From assembly GCA_036702865.1 (NCBI GenBank), contig DATNQD010000087.1:248001-312000 (forward strand): a stretch of 64,000 bases of DNA, written 5' to 3'. This document shows positions 1 to 64,000 of this stretch, piece after piece. Source of the DNA: Trichocoleus sp. (GTDB lineage Bacteria > Cyanobacteriota > Cyanobacteriia > Elainellales > Elainellaceae). The notes under the pieces were generated by a model, which was not told where the DNA came from, ran no database searches, and worked only from the letters and a program-made list of their open reading frames with translations. Position numbers and translations under genes: made by a program. Numbering within the stretch: position 1 is the first letter of the stretch; every line of letters begins with the position of its first letter.

Positions 1-929
1 GATGCGGAGGAATAAAGAGGGATGCAAGGAGGGGGAGACGCAGAGACACGGGAAGCGGAAAAAAGGGTTTGGAGGGACTGCAAGATCTCTGCTGCCGAAG
101 CTTGAGTTTGGAGAAGGTGGAGGAATTGGGCATTGAGCTGAGGCTGTTGCGCTGATGTGAGGGCTGTTGCCCAGGCACAATATTGTTGAGCAAAAGTTGA
201 GTGATGACAAACGGCAGCAATCAAGCAATCGATCGCGTCTTGCCACTGTCCCTGTTGCAGCAATGCTCCGCCTAAATCCCCCCAGGCTGGTGCAAAATCA
301 GGCTTCAGATCAAGGGTTCGGCGAAATTGGTCGCTTGCCTCCTGCCATCGTCCAACCTGCGACAAACAAAGTCCAAGATTATAGTGCGTCTTCCATTGAG
401 AGCGAAGTTGCACAGCCTGACTATATGCCTCGATCGCCTCTGCAATCTGCCCTACTTTCTGCCAAACTTCGCCCAGTTCTTCATAGGGATCTGCCCAGCT
501 TGGTCGTGCCTGAACTGCCTGCTGCCAGAGGTCGATCGCCTCATCCAATCTGCCCTGTACTGCGATCACCTTACCCAAAGCAAGATATATTTCGCTCGGC
601 TCAGCAGAGATTTCCAACACCTGCTTGTAGATATACTCTTGAAGATGAGGCTTGCCGCCCAACCGTTTTGCTTCAGAGAGCAAGATGCCGAGCAATTCAT
701 CGATCGCGGCGTCCGTACTTTGCGGCTCAGCATCTGCAAGTACCAGTATCCAGGTTGCCTGAGCTTCTGCCTCCTCTCCCTGAAGCAGATAAGCAAGCCC
801 TAGATACCAGTAAGCCGTTAGCAAATCAGGATTCGCAGCAATGGTTTGAGTGCAGAGATCAACCACCGCTGCATATTGTTCTAAGGCAAGAAGATCGATC
901 GCCTGGGATGCAATGTCAGGCATGAGCAT
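1..929 (-). CDS. TPR-repeat protein, N-terminal part (cut by window edge)
   Basis: The minus strand is open from an ATG at 929 (a second in-frame ATG lies at 923) to base 1, about 309 residues, with no stop. The translation holds a helical N-terminus with a YWYLGLAYLLQG-type repeat at about residues 40-55, then several canonical TPR units between about residues 110 and 250 (for example EAIDLWQQAVQARPSWADPY). The N-terminus resembles cyanobacterial TPR proteins of the SPINDLY/O-GlcNAc-transferase-like or FkbM type, but the catalytic part is outside the window, so the function is not assignable. The start lies only 5 bases after the stop of the upstream ThDP enzyme, so co-transcription is likely. 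The last visible residues are low-complexity and coincide with a purine-rich repeat. Confidence 0.75.
   Translation of the reverse strand, partial: MLMPDIASQAIDLLALEQYAAVVDLCTQTIAANPDLLTAYWYLGLAYLLQGEEAEAQATWILVLADAEPQSTDAAIDELLGILLSEAKRLGGKPHLQEYIYKQVLEISAEPSEIYLALGKVIAVQGRLDEAIDLWQQAVQARPSWADPYEELGEVWQKVGQIAEAIEAYSQAVQLRSQWKTHYNLGLCLSQVGRWQEASDQFRRTLDLKPDFAPAWGDLGGALLQQGQWQDAIDCLIAAVCHHSTFAQQYCAWATALTSAQQPQLNAQFLHLLQTQASAAEILQSLQTLFSASRVSASPPPCIPLYSSA
31..52. repeat. Purine-rich dispersed repeat copy
   Basis: A purine-rich stretch with the core GAGACGCAGAGACACGGG. A similar sequence in the opposite orientation lies at about 27183-27210, just upstream of the MocR gene. Such repeats are usually intergenic in filamentous cyanobacteria. 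Here it falls inside the reading frame of the partial TPR gene. Confidence 0.4.
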
Positions 930-934
930 TAACG

Positions 935-2581
935 TTAGATCGAGCAGGTCAAATCCCCTGATTTCTGGCTGAAGCGCAAGTTTTCTCGATAATCTACCGG
1001 GCAGTCGATCACTGCTGGAACAGATTGAGCCAAAGCGTCTTTCAATATGGGAATAAAATCAAGGCTCGATTCCACCCGATAGCCTTTCAAACCCATGCTT
1101 TCTGCCAGTTTGACAAAATCAGGATTTGTAAAGTGGACAAAGTTGGATTCACCAAAATGGTTAAGCTGCTTCCACTCAATTAAGCCATAACCACCGTCGT
1201 TAAAAATAATGGTGACAAACGGAGTACCAATTCTCAGCGCTGTTTCCAGTTCTTGAGCATTCATCATAAAACCGCCATCGCCCGTCACAGCAACCACTTT
1301 ACGCGTTGGAGCCACCAGTTTCGCCGCAACCGCGCCCGGAATTGCAATACCCATTGCTGCAAAGCCGTTTGAAATCAAGCAAGTGTTGGGACGATCGCAG
1401 TGATAATGCCGCGCCATCCACATCTTATGTGCTCCCACATCCGAGATCACAATATCTTCGGGCCCCATTACCTGCCGCAGATCATAGATAATCTTCTGGG
1501 GCTTTAGCGGAAAGCCATCATCTTTGGCATATTCTTCGTAGTCAGACTGAATCTCAGCTCGTAGCCCGATCGCATAAGGGTTAGGTTTACCTGTCCGATC
1601 AACCCGCTTCGCAATCTCTTCAAGTGAGTCACAGATATCACCAACCACTTCTGCCAGCGGGATGTAGCTTTGGTCAACTTCTGCCGGAGTCATGTCAATA
1701 TGAACGATCGGCGTTTCCCCAGTTGGATTCCAGCGTTTCGGTGAATACTCAATTAGGTCATAGCCAACGCAAATGACTAAATCAGTATTATCAAACCCAC
1801 AGCTAATATAATCTCGCTGCTGCAAGCCTACTGCCCACAGCGCCAGCGGATGCTGATAGGGAATAACGCCTTTGCCCATGAAGGTATTTACAACTGGAAT
1901 GTTCAGTTGCTCGGCAAACGTGGTTAGCACTTCACTCGCCCGCGCTCGGATTGCCCCATTTCCCACCAAAATGACTGGATTTTTTGCCTCACGAATCGCA
2001 GCAGCGGCACGTTCAATGCTGTTAAAAGACGCATATACTTTTTCCCGGGCATCAGGACGCAAAGGATGCCCATCCACTGTCATCGCCGCAATGTTTTCCG
2101 GCAGATCAATATGGACGGCTCCAGGCTTCTCCGTTTGAGCCAGCTTAAAGGCTTTCCGCACAACCTCTGGCGTGATGCTGGGACGCACAATTTGCGTATT
2201 CCATTTCGTCACTGGACTAAACATCGCCACCAGATCCAGGTATTGGTGCGATTCAATATGCATTCGATCGGTTCCTACCTGCCCCGTAATTGCGACCAAA
2301 GGAGCGCGATCGAGGTTGGCATCTGCAACACCCGTCATCAGGTTTGTGGCACCCGGACCCAGCGTTGATAGGCAAACGCCCGCCTTCCCTGTTAACCGAC
2401 CATACACATCCGCCATAAAAGCGGCTCCCTGCTCATGTCGGGTGGTAATGAACTGAATCGAAGAATCTTTTAGTGCCTGCAACATGTGGAGATTTTCTTC
2501 TCCAGGCAACCCAAACACATACTCAACCCCTTCATTCTCCAGACATTGCACCAGCAACCGAGCAGTATTCATTTCAGTCAT
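935..2581 (-). CDS. ThDP-dependent decarboxylase, probable 2-oxoglutarate decarboxylase (acetolactate synthase-like)
   Basis: 548 residues from the ATG at 2581, which has AAGGAG seven bases upstream; a longer open frame to 2626 is not needed. The order is the normal one for the family: an N-terminal pyrimidine-binding domain with the catalytic Glu in RHEQGAAF (about residue 50), a middle domain, and a C-terminal diphosphate-binding motif GDGGF...ND starting near residue 434. By sequence alone it would be called a large acetolactate synthase subunit. The gene directly upstream encodes a succinate-semialdehyde-dehydrogenase-type enzyme. In Synechococcus PCC 7002 that pair was shown to convert 2-oxoglutarate to succinate and so close the TCA cycle. 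I therefore favour 2-oxoglutarate decarboxylase. No small regulatory IlvH-type subunit is adjacent. Confidence 0.8.
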   Translation of the reverse strand: MTEMNTARLLVQCLENEGVEYVFGLPGEENLHMLQALKDSSIQFITTRHEQGAAFMADVYGRLTGKAGVCLSTLGPGATNLMTGVADANLDRAPLVAITGQVGTDRMHIESHQYLDLVAMFSPVTKWNTQIVRPSITPEVVRKAFKLAQTEKPGAVHIDLPENIAAMTVDGHPLRPDAREKVYASFNSIERAAAAIREAKNPVILVGNGAIRARASEVLTTFAEQLNIPVVNTFMGKGVIPYQHPLALWAVGLQQRDYISCGFDNTDLVICVGYDLIEYSPKRWNPTGETPIVHIDMTPAEVDQSYIPLAEVVGDICDSLEEIAKRVDRTGKPNPYAIGLRAEIQSDYEEYAKDDGFPLKPQKIIYDLRQVMGPEDIVISDVGAHKMWMARHYHCDRPNTCLISNGFAAMGIAIPGAVAAKLVAPTRKVVAVTGDGGFMMNAQELETALRIGTPFVTIIFNDGGYGLIEWKQLNHFGESNFVHFTNPDFVKLAESMGLKGYRVESSLDFIPILKDALAQSVPAVIDCPVDYRENLRFSQKSGDLTCSI

Positions 2582-2663
2582 ATCGTTCTCCTTACTAAGC
2601 AATACCCAACTGGAGACTGGGGTCAAGCAGCTTCCTCACCCCTCACTCCTCATCCCTTCCCTT

Positions 2664-4055
2664 TCACTTCACCCAAACCGTCTTGATATTCACAAACTCC
2701 CGAATTCCCTCAACGCCAAGTTCACGTCCATATCCCGATCGCTTGATACCACCAAAGGGTAAACGTGGATCAGATTTGACCATTGCGTTGATAAAGACTG
2801 ATCCTGCTTCAATCTCATTGATCAGGCGATCGATCTCTTCAGGGTTCTGTGTCCAGGCACTCGCGCCTAAACCGAATGGCGTATCGTTGGCAAGGCGAAT
2901 CGCCGCATCAATATCGGGAACAGAAAACAGCATTGCCACCGGACCAAAAAATTCCTCCTGACAAATCGGGGCATCGGCAGAAAGCCCTGCCAGAATTGTC
3001 GGTGGATAGAAATTACCCTTTTGCAGCGAGACGATCGCCTTTGTAGGCACCTGATGTGAATCGCCACCTACTAAAATCTTTCCCCCTTGTGCGACATAAG
3101 CCTGCACTTGCTGTTCCAGGTCTTTAAAGATTCCCGGAGTTGCCAGCGGTCCAATCTCGGTTTCAGGCTGCATCGGATCACCGATCTTGAGAGCACGATA
3201 TTTGGCGATTAGCTTTTCGGTGAACTGCCCCGCGATCGACTCCTGCACAATAAACCGTTTTGCGGCAATGCAAGATTGACCATTGTTGATCATCCGGGCA
3301 GTCACAGCAGTTGCAACAGCAGCTTCCAAGTCAGCACTTTCTAGCACAATAAAGGGGTCGCTACCCCCCAACTCCAGCACTGTTTTTTTAATTTGTGTCC
3401 CGGCAGCACTGGCAAGACTGGCTCCTGCACCTTCGCTTCCGGTTAATGTAGCGGCTTTCACCCGATCGTCTTTCACAATTTGCGCCACTTTATCTGCACC
3501 CACTAGCAGCGTCTGAAATGCACCTTTTGGAAATCCAGCATTTAACAGAATTTCTTCGATCGCCAGCGCTGATTGCGGTACGTTTGAGGCATGTTTGAGA
3601 ATCCCCACATTGCCCGCCATTAAAGCCGGAGCTGCAAAGCGAAACACCTGCCAAAACGGGAAATTCCAGGGCATTACTGCTAGAACAATGCCGAGGGGTT
3701 GATACCGCACAAAGCTTTTTCCCGCATCTGTGGAAATCACGGTATCTTGCAAAAACTCAGCGGCGCGATCAGCATAAAAGCGGCAAACTGCGGCACATTT
3801 TTCAACCTCAGTCATCGCCGCCCCGATCGGCTTTCCCATCTCCTGAGTCATAATCTTGCCGTAGTGATCGCGCTCCGCTAGTAAAATCTTTGCGGCATGA
3901 TGCAACCATTCCGATCGCTGAGCAAAGTCTGTACGGCGATAGTGCTCAAACGTCTGTTGGGCATGATCCAACGCATTGGCGATTGCGTCATCGGTCAGCG
4001 GCTCAAAGGTTTTGATCGTTTCCCCCGTTGCCGGATTAATGCTTGCAATACCCAT
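2664..4055 (-). CDS. gabD: Succinate-semialdehyde dehydrogenase, aldehyde dehydrogenase superfamily
   Basis: 463 residues, the length of the short GabD/Sad-type enzymes. The start is supported by AGGAGG about six bases before the ATG. Visible family landmarks are the MPWNFPFWQ motif (about 128-136), the cofactor-loop GSEGAG (206-211), the general base Glu228 in LELGGSDPF and the nucleophile Cys262 in [12 protein letters not shown]. It oxidises succinic semialdehyde to succinate in the cytoplasm. It is the first gene of a minus-strand operon and is followed after 82 bases by the ThDP decarboxylase expected to make its substrate. Coenzyme preference (NAD or NADP) cannot be read from the sequence. 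Confidence 0.88.
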
Positions 4056-4512
4056 TTCTTTCCTCCTGGTCGTCGCTCAAGAGGGGAGCTATTTGTGAAA
4101 ATTGATATCTTCGGTTTGAGGCTTCGATCGATTGATCAGAGCAACCAAAACACAATATTCCCTTCCTGAATTCAGGGATTTCGGGAATTGCCGCGTAGCG
4201 TCAATAGATTGAGGCTATCCCGATCGCTACCCTCTTGATCCCCATTCTAGTCGTCCGATCGGGTGTGATCCCTCATTTAGCAACATCTGGAAATAATTCA
4301 GAAACCAAGTTTTTGTGGGACAGTGACCGTAAAATTTAAGCAATCTGATAGAGAGTCAGCGTCTTGGACTTACATTTTACCCAGACTTTTTTTTGCAGCA
4401 AGATCACAGCATTCATCTTGTTCCAATGAAGATTTTGAATTGGATAAAAGCTCTAAAGGCAGCATCCGTTATCTCATTGGAACGGTAAACATTCTAATAA
4501 TCTAAAAGTGAT
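4056..4512. other. Gene-free stretch upstream of gabD and downstream of nblS
   Basis: 457 bases between the gabD start and the nblS stop, both on the minus strand. It must hold the gabD promoter. A short + frame at 4323-4505 has no ribosome site or recognisable product. No convincing terminator or RNA gene was seen. Confidence 0.5.
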
Positions 4513-6516
4513 TTAACTTTCTAAAAAAGTAGGGCTTAACGATCGATCGCTGGCTTCAGACAAGTGCATCGCCGAATGAGTTTCAGCTGCTAATTCTTGT
4601 AGCAGAGATGCGCTATCTCGGAACAAGGGAAGATCAAACCAGAAGGTTGTTCCAACTCCCACCTCGCTCACGAGATGCACTCTGCTGTGATGTTTCTCAA
4701 TAATGTTTCGCACGATCGACAACCCCAGTCCTGTCCCTTCAAGCGTATGGACTCGGTTCTCTACTCGGAAAAATCGATCGAAAATGGCTTCTTGATCTTC
4801 AGGATCAATGCCAATACCCGTATCAGAAACTTCAACCCGAACATGGCTTGGAAGCTCATGACCGTCAGGCTCCAGCAGATGAGCACGGATGGCGACCTGT
4901 CCTCCAGGGGGCGTAAACTTTAAGCCATTACCAACCAAATTCGAGAAGACTTGCAGCAGCAAATCATAATTGCCAAACACGGGCGGCAGGTCTGGCTCAA
5001 TGTCTTGAATTAGCTCAATCCCTTTATCTTTCGCATTGAGACGGTGAGTACGAAGCGTTTGCTCGATCGGCTGAATAATTTCGACTGCTTCAAAGCTATA
5101 CCGTTTATTGGACTCTAATTTAGATAAGTCAAGGACATCGTTCACCAAGCGGGTGAGGCGATCGGTTTCTCGATTGGCAGTGTCTAGAAACTCGCGTCGT
5201 TCGATCTCACTGAGGCTATCGCCATAGTCATGTAGTGTTTCAATAAAAGATTTGATATTAAAAAGCGGCGTTCGCAGTTCGTGAGAAACATTGCTGATGA
5301 AGTGGCTCTTTGCCTCGTTTAGTTCTGCTTCGCGGGTGATGTCCTGAACTGTGATGGCAATTCCTTTGACGCTATCCCGATATTGATCAAGAACAGTGGT
5401 AAGCAAGATTCGCACAGTGCGGTTAATGGGATCAGCAATGGTAATGCGGAACTCTGCACCATCTTTCATTTCATTGGGCGGATGACCCGACGCAAGCTGA
5501 TAGAGCGGACGAGTTAACTCTATCTTCACTGCATCCGGCAGATGATATAGCACATTTTCGCCTAAAACTTGATCAGTGCTTTCCCAACCAAAAATGCGTT
5601 GCGCTGTTGGATTGGTCAGGATAACCAGCATATTGGTATCCAGTAGTACCGCACCATCTGCGATCGTTGAAACCAGCGTTTCGAGTTTCGCTTTCTCTGC
5701 GGTCAGTTCCTCAATGTTTTGCTCCTCATAACTTTCCAGGCGCTCCGCCATCTCATTAAAGTTGAGGATCAGTTCTCCCAGTTCACCACCTAGAGGCAAA
5801 TCAATTCGCTGCCTGAAGTTTCCAGCGGCAATATTTTTTACCCCAAACAAAAGTTCTTTAATGGGCTTAGTAATGGTCAAGGCGTTGAACACTGCACCCA
5901 GAATCACCATGACCCAGATCGAGACAAACACAGCGATCGTCACATCCCGGGTTAAGTGAGATGAAGTGACAACCGTAGGGTTGGGGTTAATGCCGATCGC
6001 TAATACGCCCAGATAGTGCCCATCATGGTTCAAGGGCACAAACACATCTGTCACTTCGCCATCCGGTGTAAGATGCTGCCTCACCATTGGTTCTTCCAAA
6101 TTCTCGGCGTAATTTTCTGGAAGCTGCATTCGGCGGCGAATTGTCAGAGAGTTTTGCACTTCCGATTCCGAGAAGGGGATGCCAAAAAAGATATTACCTT
6201 CGTCGTCGGCATAGAGCATGTAGCGAACACTCGAAGTGCTGCTATAGAACCGATGGGAAAAACGAGCCAGTTCTGTACGGTTGTCGTCATTAACCAGAGG
6301 TGCCACATTCGCAGCCAAGAGCAGCCCTAAGTCCCGTCCAAACCGTGTATCGTTCAAGCGAGCGTCTTGCTGAATCGTGTTGACTGCCCAAAAGGTCAAG
6401 CCACTCATTATCAAAGAAACGACTAATGTCGCAGCAGCCATCAGGCGAGTCTGGAGCGTGAACTCCGACCACCAACGCGCGATGATTGCTCTAATCTGGT
6501 GCAGTAGGGCTAACAA
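4513..6516 (-). CDS. nblS: Sensor histidine kinase NblS (Hik33/DspA, ycf26)
   Basis: 667 residues, colinear with Synechocystis Hik33. The order is TM1 (about 25-47), a periplasmic loop, TM2 (about 192-213), HAMP (about 212-265), coiled linker, PAS (about 280-395), and HisKA with the phospho-accepting His412 in SHELRTP. An HATPase domain follows, with its N box (NLVGNGLKFTPPGG) and G boxes (DTGIGID, GTGLGLSIV). The family controls phycobilisome degradation and high-light, cold and redox responses by phosphorylating RpaB/NblR-type regulators. The start is TTG; it gives an N-terminus that matches known Hik33 proteins, although no strong ribosome site is visible. It lies 245 bases downstream of purD on the same strand. 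Confidence 0.95.
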   Translation of the reverse strand: MLALLHQIRAIIARWWSEFTLQTRLMAAATLVVSLIMSGLTFWAVNTIQQDARLNDTRFGRDLGLLLAANVAPLVNDDNRTELARFSHRFYSSTSSVRYMLYADDEGNIFFGIPFSESEVQNSLTIRRRMQLPENYAENLEEPMVRQHLTPDGEVTDVFVPLNHDGHYLGVLAIGINPNPTVVTSSHLTRDVTIAVFVSIWVMVILGAVFNALTITKPIKELLFGVKNIAAGNFRQRIDLPLGGELGELILNFNEMAERLESYEEQNIEELTAEKAKLETLVSTIADGAVLLDTNMLVILTNPTAQRIFGWESTDQVLGENVLYHLPDAVKIELTRPLYQLASGHPPNEMKDGAEFRITIADPINRTVRILLTTVLDQYRDSVKGIAITVQDITREAELNEAKSHFISNVSHELRTPLFNIKSFIETLHDYGDSLSEIERREFLDTANRETDRLTRLVNDVLDLSKLESNKRYSFEAVEIIQPIEQTLRTHRLNAKDKGIELIQDIEPDLPPVFGNYDLLLQVFSNLVGNGLKFTPPGGQVAIRAHLLEPDGHELPSHVRVEVSDTGIGIDPEDQEAIFDRFFRVENRVHTLEGTGLGLSIVRNIIEKHHSRVHLVSEVGVGTTFWFDLPLFRDSASLLQELAAETHSAMHLSEASDRSLSPTFLES

Positions 6517-6761
6517 GGGTCGTTCAACTTAGTGCAAGAGGACATATTGAACTTCTCACATGACAGGTGGTCTCACAATTTTTCGCTCACAGCTTCTAAA
6601 GTTTCTGAATATCAAGCGTTCTGGCTGCAAACTATAACGAGCAGGCTATACCTGATTGACATCCTTTTCCATTTTTGCAAAGTATCTGCATTGTATCAAT
6701 GTCGAGGAGCAGTGCAGTGTCAGGATGGCGAATAGAGCAAGCCTGAGGAGTTATTACTCCT

Positions 6762-8060
6762 TCACAGATTCACCGGTGTTTCTGCTGAGGCATTCAGGAC
6801 GCGATGAGCAATATCTCGCCGATAGTACATCCCTTCAAACTGGATGCAGTTGACCGCATCATACGCTCTAGACACCGCCTCTGCAAAAGATGCTCCGGTC
6901 GCTGTGACACCTAAAACCCTGCCACCATCTGTAACAAGTTGCTGCTTCAGCCTCGTTCCCGCATGAAAGACGATCGCTCCCGTTGCCTCAGCCTGCTCAA
7001 TGCCCTGAATGGCTATGCCCTTTTTATAAGTTTCAGGGTAGCCCTCAGCCGCGATGACTACACAGGCAGAAGCACCCGGTTTCCATTGAAGCGGAAGCAT
7101 TTGAGCGAGTCGCTGCTGAGCGCAAGCAAGCAACAGGGTTTCCAGCGGGGTTTCGAGCAGCGGTAAGACTGCTTGAGTTTCGGGATCACCGAAGCGACAG
7201 TTAAATTCAATGACTTTTGGATCACCCGCTGGTGTAATTATCAGCCCAGCATAAAGAATGCCGCGATAGTCGATCCCTTGCTGCCGCAGTGCGGCGATCG
7301 TTGGCTCTAGAATCTCTTGCTGAATCCGCTCCATCAAGGCAGGCGTCGCGATCGGAGCAGGGGCATAAGCACCCATTCCACCCGTATTCGGTCCCGTATC
7401 TCCATCACCAATGCGCTTGTGATCTTGAGCAGGCAACAAAGGATGAATCGTGATACCATCCGTCACTGCCAAAACCGAAACTTCTTGCCCTGACAGGAAT
7501 TCCTCAATTACCAGACGTTGTCCAGCTGTACCAAACTGTCCACTGAATGCAGATTCGACTGCAGCGACTGCTTCTTCAACCGTCTGAGCCACCGTTACAC
7601 CCTTACCAGCAGCCAAACCATCTGCTTTAACGACGATCGGTGCACCCTGCTCTTTAATGTAAGCAACAGCCGCATCAGAATCAGTAAAAACAGCCGCTTT
7701 CGCAGTCGGAATTTTTGCTGCTTGCATCAACGCCTTCGCCCAAGACTTGCTTGCTTCGATTTGAGCCCCTGCCTGAGTGGGACCAAACACCGTTAAGCCC
7801 TGCTTTTGGAGGTAGTCTGCCATGCCATCAGCCAAAGGCACCTCTGGACCAATTACAACAAGGGCAATGTTGTTCACCAGCGCCACTCGTGCAATACCCT
7901 CAACATCATGCGCTGCCAATGCCCAATTCCGACACCGCTCCAGCTTTGCAGTCCCACCGTTTCCGGGGATGCAAAAAACTTCCTGCACCCGCTCCGATTG
8001 CAGCAGTTTCCAAGCTAGGGCATGTTCTCGCCCGCCACTGCCAATAACCAAGACTTTCAC
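6762..8060 (-). CDS. purD: Phosphoribosylamine-glycine ligase (GAR synthetase)
   Basis: Catalyses the second step of purine synthesis, joining glycine to phosphoribosylamine with ATP. I place the start at GTG 8060, which gives the typical N-terminus VKVLVIGSGGREHALAWK at about 432 residues and has AAGGTG nine bases upstream. A TTG at 8105 would add 15 atypical residues. The ATP-grasp fold is evident from KADGLAAGKGV, the EEFLSGQEVSVLA segment, the GDGDTGPNTGGMGAYAPAP loop and NCRFGDPETQAVLPLL near the metal site. The protein is complete and intact. The next gene on the strand is nblS; a functional link is not apparent. Confidence 0.95.
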   Translation of the reverse strand: MKVLVIGSGGREHALAWKLLQSERVQEVFCIPGNGGTAKLERCRNWALAAHDVEGIARVALVNNIALVVIGPEVPLADGMADYLQKQGLTVFGPTQAGAQIEASKSWAKALMQAAKIPTAKAAVFTDSDAAVAYIKEQGAPIVVKADGLAAGKGVTVAQTVEEAVAAVESAFSGQFGTAGQRLVIEEFLSGQEVSVLAVTDGITIHPLLPAQDHKRIGDGDTGPNTGGMGAYAPAPIATPALMERIQQEILEPTIAALRQQGIDYRGILYAGLIITPAGDPKVIEFNCRFGDPETQAVLPLLETPLETLLLACAQQRLAQMLPLQWKPGASACVVIAAEGYPETYKKGIAIQGIEQAEATGAIVFHAGTRLKQQLVTDGGRVLGVTATGASFAEAVSRAYDAVNCIQFEGMYYRRDIAHRVLNASAETPVNL

Positions 8061-8484
8061 GCTTTGTTCACCTTCGCTGCTGATATCCGAGGTCAATCTC
8101 ACCAAAAGGACTTTATTATCTCACATTTGCACCTAACCACTCCTGCCTGTCATAGTCGAGCGATTCAGACTGTCGCTGTCAGACCTGTTAAACTGCGGAT
8201 GAAGCTGCAAACTCGCTCAACTTTCTCGACTCATTTATCAAAACTCATTTATCAAAATTTGTAGAAGCTCTTTATCAGGATAGGTCAATTAGAGTGGGTT
8301 GCAAGTCAGGCACCTCTTCATGGAATAGTCTTCTTCTAAGCATAGAGACCAGTAGACTAGTTGTTGGTTCGATTGAGATAAATTCTGTGAAGCCATTTGC
8401 CCTGATGCTCCCAGGCGATTAACCCGGAATAGCAAACGATCGGGCTGAACATAGTGTAACAGGCATGATATAGGGAGTTGGTTC
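8061..8484. other. Divergent promoter region between purD and a TPR gene
   Basis: 424 bases between two divergent genes, expected to hold both promoters. No RNA gene, repeat array or known operator was recognised. A minus-strand frame at 8289-8684 crosses it but has no family features and overlaps the following gene. Confidence 0.4.
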
Positions 8485-9786
8485 ATGGGGTTCTTGCACC
8501 GTTGGCAATTGAATTTCACTCCAAATAAAACAATTGATAGAACAATGCAGGATCGATCGCACTTTAACAACTTAAACAAGGGCAAAAACTGGAGCAAGGG
8601 TGGACAGGGTTTCGGCTGGGGCATGATTCTGGTTCTACCGCTATTGGGATCGCCTGTCCTAGCACAGACTCCTCCTGACCCCAATGCACCAATCCCAAAC
8701 CCGCTAGAGCTGACTCAACCTGATCCACTGCTGCCAGAAGGGATCATCAATCGCCCCTTGAGTTCTCCGGAAAAAGATGTTCTGCGAACTGCGCTCGAAC
8801 AGCTCCAGGCAGAAGCAGCAGCAAAACTTCAGACAGGCGATATTCCCGGAGCGCTGGATATTTTGAATCGAGAATTGCGGCTGCGGCGATTTCTTGGCTC
8901 GGCAGAAGAAGTAGCAGCCCTGAGTCGCGTGGGAGCGGTTGCCTGGAGGGAAAGCCAAATTACTGAACTCCGCTTCATCACGGAGCGGCTTCAGCAGATT
9001 GAACAGCAGGTATCCGCTCAGCCCGACCCAAACCCCAATCTCCTTCTCAAAATTGCTGAAGCTTACACGACTGTGCGAGCTAAAGCACAGGCAGGGAGTT
9101 TGTACGACAAGCTTTTAGCTCAAGCACAGCAGCAGCAAAATCTCAACCGACAAGAGCAAATTTTGACAGAGATGGGGCAGCTTCATCTCGCCTGGTTTGA
9201 TTATGCCAATGCTGCCACTGCCTACGAACAGCTGGTTACTGTAGCGCAAGCCAAGAGCGATCGAGTGGCACAAGCGAAGTATCTAGAGCAGTTAGCCCGG
9301 ATCTATCAGGAGAATCGTCAGCCCGATCAGGCAATTGCCACGAACCAGAAACTGGTTGATCTCTATCAGCAACAGCGAAATTTTGAACCGATTCCAGCGC
9401 TCAAATTGGCGATCGGGGATCAGTATGCTGTTCTGGGGCGCACTGATTTAGCCGTACCGAGCTATCAAGAAGCTTTTGCAGCAGCGCGATCAGTTCAGCA
9501 GTATGCCTATGCCAGTGATGCTCTCCAGCGACTAGCAACCCTCTACCAGGCAGACAATCGCATTGATGAAGCACTTGCTACCTATCGACTCTTACTGGAC
9601 GTTGAGCAGCAGTCTTACAACACAGTGGGGTTAATGGATACCTACGACCAGATTGGTCAGATGCTCAAGGCGAGAGGGGATAATTCCCAGGCATTGGCTG
9701 CGTTTCGTCAGGGTTTGCAGCTTGCCCAGCAGTTGAAATACAAAGTGGATTATTTTACAGCTCAGATCCAGGCAGTGAGTCAGTAG
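8485..9786 (+). CDS. TPR-repeat protein with N-terminal signal/anchor
   Basis: 433 residues. The start at 8485 is backed by GGGAG seven bases upstream. A basic leader of about 48 residues precedes a hydrophobic stretch MILVLPLLGSPVLAQTPP that looks like a signal peptide with an AQ cleavage site, so the protein is probably exported or anchored on the lumen/periplasm side. A proline-rich spacer follows. Residues 110-430 are helical repeats of about 40 residues rich in Ala, Gln and Tyr, typical of TPRs (for example DYANAATAYEQLVTVAQA and ALATYRLLLDVEQQ). No catalytic domain is visible. A scaffold role is the likely general function; partners are unknown. Confidence 0.8.
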   Translation: MGFLHRWQLNFTPNKTIDRTMQDRSHFNNLNKGKNWSKGGQGFGWGMILVLPLLGSPVLAQTPPDPNAPIPNPLELTQPDPLLPEGIINRPLSSPEKDVLRTALEQLQAEAAAKLQTGDIPGALDILNRELRLRRFLGSAEEVAALSRVGAVAWRESQITELRFITERLQQIEQQVSAQPDPNPNLLLKIAEAYTTVRAKAQAGSLYDKLLAQAQQQQNLNRQEQILTEMGQLHLAWFDYANAATAYEQLVTVAQAKSDRVAQAKYLEQLARIYQENRQPDQAIATNQKLVDLYQQQRNFEPIPALKLAIGDQYAVLGRTDLAVPSYQEAFAAARSVQQYAYASDALQRLATLYQADNRIDEALATYRLLLDVEQQSYNTVGLMDTYDQIGQMLKARGDNSQALAAFRQGLQLAQQLKYKVDYFTAQIQAVSQ

Positions 9787-9860
9787 ATCACTAAAGCAGC
9801 AGTGGGAGGCGTTGCTCCAAGTACACTGTGCTTGTCAACAGATCTACTACTGTATTTAGA

Positions 9861-10031
9861 TCACTGATGCTGAATCACTTCAGCTAATTTGTTGAACGAA
9901 AGCTGAGTCGATGACGCAGGTAGCTGCATCTGAGTTGTAGAAGAGGTTAAGGCAGATTGCGGCTTACTCATCCCCATAATCAAGTAGAGGATGGAGGTGA
10001 TGGCGGCGGCTTGAATGAGTTTAGCAGGCAT
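9861..10031 (-). CDS. Small one-TM or secreted protein of unknown function
   Basis: 56 residues from the ATG at 10031, preceded by GGAG nine bases upstream; an upstream ATG at 10070 lacks such a site. The N-terminus MPAKLIQAAAITSILYLIMG is a positively charged residue followed by a hydrophobic helix, and the rest is a Ser/Thr/Gln-rich tail. It could be a small thylakoid or plasma-membrane protein or a cleaved peptide. I recognise no family. It stands alone, converging on the TPR gene. Confidence 0.5.
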   Translation of the reverse strand: MPAKLIQAAAITSILYLIMGMSKPQSALTSSTTQMQLPASSTQLSFNKLAEVIQHQ

Positions 10032-10513
10032 TGTTGGGTTCTCCACGCTCATATAGCCATTCTTGACCATGTGTTATGAAGATACATCCGCAGTTTGCCG
10101 ACTGATTTCGTGAAAGTTCCAGTAAATTACGCAGCACTTTCCGCGATCGTGCTGATGACGGCATTCAGTACCTTTCCCGCTGTTCTCTATCTATCCATCC
10201 GTTGATTCCCGGAGACACTGCTGTTATCACGTTCCTCAAGCCACTGAATGCGGCGATTTGGTTCAGGCTGGACTTGCAGAATCTACAATGATGCGAGTAC
10301 CTTGAATCTAAATACTTTAGAAAGATTTGAGCTAAGTCATTCGATCGAGTTTTGCGGCTCAGGGTGGTGATTTGTTCTTTACATTCAGCTTCGCGTTGCC
10401 TGTTTGGTCACTCGATGGATATACGGTCAAGCAGGACTGAAATCCAGGCTCAAGCATAGTAGGGCTTTATCAACTGTGGGTTTCGTTAAATCATCATTTT
10501 TTGAAATACACCG
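10032..10513. other. Gene-free stretch before the rhodanese gene
   Basis: About 480 bases with no recognisable gene, RNA or repeat. It should contain divergent promoters for the small membrane protein and for the rhodanese-hrcA pair. Confidence 0.4.
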
Positions 10514-10873
10514 ATGTCTACCTCATCTTTTAATCAGCCCATTGTTCAGATCAGCGTAGAAGAACTGGCAGACCGGATGGCGAACGATCGTTCGACCGTT
10601 CAACTAGTGGATGTACGTGAGCCTCAGGAGCTTGAGCTTGCTGAACTTGAGGGGTTTCTCAACCTGCCGCTTAGCCAGTTTGCTGACTGGTCAAATCAGA
10701 TTTCTACGAAGCTTGATCCGGAGGTGGAAACGATCGTTTTGTGTCATCACGGGATGCGATCGGCTCAAATGTGCCAGTGGTTGATGAGTCAGGGGTTTAC
10801 CCAGGTCAAAAATGTGTTGGGGGGAATTGAGGCTTATGCCGCGATCGTTGACCCCACAGTTCCGCGCTATTAG
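10514..10873 (+). CDS. Single-domain rhodanese-like sulfurtransferase
   Basis: 119 residues forming one rhodanese domain: VQLVDVREPQELELAEL near residue 35, and the active loop CHHGMRSAQM, whose cysteine would carry the persulfide. The family transfers sulfane sulfur or helps in thiol and tRNA sulfur chemistry; the substrate cannot be told from sequence. The stop is 65 bases before hrcA on the same strand, so the two may be co-transcribed. Proteins of this size often act in cyanobacterial stress responses, which would fit the neighbour, but this is inference. Confidence 0.88.
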   Translation: MSTSSFNQPIVQISVEELADRMANDRSTVQLVDVREPQELELAELEGFLNLPLSQFADWSNQISTKLDPEVETIVLCHHGMRSAQMCQWLMSQGFTQVKNVLGGIEAYAAIVDPTVPRY

Positions 10874-10938
10874 CGTTGCTTCACTCGGTCTAGCACTCTG
10901 AATTTTCAGCATCAGTCCAGTCATCGAACATTCCGGCT

Positions 10939-12027
10939 ATGTCTATTCAAGTCAAACTCAGTCCGCGCCAGCAGCAAGTGCTTGGAGCAACGGTTCGGCA
11001 CTACATTGCAACTGCCAAGCCTGTTGGCTCAGAGTCCCTGTTAGAGGAGTTCAATCCGAGGGTCAGTTCAGCAACGATTCGGAATGCGATGGGGTTTCTG
11101 GAAAAGTCGGGGCTGCTGTATCAGCCGCATACCTCCGCAGGACGGGTTCCTTCTGATTCGGGCTACCGTATTTATGTGGATCGGCTTGTGACCCCGCCAG
11201 AAGGCCTATCGCGTCAGGTGGCTCAGGTTCTCTCTGACCAGCTAAATCGAGAAGAGATGAGCTTGGAGGCAGTATTGAGAGGGGCAGCCCAAGTTCTAGC
11301 CACCTTAAGCGGCTACATTGCGCTTGTTACCCTACCGCAAACCAGCACAGCCCAACTGCGCCATCTGCAACTCGTGCAGCTTGACCCGCAGCGAATTATG
11401 GTGATTGTGGTTCTTGATTCTTACGAAACGCAGTCTACGATGGTCGATATTCCTGCCGCTGATGAAGAAACGATGGACAGCGAGCAGTTCGATCGAGAAT
11501 TACAAATCCTCTCAAATTTCCTAAACAGCCAGCTGCGCGGACACACCCTGAGCGAGATTGCCTTGCTGGATTGGACAGAACTCGGACGAGAATTTGAACG
11601 CTATGCCGCGCTCTTACAAGCTTCTCTCTCGGAATTGAACCAACGGAGCCGCCTTTCACTGTCTTCGCATATTTTAATCAACGGTATTGCAGAGGTGCTG
11701 AAGCGACAGCCCGAATTCTCAGAACTTCAGCAGGTTCAGTCAATCATGCATTTGCTTGAGGCAGAACAGGAGCAGATCTGGTCGCTGATTTTTGAGTCGG
11801 ATGACCTGGAAGCAAGCGGCAGGCGGGTCACAGTTCGGATAGGGTCGGAGAATCCGCTGGAACCGATGCGCTCTTGTGCGCTTGTCTCTGCGACCTACCA
11901 GCGAGGCACCGTTCCGGTCGGCAGTGTTGGCATGTTAGGACCGACGCGCATGGTTTATGAAAATGCGATCGCCATTGTTGAGGCAGCAGCCAACTATTTG
12001 TCGGATATCGTTAGCCAGACTGCCTGA
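10939..12027 (+). CDS. hrcA: Heat-inducible transcription repressor HrcA
   Basis: 362 residues with the HrcA signature: an N-terminal winged helix with [25 protein letters not shown] and [18 protein letters not shown], then the conserved [17 protein letters not shown]. The long C-terminal GAF-like region ends with the conserved [16 protein letters not shown]-type helix. HrcA represses groESL-type chaperonin genes by binding CIRCE inverted repeats and depends on GroEL for activity. No chaperone gene is in the window. Upstream, at 10890-10898, there is one half-site resembling CIRCE without a matching partner. Confidence 0.95.
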
Positions 12028-12126
12028 GCCAAACCGCCTCCCTCCCCATTTGAAATCCAGGCAAGAACCTTTACGCTAGATGACAGAGAACGCTTATCTT
12101 GGTCAGAGCTTGGGGACAAAAACGGT

Positions 12127-13065
12127 ATGGTCGATTTTAGCGCTGCGTTGCCAACCTTTGTAATTACGCTGCGGGAAGGCGTTGAAGCAGCCCTTGTGGT
12201 CGGGATTGTGCTGGCGTATTTGAATAAAGCGAGTCAAACAAAGCTGAACCCCTGGGTCTATGCAGGTATTGGTGCTGGCATTCTGGGTAGTGGGCTGATT
12301 GGCATTGGGTTCAGCAGCTTGCTCCTGGCACTGGAGACCTCTGATCAACCTTATATGCCGATCGTCAAAGAACTGCTCAAAACGGGATTTGGGGTAACAG
12401 CGATCGGGCTACTGAGTTGGATGCTGCTTTGGATGACCCAACAGGCGCGGCTGCTCAAGTCTGAAGTAGAAGGAGCGATGACAGCCGTCCTACAACAATC
12501 TACTGGGGCAGGTTGGGGTATTTTTGGACTGATTACGATCGCAGTGCTACGCGAGGGCTTCGAGACAGTTTTGTTTATTGCCGCCAACTTTCAGCAGGGC
12601 TGGGTCGCGGCGATCGGGGCAGTGGCTGGCTTAATTGGGGCAACTGGAATCGGCATCTTGCTGTTTCAGCTAGGCGTGAAGATTAACCTGCGGCAGTTCT
12701 TTCAAGTGATGGGGGTGTTGCTGCTGCTCATCGTCTCAGGACTGGTGATCGGAGCGTTGCGCCATTTAGACAAAGCGGCTGCCTTGCTCACTCAGCTCAA
12801 CCCTCAGATATCTCTTTGCACAAGTTCTGGTTCATCCTGCTTGTTAGGACCCCTCGTCTGGGATGCAAGTCAGGTACTCCCCGATCGACAGTTTCCGGGA
12901 ATCATCCTCAAGGCGCTGTTTGGCTATACTCAAACGCTTTATCTGGCACAGGCGATCGGTTATCTGCTGTTTCTAAGCCTTGTGGGTGGAATCTATCTAA
13001 ACAGCATTACGGAGGGGCGACTGTTCACCTTCTGGAAAATCTCCAGGTCTGCTAAAGAAAGCTAA
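12127..13065 (+). CDS. FTR1-family high-affinity iron permease
   Basis: 312 residues with about seven hydrophobic segments. Both family motifs are present: REGVE (residues 16-20) and REGFE (142-146), the REGxE motifs whose glutamates bind Fe(III) during transport in FTR1/EfeU. It would import iron across the plasma membrane. Neither an EfeO (cupredoxin/M75) nor an EfeB (peroxidase) gene is adjacent, unlike bacterial efeUOB operons. It is transcribed after hrcA with a 99-base gap and ends at a bidirectional hairpin shared with desA. Confidence 0.9.
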   Translation: MVDFSAALPTFVITLREGVEAALVVGIVLAYLNKASQTKLNPWVYAGIGAGILGSGLIGIGFSSLLLALETSDQPYMPIVKELLKTGFGVTAIGLLSWMLLWMTQQARLLKSEVEGAMTAVLQQSTGAGWGIFGLITIAVLREGFETVLFIAANFQQGWVAAIGAVAGLIGATGIGILLFQLGVKINLRQFFQVMGVLLLLIVSGLVIGALRHLDKAAALLTQLNPQISLCTSSGSSCLLGPLVWDASQVLPDRQFPGIILKALFGYTQTLYLAQAIGYLLFLSLVGGIYLNSITEGRLFTFWKISRSAKES

Positions 13066-13082
13066 TCGGTGATTACCTGAAC

Positions 13083-13119
13083 AAAAAAAGAGGCGTACAA
13101 GCTGTACGTCCCCCTTTTC
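13083..13119. terminator. Bidirectional intrinsic terminator between the FTR1 gene and desA
   Basis: A hairpin with arms GGCGTACA and TGTACGTC (one G-T pair) and loop AGC sits between convergent genes. On the minus strand it is followed by seven T residues, on the plus strand by CCCCCTTTT. It is therefore stronger for desA but probably works for both. Confidence 0.75.
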
Positions 13120-13162
13120 AGTTGATTGAATTGATACAAACCAGCGAAGCAGATGTTTTCGG

Positions 13163-14218
13163 CTAATTCGCTGTTTTATTCTGGCTATGGTATTCCTTAA
13201 AGGACTGATAGCCTCGCTCAGGGTGGTAGAGATGGCATTTCTCCACAATTTCACTCATGAGCGACAAGGAGAATCGGCTCTCAACGAGATAACTGCCCCA
13301 GTTTTGCCGCAGGCTCTCATGCGCCATTCGCAGCCGATAAGAAGGAATGGCAGTCGATAAGTGATGTGGAACGTGAACATTAATATGGTGGCAGAGCAAT
13401 TCGACCCAAGCTGGATATTCACAGTGAACCGTACCCGATAGCTGAGCCAGGGCTTGATGCCACTCGTCCGGCTCCTGAAAGACGATATCTGGAGCAGTAT
13501 GGTGAACCAGAGTGAAGGTGCTCATCCAGAAATGGTAAACCAGCCAGGGCATTAGCCAGAACTTCACGAAACCCCAGAAGCCTGTCGTAGCAATGAGGAG
13601 CGGAAACGCAATCGCCGCAAAGCCTAACACGACAAGCACCGAAAGCTTTACCTGCTGCCTTGCCTTACCCTCAAACTGGGTCCAGTCGAAGTGCAGCTTT
13701 GCCCAATGCGCGATCGATGCTACCCACCAAAACCAACCTCTAAACCGACGATATGCCCATTGCTCGACGCTGCTGAGGCTGTCGTACAGCTCTGGTCTAA
13801 GGGGTTGCCAGGCATTATCCACATCCATCTTATTGGTGTAGTTGTGATGCTGGTTATGCAGAATGCGCCAACTATGGAAGGGATAGATTAACGGCAACAG
13901 AAACAAATGTCCGACGATATCATTGACCCAGCGACGCTTTGCAAACGATCGATGTCCGCAATCATGCGCGATGACAAAGAATCCAGTTAAGGCTGTGCCT
14001 GTAAAGACCCAGAGCACGGGCAGCAAAAACCAGGGAGAAACGCTTAACCCCCAATAGCCCAGTGCTACCAAAAGCACATTCAGTACAACAGTTGTCCAGG
14101 CTTGCCACGCATCCTTCTGAAAGCACTCTTTAGGGAGTGTTTTGAGGATATGTTTGAGGCGTAAATCGGCAGGGGCGATCGATTGTGTCGAGTCAGGTTT
14201 AGTGATCGATACGGTCAT
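13163..14218 (-). CDS. desA: Acyl-lipid omega-6 (delta-12) desaturase DesA
   Basis: 351 residues from the ATG at 14218 (GGAAG nine bases upstream), the same length as Synechocystis DesA. The N-terminal segment with KTLPKECF is a DesA hallmark. All three iron-binding histidine boxes are intact: HDCGH (85-89), HNQHH (121-125) and HVPHH (282-286). At least four membrane segments surround them. The enzyme inserts the second double bond into glycerolipid-bound C18 acyl chains using ferredoxin and O2 in thylakoid and plasma membranes, and is usually cold-induced. The delta-9 enzyme that supplies its substrate, desC, is in this same window at 59992-60807. Confidence 0.93.
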   Translation of the reverse strand: MTVSITKPDSTQSIAPADLRLKHILKTLPKECFQKDAWQAWTTVVLNVLLVALGYWGLSVSPWFLLPVLWVFTGTALTGFFVIAHDCGHRSFAKRRWVNDIVGHLFLLPLIYPFHSWRILHNQHHNYTNKMDVDNAWQPLRPELYDSLSSVEQWAYRRFRGWFWWVASIAHWAKLHFDWTQFEGKARQQVKLSVLVVLGFAAIAFPLLIATTGFWGFVKFWLMPWLVYHFWMSTFTLVHHTAPDIVFQEPDEWHQALAQLSGTVHCEYPAWVELLCHHINVHVPHHLSTAIPSYRLRMAHESLRQNWGSYLVESRFSLSLMSEIVEKCHLYHPERGYQSFKEYHSQNKTAN

Positions 14219-14517
14219 GCAGGTGACTTCCGATAAGCAATGAGGAATAGGACGGCACAAAAAACCTACTAGAAGCAGTTGGTTAACGGACTTATTTCAG
14301 GATTTTGTGATTACCAAGATGCTGAGAAGCAAGCGGCTGAAAACAGCAACTCTAAACTAAGCAGCATGTGCTTTACAAAACTATAGTATTTTACAAAACT
14401 CCGTCATCCTATCACAGATTTATCTTCATCAGGAGAGGCAAATTCGACGGTTAAAGCGGAGGAATCTAGGCGTCTGGGTTATTCTCAGGAGAAGCGCAAC
14501 ATCCAACTTGAAATTCC

Positions 14518-15273
14518 ATGAAACCGCTGAAACTGCTCTTTATCCGCCATGCTCAATCGGTTGGGAATCAACAAAAGCGAATGCAGGGACATGGGGAGTT
14601 TGAACTGTCTGCTGAAGGCAAGCGACAGGCAGAGAAGTTGGCACAACGGTTATTTGCTGAAGCCTGGCAACCGTCGTATGTCTATAGCAGCCCGCTGCAA
14701 CGAGCCGTACAAACCACAGAAATTTTGCTATCGCGTTTTTTGGCAGAGGCTCTCCCAACAACCGTTAGCGATTTAGTTGATGATGAAGTCGATTTGCCTT
14801 TTGATCTGCTGGCGAGAGAAGCGCATTCAATTCGCGTTGAATATGCAGATGAACTCAAAGAGTTCCAAAACGGCATCTTTCAGGGTTTAACCTGGGCAGA
14901 AGCAAAAGAAACTTATCCTGAACTGTGTGATCAACTGGAAAGCTCTCCTGACTGGATTCAAATTCCCGGTGCAGAATCTTTGCAGGCAGCCAGACAGCGT
15001 GCCCGAAACTTTATCCATCAACTGCTCGATCGACACAAAGACGGTGAGAAAATTTGGATTGTCAGCCATAGCTGGATTATGCAACACCTGATCGCCGAAC
15101 TATTAGGGTGCGATCGTTCCTGGCGGCTTCATGCTCGCAACACAGCTCTGTTTGAGTTCTGGCTGGATCGATCGCGCTGGCAGCAAGACAACCAGAACCG
15201 CTTCAACACAGATCTTTGGCAAATCCGCCGCTTCAATGACCACTATCATTTGTCGGAGCGCGATCGAAAATAG
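14518..15273 (+). CDS. Histidine phosphatase superfamily protein (phosphoglycerate-mutase-like)
   Basis: 251 residues. The N-terminus has the catalytic RHAQS motif (the RHG-type motif, with His11), and the second catalytic His lies in IVSHSWIMQHLIAELL. The arginine in YSSPLQRAVQT matches the phosphate pocket. The family includes phosphoglycerate mutases, cobalamin phosphatases and many broad-specificity phosphatases, so the substrate is not assigned. The protein is intact and stands alone on the + strand, 299 bases after the divergent desA start. Confidence 0.82.
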   Translation: MKPLKLLFIRHAQSVGNQQKRMQGHGEFELSAEGKRQAEKLAQRLFAEAWQPSYVYSSPLQRAVQTTEILLSRFLAEALPTTVSDLVDDEVDLPFDLLAREAHSIRVEYADELKEFQNGIFQGLTWAEAKETYPELCDQLESSPDWIQIPGAESLQAARQRARNFIHQLLDRHKDGEKIWIVSHSWIMQHLIAELLGCDRSWRLHARNTALFEFWLDRSRWQQDNQNRFNTDLWQIRRFNDHYHLSERDRK

Positions 15274-15422
15274 ATTTTGCAACGAATTGACATAAATCTA
15301 TTCACTGGAAACAAGATACTGTAGAATTTCACAGCAAGATTTGTGTTAGAAATAAACACAGTTTTTTGATTTGATAGGTGAGAACTACAGGCTTGACTGC
15401 TCGTTTCAAAGCTGATTCAACA

Positions 15423-16283
15423 ATGGTAGATCCAATGGACGACATTGCAAGACAAGCTCGTCAGGGCAGCGTCTCTGCGATTATTCAAGTCCTAAACGAA
15501 AAATTGACAGAATCGGGTGTGCGAACCAGAGCAATGCTGTCTCAGAGTGTGCTGCAATTGCTTTGTGAAGCGGCAACCGTTGAACAACTTGAACAATCCG
15601 TTTTGGTGCCGCAGGTGCGGAAGATTTTGGAGTCAATTCAGCCGAAGCGAATCCGGCGCGTCAATATCAACAGTCGCATTGTTCGAGAGCAGCAATTGCT
15701 CTGGCTAGACGAAATTAGTCGTGACCCAGAAAATCATCTGCTTTGGTCTGAAGAGATTACGCTGAACAAACCTCGTCTCTGGCAACGCCTGACTCAAGAT
15801 TGGCGAGATAGCAAGTCTGATTTAACGCGGGCAATGCTGCCGAAAGGAGCGGTCAGCCGTCTCTCACGCGAAAAACAACAGTTCTGGCGCGGCATTTTAG
15901 GAGGCGCAGGTCTGAGCCTGCTGATGATTGTGCTTGGCGGGTTGCTCTACAACTGGTTCAACGAAAAAAACGCGAAGACAGCCCCACAAGTTGCTGCTTC
16001 CAGTAATTCGATCGCCCCTCAACCCTCAACCCCTTCCCCGGCAAACCGCCAGATTGACCCCTTTGCTGAGGCAGTTCGTTTGGCAGAACAAACTGTTGTG
16101 GTTGGGCAGAAAGCTCAAACTTCATCAGAATGGTTGGAGGTGGCAACCCGCTGGCAGAAAGCCTCCGACCTGATGCAGCAAGTTCCGGCAACCGATGCCC
16201 GCCATGCCACTGCTCAAGATCGGGTAGTTCGCTATCGACAAAACAGCGAGTCTGCCTTGCGTCAGGTGAAGGGCGGCAGTTAG
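15423..16283 (+). CDS. Cyanobacterial one-TM protein of unknown function
   Basis: About 286 residues from the ATG at 15423; a GTG at 15378 would add 15. The first 150 residues are a helical cytosolic region that begins [21 protein letters not shown], a pattern seen in many cyanobacterial membrane-anchored proteins. One TM helix follows ([22 protein letters not shown]), then a Pro/Ser-rich linker and a C-terminal helical motif around [19 protein letters not shown]. That last motif recurs in cyanobacterial proteins of unknown role. No enzyme motif was seen. It precedes ispF by 52 bases. Confidence 0.72.
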
Positions 16284-16335
16284 CCTATTGGTCGGTAGAT
16301 CAACAGTCGGTGAATCAATCAAGCGTTGCGGATTT

Positions 16336-16815
16336 ATGAGTTTAAGAATTGGAAATGGCTATGACATTCATCGCCTGGTCAGCGATCGACCTCTAATTTT
16401 GGGCGGCGTTCAGATCCCTCACGAGTTGGGGTTACTGGGTCACAGCGATGCAGATGTGTTAACTCATGCGATCATGGACGCGCTACTGGGTGCTTTAAGC
16501 TTGGGGGATATTGGGCATTATTTCCCCCCCAGTGACCCGGAGTGGCAGGGGGCAGATAGCTTAATGCTGCTGCGTAAAGTCAATGAACTCATTCAGGCAC
16601 GCGGATGGCAGATCAACAATCTGGATTCAGTGATTGTGGCGGAGCGTCCCAAGATTAAACCCCATATTGCCGCAATGCGCGATCGGCTAGCCAACGTTTT
16701 ACAGATTGACCCCGATCGAATCAGTATTAAAGCAACGACGAACGAGAAGCTGGGTCCGGTCGGGCGAGAAGAGGGAATTTCAGCTTATGCTGTCGCTTTG
16801 TTGACGCAAGACTAA
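16336..16815 (+). CDS. ispF: 2-C-methyl-D-erythritol 2,4-cyclodiphosphate synthase
   Basis: 159 residues from the ATG at 16336, giving the standard N-terminus [13 protein letters not shown]. Metal ligands are visible in GYDIH (Asp and His) and in [20 protein letters not shown]. The C-terminal [20 protein letters not shown] motif is conserved. The enzyme cyclises CDP-ME-2-phosphate in the MEP pathway, which supplies isoprenoids for carotenoids and the chlorophyll phytyl chain. It probably lies in a transcription unit with the preceding one-TM protein. Confidence 0.95.
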
Positions 16816-16975
16816 TGCTCAGAAATTGGTTCACCCAAAACTTAGATCCCTGATTGCCAGCAGATTTCAGATTCTTGATTGGCAGCACATCAGGGTAAGC
16901 TGGTCTTGGCATAGCGGCTGAAAGAGAACCAGTCCGCTATAGTAGAAATCAATGTAACCGACCATTAAGGGAACT

Positions 16976-17677
16976 ATGGCTGTCAATCTGGCTCTAGGTT
17001 CTGATGTGTCAGCAGCACAAGACTCAACAGCGCTCCGTTCTGTATTTGAGTCACTGACTGCCGCAAGTTGTCCTCATCACTACAATTTCCACATCCACAC
17101 CGTTTATTCAGATGGTCGGCTCCGTCCAGAGCAAGTTTTGGAGCAGGCGATCGAGCTTGGCTTAAAAGGTCTGGCAATTACCGATCATCACAGCACCAGT
17201 GGCTATCAAGTCGCTCAGCAATGGCTGATGGAGCGGCAAAATCAGCATCCCGATCAGCCTTCTCCCCATCTTTGGACTGGCATCGAAATTAACGCTGATC
17301 TGCTAGGGGTAGAAGTGCATATTCTTGGCTATGCATTTGAGCCACGGCATCCGGCTCTCGCTCCTTATCAAACGGGATATTCAACGATTGGGGCAGAAGG
17401 TACTGCCCAACAGGTCATCACTGCTCTCCATGAAGCTGGAGGTCTGGCAGTTTTGGCGCATCCTGCCCGCTATAAGCGATCGCACTCAGAACTTGTACCT
17501 GCTGCTGCTGAAGCTGGAGTAGATGGCATCGAAACTTTTTATGCCTACAATAACCCAAGCCCCTGGAAGCCCAGCCCCAAGCAAACAGCCGCCATTAGTG
17601 CCTTGGGCAAGGCTTATGCTCTTCTCAATACCTGTGGCACAGATTCTCATGGTTTAACCCTGTTACAGCGGCTATAG
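16976..17677 (+). CDS. PHP-domain phosphoesterase
   Basis: 233 residues. The four PHP motifs are all present: HIHTVYSDG (I), ITDHHSTSG (II), VLAHPARY (III) and GTDSHG (IV). These bind a di- or trinuclear metal centre. The short single-domain form resembles YciV/TrpH-type 3',5'-nucleotide phosphatases or nanoRNases, but the family is wide. A leader of about 35 residues precedes the domain. The stop is 10 bases from that of the convergent rlpA-like gene. Confidence 0.85.
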   Translation: MAVNLALGSDVSAAQDSTALRSVFESLTAASCPHHYNFHIHTVYSDGRLRPEQVLEQAIELGLKGLAITDHHSTSGYQVAQQWLMERQNQHPDQPSPHLWTGIEINADLLGVEVHILGYAFEPRHPALAPYQTGYSTIGAEGTAQQVITALHEAGGLAVLAHPARYKRSHSELVPAAAEAGVDGIETFYAYNNPSPWKPSPKQTAAISALGKAYALLNTCGTDSHGLTLLQRL

Positions 17678-17687
17678 GAGACATTTC

Positions 17688-18974
17688 CTATTCGTTCAGC
17701 GTGGGTTGGGGGGCTGGCTGTGGAGATGGCTCCGGGCTTGCTGGTGTTGATGGCTCACTAAACTGTCCCACTGTGCGCTTCATCACGACTGCTTTATAGG
17801 AAACCACGCCTGTCGACTCACTATCTAAACAACGAGCGGCTTCACGGGAGAGGTCGAGGGAACGGTCTTCAAAGTAAGGACCCCGATCGTTGATTCGGAC
17901 AATTACCGCGTTGCCAGTTCCTAAATTTGTCACTTTAAGATAGGTGTCAAAGGGAAGCGAGGGATGAGCAGCAGTGAGTTCGGTTTGGTTAAAGGTTTCG
18001 CCTGTTGCGGTTTGCCGACCATGAAAGTAAGGACCGTACCAGGAAGCTGTTCCTTCGATTTGCTCATTGGTTGAAATTAGATCATGCATTTGCATCTGAG
18101 CTTCTATCAGATCAAGGGTCGGCACATTTAGCGCACTTCGCAAATGATTAATCCAGGTAATGGCGATCAGTTCAGGGTTGCGATTTAGCTGCATTGCCAG
18201 TTCTGGCTCGACCCAAAACAATGGCTCATGTCCCGCTTTGCCGCCGGGGGTTGAATCAATTAGCACAGGTTTTAGCTGCTGCGGATCAAAATGAGACATT
18301 TGAAACACCCGCCGTAACCGCTCTGCCATTGCCTCTGCTTGCTCTTGCGAAGGAAATTCAGCGATCGGCTTGTTCCGCACTTGCACCTGAAACACTGCCC
18401 CCCATCTCTCCTGAAGTGGACGAGCATCCCGACTCTGGCAAAATTGATCAAGCGCACTTGAGGCAATTTCTAAGTGAGCGTTCGTTTCAGCCAAATCTAA
18501 GAGGCTTAATGGATTAGCTGGATCGATCGCTAAACGGGGCGGTTTCAAAGGAACAACTGCCACCATTGGCGTCGCCAACCTTAACGCTTCGCTAATGCCT
18601 CTCGTCCAGCGAGAGAGATTATCAACAATTTGCAGAATGCGATCGGGCAACCCAGTTTGGGAAAGCTGGATCGAGTTCAGCGAAGGTTGAAAGGCAGGGT
18701 TGACAAACTCAGAGCGTGATAAATCAGGGTTGACTGGATGCGTTTTAGCTGAAGCAACCGAAGGAGTTGCGATTGTCAGCAGGGATGCATTAGAGGAAAC
18801 AGCGGTAGCAGGTTGCTGTCTCAATCCATTCCCTAGGGGAGTTGAGTGGATCACCGCGATCGGTGACAAAGGTTTACCCGACCAAAGTGAGGCGTCTAAA
18901 ACTTTAAGCGAAGTGTGGAATGCAAAGATACCACCGACGCTCGTAAGCGCCCATAACAATCCAAAAAGATTCAT
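17688..18974 (-). CDS. rlpA: RlpA-family septal ring/double-psi beta-barrel protein
   Basis: 428 residues. An N-terminal hydrophobic segment (LFGLLWALTSVGGIFAFHT) is a likely signal or anchor. The middle, of about 230 residues, is poorly conserved and includes a SPOR-like stretch (VFQVQVRNKPIAEFPSQEQAEAMAERLRRV). The C-terminal double-psi barrel has the RlpA signature GTASWYGPYFHGRQTATGE, the catalytic-type Asp in RINDRGPY and the DLSREAA motif. The family binds or cleaves denuded peptidoglycan at the septum. It ends in a Pro/Glu-rich tail. Confidence 0.85.
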   Translation of the reverse strand: MNLFGLLWALTSVGGIFAFHTSLKVLDASLWSGKPLSPIAVIHSTPLGNGLRQQPATAVSSNASLLTIATPSVASAKTHPVNPDLSRSEFVNPAFQPSLNSIQLSQTGLPDRILQIVDNLSRWTRGISEALRLATPMVAVVPLKPPRLAIDPANPLSLLDLAETNAHLEIASSALDQFCQSRDARPLQERWGAVFQVQVRNKPIAEFPSQEQAEAMAERLRRVFQMSHFDPQQLKPVLIDSTPGGKAGHEPLFWVEPELAMQLNRNPELIAITWINHLRSALNVPTLDLIEAQMQMHDLISTNEQIEGTASWYGPYFHGRQTATGETFNQTELTAAHPSLPFDTYLKVTNLGTGNAVIVRINDRGPYFEDRSLDLSREAARCLDSESTGVVSYKAVVMKRTVGQFSEPSTPASPEPSPQPAPQPTLNE

Positions 18975-19176
18975 GGATCAACAATCAATCGAATGCTGCG
19001 GTAGATGGTGTTTGAAGACCAAGGAAAAAGCAGAAAGGAAGAGCCTACAAGCGAAAATGCCTTAAATCTAGGGGATTCAGACGAAAATAGCGTCTGTCGA
19101 ATAGTGATAGATTGTACAAATTGTCGCATCAAATCGGCAATTCAACTGCAATAATTTCCTTCTGCAAGCATTAAAC

Positions 19177-20022
19177 ATGTTGGATATTGATACAACCCCA
19201 CAATGGGATAGATTGTTGCTCAATCTAGGGGGGTGGCAGGGTTCATTTACCCATCTTGAGATAGATGGCAAAGTTAAGAAAGTAATCCCTAGCCTGGTAA
19301 CGCTGGAAGGGCTGAATGATAACCAAACCGTTCGGCAGACGATCCAACATTTTTCTGAGACCGGGGAGGTTCAAAAAAACGTTGTTCTAGAATACAGCTC
19401 CCTCAATCGCAATACCTTGTTTTTTCCGGATGGAGCATTTGCTCAAGGCTCACTACAATTTGCGCCCTTTTCAGAATTTGGCACTGAAATTGGCTTTATC
19501 CAGGGCGATCGTCGCTTGCGCCTTGTCCAACTCTTCAACAAAGACAGCCATCTCTCCAGTCTGACGCTCATTCGAGAACATCGACAGAATACAACTGCGG
19601 CAGAACGCCCACCACTCAGCATTTCCAGCCTTTTGGGAGAATGGCAGGGTGAAGCAGTGACCCTCTACCCAGACTGGCGTACCCCCGATCGCTATCGCAC
19701 AACGCTTTCCATTTGGCAGGAGGGCGATCGACTCCATCACCGATTAGCAACCGAGCAGATGGAACTGACATCCAGCGCAGCGATCGAAGGTTCGAGGCTG
19801 TTGTTTGATCAAGGATTGTACCCGGTTCAAGTTTTGCTGCTGCCCGATGGTGCATCGTCTAATACCCCACTCACCATTCCTAAAGGCAAGCCTTTCCTAT
19901 TGGAAGCAGGATGGCTGTTTGCAGATAACCTCCGCCAGCGGATGATTCGGAGCTATGACGCGCAAGGAGGATGGCGACACTTAACGCTTGTTACGGAGCG
20001 GCGGGTTTCGGTTGGAAACTAG
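19177..20022 (+). CDS. DUF3598 family protein
   Basis: 281 residues in two related halves. The N-terminal half starts WDRLLLNLGGWQGSFTHLEIDG and includes the family marker SLVTLEGLNDNQTVRQTI. The second half starts LLGEWQGEAVTLYPDW, a second copy of the same kind of opening. This is the DUF3598 family, common in cyanobacteria and predicted to have two lipocalin-like (calycin) barrels. Its biochemical role is not known to me. It converges with a CpcT/CpeT-type lyase, itself a calycin protein, 15 bases away, which is suggestive but not proof of a pigment-related job. Confidence 0.82.
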   Translation: MLDIDTTPQWDRLLLNLGGWQGSFTHLEIDGKVKKVIPSLVTLEGLNDNQTVRQTIQHFSETGEVQKNVVLEYSSLNRNTLFFPDGAFAQGSLQFAPFSEFGTEIGFIQGDRRLRLVQLFNKDSHLSSLTLIREHRQNTTAAERPPLSISSLLGEWQGEAVTLYPDWRTPDRYRTTLSIWQEGDRLHHRLATEQMELTSSAAIEGSRLLFDQGLYPVQVLLLPDGASSNTPLTIPKGKPFLLEAGWLFADNLRQRMIRSYDAQGGWRHLTLVTERRVSVGN

Positions 20023-20037
20023 GGCTGACTGCACCAA

Positions 20038-20604
20038 TCAGGAGCCAATTTTTTGGAACTCGTAGGCTCCCATCACTGCGCCCCAAATTGCTTGTTTTGT
20101 GCTGGGGTCAATGCCCCGATCGTAGCTGAGAAAGCGATCGGCACTGACTTCAAAGCCCAGGATAACCTGCCGGGTTTCACCGTTGTACTGGAAGCAGCAG
20201 ACCGTATCGGGCACGGGAGCGGCTTTATAAGTCTCGTTTTGGTGGGTTACAGTAAGACGGCAGCCAGGCAATCGCTCTAAATCATCTAGACTCAGAGAGG
20301 TCAGCAATGCTGGATTTGCCCCTGCGCCCTTAAAGCGATCGGGCTGTTTGAAGGCGAAATACTGGGCTTCACAGACTTCTGGATCAGGAGTTGGTTTGAG
20401 GACAAACACGCGCTGACGGTAGGGGTTGTTGAGGTAGAGCGCATTCGCTTGTTCAGCAAAAAAAGCAGGATACCCCTCAATCTGAATTGGCAGTAGCCGA
20501 TGCCAGAGCCGGAGATGGACAAACCAGATCGGCTGATCTTGCGCTTGCGCCCGGTTGTCAAACTCGCCGGGAAGCCATTGGGTCAGGGTGGGAATGGGGG
20601 ACAT
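20038..20604 (-). CDS. CpcT/CpeT-type phycobiliprotein chromophore lyase
   Basis: 188 residues, close to the family norm of about 195. Family landmarks are the N-terminal WLPGEFDNRAQAQ, a central YRQRVFVLKP strand and the C-terminal FLSYDRGIDPSTKQAIWG. CpcT attaches phycocyanobilin to Cys153-type sites of phycocyanin beta; CpeT acts on phycoerythrin or serves as a chaperone-like lyase. Which one this is cannot be decided from the sequence, since no phycocyanin or phycoerythrin genes are nearby. It is divergent from the CRTISO-like gene, with a 110-base gap. Confidence 0.85.
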   Translation of the reverse strand: MSPIPTLTQWLPGEFDNRAQAQDQPIWFVHLRLWHRLLPIQIEGYPAFFAEQANALYLNNPYRQRVFVLKPTPDPEVCEAQYFAFKQPDRFKGAGANPALLTSLSLDDLERLPGCRLTVTHQNETYKAAPVPDTVCCFQYNGETRQVILGFEVSADRFLSYDRGIDPSTKQAIWGAVMGAYEFQKIGS

Positions 20605-20714
20605 AGGGGAGAGGGAAGTGCAGAGCAGGGATGATGAATGGGGGATGAGACGTTAACCGCTCCTTATTGATTTTCTGGTAATTGGGGTCGTTGAGCGAGT
20701 AAGAGGGAAAGTCT

Positions 20715-22269
20715 TTGCGGCAAGATTTTGATGTGATCGTCATAGGTAGCGGCATTGGAGGACTGGTAGCCGGGAGTTTGCTGGCACGATATGGGCGATC
20801 GGTGCTGGTTTGTGAGAGCCATACCATTCCGGGAGGTGCAGTGCATGGGTTTAGCCGACGTGGGTTTCACTTTGATTCAGGCGCTTCCTTTTTTTGTGGC
20901 TTAAGTGACCCTCAGTCCTGTAATCCACTGCGGCAGGTGTTGGATGTGTTGGGCGAACCGATCGCAGCAGTTGCCTATGACCCGATGGGGCACTATCACT
21001 TTCCAGAAGGAACATTTCCGGTTTATGGCAATGCCGATCGCTACAAAGCTGCGATTGCTGAAGTTACGCCTCAAGGTGCAAAGGAGTTTGCTCAGTTTGA
21101 ACAGCAGCTACTTCGGCTCTATCAGGGCTTACAAGACATTCCAACTCTGGCACTTCGGGCAGATCTGCATCTGATTCCAACCCTCCTGACTAGCTATCCC
21201 AAAGCACTCCTAAAATTGCTGCCTCAGCTGAGAACGATTCAAGGATCAGTGGGAGATGTGATGGATCAGTGGGTGCGTGACCCCCTGGGTGCGCCGCTTG
21301 ATTGATCTGGAGTGCTTTTTGCTCTCTGGACTAAAAGCAGCAGGAACCGTTGCTCCGGAAGTGGCTTTTATGTTAGGGGAACGATCGCGCTCCGTCATTG
21401 ACTACCCCATTGGTGGAAGCCAAGCGATTGTTGAGGCGTTGGTGCGTGGCTTGGAGAAATGGGGCGGCGAGTTGCGGCTGAAAGCTCACGTCGAGCAGGT
21501 TTTACTGGAAGAAGGACGGGCGATCGGGGTCAGGCTCCGGAGCGGGGAAGTGTTACGGGGGGCGATCGTCCTCTCGAATGCAAGCACTTGGGACACCTAC
21601 AGCAAACTTTTCCAGCCAGAAGATCTCCCTGCTGCATTCCGGGAGTCTGCCCTTAAGACCCCCACAATTGAGAGTTTTATGCACCTGCATTTGGGCATCC
21701 GCGCCGCAGGCTTAGAGAACTTAACCGGACACCACGTCGTTGTCCACGATGCCAAGCAAGACATCACTGTGCCTGGAAATACCTGTATGATTTCTATTCC
21801 CTCCGTCTGGGATGAGAACCTTGCCCCAGCAGGTCATTTTATCGTTCATGCCTATACCCTGGAGTCGTATGAGGGCTGGGAACGAGATGAAACCTATGAG
21901 CACCGCAAACGCACAAAAGCGGAGCCACTTTTCCGAGCATTGGAGAAAATTATTCCTGATCTGCGTTCTCGCATCGTCCTTGAACTCATTGGCACACCCC
22001 TAACTCACGCTCACTATCTGCGTCGTCATCACGGCACCTATGGAGCAGCCATTCCTGCCAAACAGGGAACATTTCCGCCACCCCAAACCCCGATCTCCGG
22101 ATTCTATCGCGTGGGAGATAGTACGCTTCCTGGAATTGGCGTGCCTGCCGCTGCCGCATCTGGAATTTTGTGTGCCAATTCGATCGTCAAATCCCAACAA
22201 ACCGCAGCAATGGTCAAGAGGTGGGCAGAGGAGAGGGAGACCAGAAGCGATCGAAACCGTGCCCTATGA
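20715..22269 (+). pseudogene. CRTISO/CrtH-like FAD oxidoreductase split by a +1 frameshift
   Basis: Two frames together make one family member of about 517 residues. The first (20715-21305, TTG start after GAGGG) has the FAD-binding GSGIGGLVAGSLLARYG, ESHTIPGGAVHGF and the CRTISO-type YDPMGHYHFPEG. The second (about 21277-22269) has DLECFLLSGL, DYPIGGSQAIVEALVRGL, GTPLTHAHYLRRHHGTYG and the C-terminal GDSTLPGIGVPAAAASG. Deleting one C from the C5 run at 21281-21285 joins them exactly (RDPWVRRLIDLE). The family isomerises poly-cis carotenes; this one looks like a paralogue rather than the main CrtH. The break may be a real mutation, a sequencing error or a frameshifting site. Confidence 0.85.
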
Positions 22270-22406
22270 AACCTTAGAAATCCATTATTTCCCATGATTT
22301 TTGCTCTGGTGGTCGTCACCCAACTTAGGACAGCACGATCGATCAAAACCTTGAGGCTGGCTGTTTGCGCCGATCCTCTAATCCCTAACTCCTATCAACC
22401 GCAATC

Positions 22407-23303
22407 ATGTCTGACTTAAGAGGCGAAATTGCTGCTCTTGGAGCGGCGTTGATTTGGGCAGTCGCTTCCTTTATCTACGTCGGGCTAGGCAAGTGGATGC
22501 CGCCATTGGTGCTGAATTTCACAAAGAGCACGATCGCGATCGGCTTCATTTTGCTGACGCTGCTGCTGCGAGGCGATACTTCTCTAGAGATGCCCCCTCT
22601 ATCAGTCGGGCTGCTGTTCTTCAGTGGGGTGATTGGGATTGGCTTCGGTGATACAGCTTTTTTTGCCTGCTTAAATGCCGTAGGGGCAAGACGAGCCCTC
22701 TTATTTGAGGCACTTTCGCCGCCGTTGGCCGCCCTGCTGGCGTTTGCCACACTGGATGAACAATTAGGATGGCAAGCCTGGATTGGCATTCTTTTGACCC
22801 TGAGCGGCGTCGCCTGGGTCATTGTCGAACGAACCCCAGATGATGTGCAAAGCCAGAGAAGCCCCTTCTGGGGAATTTGCTTTGGGTTACTCGCTGCCCT
22901 CGGACAGGCAAGTGGAGCCGTTTTATCCAGAGCCGCACTGGCTGAAGTGAGCGCGAGTCCACTTTGGAGTTCGCTGATCCGTCTGTCTGCGGGCACTCTG
23001 ATTTTACTGCTTTGCCTCATCAGCAGGCGTGAATCATGGAAAGCTTTTCAGCCGCTTTGCTCCAGACGGTTTTTGGGCATTCTTACCCTCACCTCATTTG
23101 CCGGAGCTTATTTAGCAATCTGGCTTCAGCAAACTGCCCTAAAGTTCACGGCAACAGGCATAGCCCAAGCCCTCACTTCAACAAGTCCCCTATTTGTCAT
23201 TCCATTAGCGATTTGGGCAGGCGATCGAGTAACCATGCGGGCATTTTGTGGCGTCCTGATTGCCCTCGCTGGAATTTGGCTGCTGTTTGGTTTGAACCAA
23301 TAA
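22407..23303 (+). CDS. EamA/DMT-family transporter
   Basis: 298 residues with about ten hydrophobic helices in two similar halves (starting EIAALGAALIWAVASF and WGICFGLLAALGQASGAVL), the classical EamA duplication. It includes GIGFGDTAFFACLNAVGARRA and SPLFVIPLAIW. Proteins of this fold export amino acids, purines or other metabolites across the plasma membrane; the substrate is unknown. It follows the CRTISO-like gene by 137 bases and ends close to the psaD terminator. Confidence 0.88.
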   Translation: MSDLRGEIAALGAALIWAVASFIYVGLGKWMPPLVLNFTKSTIAIGFILLTLLLRGDTSLEMPPLSVGLLFFSGVIGIGFGDTAFFACLNAVGARRALLFEALSPPLAALLAFATLDEQLGWQAWIGILLTLSGVAWVIVERTPDDVQSQRSPFWGICFGLLAALGQASGAVLSRAALAEVSASPLWSSLIRLSAGTLILLLCLISRRESWKAFQPLCSRRFLGILTLTSFAGAYLAIWLQQTALKFTATGIAQALTSTSPLFVIPLAIWAGDRVTMRAFCGVLIALAGIWLLFGLNQ

Positions 23304-23350
23304 TCGGGGGGACTGGCTCTTGCTCCTTGAGTCCTGACCCCTGCTATAAA

Positions 23351-23374
23351 GGCAGAAAAAAAGGCAGAAAAAAA
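23351..23374. repeat. 12-bp tandem duplication (GGCAGAAAAAAA, two copies)
   Basis: Two exact copies of GGCAGAAAAAAA side by side. On the minus strand they form two T-tracts after the psaD terminator hairpin. Confidence 0.8.
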
Positions 23375-23395
23375 GGAGCAGATTAGCTCTGCCCC
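23368..23395 (-). terminator. Intrinsic terminator of psaD
   Basis: On the minus strand, arms GGGGCAGA and TCTGCTCC (one G-T pair) enclose loop GCTAA and run directly into seven T. It lies 43 bases after the psaD stop. A second T-tract follows through a tandem duplication. Confidence 0.85.
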
Positions 23396-23438
23396 TGTTC
23401 GTGAGTATCAAGGTATTTATAAGAACCAGAACGAACTC

Positions 23439-23867
23439 TTACGAGTCGTAGGTGTTGCTGCCCGTGAACTTAATTGCAGCGGGTTCAGGATTCTGACCAA
23501 TGCTGCGATCGTTCTTGCCCGCGTAAGTCCGACCTGCGTTCACGCGCTCAGGGAAGACTCCATCTGCTGGGTGCAGATATTGGATTTCGCCATTGGCATA
23601 AATCCGATAGATTTTGAAGTCTTCAATTTTGGGCTTGAACTTAGTGCGGAACTGCGCGCCCAGAGCCAAACATTGCTCTTTACGAGCGAAATACAGCAAG
23701 TTGTCACCCTGCCGCATTACCGCAGCCCCTCCAGTGGGCATTTCAAATACCTGCTCCTTAGAGCTAGACCAGGTAATCGCGTATCTTTCTTCTTCAAATG
23801 CAGCCGTAAGCAGACCGCCGGTGCTACCACCGAAGATAGGAGTTTGTCCAGTAAGAGCTTCTGTCAT
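23439..23867 (-). CDS. psaD: Photosystem I subunit II (PsaD)
   Basis: 142 residues from the ATG at 23867, the normal cyanobacterial size. The sequence opens [32 protein letters not shown] and holds the basic ferredoxin-docking region [21 protein letters not shown]. The C-terminus ends near [18 protein letters not shown]. PsaD sits on the stromal side of photosystem I, stabilises PsaC and docks ferredoxin. It is monocistronic, with its own terminator downstream. An in-frame upstream ATG (23885) is not conserved in the family. Confidence 0.97.
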
Positions 23868-24066
23868 GAACGTTTCTCTGAACATTTTTCAGGAATCCTA
23901 TCATTCGGCACTTTGCATAATCTCAATTTCGTGAGGATCTGTAATAGTTCTTTAGGGAGAGGAAGGAGGAACGATACGAGAAAAAGGAGATGCAGAGAGA
24001 AATACCCAACCTAGCCAATACCATCCATCATCCATCACCTGAACCTTGTATCTTCTGCTCCACCCG

Positions 24067-25713
24067 CTATTCCAGCGACGGAATTAATTGCAATGAGCCT
24101 AAGCCGAGTTCCTTTGAGGAAATACAGCGTGCCTCGAAGAGTGCCATCATGTCGTTGAATTGAGGATTCCCCTTGGAGGAGCCTTTTAGCCCTCGCGCAA
24201 TCACCAGACCACAGTAGCCTTTCGTTTTTTTACAGCGTTGATCCCATTTTTTGCGTGCCTGGATGTGAACCGGATCATCTTCGATAAACTCACCGAAGAG
24301 ATGAAGTTCGCCATCTTTGGTTTGCAGAACACCCAGATCATATTGTTCTTCAGAGAAAGGGTCTTCGCCAGGGTTAAAACAAATTGCTTTCAGCCCCCCT
24401 GCAGATTTGAGAGATTCAATCAGTTCGTTGGCTTTGGGGCGGGAGGTTTGAATCAAAATGACTGGGAAACCGTCTGAGTCTCTGGGGAATTCAGCATCGG
24501 CTTCTTGATGAAATTTTACACTGCTGCGCAGGAAGTCTAAGATGTCCCAGGACATCGCACCGAGACTGTAGTAAGAATCAGGAGGAACAAGGCTATTGTT
24601 GAGCAGCGGCGGTTCCTCAAAAGAAAAGTCATCTTCTGGGAAGCTGGCAGCGATCGTCATTTCTGAGAGTTCTTGCGCCAGTTCCGGGAGGGTTGATACT
24701 TTGACTGAGACGCGCTGATTTGGCTCTTTGGGGTGAGGAATTCGATAGTTGCTGGTGATAGAGGGAAACTCTTCGGTGTCAAGCTGCTGAAGATTTTTTT
24801 GAAAGAAGCGGTGGAGCGATCGAAGTGCAACCAGCATGACCCATGCCTCTTCTTCATAGAGCATTGGGCGCATCCCTTCAAGTGGGTGGAGATTACCAAA
24901 GGTGGGATGAACGCCATTTAAGGCATAGAAATTAGTGATTGCGATCGATTCTTCTTCAGCAAATGTATCAAACTCATCGTCTGGTTCAAAGGTAACGAAA
25001 AGGCAATCTTGCTCTAGGAATGCTTCTTCCAACCCTTCGGGCGCATCTCCTGCCGCAAGGACTCGTCGCCTGAACTGCTTGAGCGAGTCGAGCGAGCGAT
25101 ACATCAGCAGTCCATATTCCATGCCCAGCATTCCCAGAATAGAGACATAGAGCGTGCCAACATCAGCGCCATTAATTTCAATGGCAACAATCTTTTCTTC
25201 GTCTAACGCTTCCCAGGGGGCATCCTGCCAAATTTCTCCGGTCGCTTCAAGGATGGCTGTTTCGTATTCTGGTGGCAGTTGCGGCGGACGCGCTTTGACT
25301 GCACTCTGTAAGCCCTGAAAAATCTCGTCAATCACGGGAAGTTCAGGCGCATACTCCACCACAATGTCTAGCTCTTGCAGCACGCCTCGGAGGAAAAACT
25401 GCGTTTCTCGATCGCGCACGACAATTTTTTGGGGACGAGCTGACATCGCAGACCCCTGAGGATATTCCATCGCTTGCAGGAGCGTTCGCACGATCGCCTC
25501 ATGCCCGACCTCTGGCGATACCATGTCCATTGCCCGCACCATGCCTTCGGTGCCATCCACCCACAAAATACAATCGCCTGCTTTCCGCCCTGCCGATTCC
25601 ATCAAGCCTGCTGCAAAATCAGGAACTAATGGTCGTCGATCGCCCTCCCACACACTAGGAAGCTGACGCAGTTGTTGCAGCCGACGACGGGTAGAACGAT
25701 TAAGAGCAGTCAT
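24067..25713 (-). CDS. Conserved cyanobacterial acidic protein of unknown function (possibly DUF6930)
   Basis: 548 residues from the ATG at 25713. It is rich in Glu and Asp, with no signal peptide or TM segment, so it is probably cytosolic. The N-terminus TALNRSTRRRLQQLRQLPSVWEGDRRPL is basic; then follow WVDGTEGMVRAMDMVSPEVGHEAIVRTLL, an acidic centre and a C-terminal segment with QRCKKTKGYCGLVIARGLKG. It fits my memory of the cyanobacterial DUF6930 family, but that is unchecked. No catalytic motif is recognised. Neighbours psaD and the IscA-type gene give no clear hint. Confidence 0.75.
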   Translation of the reverse strand: MTALNRSTRRRLQQLRQLPSVWEGDRRPLVPDFAAGLMESAGRKAGDCILWVDGTEGMVRAMDMVSPEVGHEAIVRTLLQAMEYPQGSAMSARPQKIVVRDRETQFFLRGVLQELDIVVEYAPELPVIDEIFQGLQSAVKARPPQLPPEYETAILEATGEIWQDAPWEALDEEKIVAIEINGADVGTLYVSILGMLGMEYGLLMYRSLDSLKQFRRRVLAAGDAPEGLEEAFLEQDCLFVTFEPDDEFDTFAEEESIAITNFYALNGVHPTFGNLHPLEGMRPMLYEEEAWVMLVALRSLHRFFQKNLQQLDTEEFPSITSNYRIPHPKEPNQRVSVKVSTLPELAQELSEMTIAASFPEDDFSFEEPPLLNNSLVPPDSYYSLGAMSWDILDFLRSSVKFHQEADAEFPRDSDGFPVILIQTSRPKANELIESLKSAGGLKAICFNPGEDPFSEEQYDLGVLQTKDGELHLFGEFIEDDPVHIQARKKWDQRCKKTKGYCGLVIARGLKGSSKGNPQFNDMMALFEARCISSKELGLGSLQLIPSLE

Positions 25714-26175
25714 AACCAAAACCAGTGAAATAGTTACTCTAAGGCAGGTTGCCGAACAGGATACGCCCGAAATCCGTAAATCCGCAGCAACGCGATTCCT
25801 TCATTCTAGGTGCTGGATGAATAGCTATTCTAACGAGGTCTGAAGAACCTGAGCGTCGAAACCCAACAAGACTGAAAGGGTAGAGCTGATCCTATCTATC
25901 ATCAGGATAATCTCTACTGATAGTGGGTTGATTGCGCTGGTAGAGTCCAATACGATCGAACGAAACAAAAGCCCTACAGACTGGGCATTCGGGCGATCGC
26001 AAAGTAATGTTAGAAATCTCTCAAGAGCTGTCAAGAGCTGTGATAAAGCTGTGACAAAAATTATGGTCTAACACAAAGTGCCATTTATCAGGCACACTGG
26101 GGATAAGGATTCCAGTGAGTAATTTTAAGATAAGCAGTCTAGCCCATTTGCAATGATAGGGAGTCTCGAAGAAGC
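25714..26175. other. Divergent intergenic region upstream of the IscA/SufA-type gene
   Basis: About 460 bases, AT-richer than its flanks. It contains one HIP1 octamer at 25993-26000 and a 10-bp direct repeat (26021-26040). No RNA gene was recognised; promoters for both divergent genes are expected. Confidence 0.45.
26021..26040. repeat. 10-bp tandem repeat TCAAGAGCTG
   Basis: Two exact adjacent copies of TCAAGAGCTG, with a looser third copy following (26041-26051). It lies about 135 bases before the IscA/SufA-type start and could be a regulator site or chance. Confidence 0.6.
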
Positions 26176-26526
26176 ATGACACAAGCAACATCTCAACAGC
26201 GCGGCATTTTGATGAGCGAATCCGCCCTTCGTCATGTTTTGGCATTGCGAGAACAGCAGGGCAAAGACCTCTGCCTCCGTGTGGGTGTTCGTCAGGGGGG
26301 TTGCTCAGGGATGTCCTACACAATGGACTTTGAAGAGATTGGCAATATCCGCGAAAATGACGAAGTGTTCGACTACGAAGGCTTTAAGGTTGTCTGCGAT
26401 CCCAAGAGTATGCTTTACCTCTATGGGTTGATGCTTGACTACAGCAATGCGTTGATTGGTGGCGGCTTCCAGTTCACCAACCCAAATGCAAACCAAACCT
26501 GCGGTTGCGGCAAGTCTTTCTCGTAG
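26176..26526 (+). CDS. sufA: IscA/SufA-family iron-sulfur carrier protein
   Basis: 116 residues. The three conserved cysteines of A-type carriers are present: one in GGCSGMSY and two in the C-terminal CGCGKSF. The family binds [2Fe-2S] or [4Fe-4S] clusters and passes them to apoproteins; in cyanobacteria two such proteins (IscA and SufA) also influence iron and redox signalling. Which paralogue this is cannot be stated with certainty. It is monocistronic and is followed by a small terminator-like hairpin. Confidence 0.9.
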
Positions 26527-26533
26527 GTTGATG

Positions 26534-26556
26534 ACCTGTCTAAAGATAGGTTTAAA
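26534..26556 (+). terminator. Likely terminator after the IscA/SufA-type gene
   Basis: Arms ACCTGTC and GATAGGT (one G-T pair) around loop TAAA, followed by a short T/A-rich tail. Weak but well placed, eight bases after the stop. Confidence 0.45.
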
Positions 26557-26691
26557 AATTTGAGGACTGAGGTAAGCGATCGAGCGGCGATCCATCTACT
26601 TCAGTCCTTTGTTTTGTTTGATGGCAGCATTGCCTGTTTAAGCAGCTCATTGCTTAATGCTCAGCCTTGTTTCATGCAGTCTACAGGCAGT

Positions 26692-26970
26692 CTAGCCGTT
26701 GTACCGCTGTTCCAGCCAAATCCGAACTTCCTGCTCGGAAGCCAGAGAAGCCGATCGCCCAGATGCAGGGTCATACACTCTCCAGTAGGTTGAGCCATCA
26801 CGGTTGATTTTTTGAATCCGCACTTCTGACGGTGCAGCCAGCATCCGTAGCAGGGAGACACCCCATTGCTGAAGCGGAGCAAACCACTTCGCGCAAGTCG
26901 AGGTTCGGCGTTGTATGAGCTGAGCAGAATTAGAGCCAGGAAAGGAAGATAGTCTAGAGGCGCGAATCAT
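26692..26970 (-). CDS. Small cyanobacterial protein of unknown function
   Basis: 92 residues from the ATG at 26970. The C-terminal half, with INRDGSTYWRVYDPASGRSAS and then SEQEVRIWLEQRY, has a compact pattern with conserved-looking Trp, Tyr and Asp residues that I associate with a small family found across cyanobacteria. The N-terminal 40 residues are variable in character. No known domain. It is flanked by the IscA-type and MocR genes and is transcribed alone. Confidence 0.65.
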   Translation of the reverse strand: MIRASRLSSFPGSNSAQLIQRRTSTCAKWFAPLQQWGVSLLRMLAAPSEVRIQKINRDGSTYWRVYDPASGRSASLASEQEVRIWLEQRYNG

Positions 26971-27182
26971 AGCAGTTTCCGGTGAGGTGAATTGTGAACG
27001 GTAAGCGGTCTATCGCTTTACAATCGCTCAATTTAGACTGAGTTGAGAAGATACAAAAACGGCTGATTTAGCTAGTACAGTTTTCCAAATTGGTCACTGT
27101 TCTAGTGAAAGTGAGGCGAACTGTACCAGGAAAGTTCAGTCTCGATCGCTTAAAGTGGGTGCAAGAGAAAAAGATTTGATCT

Positions 27183-27210
27183 CCTCGCGTCCCTGCGTTC
27201 TCCCTCCCCG
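27183..27210. repeat. Purine-rich dispersed repeat copy (inverse orientation)
   Basis: The reverse complement reads GGAGGGAGAACGCAGGGACG and matches the copy at 31-52 at most positions. It lies just upstream of the MocR ribosome site. Confidence 0.4.
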
Positions 27211-27233
27211 CGTCATTCCCCGGAGGCTCGACC

Positions 27234-28685
27234 GTGAAAATTCCCCTCGATCGCTACTCGGCAGAACCTGTTTATCTCCAAATCCGTGATCGGATGCGCC
27301 GGCTGATCCGGACTGGGGCACTGCAACCTGGCGATCGGTTGCCCTCAATTCGGATGATGGCGGAAAACGCGCAGGTGAACAAACTGACGGTGATCGAGGC
27401 GTACAGCGTTCTAGAAGCGGATGGATTAATTCATGCGCGTCCGGGGTCAGGTTATTTCGTCAACGAAGAAACAATTCCCACGCCTAAAACAAATCCCACC
27501 TTCGCGCCTCAGCAAGACGTGATGATTCCCAACGGCGAGCGGGTTTCCTTTTTCGACATCTATACTGCTTCCATGCAAGCCCGTCATCAGGGCGATATTT
27601 TGGATCTCAGTTCTGGTTTTGGCTGTGCCCAAGCCACCGGATTAGAAGATCTCCAGCGGATTGCGCGGCGTGCCGTGAAAGAAGTCGCAGATTCACTCTT
27701 TCACTACGATTTTCCCCAAGGGCAGATTCAGCTGCGAAAACAAATTGCCCAACTGCTGATGCAGCAAGGGTTAGCTATCTCATCTGATAACCTGATCATT
27801 ACCAATGGCTCTATGCAAGGAGTTTCGCTTGGGCTGCGGCACTATGCCCAACAAGGCGATTGGGTGATCGTGGAAACGCCTACTTATCACGGGGCACTGG
27901 CAGTTTTACAAGAACTGGGAGCCAGGACGATCGGCATTCCCATGACGAATGAAGGCATGAACCTGACACTGCTGGAGCAATATTTGCACAGCCATCGTCC
28001 CAAGCTGATCTACACAATCAGCACTTTGCACAACCCAACGGGCATTACTACCTCGATCGCTCACCGCAAAAAACTACTCGACCTTGCCAATCGCTACAAC
28101 TGCCATATTTTGGAAGACAACGCCTATGAGGGGCTGAGTTTTGAGGCAGTTCCCCCGCCGATTAAGGCATTTGATAAAACAGACAGCGTGACCTATGTGG
28201 GGACATTTTCCAAAACGCTAATGCCAGGGCTGCGAGTCGGCTATATGGTGGTGACGGGCGATCACTATCAGCCGTTGCTGGAACGCAAGCTCTTGCGCGA
28301 TTTGAATGTGTCTACTGTGTCCCAGGCGATCGTCAGCGAATATCTGGCATCTGGGCACTATCGCCGCCATTTAAGCCATCTCCGCAGCCACTATTTGCGC
28401 GGCAGAAATTTGATGCTGCAAGCGTTAGAGCAATATTTCCCGGCGGAAGCAACCTGGACGGTTCCAAATGGCGGTTTATTTCTCTGGGTGAAGCTTCCCG
28501 ATGCCGTCCCAATTCAGGAGATCTGCCGCGAAGCCTTCAACCACAAGGTCTTGGTTAACTCTGGTTCTGCCTTTTTCCCCAACCAGCAAGGCTATCCCGC
28601 ACTGCGGCTCAACTTTACCTTGCCTGCGGAGGAGATCGATCGAGGGATTGCGATTCTCGGTAAGCTGATCAAGGCTTGCCTTTAG
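27234..28685 (+). CDS. MocR-type regulator/aminotransferase (GntR-PLP fusion)
   Basis: 483 residues from a GTG with GGAGG upstream. Residues 1-75 form a GntR winged helix (PVYLQIRDRMRRLIRTGALQPGDRLPSIRMMAE). The rest is a fold-type I aminotransferase domain with the PLP-lysine motif TFSKTLMPGLRVGY and the substrate-side ILEDNAYEGLSF. MocR proteins usually regulate by sensing PLP or an amino-compound through the aminotransferase domain; some of these fusions are plain enzymes. No pdxS/pdxT or gabT-type target gene is adjacent, so its regulon is unknown. It converges with the exporter operon. Confidence 0.88.
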   Translation: MKIPLDRYSAEPVYLQIRDRMRRLIRTGALQPGDRLPSIRMMAENAQVNKLTVIEAYSVLEADGLIHARPGSGYFVNEETIPTPKTNPTFAPQQDVMIPNGERVSFFDIYTASMQARHQGDILDLSSGFGCAQATGLEDLQRIARRAVKEVADSLFHYDFPQGQIQLRKQIAQLLMQQGLAISSDNLIITNGSMQGVSLGLRHYAQQGDWVIVETPTYHGALAVLQELGARTIGIPMTNEGMNLTLLEQYLHSHRPKLIYTISTLHNPTGITTSIAHRKKLLDLANRYNCHILEDNAYEGLSFEAVPPPIKAFDKTDSVTYVGTFSKTLMPGLRVGYMVVTGDHYQPLLERKLLRDLNVSTVSQAIVSEYLASGHYRRHLSHLRSHYLRGRNLMLQALEQYFPAEATWTVPNGGLFLWVKLPDAVPIQEICREAFNHKVLVNSGSAFFPNQQGYPALRLNFTLPAEEIDRGIAILGKLIKACL

Positions 28686-28813
28686 GAACCTGTTGGACTC
28701 GTTCAATCCTTATCTAAGAACCAGGGACAGAACAATCAATAGAACTTTAGCGACGAGAACCCGATCGCTCCAAATCCGGATTTCTGGGGGTCGATCGTCT
28801 TTTCTCAACTGAT

Positions 28814-29941
28814 TTAGCTCAACTGATTCCGAAATTGCCGGATACTAAATCCCAGCAGCAAAATTGCAAAAACTGCCAGCGCAACGATGTTAACCCAGAG
28901 TTCTGCAACACCCACTCCCTTTAATAAAAAGCCCCTAGCGATCGTTACATAATGTCGCAATGGATTAATCAGAGAGAGGTAGCGAAAAAAGGGAGGCATA
29001 CTTTCAATCGGCGCAATTGCTCCAGAAGTTTGAATTAGTGGCAGGTTAATAAAAAATGAGGTCAAAACGACCTGCCGCTGATTTTTAGAAATCGTTGCCA
29101 GCAGAATTCCTACACCAATGCCAACGCAAAGATAGAGGGAGGAAATTAGGAAAAAGATGAACAAATTGCCCCGAAAAGGCAAATTAAAAATTAGTTTTCC
29201 AACTCCCAGCGCCAGACATACATCGCCCATTAAGAGAATGAATAGGGGCACAATTTTTGCCAGCAAAATTTCCCAGGCTTCTGCCGGAGTCATTAATAAT
29301 TGCTCTAAGGTTCCGGTATCTTTCTCGCGCACAACCGTCGATGAGGAAACTAGAGAACTTGTCAGCGTTAGCACTAATCCTAGAACTCCAGGCACAAAAA
29401 ACCAGCTACTCAGTAGTCCAGGGTTGTAGAGAAAAGTCACTTCTGGATCGACTAAGTTAGGCGCTCGATTGGGGTCCGATCGTTGGCTAAACTGATTCAC
29501 AATTTGAGTTAAATAGCCACTCGCAATTCCCGCAGTATTGGCATCTACACCATCAATCAAAACCTGAATTTCAGCAGTATCTCCCTGTTTCAACTGGCGA
29601 TCAAAATCAGGTGGAATTACGACTCCAGTTGTGATATCCCCCACACGAACCTGTTCCCCCAGTTCTGCTTCATTGTGCAGATAGTTTTTTATAACAAAAA
29701 TGTTGTTTTCTGTCAGTGACGCGATCAGTTCGCGGCTCGTTTGACTGTTGGCATAATCCACCACGCCTAGCTTCAAAAAATGCACGTCTGGGCTGAGCGC
29801 AAAACCATAGATCAGTAATTGAATTGTTGGGGGAAAAATGAGCAAGAAAATTAGCTGCTTGTTGCGTAAAATCTGGCTAATTTCTTTGACTGCTAGTGCC
29901 CAAACACGGCTATTAAGGAGGCGATCGATCAGCGTTTTCAT
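28814..29941 (-). CDS. ABC-2 type exporter permease (YbhR-like)
   Basis: 375 residues. One TM helix near the N-terminus (LIFLLIFPPTIQLLIYGFAL), a soluble domain of about 150 residues with VLIDGVDANTAGIASGY, then five further helices. The ABC-2 signature VREKDTGTLEQLLMTPAEAWEILLAK is present. It is the last gene of the minus-strand exporter operon, 32 bases after its paralogous partner. The pair would form the membrane channel of a drug or cation exporter. Confidence 0.9.
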   Translation of the reverse strand: MKTLIDRLLNSRVWALAVKEISQILRNKQLIFLLIFPPTIQLLIYGFALSPDVHFLKLGVVDYANSQTSRELIASLTENNIFVIKNYLHNEAELGEQVRVGDITTGVVIPPDFDRQLKQGDTAEIQVLIDGVDANTAGIASGYLTQIVNQFSQRSDPNRAPNLVDPEVTFLYNPGLLSSWFFVPGVLGLVLTLTSSLVSSSTVVREKDTGTLEQLLMTPAEAWEILLAKIVPLFILLMGDVCLALGVGKLIFNLPFRGNLFIFFLISSLYLCVGIGVGILLATISKNQRQVVLTSFFINLPLIQTSGAIAPIESMPPFFRYLSLINPLRHYVTIARGFLLKGVGVAELWVNIVALAVFAILLLGFSIRQFRNQLS

Positions 29942-29973
29942 AACATTTAATCTAGGAAATGATCCGGAAAGAT

Positions 29974-31086
29974 CTAATCGGATAACTGCATTCGGCTCAA
30001 ATTTTTTCGGGCAGCATTAAAGAGCAAAAATCCGAGCAGCAACAGTATCAGCACTGCCCACCACACTCCTGCCCAACCTGTCCCTCGCACAAACCCATCT
30101 CGGATAATAGGGATGTAATATCTGGCTGGCACCACACTTGAAACAAGCGACAGTGGAAAGGGAATATTGCTCAGTGGATAGATAAATCCAGAGAGTAAAA
30201 AAGCCGTCAAAAATCCGATCGTTGCAACTGCCTGGACTGCGGCATTTTGGTTGCTGGCTCTCGTTCCAATCAACATACCAAACATAACAGCAACCCCAAC
30301 AAAGATCGGTGTACCGATTAGCATTGGTGTTGGGTCGGCAACAAACTGTAAGTTAAATAAAATCATGCTGATGCCAATAATAAGAATTGCTTCCAATAAA
30401 CCGATCGCTAGATAGGCAAGCGCTTTGCCCAAAATCAGTTCTGCCGCACTCATACTAGAAGCATAAACTTGCAGAATTGTCCCCTGTTCTTTTTCGCGCA
30501 CCATCGCGAGAGAAGCTAACAAAGAGGGATAAATCCATAGAATGACGGCGCAGGTTCCTGGCACAATATAAAGCGATTCTTTGCGTCCTGGATTAAACCA
30601 GATGCGGGTATGAAGAGCAATGCGCGATCGATTAGCTTGCAGATCGGAAGTTCGTAAGAAAAAGCGTGTTGTTGCTTCAATGCTGCTGCGAATAACACGA
30701 GCATTATTAACATCAGTTCCATCCACTAAAACTTGAATTGAATCTGGGTTTCCTTCCCGAATGTTTTGCGAAAAATCAGGTGGAATCACAATTCCAGCTT
30801 TAGCCCTGCCTCGATCGATCGCGTCGGTTATAGACTCATTCATCGATCTAGAAACTAACTCTAATTGATTCGTTGCATAGAGCCGTTCAATATAGCTGCG
30901 GCTGAGAGGAGTATTGCTTAGATCTTGAACCACGATCGGGATATTTTTTGCCTCTAGTCGAATCGCGTAGCCAAAGATAAATAGCGTGAGTAATGGCAGA
31001 ATAAAAGCTAGTGCTACGGTAAGTCGATCGCGGCGAAACTGCGATAGTTCTTTGACAGCTTGAGACAAGATGCGCTTAGCGGTCAT
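29974..31086 (-). CDS. ABC-2 type exporter permease (YbhS-like)
   Basis: 370 residues, the same architecture as the next permease: an N-terminal helix (LTVALAFILPLLTLFIFGYAI), an extracytoplasmic domain containing VLVDGTDVNNARVI, then five helices with the ABC-2 motif MVREKEQGTILQVYASSMSAAELILGK. It is distinct enough from the downstream permease to form a heterodimer with it. It lies 68 bases after the ATPase gene. Confidence 0.9.
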   Translation of the reverse strand: MTAKRILSQAVKELSQFRRDRLTVALAFILPLLTLFIFGYAIRLEAKNIPIVVQDLSNTPLSRSYIERLYATNQLELVSRSMNESITDAIDRGRAKAGIVIPPDFSQNIREGNPDSIQVLVDGTDVNNARVIRSSIEATTRFFLRTSDLQANRSRIALHTRIWFNPGRKESLYIVPGTCAVILWIYPSLLASLAMVREKEQGTILQVYASSMSAAELILGKALAYLAIGLLEAILIIGISMILFNLQFVADPTPMLIGTPIFVGVAVMFGMLIGTRASNQNAAVQAVATIGFLTAFLLSGFIYPLSNIPFPLSLVSSVVPARYYIPIIRDGFVRGTGWAGVWWAVLILLLLGFLLFNAARKNLSRMQLSD

Positions 31087-31154
31087 AGTTCTAGTAATGG
31101 GTTAGGGGGAATCAAAGACGTTTCATCTTTTCTAAGGAATCTTTGAATCGTTGT

Positions 31155-33140
31155 TTACGATTGAGCCCGTTGCACAATACCAATAAAGGCATCCTCCAAG
31201 GAGAAAGCGATGGGTCGCAATGATTGAACTTGAATCGTTGAGCCATCGGGTTGCTGATAGGAACTAAGCCATTCTTTAATTTGCGCCAGCTCTTGATCTG
31301 GGTTGTCGAGAACGAGGTGCAATCGATCGCCAAAAATAGAGACGCGCCAGCTTTCCATTTGAGTTTTCAATAAATCGGAAGTCGCCTGATTTTGATCCGT
31401 TACAAGCTCAATCAACTTGCCGGGTTGAGCTGCTTTAATCTGGCTGGGTGACCCCTCAGCAACAACAGCCCCCGCAACTAAAAACCCCATGTAATTACAA
31501 TGTTCTGCTTCTTCGAGATAATGCGTGGTGACTAAAACCGCCGTTCCTCGCCGCGCAAAATCCTCGATCAGCCGCCAAAACTGTCGCCGTGCCAGTGGGT
31601 CAACCCCTGAAGTTGGCTCATCCAAAAACAAAATACTTGGTTCATGCATCACCGATGCCCCAAATGCTACTCGCTGCTTCCAGCCTCCCGGTAGCCTCCC
31701 TGTGAGCATTTCTTCCTGCCCTTCCAGTCCACAAATATGCAGCACCCAATCAATCTTTTCGCGCCGCTGCAATCGAGGGACTCCATAAATGCCACAGTAA
31801 AACTCAAGATTCTGGACGATCGACAGATCATCATAGAGCGTAAACTTCTGGCTCATATAGCCGATCTGCCGCCGCAGTTCTGGATCACGCAAATTGCTGG
31901 TTCGCCCTGCTAAGGAGATCTCACCACCCGTTGCCGAAAGCAATCCGCAGAGCATCTTAATCGTTGTTGTCTTGCCTGCTCCATTCGCCCCCAGCAAGCC
32001 ATAAATCTCGCCATAACGCACTTGCAGCGTCACATCTTTCACTGCCTGGAAATTGCCAAACGTTTTGAACAAATGGTGCGTTTGAATTGCCGGAAAATCT
32101 TGACTTTGCTGGCTATACTGTCGATTCGATCGCGGAAATGGCACAAACGGTGGTTCTGCCCCTCGCTGCCGTAACTGCGTTACAAATACATTTTCCAGCG
32201 TCACATCTACTGGCTCAATTTCCGATGCTGAGAGCTGTCGCTGCCGCAAATTCGCTTCAACTGCTGCCTTGCCCGCATCCACAGACCGCACCAGCACATC
32301 CAAGCGATCGCCAAACGTCTGCACATCCACCAGAGGATTCTCTAAACCCTCCCGTCCAATCGCTTCCAGCAGGACTGACTCCACCGCCACCAGCCGATCG
32401 GTTCGGACTTCTAATCGATGTAAATCCAAGTTTTGCCGCAATTGCTGCAGCGTTCCGGTTTGCTGAATCTCGCCGTCATACATCAGCGCAATCCGATTAC
32501 AGCGTTCGGCTTCGTCTAGATAAGGAGTGGCAACCACAATCGTCACGCCCTGCGCCGCTAATGTTGCCAAAACATCCCAGAATTCGCGCCGCGATACCGG
32601 ATCAACCCCCGTCGTCGGTTCATCTAGCAGCAGAATTTCCGGCTCTGAGATCAGGGCACAGCACAACGCCAGCTTTTGCTTCATCCCCCCCGACAACTGC
32701 CCCGCCAATCGATCGCCAAATCGATCCAGATCCATTAATTTCAGATATCGATCGCGCCTGTCCTGAAACCGATCGGCTGGAACCTGCCGCAAGCCAGCAC
32801 TATAGCGAATATTCTCATCCAGGCTGAGGTCTAAATAAAGCGAAAACTGCTGCGTTAAATAGCCAATTCCCAAGCGAGCATCTCTGGGCGATCGGCCCAA
32901 CACTTCAACAGTGCCTCCACTCGCCTCCATCACCCCTGCCAAAATCTGAAAAGTGGTCGTCTTTCCTGCCCCATCTGGCCCAATCAAGCCAAAGATCTCG
33001 CCTCTCTGCACCGCAAACTCAATACCCCGTACCGCCCTCAACTTGCCATATTGCTTCTCCAGTCCCACCACTCGAATCACAGGTTGAGACAGAGACGATC
33101 GAACCGCAGCACTCGAAAGGTGAGAGGCAGCCTGAGTCAT
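31155..33140 (-). CDS. Double ABC ATPase of exporter (YbhF-like)
   Basis: 661 residues containing two ATPase domains in one chain. Domain one has Walker A GPDGAGKTTT, signature LSGGMKQKLALC and Walker B EILLLDEPTTGVDP. Domain two has GANGAGKTTT, a degenerate signature LPGGWKQRVAF and SILFLDEPTSGVDP. Each domain is followed by a C-terminal extension. The second signature departs from LSGGQ, so the two nucleotide sites may be unequal. It powers the exporter formed by the two downstream permeases. Confidence 0.92.
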   Translation of the reverse strand: MTQAASHLSSAAVRSSLSQPVIRVVGLEKQYGKLRAVRGIEFAVQRGEIFGLIGPDGAGKTTTFQILAGVMEASGGTVEVLGRSPRDARLGIGYLTQQFSLYLDLSLDENIRYSAGLRQVPADRFQDRRDRYLKLMDLDRFGDRLAGQLSGGMKQKLALCCALISEPEILLLDEPTTGVDPVSRREFWDVLATLAAQGVTIVVATPYLDEAERCNRIALMYDGEIQQTGTLQQLRQNLDLHRLEVRTDRLVAVESVLLEAIGREGLENPLVDVQTFGDRLDVLVRSVDAGKAAVEANLRQRQLSASEIEPVDVTLENVFVTQLRQRGAEPPFVPFPRSNRQYSQQSQDFPAIQTHHLFKTFGNFQAVKDVTLQVRYGEIYGLLGANGAGKTTTIKMLCGLLSATGGEISLAGRTSNLRDPELRRQIGYMSQKFTLYDDLSIVQNLEFYCGIYGVPRLQRREKIDWVLHICGLEGQEEMLTGRLPGGWKQRVAFGASVMHEPSILFLDEPTSGVDPLARRQFWRLIEDFARRGTAVLVTTHYLEEAEHCNYMGFLVAGAVVAEGSPSQIKAAQPGKLIELVTDQNQATSDLLKTQMESWRVSIFGDRLHLVLDNPDQELAQIKEWLSSYQQPDGSTIQVQSLRPIAFSLEDAFIGIVQRAQS

Positions 33141-33193
33141 AGCCGTTTTACCTAAACAAAAAATTCATTCACATCCCATTCCTCACACATGTC

Positions 33194-34456
33194 CTATTCC
33201 CTACTCCCATCTCCTATTCCCCCAATCTCTCCATCCGCAGGCATTCCCGGCTTCGCAAATCCTCCTGGCTGCTCGATCGCCAGTTTCACCCCAAACACCT
33301 GCTGTACTCGATCTTTCTGGAAGTAGATATTTTCGGGCGTAAAGGAGGCTTCTGCATCAATTTCAGCAACTCTTGCAGCAAGCGGACGATCGGGGGCAGA
33401 GTCAAGATAGACATTCGCAGCCTGTCCCAGCCGCACCAAGCCAATTTCTCCCACAGGAATAAATCCGCGCATATAAACGGTGTCTAAGTTCAGAACCGAG
33501 ACAAGCGTTTTTCCTGCACTAATCACGGTTCCAGGCTCGACAGTACGATCGATGACTACGCCGTTAATCGGGCTGTTGATCGTTAAATAGCTTAACTGCG
33601 CCTGAGTTTGCTTCCGGACAGCTTCGGCATTGCGAACTTCGGCTTGAGCAGCAGATAATTGTGCCCTGGCTTGCTGAAGTTGGGTATTGAGCCGATTAAT
33701 TTGCGCGGTATTAATATCCGGATTGAACGTAGAAGACTGCGATTGAGTCAGCCCTCCCTGAGCTGCATTCACCTGACGCTCAGCCGCATTCACCGCTGCC
33801 TGACGACTGGTAAGCGTCGCTTGAGCAGTCCGAAACAAGGCATCTGCCTGGTCATATCGCTGCTGCGTCACGGCTCCTTCCTGCACCAGTTGAGCAAATC
33901 GATCGCGGTCAGTTCTTGCCAGTTCTAGCTGTGTCTCCGCTTCTGTCACTTGTGCCTCTGCCTGCCGTAACTGAGCAATTGCCGTTGCCACCTGTGCCTC
34001 TGCCTGAGAAACACGTCCTGAGGTTTCTCCCTGAGACTGCCTGAGTTTTAGCTGGGCTTCATTAATCTGGCTTTTCAGCACTGCAATCTGGAGTTGGGCA
34101 TTTCGTTCCTGGTCTTTCGCAGATTGGACTTTGGCTTCGGCTCCGGCAAGTTGTGCTCGCAGTTCATCATCATCCAAACGCGCCAGCAGTTGCCCTTTTT
34201 TCACTGCCGCTCCTTCCCGAACAGTCACTTCCTCGACTCGTCCAGCCACCTTCGCCCCCACATCGGTTTCGTAGCCCTCAATCCGACCACTGAAGCGTAA
34301 GCCAGTTGCCACAGGACGGGAGAACCAATACCAGGCTGCCACCCCTCCCCCAACCAGCAGCACGATCGGCAAAAGCCGCCGAGGATCACGCCTTGACTTT
34401 GCTGGAAGTCCTGCTAATCTTTCTTGCCCCTGCGTGCCTGGAAGTGTTTGAGCCAT
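33194..34456 (-). CDS. HlyD-family membrane fusion protein (YbhG-like)
   Basis: 420 residues; ATG with AAGGAG seven bases upstream. A TM anchor (LLPIVLLVGGGVAAWYWFS) is followed by the barrel-sandwich half (GRIEGYETDVGAKVAGRVEEVTV) and a coiled-coil of about 170 residues rich in Ala and Gln. The second lipoyl half contains APD- and GTVIS-type turns. It links the inner-membrane ABC exporter to an outer-membrane factor. As first gene of the operon it faces the TetR gene, and the palindrome at 34512-34526 lies in its promoter region. Confidence 0.92.
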   Translation of the reverse strand: MAQTLPGTQGQERLAGLPAKSRRDPRRLLPIVLLVGGGVAAWYWFSRPVATGLRFSGRIEGYETDVGAKVAGRVEEVTVREGAAVKKGQLLARLDDDELRAQLAGAEAKVQSAKDQERNAQLQIAVLKSQINEAQLKLRQSQGETSGRVSQAEAQVATAIAQLRQAEAQVTEAETQLELARTDRDRFAQLVQEGAVTQQRYDQADALFRTAQATLTSRQAAVNAAERQVNAAQGGLTQSQSSTFNPDINTAQINRLNTQLQQARAQLSAAQAEVRNAEAVRKQTQAQLSYLTINSPINGVVIDRTVEPGTVISAGKTLVSVLNLDTVYMRGFIPVGEIGLVRLGQAANVYLDSAPDRPLAARVAEIDAEASFTPENIYFQKDRVQQVFGVKLAIEQPGGFAKPGMPADGEIGGIGDGSRE

Positions 34457-34511
34457 ACGCTCTCCTTAGCTTTTAGCGGAATGTAAATTCCTGTAAGGGA
34501 ACTGAAAGCAG

Positions 34512-34526
34512 ACTAGACGGTCTAGT
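34512..34526. promoter_or_regulatory. Palindromic operator candidate ACTAGACGGTCTAGT
   Basis: A perfect inverted repeat, ACTAGAC-G-GTCTAGT, in the 202-base gap between the divergent exporter operon and tetR. It abuts a TATGAT hexamer (34526-34531) that could be the -10 box for tetR. Its core resembles TAGAC-N-GTCTA half-sites bound by TetR-family regulators such as NemR. Location and symmetry support it as the local TetR operator. Confidence 0.7.
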
Positions 34527-34658
34527 ATGATGATACGCAGAATCCTATTACTCCAGCACCAGTCAGAGCAAGCGTTTCTGCGAATTATTTACATTCGATC
34601 GACATTGCTTTGACCGAACTGTAAACTCTGCACCCGTTAGCAACCCGGACTTGGACGA

Positions 34659-35291
34659 TTGGCACAAAGGCGATTGGTAAGAAGACAGACATCAACCCCA
34701 GAAGCGGGCAACCTGAGTGAGAAGCGCGAAAAGATTTTGCAGGGAGCAATGCAAGTCTTTCTCCAGCAAGGCTACGCGAGTACGAGCATGGATCGAGTTG
34801 CGACAGTTGCCGGAGTTTCCAAACAAACCATTTACAGTCACTTTCAGGACAAAGAAGGGCTTTTTGCAGCGCTAATTGAGCGAGTCACGATCGCTCGGGT
34901 GCAACATGAGTTTGGTTCGGAAGAACTGCACGGAGAACCCCCTGTCCTGCTGCGTCACCTGGCAGAAACCATCCTCCAAAACATGTCTGACCCAGAATAC
35001 TTAAGCCTGCTCCGGGTAGTCATTGCAGAATCGGTTCGCTTCCCTGAACTTGCAAGGCTCTACAGCCGCACTGTAATCCAAAAAGGGCGATCGATCCTCT
35101 CTGCCTACTTCCAAGCCCACCCCGAACTGCAAATTGCCGACCCTGAAGCCACCGCTCACATCTTCTTCGGTTCCCTGATCTCTTTTCTCATTTCCCAAGA
35201 AATTCTTCACGGTAAAGAAATTTCTCAACTGAATCAGCAACGCTTGATTGACGCACTCCTGATCCTCCTGATCGATCGCGCTCTACCTTGA
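34659..35291 (+). CDS. TetR/AcrR-family transcriptional regulator
   Basis: 210 residues. The N-terminal helix-turn-helix is clear: REKILQGAMQVFLQQGYASTSMDRVATVAGVSKQTIYSHF. The C-terminal domain is helical, typical for ligand binding, and has a YbiH/CecR-like flavour. The start is TTG; the nearest ATG is past the HTH start, so TTG is likely. The gene is divergent from an HlyD-ABC-permease operon, the arrangement of an autoregulating repressor controlling an exporter. In Escherichia coli, cecR lies next to ybhGFSR; there the order is collinear. Confidence 0.9.
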   Translation: MAQRRLVRRQTSTPEAGNLSEKREKILQGAMQVFLQQGYASTSMDRVATVAGVSKQTIYSHFQDKEGLFAALIERVTIARVQHEFGSEELHGEPPVLLRHLAETILQNMSDPEYLSLLRVVIAESVRFPELARLYSRTVIQKGRSILSAYFQAHPELQIADPEATAHIFFGSLISFLISQEILHGKEISQLNQQRLIDALLILLIDRALP

Positions 35292-35328
35292 TTTGCGCTT
35301 CTATCTCTTTGCCGCGTCGCCCTTTCTC

Positions 35329-35535
35329 TTAGTCCAGCTTCAATGCATTCACTGGCACTTCATCCCAGGACTCAACCTTGTGGATTCGCGTAATCCAGCC
35401 TTCTTCTCTCTGCGCCGCCGTCAGGTTCGCTTCAAAGGAAGCATGGCATTCTTGCGCCTGAGTTTCATCCCGGCAGGCAATACAGGCACGAATGATGCCA
35501 GATGAATCAATCTGCTCGTTCACCCAAATTGTCAC
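35329..35535 (-). CDS. Small conserved-looking protein of unknown function
   Basis: 68 residues from GTG 35535, which has GGAG nine bases upstream; a TTG at 35550 lacks one. The sequence (TIWVNEQIDSSG..., then CRDETQAQECHASFEANLT and the end of WDEVPVNALKLD) has three cysteines and many charged residues and is likely cytosolic. Close relatives appear familiar in cyanobacteria, without a known role. It converges with the tetR gene. Confidence 0.65.
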   Translation of the reverse strand: MTIWVNEQIDSSGIIRACIACRDETQAQECHASFEANLTAAQREEGWITRIHKVESWDEVPVNALKLD

Positions 35536-35858
35536 AGCGATCGTCTCCAAAACACCTGAACGTAGAATACAGTAGCTTAATTAGCAGACGCATCTGATGG
35601 TTTTGTTGAAGAAGCTCAATTAGAGCAAGCCTTTGATCGAGTAGCCCACGGGTTGAATCTGTTGGACAACTTGAGGCACAATCCTGACTCAGCCGATGAC
35701 GGATTCCTGTCGCCGACTGTTTAACTTTTGCAGGCGATAATGGCTCGTTCGTCGCTCTGTCTTGCTTCACGTCTTAGATCGCTAAAATATATCTCTGGTT
35801 AAGACAAATCTGTGACACGGTTTCGTTTATTGAAAACTTTCATTAGATTTCGTTGGAA

Positions 35859-36761
35859 ATGACTTCTCCAATCGCTTCTTTATCCACTCCTAATTCATCT
35901 TTACCCGATCGCTTCGTTGTTTCGGCAGATTGGCTTGCAGAGCACTTATCCAATCCAGAAGTAATCGTGGTTGACTGTCGATTTTCCCTGATGGAACCGA
36001 CGGTTGGTCAGCAACAGTACGAGGTCAGCCATATTCCAGGGGCATTTTATCTAGATTTGAATCAAGACCTCTCTAGCCCAGTGGGTCAACATGGGGGGCG
36101 ACATCCTTTGCCTGATCCACTGCAGTTTGTTGAAAAAATGGCTGCAATCGGGGTGCGATCGGCTGAACCAGGACAAACACCAACGCTGGTCGTTGCTTAT
36201 GACGATTCTCGCTTTGCATATGCAGCAAGGCTCTGGTGGCTGTTGCGCTATTTGGGTCATGATCAAGTCGCTGTTCTTGATGGTGGCTTTCAAGCCTGGA
36301 AAACCGCAGGCTACCCTACAACTGCTGCAAAGCCTCAAGCAATTCCCGGTCATTTTGTGCCGCACTTGCGATCGGATTGGGTCGTTGATGCCGCAGCCGT
36401 AAACCACTTAAAAGACAATGCAACGGTCACTTTAGTTGACTCCCGCGAAGGCGAGCGATATCGAGGGGAACGGGAACCGATCGATCCGATCGCAGGTCAC
36501 ATTCCTGGTGCAGTGAACTATCCTTGGCAGGAAGTCACAGACACAGATGGGTTTATCAAGACTCTCTCCGCCCAGCAGCAGCGCTGGCAACCGCTTCAGA
36601 ACGCTTCTACAGTGCTGGTTTATTGTGGTTCGGGTGTCACTGCTTGTGTTAACTTGCTTTCTCTCGCGATCGCTGAAGTTTCTGATAGCAAACTCTATGC
36701 AGGCAGTTGGAGCGATTGGTGTTCTCGTTCAATGCCAGTCGAACGTTCACCTGATATTTAG
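35859..36761 (+). CDS. Two-domain sulfurtransferase (thiosulfate/mercaptopyruvate type)
   Basis: 300 residues from ATG 35859 (a TTG lies six bases before). Two rhodanese domains are visible: an inactive N-terminal one starting VVSADWLAEHLSNPEVIVVDCRF, and a C-terminal one with VDSREGERYRGEREPIDPIAGHIPGAVNYPW and the catalytic loop CGSGVTAC. CGSGVTA is the loop pattern common to mercaptopyruvate and some thiosulfate sulfurtransferases. It would form persulfide on that cysteine in the cytoplasm. It is the second rhodanese-type gene in the window. Confidence 0.9.
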   Translation: MTSPIASLSTPNSSLPDRFVVSADWLAEHLSNPEVIVVDCRFSLMEPTVGQQQYEVSHIPGAFYLDLNQDLSSPVGQHGGRHPLPDPLQFVEKMAAIGVRSAEPGQTPTLVVAYDDSRFAYAARLWWLLRYLGHDQVAVLDGGFQAWKTAGYPTTAAKPQAIPGHFVPHLRSDWVVDAAAVNHLKDNATVTLVDSREGERYRGEREPIDPIAGHIPGAVNYPWQEVTDTDGFIKTLSAQQQRWQPLQNASTVLVYCGSGVTACVNLLSLAIAEVSDSKLYAGSWSDWCSRSMPVERSPDI

Positions 36762-37115
36762 CCTCGTACTAGACCAGGATCAGCTTCATGAATACAGCGC
36801 ACCTGCTTAAGTATGTCTCACTGTAAAGCTAGGTCACACAGGGAAAGTTTATAATATTTCTAAATAAATAAGAGTCACTCTATATAACCCCCATAAGTTT
36901 TTGTAACTTTACTTCAGAGAAAATCTTCCTGTTTGCAGCAGCAATTCATTAATCAACAATCAAGACCGTGAAATGGCTAAGTTGATACCAAGCAAATTAA
37001 GAGTTTGATATAGATTGGCTGAGAGTCAGGATACAGTTTAGATTGAGGCAAGACCGTAAGATTTACTATTGCAAAGTTGGCTTAGGCTGAAAAACCTTAA
37101 TTATCATTCTGATTA
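36762..37115. other. AT-rich gene-free stretch upstream of the NYN gene
   Basis: About 350 bases, clearly AT-richer than the flanks. It presumably holds the promoter of the NYN-domain gene. No RNA or operator was recognised. Confidence 0.4.
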
Positions 37116-37745
37116 ATGGATAAAATTGCAAAATCTCACCTCGTCCATCCGGTGGTTCGCAGTGATCTATTAGTTGCAAACCGTACCAAGGAAGTTGTTG
37201 TTAAAAGCTATAGGTCTAAATCTTCTATGTCTTTATCAGTAAACCGTCTCTCAATTTTTGTAGACGGCAACAATATGTTCTATGCCCAACAGAAAAATGG
37301 TTGGTTCTTTGATCCCAGACGAGTCTTAGAATATTTTACCCGTGAACCTGACATTAAGTTGATTAACGCTTTCTGGTACACAGGACTGAAAGACTCTCAA
37401 GACCAAAGAGGCTTCCGAGATGCATTGATTAGTTTAGGGTATACGGTTCGCATTAAAATTTTGAAAGAATATTACGACGACAATTCTGGTCGGATTTCTC
37501 AGAAAGCAAATCTCGATATTGAAATCGTTGTCGATATGTTCAACACCGTTGATCAATACGATCATGTCATCTTATTTAGTGGTGATGGTGATTTTGAACG
37601 GGCGATCGAACTGCTCCGCTCTAAGAATACTTACATTACGGTTGTGTCCACCGAGGGTATGATTGCCAGGGAACTGAGAAACGCGACCGATCGATATATT
37701 GACCTTAACGATATTCGTCCTGAAATTGAGAAAGTTGATAATTAA
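37116..37745 (+). CDS. NYN-domain protein (LabA/DUF88 family)
   Basis: 209 residues. The PIN-like NYN domain begins at about residue 45 with IFVDGNNMFYAQQ. Its metal-binding acids can be followed through DIEIVVDMFNT and FSGDGDFERAIELLRSK. The family includes LabA, which affects circadian output in Synechococcus, and predicted RNases; the acid residues needed for nuclease chemistry are retained. A 44-residue N-terminal extension precedes the domain. The gene sits alone in an AT-rich island between the sulfurtransferase and apcE. Confidence 0.88.
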   Translation: MDKIAKSHLVHPVVRSDLLVANRTKEVVVKSYRSKSSMSLSVNRLSIFVDGNNMFYAQQKNGWFFDPRRVLEYFTREPDIKLINAFWYTGLKDSQDQRGFRDALISLGYTVRIKILKEYYDDNSGRISQKANLDIEIVVDMFNTVDQYDHVILFSGDGDFERAIELLRSKNTYITVVSTEGMIARELRNATDRYIDLNDIRPEIEKVDN

Positions 37746-38062
37746 ACTATCACGCTCTCCTAAAGCTATCTACATCGCAGCATTCCTAATCTAATCACGC
37801 TTGTTCTTCTCCGTACATTATTGATTTTTAGTTGGTATTAATTATTGCGTCTACATAAATTGAACACGTAAATCCTGCACGTATAAAAGTGAGGAAATTC
37901 TTAAAGGGTAAAGCATCTTGCTTGCCCTATTTTTTTACTTATGTCGGCTGTTACCAAAGCCAGAACAGCTTGACTAACCCAGAACAGGATTAGTATATCG
38001 CTTGCAAAGTTAACGCCGCTAATGCTTGCCGCCATAACCGATTCACCTGCGAAAATCCGTCC
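37746..38062. other. AT-rich gene-free stretch between the NYN gene and apcE
   Basis: About 317 bases between convergent genes, before the apcE terminator. AT-rich, with no gene, RNA or repeat recognised. Confidence 0.4.
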
Positions 38063-38095
38063 AAAAAATTCCCTGATCTACTAAAGACCAGGGAA
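38063..38095 (-). terminator. Intrinsic terminator of apcE
   Basis: On the minus strand, arms TTCCCTGGTC and GATCAGGGAA (one G-T pair) with loop TTTAGTA, followed by six T. It lies about 60 bases after the apcE stop. Confidence 0.85.
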
Positions 38096-38151
38096 CTTGA
38101 TTTAACCTATTCAGTTGTTAGGGCTCAGCAAGAACTGAGAGCCAGGGTCAT

Positions 38152-41961
<3,810 letters not shown>

Positions 41962-43152
41962 ATGTCCGATCAAACCATCTCTGCTGCCGTTGCAAAACTT
42001 TACGACACTTATCCCTTCCCACCCGAACCGCTCCTGGACGAACCGCCGCCTGGATATAACTGGCGATGGAACTGGCTCGCTGCTTACAATTTTTGTACTG
42101 GACAAAAACCTGATCGCCAAAATGTTCGCATTCTGGATGCAGGCTGCGGCTCTGGAGTGGGTACAGAATATCTGGTTCATCTCAATCCCCAGGCTCAAGT
42201 CGTCGGGATTGATTTAAGTGCCGGAACTTTGGCAGTCGCAAAAGAACGGTGTCAGAGGTCGGGAGCCGATCGCGCTGAGTTTCATCACCTTAGCCTCTAT
42301 GACGTGGCGCAAATTCCGGGCGAGTTTGACTTAATCAATTGTGTGGGTGTACTCCATCATTTACCTGACCCAATTCGGGGCATCCAAGCCCTCGCGCCCA
42401 AGCTGGCTCCCGGTGGCATTATGCATATCTTTGTTTATGCGGAGCAGGGTCGCTGGGAAATTAAGCTCATGCAGCAGGCGATCGGCTTACTCCAGGGAGA
42501 CAAACGCGGCGATTATCGAGATGGAGTCCAGGTGGGCAGACAAATTTTTGCGGCGCTCCCGGAAAATAATCGCTTGGTGAAACGAGAGCAGGAACGCTGG
42601 TCGCTGGAAAACCAAAAAGACGAGTGCTTCGCGGATATGTACGTCCATCCGCAGGAAATTGACTACAACATTGATACTCTGTTCGAGCTCATTGATGCTT
42701 CTGGGCTAGAGTTCCTTGGCTTCTCGAATCCCCGCACTTGGCAGCTCGATCGATTGTTGAGCAAAACGCCTGATTTATTGGAACGATCGCAGCATTTAAC
42801 AGAACGACAACGCTATCGCCTCATCGAATTGCTCGATCCAGAAAGCATTACCCACTACGAATTTTTTCTTGGTCGCAAACCGTTACCCCAAACTGATTGG
42901 TCTAGTGATGAGGCGTTGCTGTCTGCAATTCCTGAGCGCAGCTCCTGCATGGACGGCTGGGATAGCCGCTGTCTCTTCAACTACGACTACCAAATCATTA
43001 ACCTGAGTGAGCCAGAATATCAGTTCCTCAAAGCCTGCGATGGCAATCAGACTCATACCGTGAACGGAATTTTGCAGCAGGTTGAACTTGATTTAGCAGG
43101 CGTTCGATCGCTCCAGGCACAGCAATTAATTTTGCTTACTCCCTCAAATTAG
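41962..43152 (+). CDS. Class I SAM-dependent methyltransferase
   Basis: 396 residues. The SAM-binding motif I is clear: ILDAGCGSGVGTEYLVHLNP. The acidic residue follows in VVGIDLSAGTL, and motif post-I in LINCVGVLHHLPDP. The N-terminal YDTYPFPPEP is characteristic of a large cyanobacterial methyltransferase family, and the C-terminal 200 residues are an extra domain of unknown function. The substrate is not known. It is just upstream of the ATP synthase operon, separated by 147 bases. Confidence 0.85.
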   Translation: MSDQTISAAVAKLYDTYPFPPEPLLDEPPPGYNWRWNWLAAYNFCTGQKPDRQNVRILDAGCGSGVGTEYLVHLNPQAQVVGIDLSAGTLAVAKERCQRSGADRAEFHHLSLYDVAQIPGEFDLINCVGVLHHLPDPIRGIQALAPKLAPGGIMHIFVYAEQGRWEIKLMQQAIGLLQGDKRGDYRDGVQVGRQIFAALPENNRLVKREQERWSLENQKDECFADMYVHPQEIDYNIDTLFELIDASGLEFLGFSNPRTWQLDRLLSKTPDLLERSQHLTERQRYRLIELLDPESITHYEFFLGRKPLPQTDWSSDEALLSAIPERSSCMDGWDSRCLFNYDYQIINLSEPEYQFLKACDGNQTHTVNGILQQVELDLAGVRSLQAQQLILLTPSN

Positions 43153-43299
43153 CTGTGACACTCTAATTGAGCCATTCCCAACGTGAAACGATCGCATCAC
43201 AAAAGATCTTCGGATTAAGTATTGTTACCTGGTGATGATATGATCGTTAAGGGTCGAGTTGACCCATGCCAACACCTCTGGATCAGGTTCTTTTATCTT

Positions 43300-43740
43300 G
43301 TGAACTCGCCAGAATCTCCAGTTCAACCCACAACAGAAGAAGCAGCTCAACCTGCTGGTGGTCTTCCGCCAGAACCCGATGCTTCTATGCAGGAGTACTT
43401 TAAGCTCCAGCAAGATTTACTCAGAGTCACCCTGATATTAACAGGGGTTGTTTTTGGCTCAGTGTGGATTTTTTATTCTCTTAACGTTGCTCTCAATTAT
43501 TTAATTGGAGCGTGCACGGGTGTGGTTTACTTGAGAATGTTGGCAAGGAATGTCGCGCAGCTTGGCAGGGAAAAGAAGAGCCTCGGCAGTGCCCGACTCG
43601 CGCTTCTGATTGGAGTGATTGTAGCCGCATCACGGTTGGATGATCTACAAATCATGCCAATTTTTTTAGGATTCCTGACCTACAAGGCTGCGGTGATCTT
43701 CTATATGCTGCGAACCGCAATTTTACCTGACTCGAATTAG
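43300..43740 (+). CDS. atpI: ATP synthase protein I
   Basis: About 146 residues from GTG 43300; a TTG at 43222 or an ATG at 43240 would lengthen the N-terminus beyond relatives I remember. After a Pro/Glu-rich N-terminus, four hydrophobic segments follow, including [35 protein letters not shown]. Protein I helps assemble the c-ring and is not part of the finished enzyme. It heads the operon, 46 bases before atpB. Confidence 0.85.
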
Positions 43741-43786
43741 GCTCAGGACATCCTAGCACCCCTTAAGATTCTGGGACATTTTTCGT

Positions 43787-44548
43787 ATGGAAATGTTGTA
43801 CAAGCTGAATGCCCTTAGCTCTTTTCCCTTGGCAGAGTTAGAGGTTGGTAAGCAGTTCTACTGGCATATCGGCAATCTGGAGCTGCATGGACAGGTCTTC
43901 CTGGTCTCCTGGTTTGTCATTGGCGTGCTCGTAGTTGCCTCCTTCCTTGCAACTCGCAATATTCAGATGGTTCCGGGCGGTACTCAGAACTTGATGGAGT
44001 ACGCACTGGAGTTCATCCGTGATCTGGCAAAAACTCAGATTGGGGAAAAGGAATACCGTTCCTGGGTTCCTTTCATCGGAACACTGTTTTTGTTCATTTT
44101 TGTCTCCAACTGGTCAGGCGCACTCTTACCCTGGCGTTTGGTTCATTTGCCTGAAGGCGAATTAACAGCTCCGACCAGCGACATCAACACGACGATCGCG
44201 TTGGCACTGCTGACTTCTCTGGCATACTTCTATGCTGGCTTTCGCAAGAAGGGGCTGGGCTACTTCGGCAACTATGTGCAGCCAGTAGCATTCATGCTTC
44301 CCTTCAAAATTATTGAAGATTTCACTAAACCCCTCTCACTCAGCTTCCGATTGTTCGGAAATATTCTGGCAGACGAACTGGTGGTTGGGGTTCTTGTTCT
44401 CCTTGTGCCTCTGTTTATTCCGCTGCCGGTCATGGCTCTGGGTCTCTTCACCAGTGCAATTCAGGCGTTGATTTTTGCAACCCTAGCAGCGTCCTATATC
44501 GGAGAGGCAATGGAGGATCATCACGGTGAAGGGCATGAGGAACATTAG
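43787..44548 (+). CDS. atpB: ATP synthase F0 subunit a
   Basis: 253 residues. The essential arginine lies in [20 protein letters not shown], within the helix facing the c-ring. Further landmarks are [23 protein letters not shown] and the C-terminal [17 protein letters not shown]. It provides the two proton half-channels in the thylakoid membrane. Its stop codon sits in the loop of a perfect inverted repeat that opens the structured atpB-atpE spacer. Confidence 0.97.
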
Positions 44549-44556
44549 GTTCCTCA
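44536..44556 (+). promoter_or_regulatory. Hairpin over the atpB stop codon
   Basis: Perfect 8-bp inverted repeat TGAGGAAC/GTTCCTCA with loop ATTAG, which contains the atpB TAG stop. No T-run follows, so it is not a terminator. A second hairpin lies six bases downstream. Confidence 0.7.
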
Positions 44557-44561
44557 GTTGA

Positions 44562-44579
44562 GGGATAGCGTCCTATCCC
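44562..44579 (+). promoter_or_regulatory. Second hairpin in the atpB-atpE spacer
   Basis: Perfect 7-bp stem GGGATAG/CTATCCC with a CGTC loop. No T-run follows. Together with the hairpin at 44536-44556 it could block exonucleases or mark an RNA processing site upstream of atpE. Confidence 0.65.
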
Positions 44580-44669
44580 GATTCTCAAAGGTTCAGCGAT
44601 CGATCGGATGTCTGATTTCCCCGACGCTGAAACCAAATTGCAGCGTGAACAACGCTTACTACGTTCTAA

Positions 44670-44957
<288 letters not shown>

Positions 44958-44973
44958 GTTCACCCTTTCGTTG

Positions 44974-45003
44974 TAGAGGTGCGATCCGATTTTCGCGCCT
45001 CTA
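44974..45003 (+). promoter_or_regulatory. 10-bp hairpin directly after atpE
   Basis: Arms TAGAGGTGCG and CGCGCCTCTA pair along ten positions with one G-T; the loop is ten bases. It starts 16 bases after the atpE stop. No T-tract follows, so it may stabilise the 3' end of an atpE transcript or attenuate read-through. Confidence 0.7.
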
Positions 45004-45070
45004 TTACCTCATCTTTGCTGTCTATTTCTTTGTCGTGTAACCCCTCTTTTGACTACGGGGTAATTCAATT

Positions 45071-45562
45071 ATGATGCACTGGACTATCCTGCTAGCTGCT
45101 GAAGCCGCTGCTGAGGGAGGCAAGGGAGGGCTGTTTGATATTGATGCGACGCTGCCGCTAATGGCGGTACAGTTTCTCATCCTCGTAGCAGTTCTGAACG
45201 CGCTCTTCTATAAGCCACTGGGTAAAGCACTGGACGATCGAGACAATTTTATTCGCACCAATCAAGCCGAGGCACGCGAACGTCTGGCAAAGGCGGAGCA
45301 CTTGGCAAAACAATACGAGCAGGAACTGGCGGACACCCGTCGTCAATCTCAAGCAATCATCGCCGACGCAGAAGCCGACGCAGACAAGATTGCTGCTCAG
45401 CGGATGGCTGAGGCACAGCAGGAAGCTCAGGCTCAACGTGAACAGGCTCAACGCGAGCTTGATCAGCAAAAGCAAGAAGCTCTGCAATCCTTGGAACAGC
45501 AGGTTGACGCTCTTAGCCGCCAAATTCTAGAAAAGCTTTTGGGCACACAATCCGTTGGTTGA
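45071..45562 (+). CDS. atpF2: ATP synthase F0 subunit b'
   Basis: 163 residues. One N-terminal membrane helix ([23 protein letters not shown]) then a long Ala/Glu/Gln-rich coiled coil. Cyanobacteria and chloroplasts carry b and b' as a pair in the peripheral stalk; this one, lacking the GFGINFDILETN motif, is b'. It follows the atpE hairpin by 67 bases and overlaps nothing. Confidence 0.95.
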
Positions 45563-45579
45563 GGGGCGAGGCAGTTCTT

Positions 45580-46122
45580 ATGATTAGCACAGGAAATTTA
45601 TTCTTGCTGACTGCTGAGGCAGCAGAAAAGCATGGGTTTGGGATCAATTTCGATATTCTTGAAACCAACCTGATTAACTTAGCGATTATCATTGGTGTCC
45701 TGATCTATTTCGGACGTGGCTTCCTGGGAAAGACGCTTTCTGAGCGTCGAGAAAATATTGAGGTTGCCATCAAGGAAGCAGAGCAGCGCAAGAAGGATGC
45801 AGCGGCGGCTCTAGCGCAACAGCAGCAAAAGCTGGCACAGGCTAAAACTGAGGCTGATCGCATTCGGACTGAGGCAGAAGCAAGAGCCAAAGGAGTTCGT
45901 GAAGAAATTTTGGCTCAAGCAGACCAGGATATTCAGCGAATGAAAGCGGCAGCGGCTCAAGATCTAAACTCACAGCAAGAGCGCGTTATAACTGAACTGC
46001 GGCAGCGAGTCGCAGCTCTGGCAATGCAGCAAGTTGAATCACAGCTTCGCTCTGGTTTGAGTTCTGAAACGCAGCAGCACTTGATCGATCGCAGCATCGC
46101 TATGATAGGAGGCGCATCATGA
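45580..46122 (+). CDS. atpF: ATP synthase F0 subunit b
   Basis: 180 residues from ATG 45580, with GAGG upstream. The N-terminal FGINFDILETNLINLAIIIGVLIYFGRGFLGK contains the membrane helix; the remainder is a coiled coil that contacts the F1 head via delta. It starts 17 bases after atpF2 and its stop overlaps the atpH start (ATGA), so the two are translationally coupled. Confidence 0.95.
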   Translation: MISTGNLFLLTAEAAEKHGFGINFDILETNLINLAIIIGVLIYFGRGFLGKTLSERRENIEVAIKEAEQRKKDAAAALAQQQQKLAQAKTEADRIRTEAEARAKGVREEILAQADQDIQRMKAAAAQDLNSQQERVITELRQRVAALAMQQVESQLRSGLSSETQQHLIDRSIAMIGGAS

Positions 46123-46676
46123 GATCATCACTGGTGTCAACCGAAATTGCTGAACCTTACGCCCAGGCATTAATGTCGCTGGCGCAGTCGCAAGATCTGG
46201 TCGATCGCTTTGAGGAGGATGCGAACTCACTGCTGACAGTTTTGAAAGAGTCAGCAGATTTGAATGTTTTGCTTACCAATCCTTTCTTCGAGGCTGATCA
46301 AAAGAAATCCGTTCTACGCCAAATTGTGGGCGATCAGCTTCATCCTTACCTGACCAACTTCCTGATGCTGCTAGTCGATCGAGGCAGAATTGTATTCCTT
46401 CCAGATGTTTTGGAACAGTACAGGCAACTCACTCGAAAACTGAAGCAAACGGTTCTGGCGGAGGTAACTTCTGCGGTTGAACTCAATGAAGGTCAGCAGG
46501 AAGGAATTCGGCAGCGTGTCCTTGGTATGACTCAGGCACAGCAGGTTGAACTGGATATCCGCATTGATCCTGACTTAATTGGTGGCGTCATCATCAAGGT
46601 CGGTTCTCAAGTTGTAGATGCCAGCCTGCGCGGTCAGCTTCGTCGCATTAGCGTTCGCTTAGGCAGTGCGGTTTAA
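46119..46676 (+). CDS. atpH: ATP synthase F1 subunit delta
   Basis: 185 residues. The ATG overlaps the atpF stop (ATGA) with GGAGG seven bases before it. The helical N-terminal domain opens with IAEPYAQALMSLAQ and the conserved C-terminal part has IDPDLIGGVIIKVGSQVVDASLRGQLRRI. It sits on top of F1 and links it to the peripheral stalk. Confidence 0.95.
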   Translation: MRSSLVSTEIAEPYAQALMSLAQSQDLVDRFEEDANSLLTVLKESADLNVLLTNPFFEADQKKSVLRQIVGDQLHPYLTNFLMLLVDRGRIVFLPDVLEQYRQLTRKLKQTVLAEVTSAVELNEGQQEGIRQRVLGMTQAQQVELDIRIDPDLIGGVIIKVGSQVVDASLRGQLRRISVRLGSAV

Positions 46677-46776
46677 GCAAGTCACTCGGAAAGCTGAAGT
46701 CTCTTCCTGTCCAGGGTTCGACATTTAAGAGTCATTTTGTCTTTCATCCTTCATCAGAGAATAGAGAGAAACACCA

Positions 46777-48297
46777 ATGGCAATCAGTATCAGACCTGAC
46801 GAAATTAGTAGCATTATTCGCCAGCAGATCGAGCAGTACGACCAGGACGTTAAAGTATCCAACGTTGGTACCGTTCTTCAAGTAGGTGACGGTATCGCCC
46901 GAGTCTACGGTCTGCAACAGGCAATGGCAGGCGAACTGCTGGAGTTTGAAGATGGCACGATCGGCATCGCACTCAACCTGGAAGAGGACAACGTGGGTGT
47001 GGTGTTGATGGGCGACGGTTTGGGCATTCAGGAAGGCAGTTCTGTCACTTCAACTGGCAGGATTGCTTCAATTCCGGTCGGCGACGCCATGATTGGTCGC
47101 GTTGTCAATGCTCTGGCACGTCCACTCGACGGTAAGGGCGAGATCCAAGCAACAGAATCTCGTTTAATTGAATCGGGTGCGCCTGGCATTATTGAACGTC
47201 GCTCGGTGCATGAACCGATGCAAACCGGAATTACCGCGATCGACGCCATGATTCCGATCGGTCGAGGACAGCGGGAGTTAATCATCGGTGACCGCCAAAC
47301 TGGTAAAACCACGATCGCCGTTGACACAATTCTGAACCAGAAGAGCGAAAACGTGATTTGCGTTTATGTCGCGATCGGTCAGAAAGCTTCTACGGTTGCT
47401 CAGGTTGTTGAAACCCTGCGGGAGCGTGGCGCACTCGACTACACGATTATTGTTGCAGCAAACGCAAACGATCCAGCGGCTCTGCAATTTTTAGCTCCTT
47501 ACACCGGTGCCGCTCTAGCCGAATACTTCATGTACCAGGGCAGAGCAACCCTGATTGTGTATGATGACCTGTCAAAGCAGGCTCAGGCATACCGCCAAAT
47601 GTCGCTGCTGCTGCGTCGTCCACCGGGACGGGAAGCTTATCCTGGAGACGTGTTCTATCTCCACTCGCGCCTGCTGGAACGGGCAGCAAAGCTGAGTGAT
47701 GAACTGGGCGGCGGTAGCATGACGGCCCTGCCGATCGTTGAGACTCAAGCAGGTGACGTTTCTGCTTACATCCCCACCAACGTTATTTCGATTACCGATG
47801 GTCAAATCTTCTTGACCTCCAACCTGTTCAACTCTGGTCAGCGTCCGGCAGTTAACCCCGGTATTTCCGTATCCCGGGTAGGTTCTGCGGCACAGACCAA
47901 GGCAATGAAAAAGGTTGCTGGTAAGGTGAAGCTGGAACTAGCTCAGTTTGACGAACTGCAAGCGTTTGCTCAGTTTGCTTCTGACCTGGATAAAGCCACT
48001 CAAAACCAGTTGGCACGCGGTCAGCGTTTGCGGGAAATTCTGAAGCAACCTCAGTACTCACCGTTGTCTGTGGCTGAACAGGTTGCTGTGATTTACTCCG
48101 GTATCAATGGCTATCTAGATGATGTCCCAACCGATAAAGTGACAGGCTTCACTAAGGGTCTGCGCGATTATCTGAAGGGCAGCAAGCCTCGTTACGTGGA
48201 GATTGTCGGCAACGAGAAGCAGTTGAATGATGAAGCTGAGTCTCTGCTGAAAGAAGCGATCGTTGAGTTCAAGAAGACTTACTTAGCAACGCTGTAA
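46777..48297 (+). CDS. atpA: ATP synthase F1 subunit alpha
   Basis: 506 residues. P-loop GDRQTGKT at 171-178, and the downstream [29 protein letters not shown] carries the alpha-subunit arginine that completes the beta catalytic site. It binds nucleotide without turnover. The start follows atpH by 100 bases. The beta and epsilon genes are not in this window, as is usual for cyanobacteria. Confidence 0.98.
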
Positions 48298-48316
48298 CGA
48301 TCGTTGATCAACTATC

Positions 48317-48352
48317 GCAGTCAGTTGTCTCGCGTTTGGGATAGCTGACTGC
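48317..48352 (+). promoter_or_regulatory. 15-bp hairpin between atpA and atpG
   Basis: A GCAGTCAG/CTGACTGC stem extends inward with G-T pairs to about 15 bp, with a GCGTTT loop. It ends about seven bases before the GAGG ribosome site of atpG, and no T-run follows. It could set the ratio of atpA to atpG or protect the upstream RNA. Confidence 0.65.
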
Positions 48353-48371
48353 TATTTAGAGGAATGACACT

Positions 48372-49322
48372 ATGGCAAATTTAAAGGAGATCCGCGATCG
48401 GATTCAGTCCGTTAAAAATACGCGCAAAATCACTGAGGCAATGCGCCTTGTGGCGGCTGCAAAAGTGCGTCGGGCTCAGGAGCAGGTAATTGCTACCCGT
48501 CCTTTTGCTGATCGACTAGCACAAGTGCTATACGGTCTACAGACCCGCCTGCGTTTTGAAGATGCGAACCTGCCTCTTTTGCGTCAGCGTGACGTAAAAA
48601 CGGTCGGCATTCTCGTTGTTTCAGGCGATCGGGGCTTATGCGGCGGCTACAACACTAACGTGATTCGACGGGCAGAAAACCGAGCGAAAGAGCTTCAGGC
48701 AGAAGGAATCGATTACCGTTATGTCTTGGTAGGGCGGAAGGCAAATCAATACTTCCAGCGTCGAGATCAGCCAATCGATGCCACTTTTACGGGGCTAGAA
48801 CAGGTGCCGACAGCAGCTGAGGCTTCTCAAATTGCTGACGAACTGCTGTCTTTGTTCCTGTCTGAGACGGTCGATCGGGTGGAGCTAGTCTACACCAAGT
48901 TTGTGTCGCTAGTGAGTTCTCGTCCTGTGGTGCAAACGCTGTTACCGCTGGATGCTCAAGGACTGGAAGCTCAAGATGATGAGATTTTCCGTCTGACGAC
49001 TCGCGGAGGCAATTTTGCTGTAGAGCGGGAAAAAGTTGTGGGTAATGGCGCTGCTCCTCTATCCAAAGATATGCTGTTTGAGCAAGATCCAGTACAGATT
49101 CTGGATGCGCTGCTGCCGCTGTATCTTAACAACCAGCTTCTCCGTGCCCTGCAAGAATCTGCGGCGAGTGAACTGGCAGCCCGGATGACCGCGATGAACA
49201 ATGCCAGCGACAACGCCAAGGAACTGATTAAAACGCTGACGATCGGCTACAACAAGGCACGTCAGGCAGCGATTACCCAGGAAATTCTGGAAGTGGTCGG
49301 TGGTGCAACTGCACTCGGTTAG
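48372..49322 (+). CDS. atpG: ATP synthase F1 subunit gamma
   Basis: 316 residues, longer than the roughly 287-residue Escherichia coli protein. The extra segment near residues 195-225 ([21 protein letters not shown]) is the photosynthetic insertion. It lacks the two redox cysteines used for thiol control in chloroplasts, as in other cyanobacteria. N-terminal [32 protein letters not shown] and the C-terminal [19 protein letters not shown] form the central coiled-coil shaft. It is the last gene of the operon. Confidence 0.97.
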
Positions 49323-49355
49323 GTTTTAGCAAGTCTTCGCTTAACTGAATCAATT

Positions 49356-49378
49356 GGGTGGACTTGTTCCACCCTTTT
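49356..49378 (+). terminator. Intrinsic terminator of the atp operon
   Basis: Perfect 7-bp stem GGGTGGA/TCCACCC with loop CTTGT and four T after it, 33 bases past the atpG stop. Confidence 0.8.
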
Positions 49379-49440
49379 CTGCTTTCTGTCAACTCAGATC
49401 TGTTTTCTGCCGCGACCCCTTGTCTGTCTCCAACTCTCAA

Positions 49441-52095
49441 TTACGATGCCCAAAGAATTAAACCTGGCTCGTAAGCACTGCTCAAATTTTTATGCTTGGG
49501 TAAAACCCGTAGCGAAAACCCCTGAATGCCACTATTGCCATAAGCAATGTTTGCTATGTAAGTACTAATTGAGGAGTTCTGTGGGTCCTGTCCCTGGTAT
49601 TCCATCACAACCGGAACCCCATGATCGATCTCTCCAGCGGCATCAACGGTTCCCTGGTAGAGTTCAACTTGGATGTCGTTTGGACTGAGAACACCCAGTC
49701 GGAGCTGCGCCTTGACCCCGATCGTTTGATCGACCTTAACATCTGATGAGGCGGAAACATCAATACTGTCAATGCGAATATCGTACCAATGCTCAAATAA
49801 GTAGCTTTTCCAGTGAGCCAGGTCTTTAGCAGGTGCATATTGGTCAGCAGCCATCGTGCGATATCGATCGCTTGCTGGGAAATAAGCACGAAGCGCGTAT
49901 TCGCCCACCATCCGGGCAGTATTGAAGCTGGGACAGTTGAGCCGAATGGCATCTTTCATTTTGGCAATCCAGTCGCGTGGCAACCCCTCCTCATCGCGAT
50001 CGTAGAATAGCGGCACGACCTCTTGTTCTAGCAAATTGTAAAGCGCATTCGCTTCCACCTCATCCTGATATTCTGGATCGTCGTATTCCTCCCCATGCCC
50101 GATCGCCCAACCCGTCCGAACATAATCGGCTTCATCCCACCAGCCATCCAACACGCTGAGGTTTGGCAACCCGTTCATTGCTGCCTTCATGCCACTGGTT
50201 CCTGATGCTTCTCGGGGGCGACGCGGCGTATTGAGCCAAACATCGCAGCCAGCAACCATTAGTCGAGCAACGTGAACATCGTAGTTGGGAATGAAAACCA
50301 GGTGATGCTGCATTCCCTCTTCACGAATAAAGTGGGTGATCTCGCGGATCAGTTCCTTCCCTGGAATATCTTTGGGATGGGCTTTCCCAGCCAAAACAAA
50401 CTGAACCGATCGCTTTTTGGGGTTGAGCCTACTGCCTTTCAGTTGACCGGGATGCGGATGATCGGGATGCAGATCGAGCAGAATTCGCTTGATGCGATCG
50501 ATATCTCTTAGAAACAGGGTTGCCCGTTTATAGGTGGCAAATCGTCGGGCAAAACCAATCGTCAGCACCGAAGGATCAAGCACTTCCTGAGCCGCAGCCA
50601 GTTCTGTGGAAGAGCCGCCCCGTTCGCGGAGACTTTTTTGCAACCGTTCCCGCACAAACACAACGAGTTCCGAACGACACCGCTCATGATTGCGCCAAAG
50701 TTCTTCATCTGGAATTGAGTTTATTCGTTCCCAGAGCGGATGGTCTATTGGAGCCTGTGACCAGTTTGGTCCTAGATAGCGATCGTATAAATCCTGCGTT
50801 GATTTGGCGACACAGCTTCTCGCATGAACACCATTTGTGATGGAGGTAATTGGCACCTCATCAAGCGGCAGTCCTGACCACATCCCCCGAAACATCGATC
50901 GAGAAACTGCCCCATGCAGCTTGCTCACCCCATTCATAAAGGTTGCCATTCGGATTGCCAAAATTGCCATGCTAAAAGGAGCCGCTAAGTCCCCCGTATC
51001 TTCCCGACCTAAAGACAGAAACTCCTCCCTCGACAACCCAAATCTGTCGGCATAGTGTCCTAAGTAATAAAGCACTTTATCAGATGGAAATAAATCGATT
51101 CCGGCAGGAACAGGGGTATGCGTTGTAAAAATCTGGCTGGATTGGGCGACTTGATGTGCTTCAGCAAAAGTTAGTCCTTCCTCCTCGACTAAAATCCGCA
51201 TCCGTTCTAGTGCCAGGAATGCCGAGTGCCCTTCATTCATGTGGTATGCCGTTGGATGCAGCCCCAATGCTCGCAACATACGGACTCCCCCAATTCCCAG
51301 CATGATCTCTTGATGAATTCTCAGGTCAATGTCACCGCCATAGAGTTCATCGGTAATGTCCTGGTCATAGTCACTATTTGGCTCAATGTTCGTATCCAGC
51401 AGATAAAGCGGAATTGTGCCAACCTGCACCCGCCAAACTCGGGCATAAACCGTTCGACCTGGATAATCAACTGTAATTCTTAGTTCTGAGCCATCTGGGT
51501 TCCGCTCTGGATGCAGCGGCATGTTGTAGAAATCATTGATGGGATAGCGCTCTTGCTGCCAACCATCAGCATTCAAGTATTGGGCAAAATAGCCTTCCTG
51601 ATAAAGCAACCCAACGCCAACGAGCGGCAAGCCCAAGTCACTTGCGGACTTTAAATGATCGCCTGCCAGCACACCTAAGCCCCCGGAGTAAATTGGCAGG
51701 CAGGTCGTCAATCCAAACTCTGCAGAGAAGTAGGCATAACAGTCTTGCGGGACAGGTGCGATCGGCTCAGTCTGATTATTTCTGGCTGGAATATCTCGAT
51801 GCTTGCGATACCAGGTTCGTTCTTTGAGATACCCTTCTAGCTGTCGAGCCGCCCGCTCCATTTGCGCCAAAAACCCTTCATCTTCAGCCGCTTCCCGCAG
51901 ACGCTCCTGGCTAATCGTTCCAAGCATCAAAACTGGATTGTAGTTGCTCGACTCCCAGAGATCGCGATCGAGGCGACGAAACAGGTCAGCCGTTTCATAA
52001 TTCCAGTCCCAATGCAGGTTATGGGCTAGCTGTCGTAAGGGTTCTAGCTTGGAGGGTAAGGATGGAGAAACATTAAACGTGCGAATCGGTTTCAT
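49441..52095 (-). CDS. glgP: Alpha-glucan (glycogen) phosphorylase, DUF3417-type
   Basis: 884 residues. It starts with the DUF3417-like domain (FNVSPSLPSKLEPLRQLAHNLHWDWN) characteristic of the short alpha-glucan phosphorylase subgroup rather than the classical muscle-type enzyme. The PLP-binding Lys637 lies in EASGTSGMKAAMNG. Other landmarks are AEFGLTTCLPIYSGGLGVLAGDHLKSA and YHMNEGHSAFLALER. It releases glucose-1-phosphate from glycogen in the cytosol. It is transcribed toward the atp operon, sharing the 118-base gap with its terminator. Confidence 0.93.
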   Translation of the reverse strand: MKPIRTFNVSPSLPSKLEPLRQLAHNLHWDWNYETADLFRRLDRDLWESSNYNPVLMLGTISQERLREAAEDEGFLAQMERAARQLEGYLKERTWYRKHRDIPARNNQTEPIAPVPQDCYAYFSAEFGLTTCLPIYSGGLGVLAGDHLKSASDLGLPLVGVGLLYQEGYFAQYLNADGWQQERYPINDFYNMPLHPERNPDGSELRITVDYPGRTVYARVWRVQVGTIPLYLLDTNIEPNSDYDQDITDELYGGDIDLRIHQEIMLGIGGVRMLRALGLHPTAYHMNEGHSAFLALERMRILVEEEGLTFAEAHQVAQSSQIFTTHTPVPAGIDLFPSDKVLYYLGHYADRFGLSREEFLSLGREDTGDLAAPFSMAILAIRMATFMNGVSKLHGAVSRSMFRGMWSGLPLDEVPITSITNGVHARSCVAKSTQDLYDRYLGPNWSQAPIDHPLWERINSIPDEELWRNHERCRSELVVFVRERLQKSLRERGGSSTELAAAQEVLDPSVLTIGFARRFATYKRATLFLRDIDRIKRILLDLHPDHPHPGQLKGSRLNPKKRSVQFVLAGKAHPKDIPGKELIREITHFIREEGMQHHLVFIPNYDVHVARLMVAGCDVWLNTPRRPREASGTSGMKAAMNGLPNLSVLDGWWDEADYVRTGWAIGHGEEYDDPEYQDEVEANALYNLLEQEVVPLFYDRDEEGLPRDWIAKMKDAIRLNCPSFNTARMVGEYALRAYFPASDRYRTMAADQYAPAKDLAHWKSYLFEHWYDIRIDSIDVSASSDVKVDQTIGVKAQLRLGVLSPNDIQVELYQGTVDAAGEIDHGVPVVMEYQGQDPQNSSISTYIANIAYGNSGIQGFSLRVLPKHKNLSSAYEPGLILWAS

Positions 52096-52807
52096 GGCTC
52101 AACCTGGCTCCGTATCTACACTAGAGCTATTGTCTCTCTAGCTTCTGAGAAGACGCCTGCTTTTAATACTTTCTAAGTGAGCATTGATAAAGCAGCTTGT
52201 GGCAGGAGAAACCTCCCATCCTAGCCCCATTAACATTAGAAAAGTTAACAAATTCATCAGTCATAAGAGCGATCGCTTTAAGGAAATATTTGGCTAATTT
52301 TGTACCCCAGGATGCATATGTAAATTTTGACAACTGAGTATTCTAAAGCTACGTGCAGTGAGGTGAGCTAAGCTTTGCGGTTTGAGAGATGTGACATTCT
52401 CATTAACTAATGTTACGATTATTAAAAATCGCAGGGAAATAAGGGGCAAGGTAATCGGTCTGTTAGCAATCCATCTTCTAAGATTGTTGGCAAATCTTAT
52501 CGATCAGTGCGGTAGCGGCTTTGACATATCACTGTTTCGTAGCCGTACTAATCTCTCAAATTAGTGAAGTGTGAGCGATTGACCCTCGCTTATGCAGTCT
52601 CGTCAGTCTGAATTTGAACTGAATTTTTGTCTGTTCTGCTTTAGAAATGGCGAACTGGTGTCGGCAACCAATGCTTAGGTCAAGGACATCGCTCCTTGCA
52701 GCAACATCAGAACCGAACAGTCCAATAGCCACCGACTTTGACTTGGTGGTTGTTAGATAGTACATTTGTCCTAAATTAGTGTCCTCAGAAGCTTGAGATC
52801 CGGCGAT
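52096..52807. other. Long leader/promoter region between glgP and a sigma gene
   Basis: 712 bases between divergent genes, unusually long for this region. It contains one HIP1 octamer (52269-52276) and a weak inverted repeat CCACC/GGTGG at about 52729-52751 near the sigma start. No RNA gene, riboswitch or ORF was recognised. Confidence 0.45.
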
Positions 52808-53785
52808 ATGAAGACGACCACACCATCCTCCACATCCTCCACATCTTCCGCTGATATGGTTCGCGCCTACCTCCGAGAAATCGGACGTGTGCCGCTGCTT
52901 ACTCACGAGCAGGAGATTCTCTACGGTAAGCAAGTCCAGCGCCTCAGCGTTCTCTATGAGATCCAGGAAGCGTTAACCATGAAGTTAGGGCATGTCCCTA
53001 CCGCTGAAGAGTGGGCAGTTCAGGCAAAACTCTCGATCGACGAACTCGAGCAGGTAATTCACGACGGCGAACGCGCTAAGCGCAAAATGGTTGAGGCAAA
53101 CCTGCGCCTCGTTGTATCGGTTGCCAAAAAATATATTAAGCGCAACGTTGATCTGCTCGATCTAATCCAGGAAGGAACGATCGGCATGCAGCGCGGCGTC
53201 GAGAAGTTTGACCCAACGAAGGGATATCGTTTCTCAACATATGCATATTGGTGGATTCGTCAAGCAATTACCAGAGCAATCGCTGAGAAGGGGCGAACCA
53301 TTCGTCTCCCGATTCACATCACCGAAAAGCTAAATAAGATTAAAAAAGCTCAGCGTCAGCTTGCACAAAAGCTGGGACGGGCAGCCACAGCAGCAGAACT
53401 GGCAGCAGAGCTTGAACTGACTCCACGCCAAGTTCGTGAATACCTGGAACGGGCACGTCAACCGCTTTCGCTCGATCTGCGTGTGGGCGATAATCAAGAC
53501 ACAGAGCTGGGTGAACTGTTAGAAGATACAGGCCCCTCCCCAGAAGACTTTGCGACACAGTCCTCTCTGCGAACTGAGCTTGAGCAGTTAATGGCAGACC
53601 TTACGCCGCAACAGCGCGAAGTGCTTTCTCTGCGGTTTGGTTTGGAGGATGGTCAGTCTTTGACACTGGCAAAAATTGGCGATCGGCTCAACATTAGTCG
53701 AGAGCGCGTGCGTCAGATTGAGCGAGAAGCCCTGACAAAGCTGCGGAAGCGGAGAGCAGATATTCGGGAATATTTGGCAAGCTAA
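52808..53785 (+). CDS. Group 2 RNA polymerase sigma factor (RpoD-like)
   Basis: 325 residues from ATG 52808; TTG 52793 is an alternative. Region 1.2 ([22 protein letters not shown]), region 2 ([44 protein letters not shown]) and region 4.2 ([20 protein letters not shown]) are complete; the non-conserved region of RpoD is absent, so it is group 2. It could be SigB, SigD or a relative; the GTIGMQRG block is compatible with SigD but not decisive. These factors adjust cyanobacterial transcription to light, nitrogen, heat or salt. Confidence 0.9.
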
Positions 53786-53883
53786 GCGAAAAGGGTGATT
53801 GGTAATCCCCAAGATTGCGATGTTGTTTACTCTTTTAGCGAGTCAAGCAAGTCAGCCATAGCAACTCATCACCTGATTACCAA

Positions 53884-54702
53884 TTACCTTTGATGCATTA
53901 AATCCTGAAATAGCTCAGATTCCCGGACTCGATCGAAGTTGCTGTCAGTTTGTGCCATCACCCGATAGAGATTGGGGCTGAGCACGATCGCCCGATACAG
54001 GTTTCGGACAGCCTGTTCTACGTCTGCTTGGACGGCATAAGAGCAGGCTTTGCCATACCAGGCATTTGGATTATCAGCACAGTATTTCAAGGCTCTGTCG
54101 AAGCTGGAAATTGCTTCAGAGTGGCGTTCCAACTTTGTGAGAACTAATCCCCGGTAATTCCAGGCATAGTAGCAGCTCCGTTTTAGGGTGAGAGCTGTAT
54201 CAAGACTGGCAAGGGCATCATCATAGCGGCGCAGCGACGCCAGTGCCACAGCTCGGCTGTACCAGGCGCGATAGTTATCTGGCTTGAGTTCGATCGCTTT
54301 ATCAAAGGCAGTAACGGCTTCGCGGTAGTGATAGAGGCAGGTATAGGTATGACCCTGGTTATACCAGACCTTTGCATCATTGGCGTTTAGCTTGAGCGCC
54401 TGATTAAAGCTGATTACGGCTTCCTCATAGTGACCAAGCTTCGCCTGAGCAATTCCTTTACCATGCCAACCCAGGTTATATTTCGGCTTAAGCCGAATCA
54501 CTTTTTCAAAGCTGGCAATTGCTTCTTCGTAAGCCCCCATTTCATAAAGCGCACAGCCTCTCTGTCCCCAAACTTCGTAGTCGTCGGGGCGCAGCTCAAG
54601 AAATCTATCGAATCGAGCAATGGCTCCCTCAAAACGTCCAACCTTATAGAGGGCATTGCCCTGGTCATACCAGGTTTGTAGCTCTTGGTGACTTTGACTC
54701 AT
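53884..54702 (-). CDS. Tetratricopeptide repeat protein
   Basis: 272 residues that are almost entirely TPRs: seven to eight canonical 34-residue repeats (for example WYDQGNALYKVGRFEGAIARFDRFLELRPD and WYSRAVALASLRRYDDALASLDTALTLK). No signal peptide, TM segment or catalytic domain. A soluble cytosolic scaffold is likely, with unknown partners. It converges with the sigma factor gene; the 98-base spacer has no clear terminator. Confidence 0.88.
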   Translation of the reverse strand: MSQSHQELQTWYDQGNALYKVGRFEGAIARFDRFLELRPDDYEVWGQRGCALYEMGAYEEAIASFEKVIRLKPKYNLGWHGKGIAQAKLGHYEEAVISFNQALKLNANDAKVWYNQGHTYTCLYHYREAVTAFDKAIELKPDNYRAWYSRAVALASLRRYDDALASLDTALTLKRSCYYAWNYRGLVLTKLERHSEAISSFDRALKYCADNPNAWYGKACSYAVQADVEQAVRNLYRAIVLSPNLYRVMAQTDSNFDRVRESELFQDLMHQR

Positions 54703-54970
54703 AGTGAATTCTGAGTCCGGGGTAGATCAATGGTGATTAAAACGCAGGTCATTATTCATTCACAGTTCGTCTGGCTTAACCGGATGGTGATGGCAGGACG
54801 AGTAGAAATTTCAATCTCTATTTCTTAATCTGTAGTGCTACCCTGCCTTATTGTTCCCAAATTTACCCGGTGAGTGAACTGTGCTTTGTGAAACATTACG
54901 CTCTGAAGCAAGGTTAAGATTCACCGCAACGCTGTCTAGCCATTGCCTCTCATGTTTCCTGTACCTATAT

Positions 54971-56695
54971 TTACCGCAGCGATCGTCTGGCAGCACTGCT
55001 AGCCCAATCTACTCCAAACGTAATCAGCACAAAGCATCCGAGCGTCACAACCACACGACTATAGTCGAAGCTGCTTAGCTGTTCTGTGAGTAAAAGCCCT
55101 AAGCCGCCTGCACCTACCAAACCTACAATCACAGTCTCTCTCGTACAAACCTCCCAGCGGTAGAGAACATAGGCAATAAAGCGAGTTAACGTCAGCGGCA
55201 AAATGCCGTACAAGAAAAGTGATGGTGCAGGTGTGCCTTGTGCTTTTAGGGCAGCTAGAGGACGCTGATCCAGGTTTTCATTAACTTCAGCCATTAAGCG
55301 ACCCAAGATGCCCAGGTTATGCAAGCCTAGAGCAATTGCCCCCGGCAGAATTCCCGGAAACACAATAAACAGGGATACCAATGCCCAGATTGGAGCAGGA
55401 ATTGCCCGAAAAACCAGCAGCACCAGACGTGTCAGCAGGAGCCAAGCCCAGGCAGAGAATCGATCGCCCCAGCCCGACTGCCTCGGCTTCAGCAAGCCTC
55501 CCGGTAGAAAGAAATTGTGAGCTGCCGGAAAGGACAGCAATATTCCGCCCAAGCCAGCCAGGACGATCGCCAGAATCGACATTGCTACAGTTTCGAGCGA
55601 AAGCATGAGCAGTTGAGAAATCTGACTCAGCTGAAAATTAGGCGGAAAGGTCGATCGGGTAATTTCACTCAAAAGTAGAAAGGTACGCGCTGACCAGAGT
55701 TTGCTGTAGTCGGCCCCGACGACCCAAAAACAGAAGGGAATCAGGACGATCGCACTGAGTCCGGCAAGGGTGAGGCTATGCTGCCAAAAAAATTGAAAAA
55801 ACGAGTTTGAAGATGGGGAAGTTGCGCGACTTGGATGCCGATTGGGATTTGTAGAGCGTTTGCGAAAGTTCAGGTCGAGCCGACTGGGGGAACCGAGCCG
55901 ATGCCGCAAGGAGGCACTGAGTAGATCAACGCAGCCGTTGAGAATCACCAGCGCATAAAACAGCGTCCAGAGCTGCTCATACTGCAACGATTGAAGACTG
56001 AGCATGATCTGATAACCCAGTCCACCTGCGCCAATGATGCCCAGCACTGCCGCCGATCGCAGCGAACATTCAAAGCGATAAAAGCTATAGGACAGTAGAT
56101 CCAAAAAAGCCTGGGGCAGCAAGCTGTAGAGCAAAGCCGTCAGAGGTGGTGTGCCGCTACTAAGCAGAGCATTGAGGGGCTGACGTGGCGTTTCATCTAG
56201 CAGTTCGGAGAAGACCTTGGCAACGATCGCACTGTAAGGCACAACGATCGCCACAATTCCTACCAGTGGATCAAGCCCGAACAGATTAACGAAAAACAGC
56301 CCCCAAATCATTTCATGAATCGATCGCGGCACTGCTAGAAGAGATCGAAGCGTCGATCGAATCCAAAAAAATTGCGTTTGCCGGGGAAAAACTGCTAACC
56401 ATCCCACTTCAGAAATCAGCACGCCGCCGATAAAGCCAAACAAAACACTTAAAAACGTGCCGCAAACTGCGAAAGCAAGCGTCGTTAACGAAGCATTCCA
56501 GGTAAGCTGCAAGAATTCTGCACTGAGGTTGGGCTGGACACTGGCTCGAAAAAATTGCCAGAATTGCGGCAGTCCCCCCAGATTAAAAATTTCTTGCCGA
56601 AAGATACCTGTTGAGTAGAGGGAGAGGACGATCGCGCCAAGCGTCACAATTGCCCAGATGTAGGGCGTTTTAGAAATGGAGAGAGGGCGAGACAT
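54971..56695 (-). CDS. phnE: PhnE-type ABC permease, two-domain fusion
   Basis: 574 residues, twice the usual PhnE length. Two related permease domains are fused (first about 10-270, second about 300-570), each with five to six membrane helices and the inner-membrane EAA-like loop: PLNALLSSGTPPLTALLYSLLP in the first and PLAALKAQGTPAPSLFLYGILP in the second. Both end with a RECS/RETVIVGLVGAGGLG-like helix. The fused form would make the whole channel from one chain. It is the last gene of a minus-strand operon, 14 bases after phnC. Confidence 0.9.
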   Translation of the reverse strand: MSRPLSISKTPYIWAIVTLGAIVLSLYSTGIFRQEIFNLGGLPQFWQFFRASVQPNLSAEFLQLTWNASLTTLAFAVCGTFLSVLFGFIGGVLISEVGWLAVFPRQTQFFWIRSTLRSLLAVPRSIHEMIWGLFFVNLFGLDPLVGIVAIVVPYSAIVAKVFSELLDETPRQPLNALLSSGTPPLTALLYSLLPQAFLDLLSYSFYRFECSLRSAAVLGIIGAGGLGYQIMLSLQSLQYEQLWTLFYALVILNGCVDLLSASLRHRLGSPSRLDLNFRKRSTNPNRHPSRATSPSSNSFFQFFWQHSLTLAGLSAIVLIPFCFWVVGADYSKLWSARTFLLLSEITRSTFPPNFQLSQISQLLMLSLETVAMSILAIVLAGLGGILLSFPAAHNFFLPGGLLKPRQSGWGDRFSAWAWLLLTRLVLLVFRAIPAPIWALVSLFIVFPGILPGAIALGLHNLGILGRLMAEVNENLDQRPLAALKAQGTPAPSLFLYGILPLTLTRFIAYVLYRWEVCTRETVIVGLVGAGGLGLLLTEQLSSFDYSRVVVTLGCFVLITFGVDWASSAARRSLR

Positions 56696-56709
56696 GGAAA
56701 AGGAGCGGA

Positions 56710-57459
56710 TTAGCGCTGGTAAATCTGGGTAATGAGGGAATCGGTGAGATCGGTGGAGGGGAGATCGAAAAGGATTTGTCCTGCCTTTAAGCCAATGATC
56801 CGATCGCAGTGACTTTTTGCCAGATCGATCGAGTGGAGGCTGACAACGAGAGTTTTGCCTTCAATTTGCGCCAAATTTCGCAAGATATCCATGATTTCGC
56901 GGCTCAACTCCGGGTCGAGGCTGGAGACAGGTTCATCTGCCAAAATTGCCATTGGGTCTTGCACCAGAACACGGGCAATGGCGACTCGCTGCTGCTGTCC
57001 CCCAGAAAGCTGATCGGTGCGATCGTAGAGTTTTTCGGGAATTCCAACCCGATGAAGGGCTTTCGCGGCAGTTTCGGCTTCCAGTGGGTGCATTAGGGAC
57101 AAAGCAGCTTTCCAGAATGACCAGTTCCCCAGATGCCCAGCGTTGACGTTGTGAATCACCGATAGACTGTTGACCAAATGAAACTGCTGGTAAATTGTGC
57201 CGATTTGTCGCTGCACCCGCCGCAGCTTTTTGGCAGAAAGCCGATTCAGACAATGCCCTAACGCCCAAACTTCACCCTGGCTCGGAAACAGCGTTCCATT
57301 CAGCAAACGCAGCAGCGTACTCTTGCCTGCCCCACTCGAACCTACTAACGCGACTCGCTCACCCGGATAAATTTGCAGGTTAATCTGGCTCAGGGCTGAA
57401 AACTGCCCGAATTGCTGCGAGACTTGCCGAAGTTCAAAAACAGGCAGTTCAGAAGACAT
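56710..57459 (-). CDS. phnC: PhnC-type ABC ATPase
   Basis: 249 residues with Walker [15 protein letters not shown], signature [15 protein letters not shown] and Walker [15 protein letters not shown]. It belongs to the PhnC/PtxA branch of oxyanion importers. It lies between the substrate-binding protein (102 bases upstream) and the fused permease. The substrate could be phosphonate, phosphite or another oxyanion such as selenate; the ATPase does not discriminate. Confidence 0.92.
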
Positions 57460-57511
57460 GGAATAGTCGGAAATAGAGGAAGGGCGATCTGGGGAAGGTG
57501 AGTTTTGTCTT

Positions 57512-57541
57512 GCCCCCTAAATCCCCCAATTTTGGAGACTT
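57512..57541. repeat. Degenerate CCCCCTAAATCCCCCAATTTT repeat
   Basis: A copy of a short C-rich palindromic repeat common in cyanobacterial genomes (CCCCCTAAATCCCCC core). The partner arm is degenerate here. It lies in the phnD-phnC spacer. Confidence 0.5.
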
Positions 57542-57561
57542 TGAAGTGAGGACAATCGAAC

Positions 57562-58482
57562 TTATTGAATCTTGCCGATCTGCTTACCAACAGCCTCAAT
57601 TTGCTGATAGTTCGAGTTTTGCGTTGGGATAAATTTGCCTGCGCCAAACAACTCCAAAATTTCCTTTTGCTCCGGCACTTTTGGGTCGAGCTTCAGCAGA
57701 GCAGCCTGGACTTTTTGAGCAAAATCACTGCCATACCGCTCTTTGACCTGAGGATTAAGCACCCAATGATAGTCGTAGTAAGCGGGAGTTCTCCAGATCA
57801 CTTCCACCTTGTTGAGGTCAACCTCCCCTGCCTCAACCCGCTTCTGCCAAACTTGTTCATTCAACACGCCGGCATCATAGGTTCCAGCTTCCACTAGCTT
57901 CAGAGTGGTATCGTGATTCTTTGAGAAACCAACCTGTCCTTTAAAGTCTTCTAGCTTCAAGCCTGCCTGCTCTAAAAAATACTGCGGCATCAGTCTTCCA
58001 GAGGTTGAGGTTTCGCTACCGAAAGTGAAGGTTCGTCCTTTCAGTTCCTGTAGCCCTTTCTCGTCGCTGATGGGCTTGAGTCCCGATTTCTTGTTAACAA
58101 TGAAAACGCTGTGGAAGTCTGCATCAATATCGCGCTGAGCGATCGCTTCTGCCCCCGGAACCTGCAACCGCGCCTGCACTCCGGTCAGTCCGCCAAACCA
58201 AACCAGATCCAGATCTCCCACTTTAAAGGCAGTCACGGCGGCTGTGTAGTCGGTGACAGGCTTATAGACAACAGGTACACCCACCTCTTTGCTGAGATAG
58301 TCTGCCAGCTTGCCATAAAGCCGCTGTAGCTTCTCCGGATCTTGATCTGGAATTGCCCCTGTCACTAAAGGCTTCACATTTTCTGTGGTTCCCGATGCTC
58401 CCTGGTTAGATGCGTTTGGCGTACTCGGTGCACAAGCAACCAACGGCAACAGTAACAAACCCGCCAATAGAATTCGTCTCAT
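57562..58482 (-). CDS. PhnD-type oxyanion-binding lipoprotein (putative selenate/phosphonate)
   Basis: 306 residues from ATG 58482. A lipoprotein signal (RRILLAGLLLLPLVAC) places it on the periplasmic face of the plasma membrane. The mature part begins VTGAIPDQDPEKLQRLYGKLADYL and contains WFGGLTGVQARLQVPGAEAIAQRD and GSETSTSGRLMPQYFLEQAG, a pattern I associate with the PhnD-related group annotated as putative selenate-binding proteins. Genuine phosphonate or phosphite binding is the alternative. No C-P lyase or phosphonatase gene is nearby. Operon order: PLP lyase, this protein, phnC, fused permease. Confidence 0.85.
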   Translation of the reverse strand: MRRILLAGLLLLPLVACAPSTPNASNQGASGTTENVKPLVTGAIPDQDPEKLQRLYGKLADYLSKEVGVPVVYKPVTDYTAAVTAFKVGDLDLVWFGGLTGVQARLQVPGAEAIAQRDIDADFHSVFIVNKKSGLKPISDEKGLQELKGRTFTFGSETSTSGRLMPQYFLEQAGLKLEDFKGQVGFSKNHDTTLKLVEAGTYDAGVLNEQVWQKRVEAGEVDLNKVEVIWRTPAYYDYHWVLNPQVKERYGSDFAQKVQAALLKLDPKVPEQKEILELFGAGKFIPTQNSNYQQIEAVGKQIGKIQ

Positions 58483-58581
58483 TCCCAAAACCACTTTTTT
58501 TTATTCAGTTAGAACCACCCGATCAATCATCATAAACGGGTTTAACCAGGAGATTTTTCTCATCGCGTTTTAGCAACGCCT

Positions 58582-59814
58582 CTACTCCGCCTGACCCACT
58601 GCCTCGATCGCCGCTTCTAGAGCCAGTGCAACGTGCGTCCAATGGGTTCCACCCTGACAGAACACGACATAAGGTTCACGCAAAGGACCATCCGCCGAAA
58701 ATTCTGAGGTGCTGCCGTCAATAAACGTGCCGCCTGCCATCACCAGATCACTCTCATAACCGGGCATTTGCGCTGGAACTGGGCTGAGATAAGAGCCGAT
58801 CGGGGAATACTGCTGGATTGCTTTGCAGAAGGCAATGATTTTTTCGGGAGAGCCAAGCTTGATTGCCTGAATCAAATCGCGTCGGGGTGCAAGGGGCGCA
58901 GGATTGACCGGATAGCCCAATTGATCAAACACATAGGCAGTCAAATGATTGCCCTTCATCGCTTCCCCGACCATTTGTGGTGCGAGAAACAAGCCCTGGA
59001 ACAGTAAACGATTTTGCTCAAATGTAGCTCCGCCTTCTCTGCCAATCCCTGGAGCCGTCAACCGACAAGCTGCCCGTTCAACCAGATCTTCGCGCCCTGC
59101 CACATAGCCTCCCGCAGGCACGATCGTCCCCCCTGGATTTTTGATCAGCGATCCGGCAACTAAATCAGCACCAACCGCAGGCGGTTCACGGTCTTCAATA
59201 AATTCGCCATAGCAATTGTCCACAAAGCAAACCGTATCCGGGTTCTGCTGTTTCACCAGATAAACAATCTTTTCAATATCCGCGATCGACAAACTAGAAC
59301 GCCAGGAATAGCCACACGATCGCTGAATATGCACCAGTCGAGTTTCTGGACGGATTGCCGCTGATAAAGCTTTCCAGTCAACCTCACCGGATTCAGTTAA
59401 CTCTAGCTGCCGATAGCTAACGCCAAAATCTTTCAGCGATCCCTGATTTGCGCCACGCAGTCCAATCACTTCTTCCAATGTGTCATAAGGTGCACCAGTA
59501 ACTGCCAGCATTTCGTCACCAGGACGCAAGACCCCAAACAAGGCAGCCGCGATCGCATGAGTTCCCGAAACAAATTGCACTCGCACCGCAGCCGCTTCGG
59601 CTCCCATGACTTGAGCAAAAACGCGATCGAGGGTCTCTCGCCCCAGATCATCGTGCCCATAGCCTGTCACGCCAGCAAAATGATGTACCCCCACCTGATG
59701 ATGACGAAACGCATCTAACACCCGTTTCAGATTATTCTTGACCTGGAGGTCAATTGCAGAAAAAATCTGAGATAGGGTCTGCTGCGCCTCTTGTAGCTGA
59801 TCAAAACTGCTCAT
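58582..59814 (-). CDS. Methionine gamma-lyase/aluminium-resistance-family PLP enzyme
   Basis: 410 residues from ATG 59814 (GGGA five bases upstream); an upstream in-frame ATG at 59880 would add 22 residues. The PLP-lysine motif is GSLIKNPGG (Lys in the YnbB/MetGL2 family). The N-terminus has HHFAGVTGYGHDDLGRETLDRVFAQVMGAEAAAVR, the hallmark of this family, whose members are annotated as aluminium resistance or methionine gamma-lyase-like. It probably acts on a sulfur or selenium amino acid, but its substrate is unproven. It is 99 bases upstream of an oxyanion transporter on the same strand. Confidence 0.85.
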   Translation of the reverse strand: MSSFDQLQEAQQTLSQIFSAIDLQVKNNLKRVLDAFRHHQVGVHHFAGVTGYGHDDLGRETLDRVFAQVMGAEAAAVRVQFVSGTHAIAAALFGVLRPGDEMLAVTGAPYDTLEEVIGLRGANQGSLKDFGVSYRQLELTESGEVDWKALSAAIRPETRLVHIQRSCGYSWRSSLSIADIEKIVYLVKQQNPDTVCFVDNCYGEFIEDREPPAVGADLVAGSLIKNPGGTIVPAGGYVAGREDLVERAACRLTAPGIGREGGATFEQNRLLFQGLFLAPQMVGEAMKGNHLTAYVFDQLGYPVNPAPLAPRRDLIQAIKLGSPEKIIAFCKAIQQYSPIGSYLSPVPAQMPGYESDLVMAGGTFIDGSTSEFSADGPLREPYVVFCQGGTHWTHVALALEAAIEAVGQAE

Positions 59815-59991
59815 TTTTCCCAATATCGTCTCCATCAAATTCATCTCTATCAAATCGATCGCCAGCAATGCCATCATCACCAGTTAGAAGTGACCCTTGA
59901 GTTAGAGGTCTAGCCAGGCGCTTCCAACTAGAATCGCGTTGTCCACTGTGGCGCAAATTTACTTTGCCTTGTTTACCTTGAGATTGGCTGC

Positions 59992-60807
59992 ATGACTATT
60001 GCATCTGTAGAAGAAAAACTTCCCCGTGATTGGGCGGTCATTGTTTTCATGACGGCAATCCACCTAGGGGCACTCCTCGCTTTCCTGCCAGGAAACTTTA
60101 GTTGGGCAGCAGTGGGGCTAACTTTATTTCTCCACTGGCTGACGGGTTGTCTTGGCATTACATTGGGTTGGCATCGACTGGTAAGCCACCGCAGCTTCCA
60201 AACCCCTAAATGGCTGGAGTACGTTCTTGTTTTTTGCGGCACGCTCTCAATGCAGGGTGGTCCAATCTGGTGGGTGGGGCTACATCGCCACCATCACCTT
60301 TACTCTGACCAGAGTAACGATCACCACGATTCCAACAAAGGCTTCTGGTGGAGTCACATGGGCTGGATGCTGCGCGAAGTACCTGCCGAAGCAGAAGTTG
60401 GTCGGTTCACCAAAGATATTGCCGACGACCCATTTTATCAGTTCTGTGACAAGTACTTTCTACCGATTCAAATCGCCTTCGGCGTTCTGCTTTACTTAAT
60501 CGGCGGCTGGTCGTTTGTCGTTTGGGGCATTTTTGTGCGGTTGGTGCTGGTCTACCATGCCACCTGGTTTATCAACAGCGCGACTCACAAATTTGGCTAC
60601 CGCACCTACGACTCCAACGATAAGTCTACAAACTGCTGGTGGGCGGCGGTTTTAGCCTACGGTGAGGGCTGGCACAATAATCATCATGCGTTTCAATACT
60701 CTGCCCGGCATGGCTTAAAGTGGTGGGAAGTTGATATGACCTGGTGGATGGTCTGTACTTTAAAGACGCTAGGGCTGGCAACAAAGGTTAAAGTTGCAGA
60801 ACCTTAA
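59992..60807 (+). CDS. desC: Acyl-lipid delta-9 desaturase DesC
   Basis: 271 residues with the three histidine boxes HRLVSH, HRHHH and HNNHH (GWHNNHHAFQYSARHG). Four membrane segments surround them. It introduces the first double bond at delta-9 into lipid-bound acyl chains, using ferredoxin and oxygen, and its product is the substrate of DesA (13163-14218). The TITLGWHRLVSHRSFQTPKWLEY segment is typical of DesC1. It is transcribed alone and closes with a strong terminator. Confidence 0.95.
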   Translation: MTIASVEEKLPRDWAVIVFMTAIHLGALLAFLPGNFSWAAVGLTLFLHWLTGCLGITLGWHRLVSHRSFQTPKWLEYVLVFCGTLSMQGGPIWWVGLHRHHHLYSDQSNDHHDSNKGFWWSHMGWMLREVPAEAEVGRFTKDIADDPFYQFCDKYFLPIQIAFGVLLYLIGGWSFVVWGIFVRLVLVYHATWFINSATHKFGYRTYDSNDKSTNCWWAAVLAYGEGWHNNHHAFQYSARHGLKWWEVDMTWWMVCTLKTLGLATKVKVAEP

Positions 60808-61159
60808 ACTCAGCAGCACCCAGTCGATTTCTAAGATTCAATTTCTAAAATTTTCTTAGAAGAATTATCTTTTAATGAGCCATGTGTACTAGCCCGCAAG
60901 CCGGGCTTTTTTGTTGCTTACGACACATCATTTTATGCTTGTCAATCTTTAGACATACAGATGACAAAAAACAGCGAACATGATTTAAGTAATATTGCGG
61001 AATCTGGGCTGGAACTGGTGAAGTCTCTTGACTGTCAAGCAGCATATAGTGAGTTTTTGATATAAGTTAGCATTTTCGTAGAAAATCACCTGTCTCTCAC
61101 CAAACTCAATTTCTGCCAGATTCGATCAAGATCTTTAACCGTGAGGAGAAACCTCAAAC
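60808..61159. other. Gene-free stretch between desC and a lipoprotein gene
   Basis: 352 bases: the desC terminator at 60891-60912 and then an AT-rich region that presumably holds the lipoprotein promoter. No RNA gene was recognised. Confidence 0.5.
60891..60912 (+). terminator. Intrinsic terminator of desC
   Basis: Perfect stem AGCCCG/CGGGCT with loop CAAGC, followed by six T. It lies 84 bases after the desC stop. Confidence 0.85.
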
Positions 61160-61654
61160 ATGATGAACAAGCGACTTTCTCTATTCACAGCAAGCATCGC
61201 AGTGGCGATCGTCACTTCTCTCGCAAGTTGCAGCAGACCTCCTGAAACGCCTGCTGCTTCCACCACACAACAAACTACAACAACGGAGCAAACTACAACC
61301 GCTGACCAGGGATCTGTAGAAAAGAATAGCTTTCGAGTGGTGAAAGATGTCACTCCTCCTGCTCCTGCTGCTGACCCAATTGCAATGGTGGTTGCAGTCC
61401 GTAAAGCCCCAACAGAGCCGATCGGTGAACTGATTCGGGTCAACTATCCTGCACCAGATAAAGCCGTTGTCACAATTACCCGCAACGGACTTTCTGATGA
61501 CTCTGTGAAAGCAACCCGAACGCGCTATGAATTTTCTGCGGCTGATAGCTCTAGCGGCGACCAAAAACTCTGGCAGATGAGCCAGGTCACAGAACAGAAT
61601 AAGTGCCAATCGGGGCGAGGCCCGGAAGATTGGTCAGGAGATCTGTGCCAGTAA
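61160..61654 (+). CDS. Lipoprotein of unknown function
   Basis: 164 residues. Signal peptide ending in lipobox LASC (cleavage before Cys24). A Thr/Gln-rich linker (residues about 35-55) joins it to a compact domain of about 100 residues with VVAVRKAPTEPIGELIRVNYPAPDKAVVTITRNG and a C-terminal CQSGRGPEDWSGDLCQ containing two cysteines that may pair. The end resembles cyanobacterial small lipoproteins; the function is unknown. GAGGAG upstream supports the start. Confidence 0.8.
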   Translation: MMNKRLSLFTASIAVAIVTSLASCSRPPETPAASTTQQTTTTEQTTTADQGSVEKNSFRVVKDVTPPAPAADPIAMVVAVRKAPTEPIGELIRVNYPAPDKAVVTITRNGLSDDSVKATRTRYEFSAADSSSGDQKLWQMSQVTEQNKCQSGRGPEDWSGDLCQ

Positions 61655-61762
61655 GCGATTCTTAGCAAACAAGATGTGGGTAAGGGCAGGTTTGGCAACA
61701 ACGCTGTAGATACTAATACAATCGTTCTGGTTTGATGAATCTACCGCAGTCTTAAGAAGACC

Positions 61763-63022
61763 CTAGCCTATCCCGTTACCTTGGACAATATGTTTCACCG
61801 TCGTGAGGGTTTCTAAACTAATTAACCCCCGGCGGTGTCCTTTTTGGTTAGACATTCCCAAGGCGATCGGGCTACCTCGTTTGGGAATGCGGTAGAAGCG
61901 GGGAGAAGCATTGATATAGGTGATGGCACTGTTGATGCCCAAAGCGAACTGGCGGCTTTCCTGATACGATTCAGTTGCCAAACAATCAGCATGTCCGCTG
62001 CTGAAGGCATTGATCCAGGCAATTGCCGTTTCCAGTCCATCGACCGCTTTGAAGGTAATGGTGTTGTCGAGAGATGCCTGCGACCACTCGGCGTCCTTCG
62101 CTTCGCTCTTAAAAATATCGGGGAATTCGGCGACTAATTCAGCATCGCCCCGCAGCTCAAATCCTTTTTCTTTCAAGCTGTTCCAGAGCATCATTAGTGA
62201 AGTAGTGCTGTGCTGGCGGTGAACCAACACTTTCTCGATCGCATTGACTGGATCAGGCTCACCCTGACGGCTATCAAGAATCATCCATCTCGCTACATCC
62301 AGGCTGCCTGAGGGCGACCAGTAGAGATAGCAGTTGCCCATCGCAGTTTTGAGAACGGGAGCAGTTGCCTGACGCATCACTTGCTGCACTAGGCTGGCTC
62401 TGCCATAAGGAATCACCAGGTTAACGTAGCGATCGAGCGTTACAAGTTCACGGGTCAGATCGCCTTGATCAGAAGGCAAGAGCTGGACAGCATCAACGGG
62501 TAAGCCTGCATCCTCCATTGCTAGACGAAGCGTATCAGCAAGAACCTGATTCGAGTGGCTGGCTTCTGTACCGCCCCGCAAGATCAAGCTGTTTCCAGTC
62601 CGAATACAAAGCCCAGCAGCAATGGCTCCCAGTTCTGGAAATGCCTCATAGACAAGGGCAATCACGCCTAGCGGCATCAGTTGATGATAGGTCTGGCATT
62701 GATCCACCTGAAAGGAAGGCACATTGAGAACCTGCTGAATCGGGTCAGAGAGTTCTGCCAGTCTTTGTAAAATATTCCCGATCGTTTGCAGGCGTTCTGG
62801 GGTGAGCTTGAGCCAATCTAAGACCAGTTCTGGAACAGCCATCTCCCGGCTCACTTCGAGATCGAGCGTATTGGCTTCGAGAATGTCATCCTGTCGCTCT
62901 CGGAGCGCTTCTGCCATAAGTTGGAGCGCCCGGCCTCGTTCGCTGCCGCGTGAAGCAGACAGAATCAGGGATGCTTGATAGGCTTGATGGGCAGTTGTGG
63001 TGAGATCAGGTGAAGCGTTCAA
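61763..63022 (-). CDS. proA: ProA-family glutamate-5-semialdehyde dehydrogenase, catalytic Cys absent
   Basis: 419 residues from TTG 63022, with AAGGA upstream. The fold is ProA-like throughout (for example MPLGVIALVYEAFPELGAIAAGLCIRTGNSLILRGGTEASHSN). In classical ProA the catalytic cysteine stands in a (V/A)CNAxETLLVH motif. Here the matching segment is PDPVNAIEKVLVH (V259), so that cysteine is replaced. Cys231 in GNCYLYW is a different conserved cysteine. ProA reduces gamma-glutamyl phosphate for proline synthesis; this copy may be altered or use another mechanism. Cyanobacteria often carry two ProA-like genes. It follows a small protein gene by 12 bases. Confidence 0.8.
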   Translation of the reverse strand: MNASPDLTTTAHQAYQASLILSASRGSERGRALQLMAEALRERQDDILEANTLDLEVSREMAVPELVLDWLKLTPERLQTIGNILQRLAELSDPIQQVLNVPSFQVDQCQTYHQLMPLGVIALVYEAFPELGAIAAGLCIRTGNSLILRGGTEASHSNQVLADTLRLAMEDAGLPVDAVQLLPSDQGDLTRELVTLDRYVNLVIPYGRASLVQQVMRQATAPVLKTAMGNCYLYWSPSGSLDVARWMILDSRQGEPDPVNAIEKVLVHRQHSTTSLMMLWNSLKEKGFELRGDAELVAEFPDIFKSEAKDAEWSQASLDNTITFKAVDGLETAIAWINAFSSGHADCLATESYQESRQFALGINSAITYINASPRFYRIPKRGSPIALGMSNQKGHRRGLISLETLTTVKHIVQGNGIG

Positions 63023-63034
63023 GGAAGTCCTTGC

Positions 63035-63442
63035 CTAACGTCTACAAGCAAGCCACAGCATTAAAACCAGCATCATTGACAGCACGAGGGCAGCAATAAC
63101 TCGGAATGTAACACTGGCACTCAACGGCGATTGCAGGGTGGTCAACAGCAGCAGAAAAACCAGCCCAAAGATGACAACCAGGGTAATCGGGAAATAGCTT
63201 CTTGCCAGGCTGGAATGAGCGACATGCCACTGATGCCCTGTCCACCGCCAAGCCCGTTTATAGGGATAAGTGGTCGAGAGCTGTTCAATCACATGACCAT
63301 TTTCTTGAACAACAAATATCTGCTGGCAGCGTGTGCAGCCAAATGCCTCAGTTAGGGCGATCGGAGTCAAAGATCCTCGCCGACGGCAGGGGCAAGGATA
63401 ATCAGTCGTTAAATCAATCTTGTGAACTTTTTGCGGTTGCAC
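63035..63442 (-). CDS. Small membrane protein with zinc-ribbon-like cysteines
   Basis: 135 residues from GTG 63442. Two cysteine pairs near the N-terminus (CPC at about 17-19 and CTRC at about 36-39) resemble a small zinc ribbon. Two membrane helices follow (FPITLVVIFGLVFLLLLTTL and VIAALVLSMMLVLMLWLA). I do not recognise the family. The stop is 12 bases from the proA start, which suggests one transcript. Confidence 0.7.
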   Translation of the reverse strand: MQPQKVHKIDLTTDYPCPCRRRGSLTPIALTEAFGCTRCQQIFVVQENGHVIEQLSTTYPYKRAWRWTGHQWHVAHSSLARSYFPITLVVIFGLVFLLLLTTLQSPLSASVTFRVIAALVLSMMLVLMLWLACRR

Positions 63443-63945
63443 AGGTAATTAGAATGCAAAGTCGGTTTAGCTAAATCGTGATTGAAAACGTGAACTCAGC
63501 TCAATATGGTGTCCGAGTTAAGCCAGGTTTCTCAGATCATAAACTTGTTACTTTGCTTTGGCATCGTTACTTTACCTTGGCATTGGAAGAAGCAGATCTG
63601 TCGCCTTGAAAGCCTAACGTCTATCTTGACATTGATGCCGAGCATACCCTAATCCTAATATTCTTCAATTTAGCTCAAATCAAACTCACATCGATGGTTG
63701 TTAACACTCTCTTCAAGGATGCCGATCGTGGAGGGAGCCTGGCTTTATCAAAAAAGCTACTCTACGACTTGATTGAGCTAAACGGATTGCTTTAATTGCA
63801 AAGACTCGTAAGAGCAGGATTAACGGCTACTCTTGGATTAAGCAATGCTAGGTTGGCTAAACCTACCTCAGCCCCTAAAACACTTCCCTATGTAAAACCT
63901 TTATGACAAAGGGATAAATAGGATGTTTTGATTAATAACTTAGTA
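63443..63945. other. Gene-free stretch before tRNA-Gly
   Basis: About 500 bases, AT-rich, with a 19-bp imperfect tandem repeat (63547-63584). No gene was recognised; no sure promoter could be named. Confidence 0.45.
63547..63584. repeat. 19-bp imperfect tandem repeat
   Basis: Two adjacent 19-base copies, GTTACTTTGCTTTGGCATC and GTTACTTTACCTTGGCATT, differing at three positions. They do not code for a recognisable peptide. Confidence 0.7.
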
Positions 63946-64000
63946 AGCGGGTAACGCGATTCGAACGCGCGACATTCACCTTGGCAAGGTGACGCTCTAC
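63946..64000 (-). tRNA. tRNA-Gly (GCC anticodon), cut by the window edge
   Basis: On the minus strand the visible 55 bases begin inside the D-arm and hold the anticodon stem-loop CACCTTGCCAAGGTG with anticodon GCC. Then follow the T-arm GCGCGTTCGAATCGCG and the 3' acceptor TACCCGC with discriminator T. CCA is not encoded. The 5' end lies beyond base 64000. Confidence 0.9.

Follow-up and report, generated by a model that had tools for sequence, protein, structure and literature searches.

The 64,000-nucleotide stretch of a Trichocoleus sp. contig (DATNQD010000087.1) analyzed here, referred to as the window, contains a ProA-like gene without the catalytic cysteine, named here ProA2, whose product can probably be considered an ancestral operon-encoded ProA that was replaced by a ProA of the P5CS type and kept as a non-catalytic, membrane-associated sensing or scaffolding subunit. 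A second, Cys-less ProA copy is carried by most cyanobacteria outside the marine pico-lineage, and together with the gene of a hitherto undescribed partner protein it forms a conserved operon. A broader history is plausible but tentative: an isozyme from another lineage may have displaced the original enzyme, which, still in its ancestral operon, would have lost catalysis and served, tethered to the membrane, as a sensor or scaffold through most of cyanobacterial history, and the Gloeobacter-type pair would still contain an active ProA.

The ProA2 Gene and Its Active Site

ProA2 is a single open frame of 419 aa with a TTG start (Table 1), and its residues 256–268 read P-D-P-V-N-A-I-E-K-V-L-V-H. 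The preliminary description of this DNA was right in stating that the catalytic Cys is replaced by Val259, which is aligned with Cys255 of the Thermotoga ProA; the motif string that it gave, PVNAIEKVLVH, omits the D of the true segment, PDPVNAIEKVLVH. Since the alignment with characterized ProA proteins has no gaps flanking the site, the Cys has not been displaced, and its presence at a shifted position is ruled out.

Table 1. Coordinates of the ProA2 operon features in the window and of members of a second partner family at other loci.
Feature	Position	Strand	Basis
ProA2, Cys-less ProA-like gene	61763..63022	minus	open frame, ProA/P5CS homology, clade analysis
Val259 codon, at the site of the catalytic Cys (Thermotoga Cys255)	62246..62248	minus	aligned to 1O20 and 26 sequences of the Cys type
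AAGGA, Shine-Dalgarno-like, 5 nt before the ProA2 TTG, within the 12-nt gap after the partner stop	63028..63032	minus	direct reading
Partner gene, 135 aa, GTG start	63035..63442	minus	adjacency across loci, model
Second partner family members	L264:4612-5154, L265:4627-5181, L266:4731-5225, L269:4742-5230		

Two family models disagree about this protein. It matches NF001221 over its full length with 326 bits, above the cut-off of 289, and stays below the cut-off of TIGR00407 (278 bits, cut-off 317). It is thus taken as a glutamate-5-semialdehyde dehydrogenase (EC 1.2.1.41) by the former and not by the latter, probably one origin of its widespread misnaming.

The missing cysteine is one of several changes. 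Fifty alignment columns are invariant across 26 ProA/P5CS sequences of the Cys type; the ProA2 clade retains 32 of them and has lost 14, the Cys included: R67W, R124F/L, R183G, R202Y, H228Y, K248H/Y, C255V/I, E310, T368P, D372R, G373, G379, E381A/F, and P394 (Thermotoga numbering). E381 is the equivalent of Glu383 of the E. coli enzyme, whose replacement by Ala lowers the normal activity 190- to 2,100-fold (PMC4271523), and R183 aligns with Drosophila R525, a residue that contacts the adenine of NADPH (PMC8963878). In human ALDH18A1 the Cys is the sole residue of the catalytic triad that is present (PMC10650815). Judging from its residues, ProA2 is presumably unable to reduce gamma-glutamyl phosphate. 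Gly119, Gly150, and Arg/Lys149 are mostly retained in the clade, and residual binding of NADP may be possible. Other positions have become invariant within the clade, namely Trp70, Arg208, and Arg378 in all 33 aligned rows and Tyr206 and Tyr232 in 32 of the 33; of these, R208, R378, Y206, and Y232 show apparent constraint around the old site.

The AF2 model of ProA2 (mean pLDDT 92.4, pTM 0.90) has the GPR/ALDH three-domain fold, with 1O20, 4GHK, and 8ZOK as the best Foldseek matches (TM 0.88–0.90). The earlier statement that the rest of the fold is intact therefore holds for the fold itself, but not for the active site, from which 13 further invariant residues are lost across the clade. The view that the gene is not decayed was confirmed: it is full-length, its product is 86% identical to the nearest relatives and confidently modeled, and dN is 0.086 against a dS of ~2.5, the latter being near saturation. 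ProA2 is under strong purifying selection. An ALDH fold, the disappearance of the catalytic residues, and purifying selection, features by which candidate pseudoenzymes of the ALDH superfamily are recognized, are all found in it.

ProA2 resembles ProA (TIGR00407; 1O20, 8ZOK) in its full-length homology, fold, and most scaffold invariants, and differs from it in the lost residues, the TIGR00407 score, and the operon in which it is encoded. With the GPR domain of P5CS (ALDH18A1) it shares the fold and the superfamily; unlike P5CS, with which the normal ProA of Trichocoleus groups, it has neither the kinase domain nor the Cys and belongs to a separate clade. The pseudoenzyme ALDH16A1, listed as located in the cell membrane, is likewise an ALDH-fold protein conserved without catalytic residues (PMC10650815). 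However, it is an animal protein of another ALDH family and has no zinc-ribbon operon partner, and the likeness is one of logic only.

Distribution of the ProA2 Clade

The cysteine of the CNAxE motif is missing in 151 of 151 distinct sequences of the ProA2 clade (143 with V, 4 with I, 3 with A, and 1 with G), whose signature is PDxVNAIEKVLI, and present in all 39 Cys-type ProA/P5CS sequences. As every clade member read is Cys-less, its absence from the Trichocoleus protein is no accident of sequencing or annotation; a sequencing error or a pseudogene is ruled out by this clade-wide pattern and the low dN/dS. A mobile gene was also considered and rejected, the plasmid and phage matches being ordinary ProAs with identity of at most 38%.

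A close homologue of ProA2 is present in 97 of the 292 genomes of the phylum, nearly all of which also hold a second, normal ProA. Four further genomes (G028, G125, G212, and G280) contain a very divergent form, found by means of the ProA family model and its position adjoining the partner gene. In the thermophile-type Cys-less proteins (L262:5149-6357 and L270:4559-5767), also adjoining the partner, the catalytic Cys is replaced by Ala and Cys231 by Thr. Among the 292 genomes ProA2 is absent from family f2, with genomes of 1.6–3.7 Mb consistent with picocyanobacteria, which retains the normal ProA; it is also absent from every non-photosynthetic relative sampled. In the open-licence literature searched no description of the Cys-less type was found. 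Synechocystis is known to have two proA genes, sll0461 and sll0373, both treated as encoding enzymes of the glutamate-to-proline route (PMC12386471), and one of the two is probably of the Cys-less type.

The Operon Partner

The partner gene lies 12 bases upstream of ProA2 and encodes a protein with a zinc-ribbon-like motif, CPC...GCTRC (GCxRC), a W-rich beta region, and two predicted C-terminal membrane helices. Of 36 sampled loci, 30 have it next to ProA2; among 80 named loci the count is 79, and the remaining locus is cut by its contig. By genome, it was found in 95 of the 101 with ProA2, with no partner detectable in the other six, and in only 3 of the 191 without it: G121 and G274, both of family f30, and G076, where the match is weak. 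The adjacency is maintained even where ProA2 has diverged past its usual motif (L067 of G028 and L262 of G125). No Pfam or NCBIfam family, no sequence relative in the PDB, and no significant Foldseek match was found for the partner protein.

In family f30 the partner gene without ProA2 is located at L260:4983-5423 (G121) and at G274:C1:1822981-1823292, which suggests that it is able to persist alone. It is also worth noting that most of the genomes concerned contain a second, weaker and unnamed partner family of 160–184 aa with the motif CPxC...FC..C, located away from the ProA-like gene (Table 1).

Normal ProA, Proline Routes, and Origin of the Clade

A second, Cys-bearing ProA was sought in the Trichocoleus genome (G000, 5.9 Mb, 90 contigs) and found: the one other homologue, at C36:49120-50331, is a normal ProA of 433 aa that reads ACNTIETLLVH. 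A single glutamate kinase ProB scores above the cut-off, at C74. ProA2 and the normal ProA are only 32% identical and fall into separate clades, by which a recent duplication of the host's own ProA is ruled out. Of the two possibilities raised in the preliminary description, that of a neofunctionalized paralogue gained support in a stronger form, since the remodeled active site is shared by an entire, conserved clade of cyanobacterial proteins. The other, a partner of a second ProA, did not: the Cys-bearing ProA lies elsewhere, the genomic partner is the zinc-ribbon/TM protein, and in three near-complete genomes with ProA2 (G016, G317, and G088) no Cys-type ProA was detected, the reverse being the case in f2. 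ProB is present in all three of these genomes, and AgrE, an alternative proline route, in G016 and G317. In G088 neither AgrE nor the PF02423 cyclodeaminase was found, the latter being absent from all genomes tested, and the sequence flanking proA in G266, searched against G088, matched only dispersed repeats there.

In the trees the ProA2 clade forms a single group (100/99) from which all Cys-type proteins are separate, and the normal ProA of Trichocoleus is placed with plant P5CS and a haloarchaeal ProA. The Cys-bearing branch nearest to the ProA2 clade is L064 from G037, a deep-branching, Gloeobacter-type genome that we take to be that of Gloeobacter violaceus PCC 7421. Its single ProA is Cys-bearing and canonical at all 14 sites lost in the ProA2 clade, and its gene immediately follows that of the same partner (7e-46 with the partner profile). 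This arrangement, seen in one genome, is apparently the ancestral state. Because the partner already stands beside an active ProA in G037, the second function is suggested to be older than the loss of catalysis.

The simplest history would begin with an ancestral operon of the zinc-ribbon membrane protein gene and an active ProA, the latter giving rise to the cyanobacterial ProA2. A different, P5CS-type ProA would have taken over and would now make proline in most cyanobacteria; the operon copy would have lost the nucleophile together with most side chains that serve substrate and cofactor, and nevertheless been retained. Alternatively, both ProA types may be ancestral and Gloeobacter may have lost the P5CS type, in which case the functional conclusion would be unchanged.

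Possible Functions of ProA2

Without the nucleophile and most of these side chains, ProA2 would be unable to carry out the ProA thioester/hydride reaction. The product would be a non-catalytic GPR-fold protein, which the partner protein probably recruits to the membrane; its most likely role there would be that of a ligand-sensing or scaffolding subunit. We infer the inactivity of ProA2, its binding to the partner, and its regulatory or scaffolding role.

The main rival to such a subunit, although an unlikely one, is a new enzyme, in which the remodeled pocket would catalyze a different, Cys-independent reaction, e.g., via the invariant Arg208, Arg378, Glu263, Lys264, and Asn371 around the old site. 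The residues around the old site, the new invariants included, are among the most conserved of the clade, and the pocket has not drifted freely, unlike what a plain scaffold might show. Against this, several pocket residues, e.g., Cys231, are lost in the divergent thermophile-type L262 and L270 and in the Thermostichales-type L067, and the last of these lacks the entire NAxEK motif, yet the partner is kept. Moreover, we know of no GPR or ALDH reaction that proceeds without the Cys. That ProA2 still works as a ProA by means of another nucleophile is very improbable. Cys231, the candidate, is invariant in the 33-row alignment, and three genomes holding ProB have no other detectable ProA, but the same cysteine is equally conserved in normal ProAs and is therefore no replacement nucleophile, besides being Thr in L262 and L270; the substrate-binding Glu381 and several Arg/Lys residues are lost as well, and a normal ProA usually accompanies ProA2 in the genome.

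ProA2 could also regulate proline synthesis as a dead subunit that mixes with the normal ProA or ProB and tunes them. Regulatory pseudo-subunits of active paralogues are known elsewhere, e.g., the trypanosome AdoMetDC prozyme (PMC6221367), and both Synechocystis proA transcripts are elevated under nitrogen starvation (PMC12386471). This role is nonetheless improbable, given that ProA2 is unlinked to proA or proB, has low identity to the normal ProA, and persists without it in the three genomes named above, just as the normal ProA persists without ProA2 in f2 and others.

With the Cys-bearing form in a deep lineage and the Cys-less form elsewhere, in the same operon, the family offers a rare ordered series for the study of how an enzyme turns into a pseudoenzyme. 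Outside the pico-lineage, ProA2 and its partner represent an uncharacterized two-gene unit that is near-universal in cyanobacteria, and the ProA2 gene is present in hundreds of cyanobacterial genomes. Because NF001221 accepts its product as a glutamate-5-semialdehyde dehydrogenase, metabolic models and engineering may count as a proline enzyme a protein that is probably nothing of the kind.

Neighboring Open Reading Frames

Between a desaturase gene and ProA2 a small lipoprotein-like ORF is located on the plus strand (61160-61654), for which no Pfam or NCBIfam family was found. Further away, at 54971-58494 on the minus strand, three adjacent ORFs resemble by eye an ABC transporter of the phosphonate/phosphate type, comprising a double permease, an ATPase, and a binding protein.
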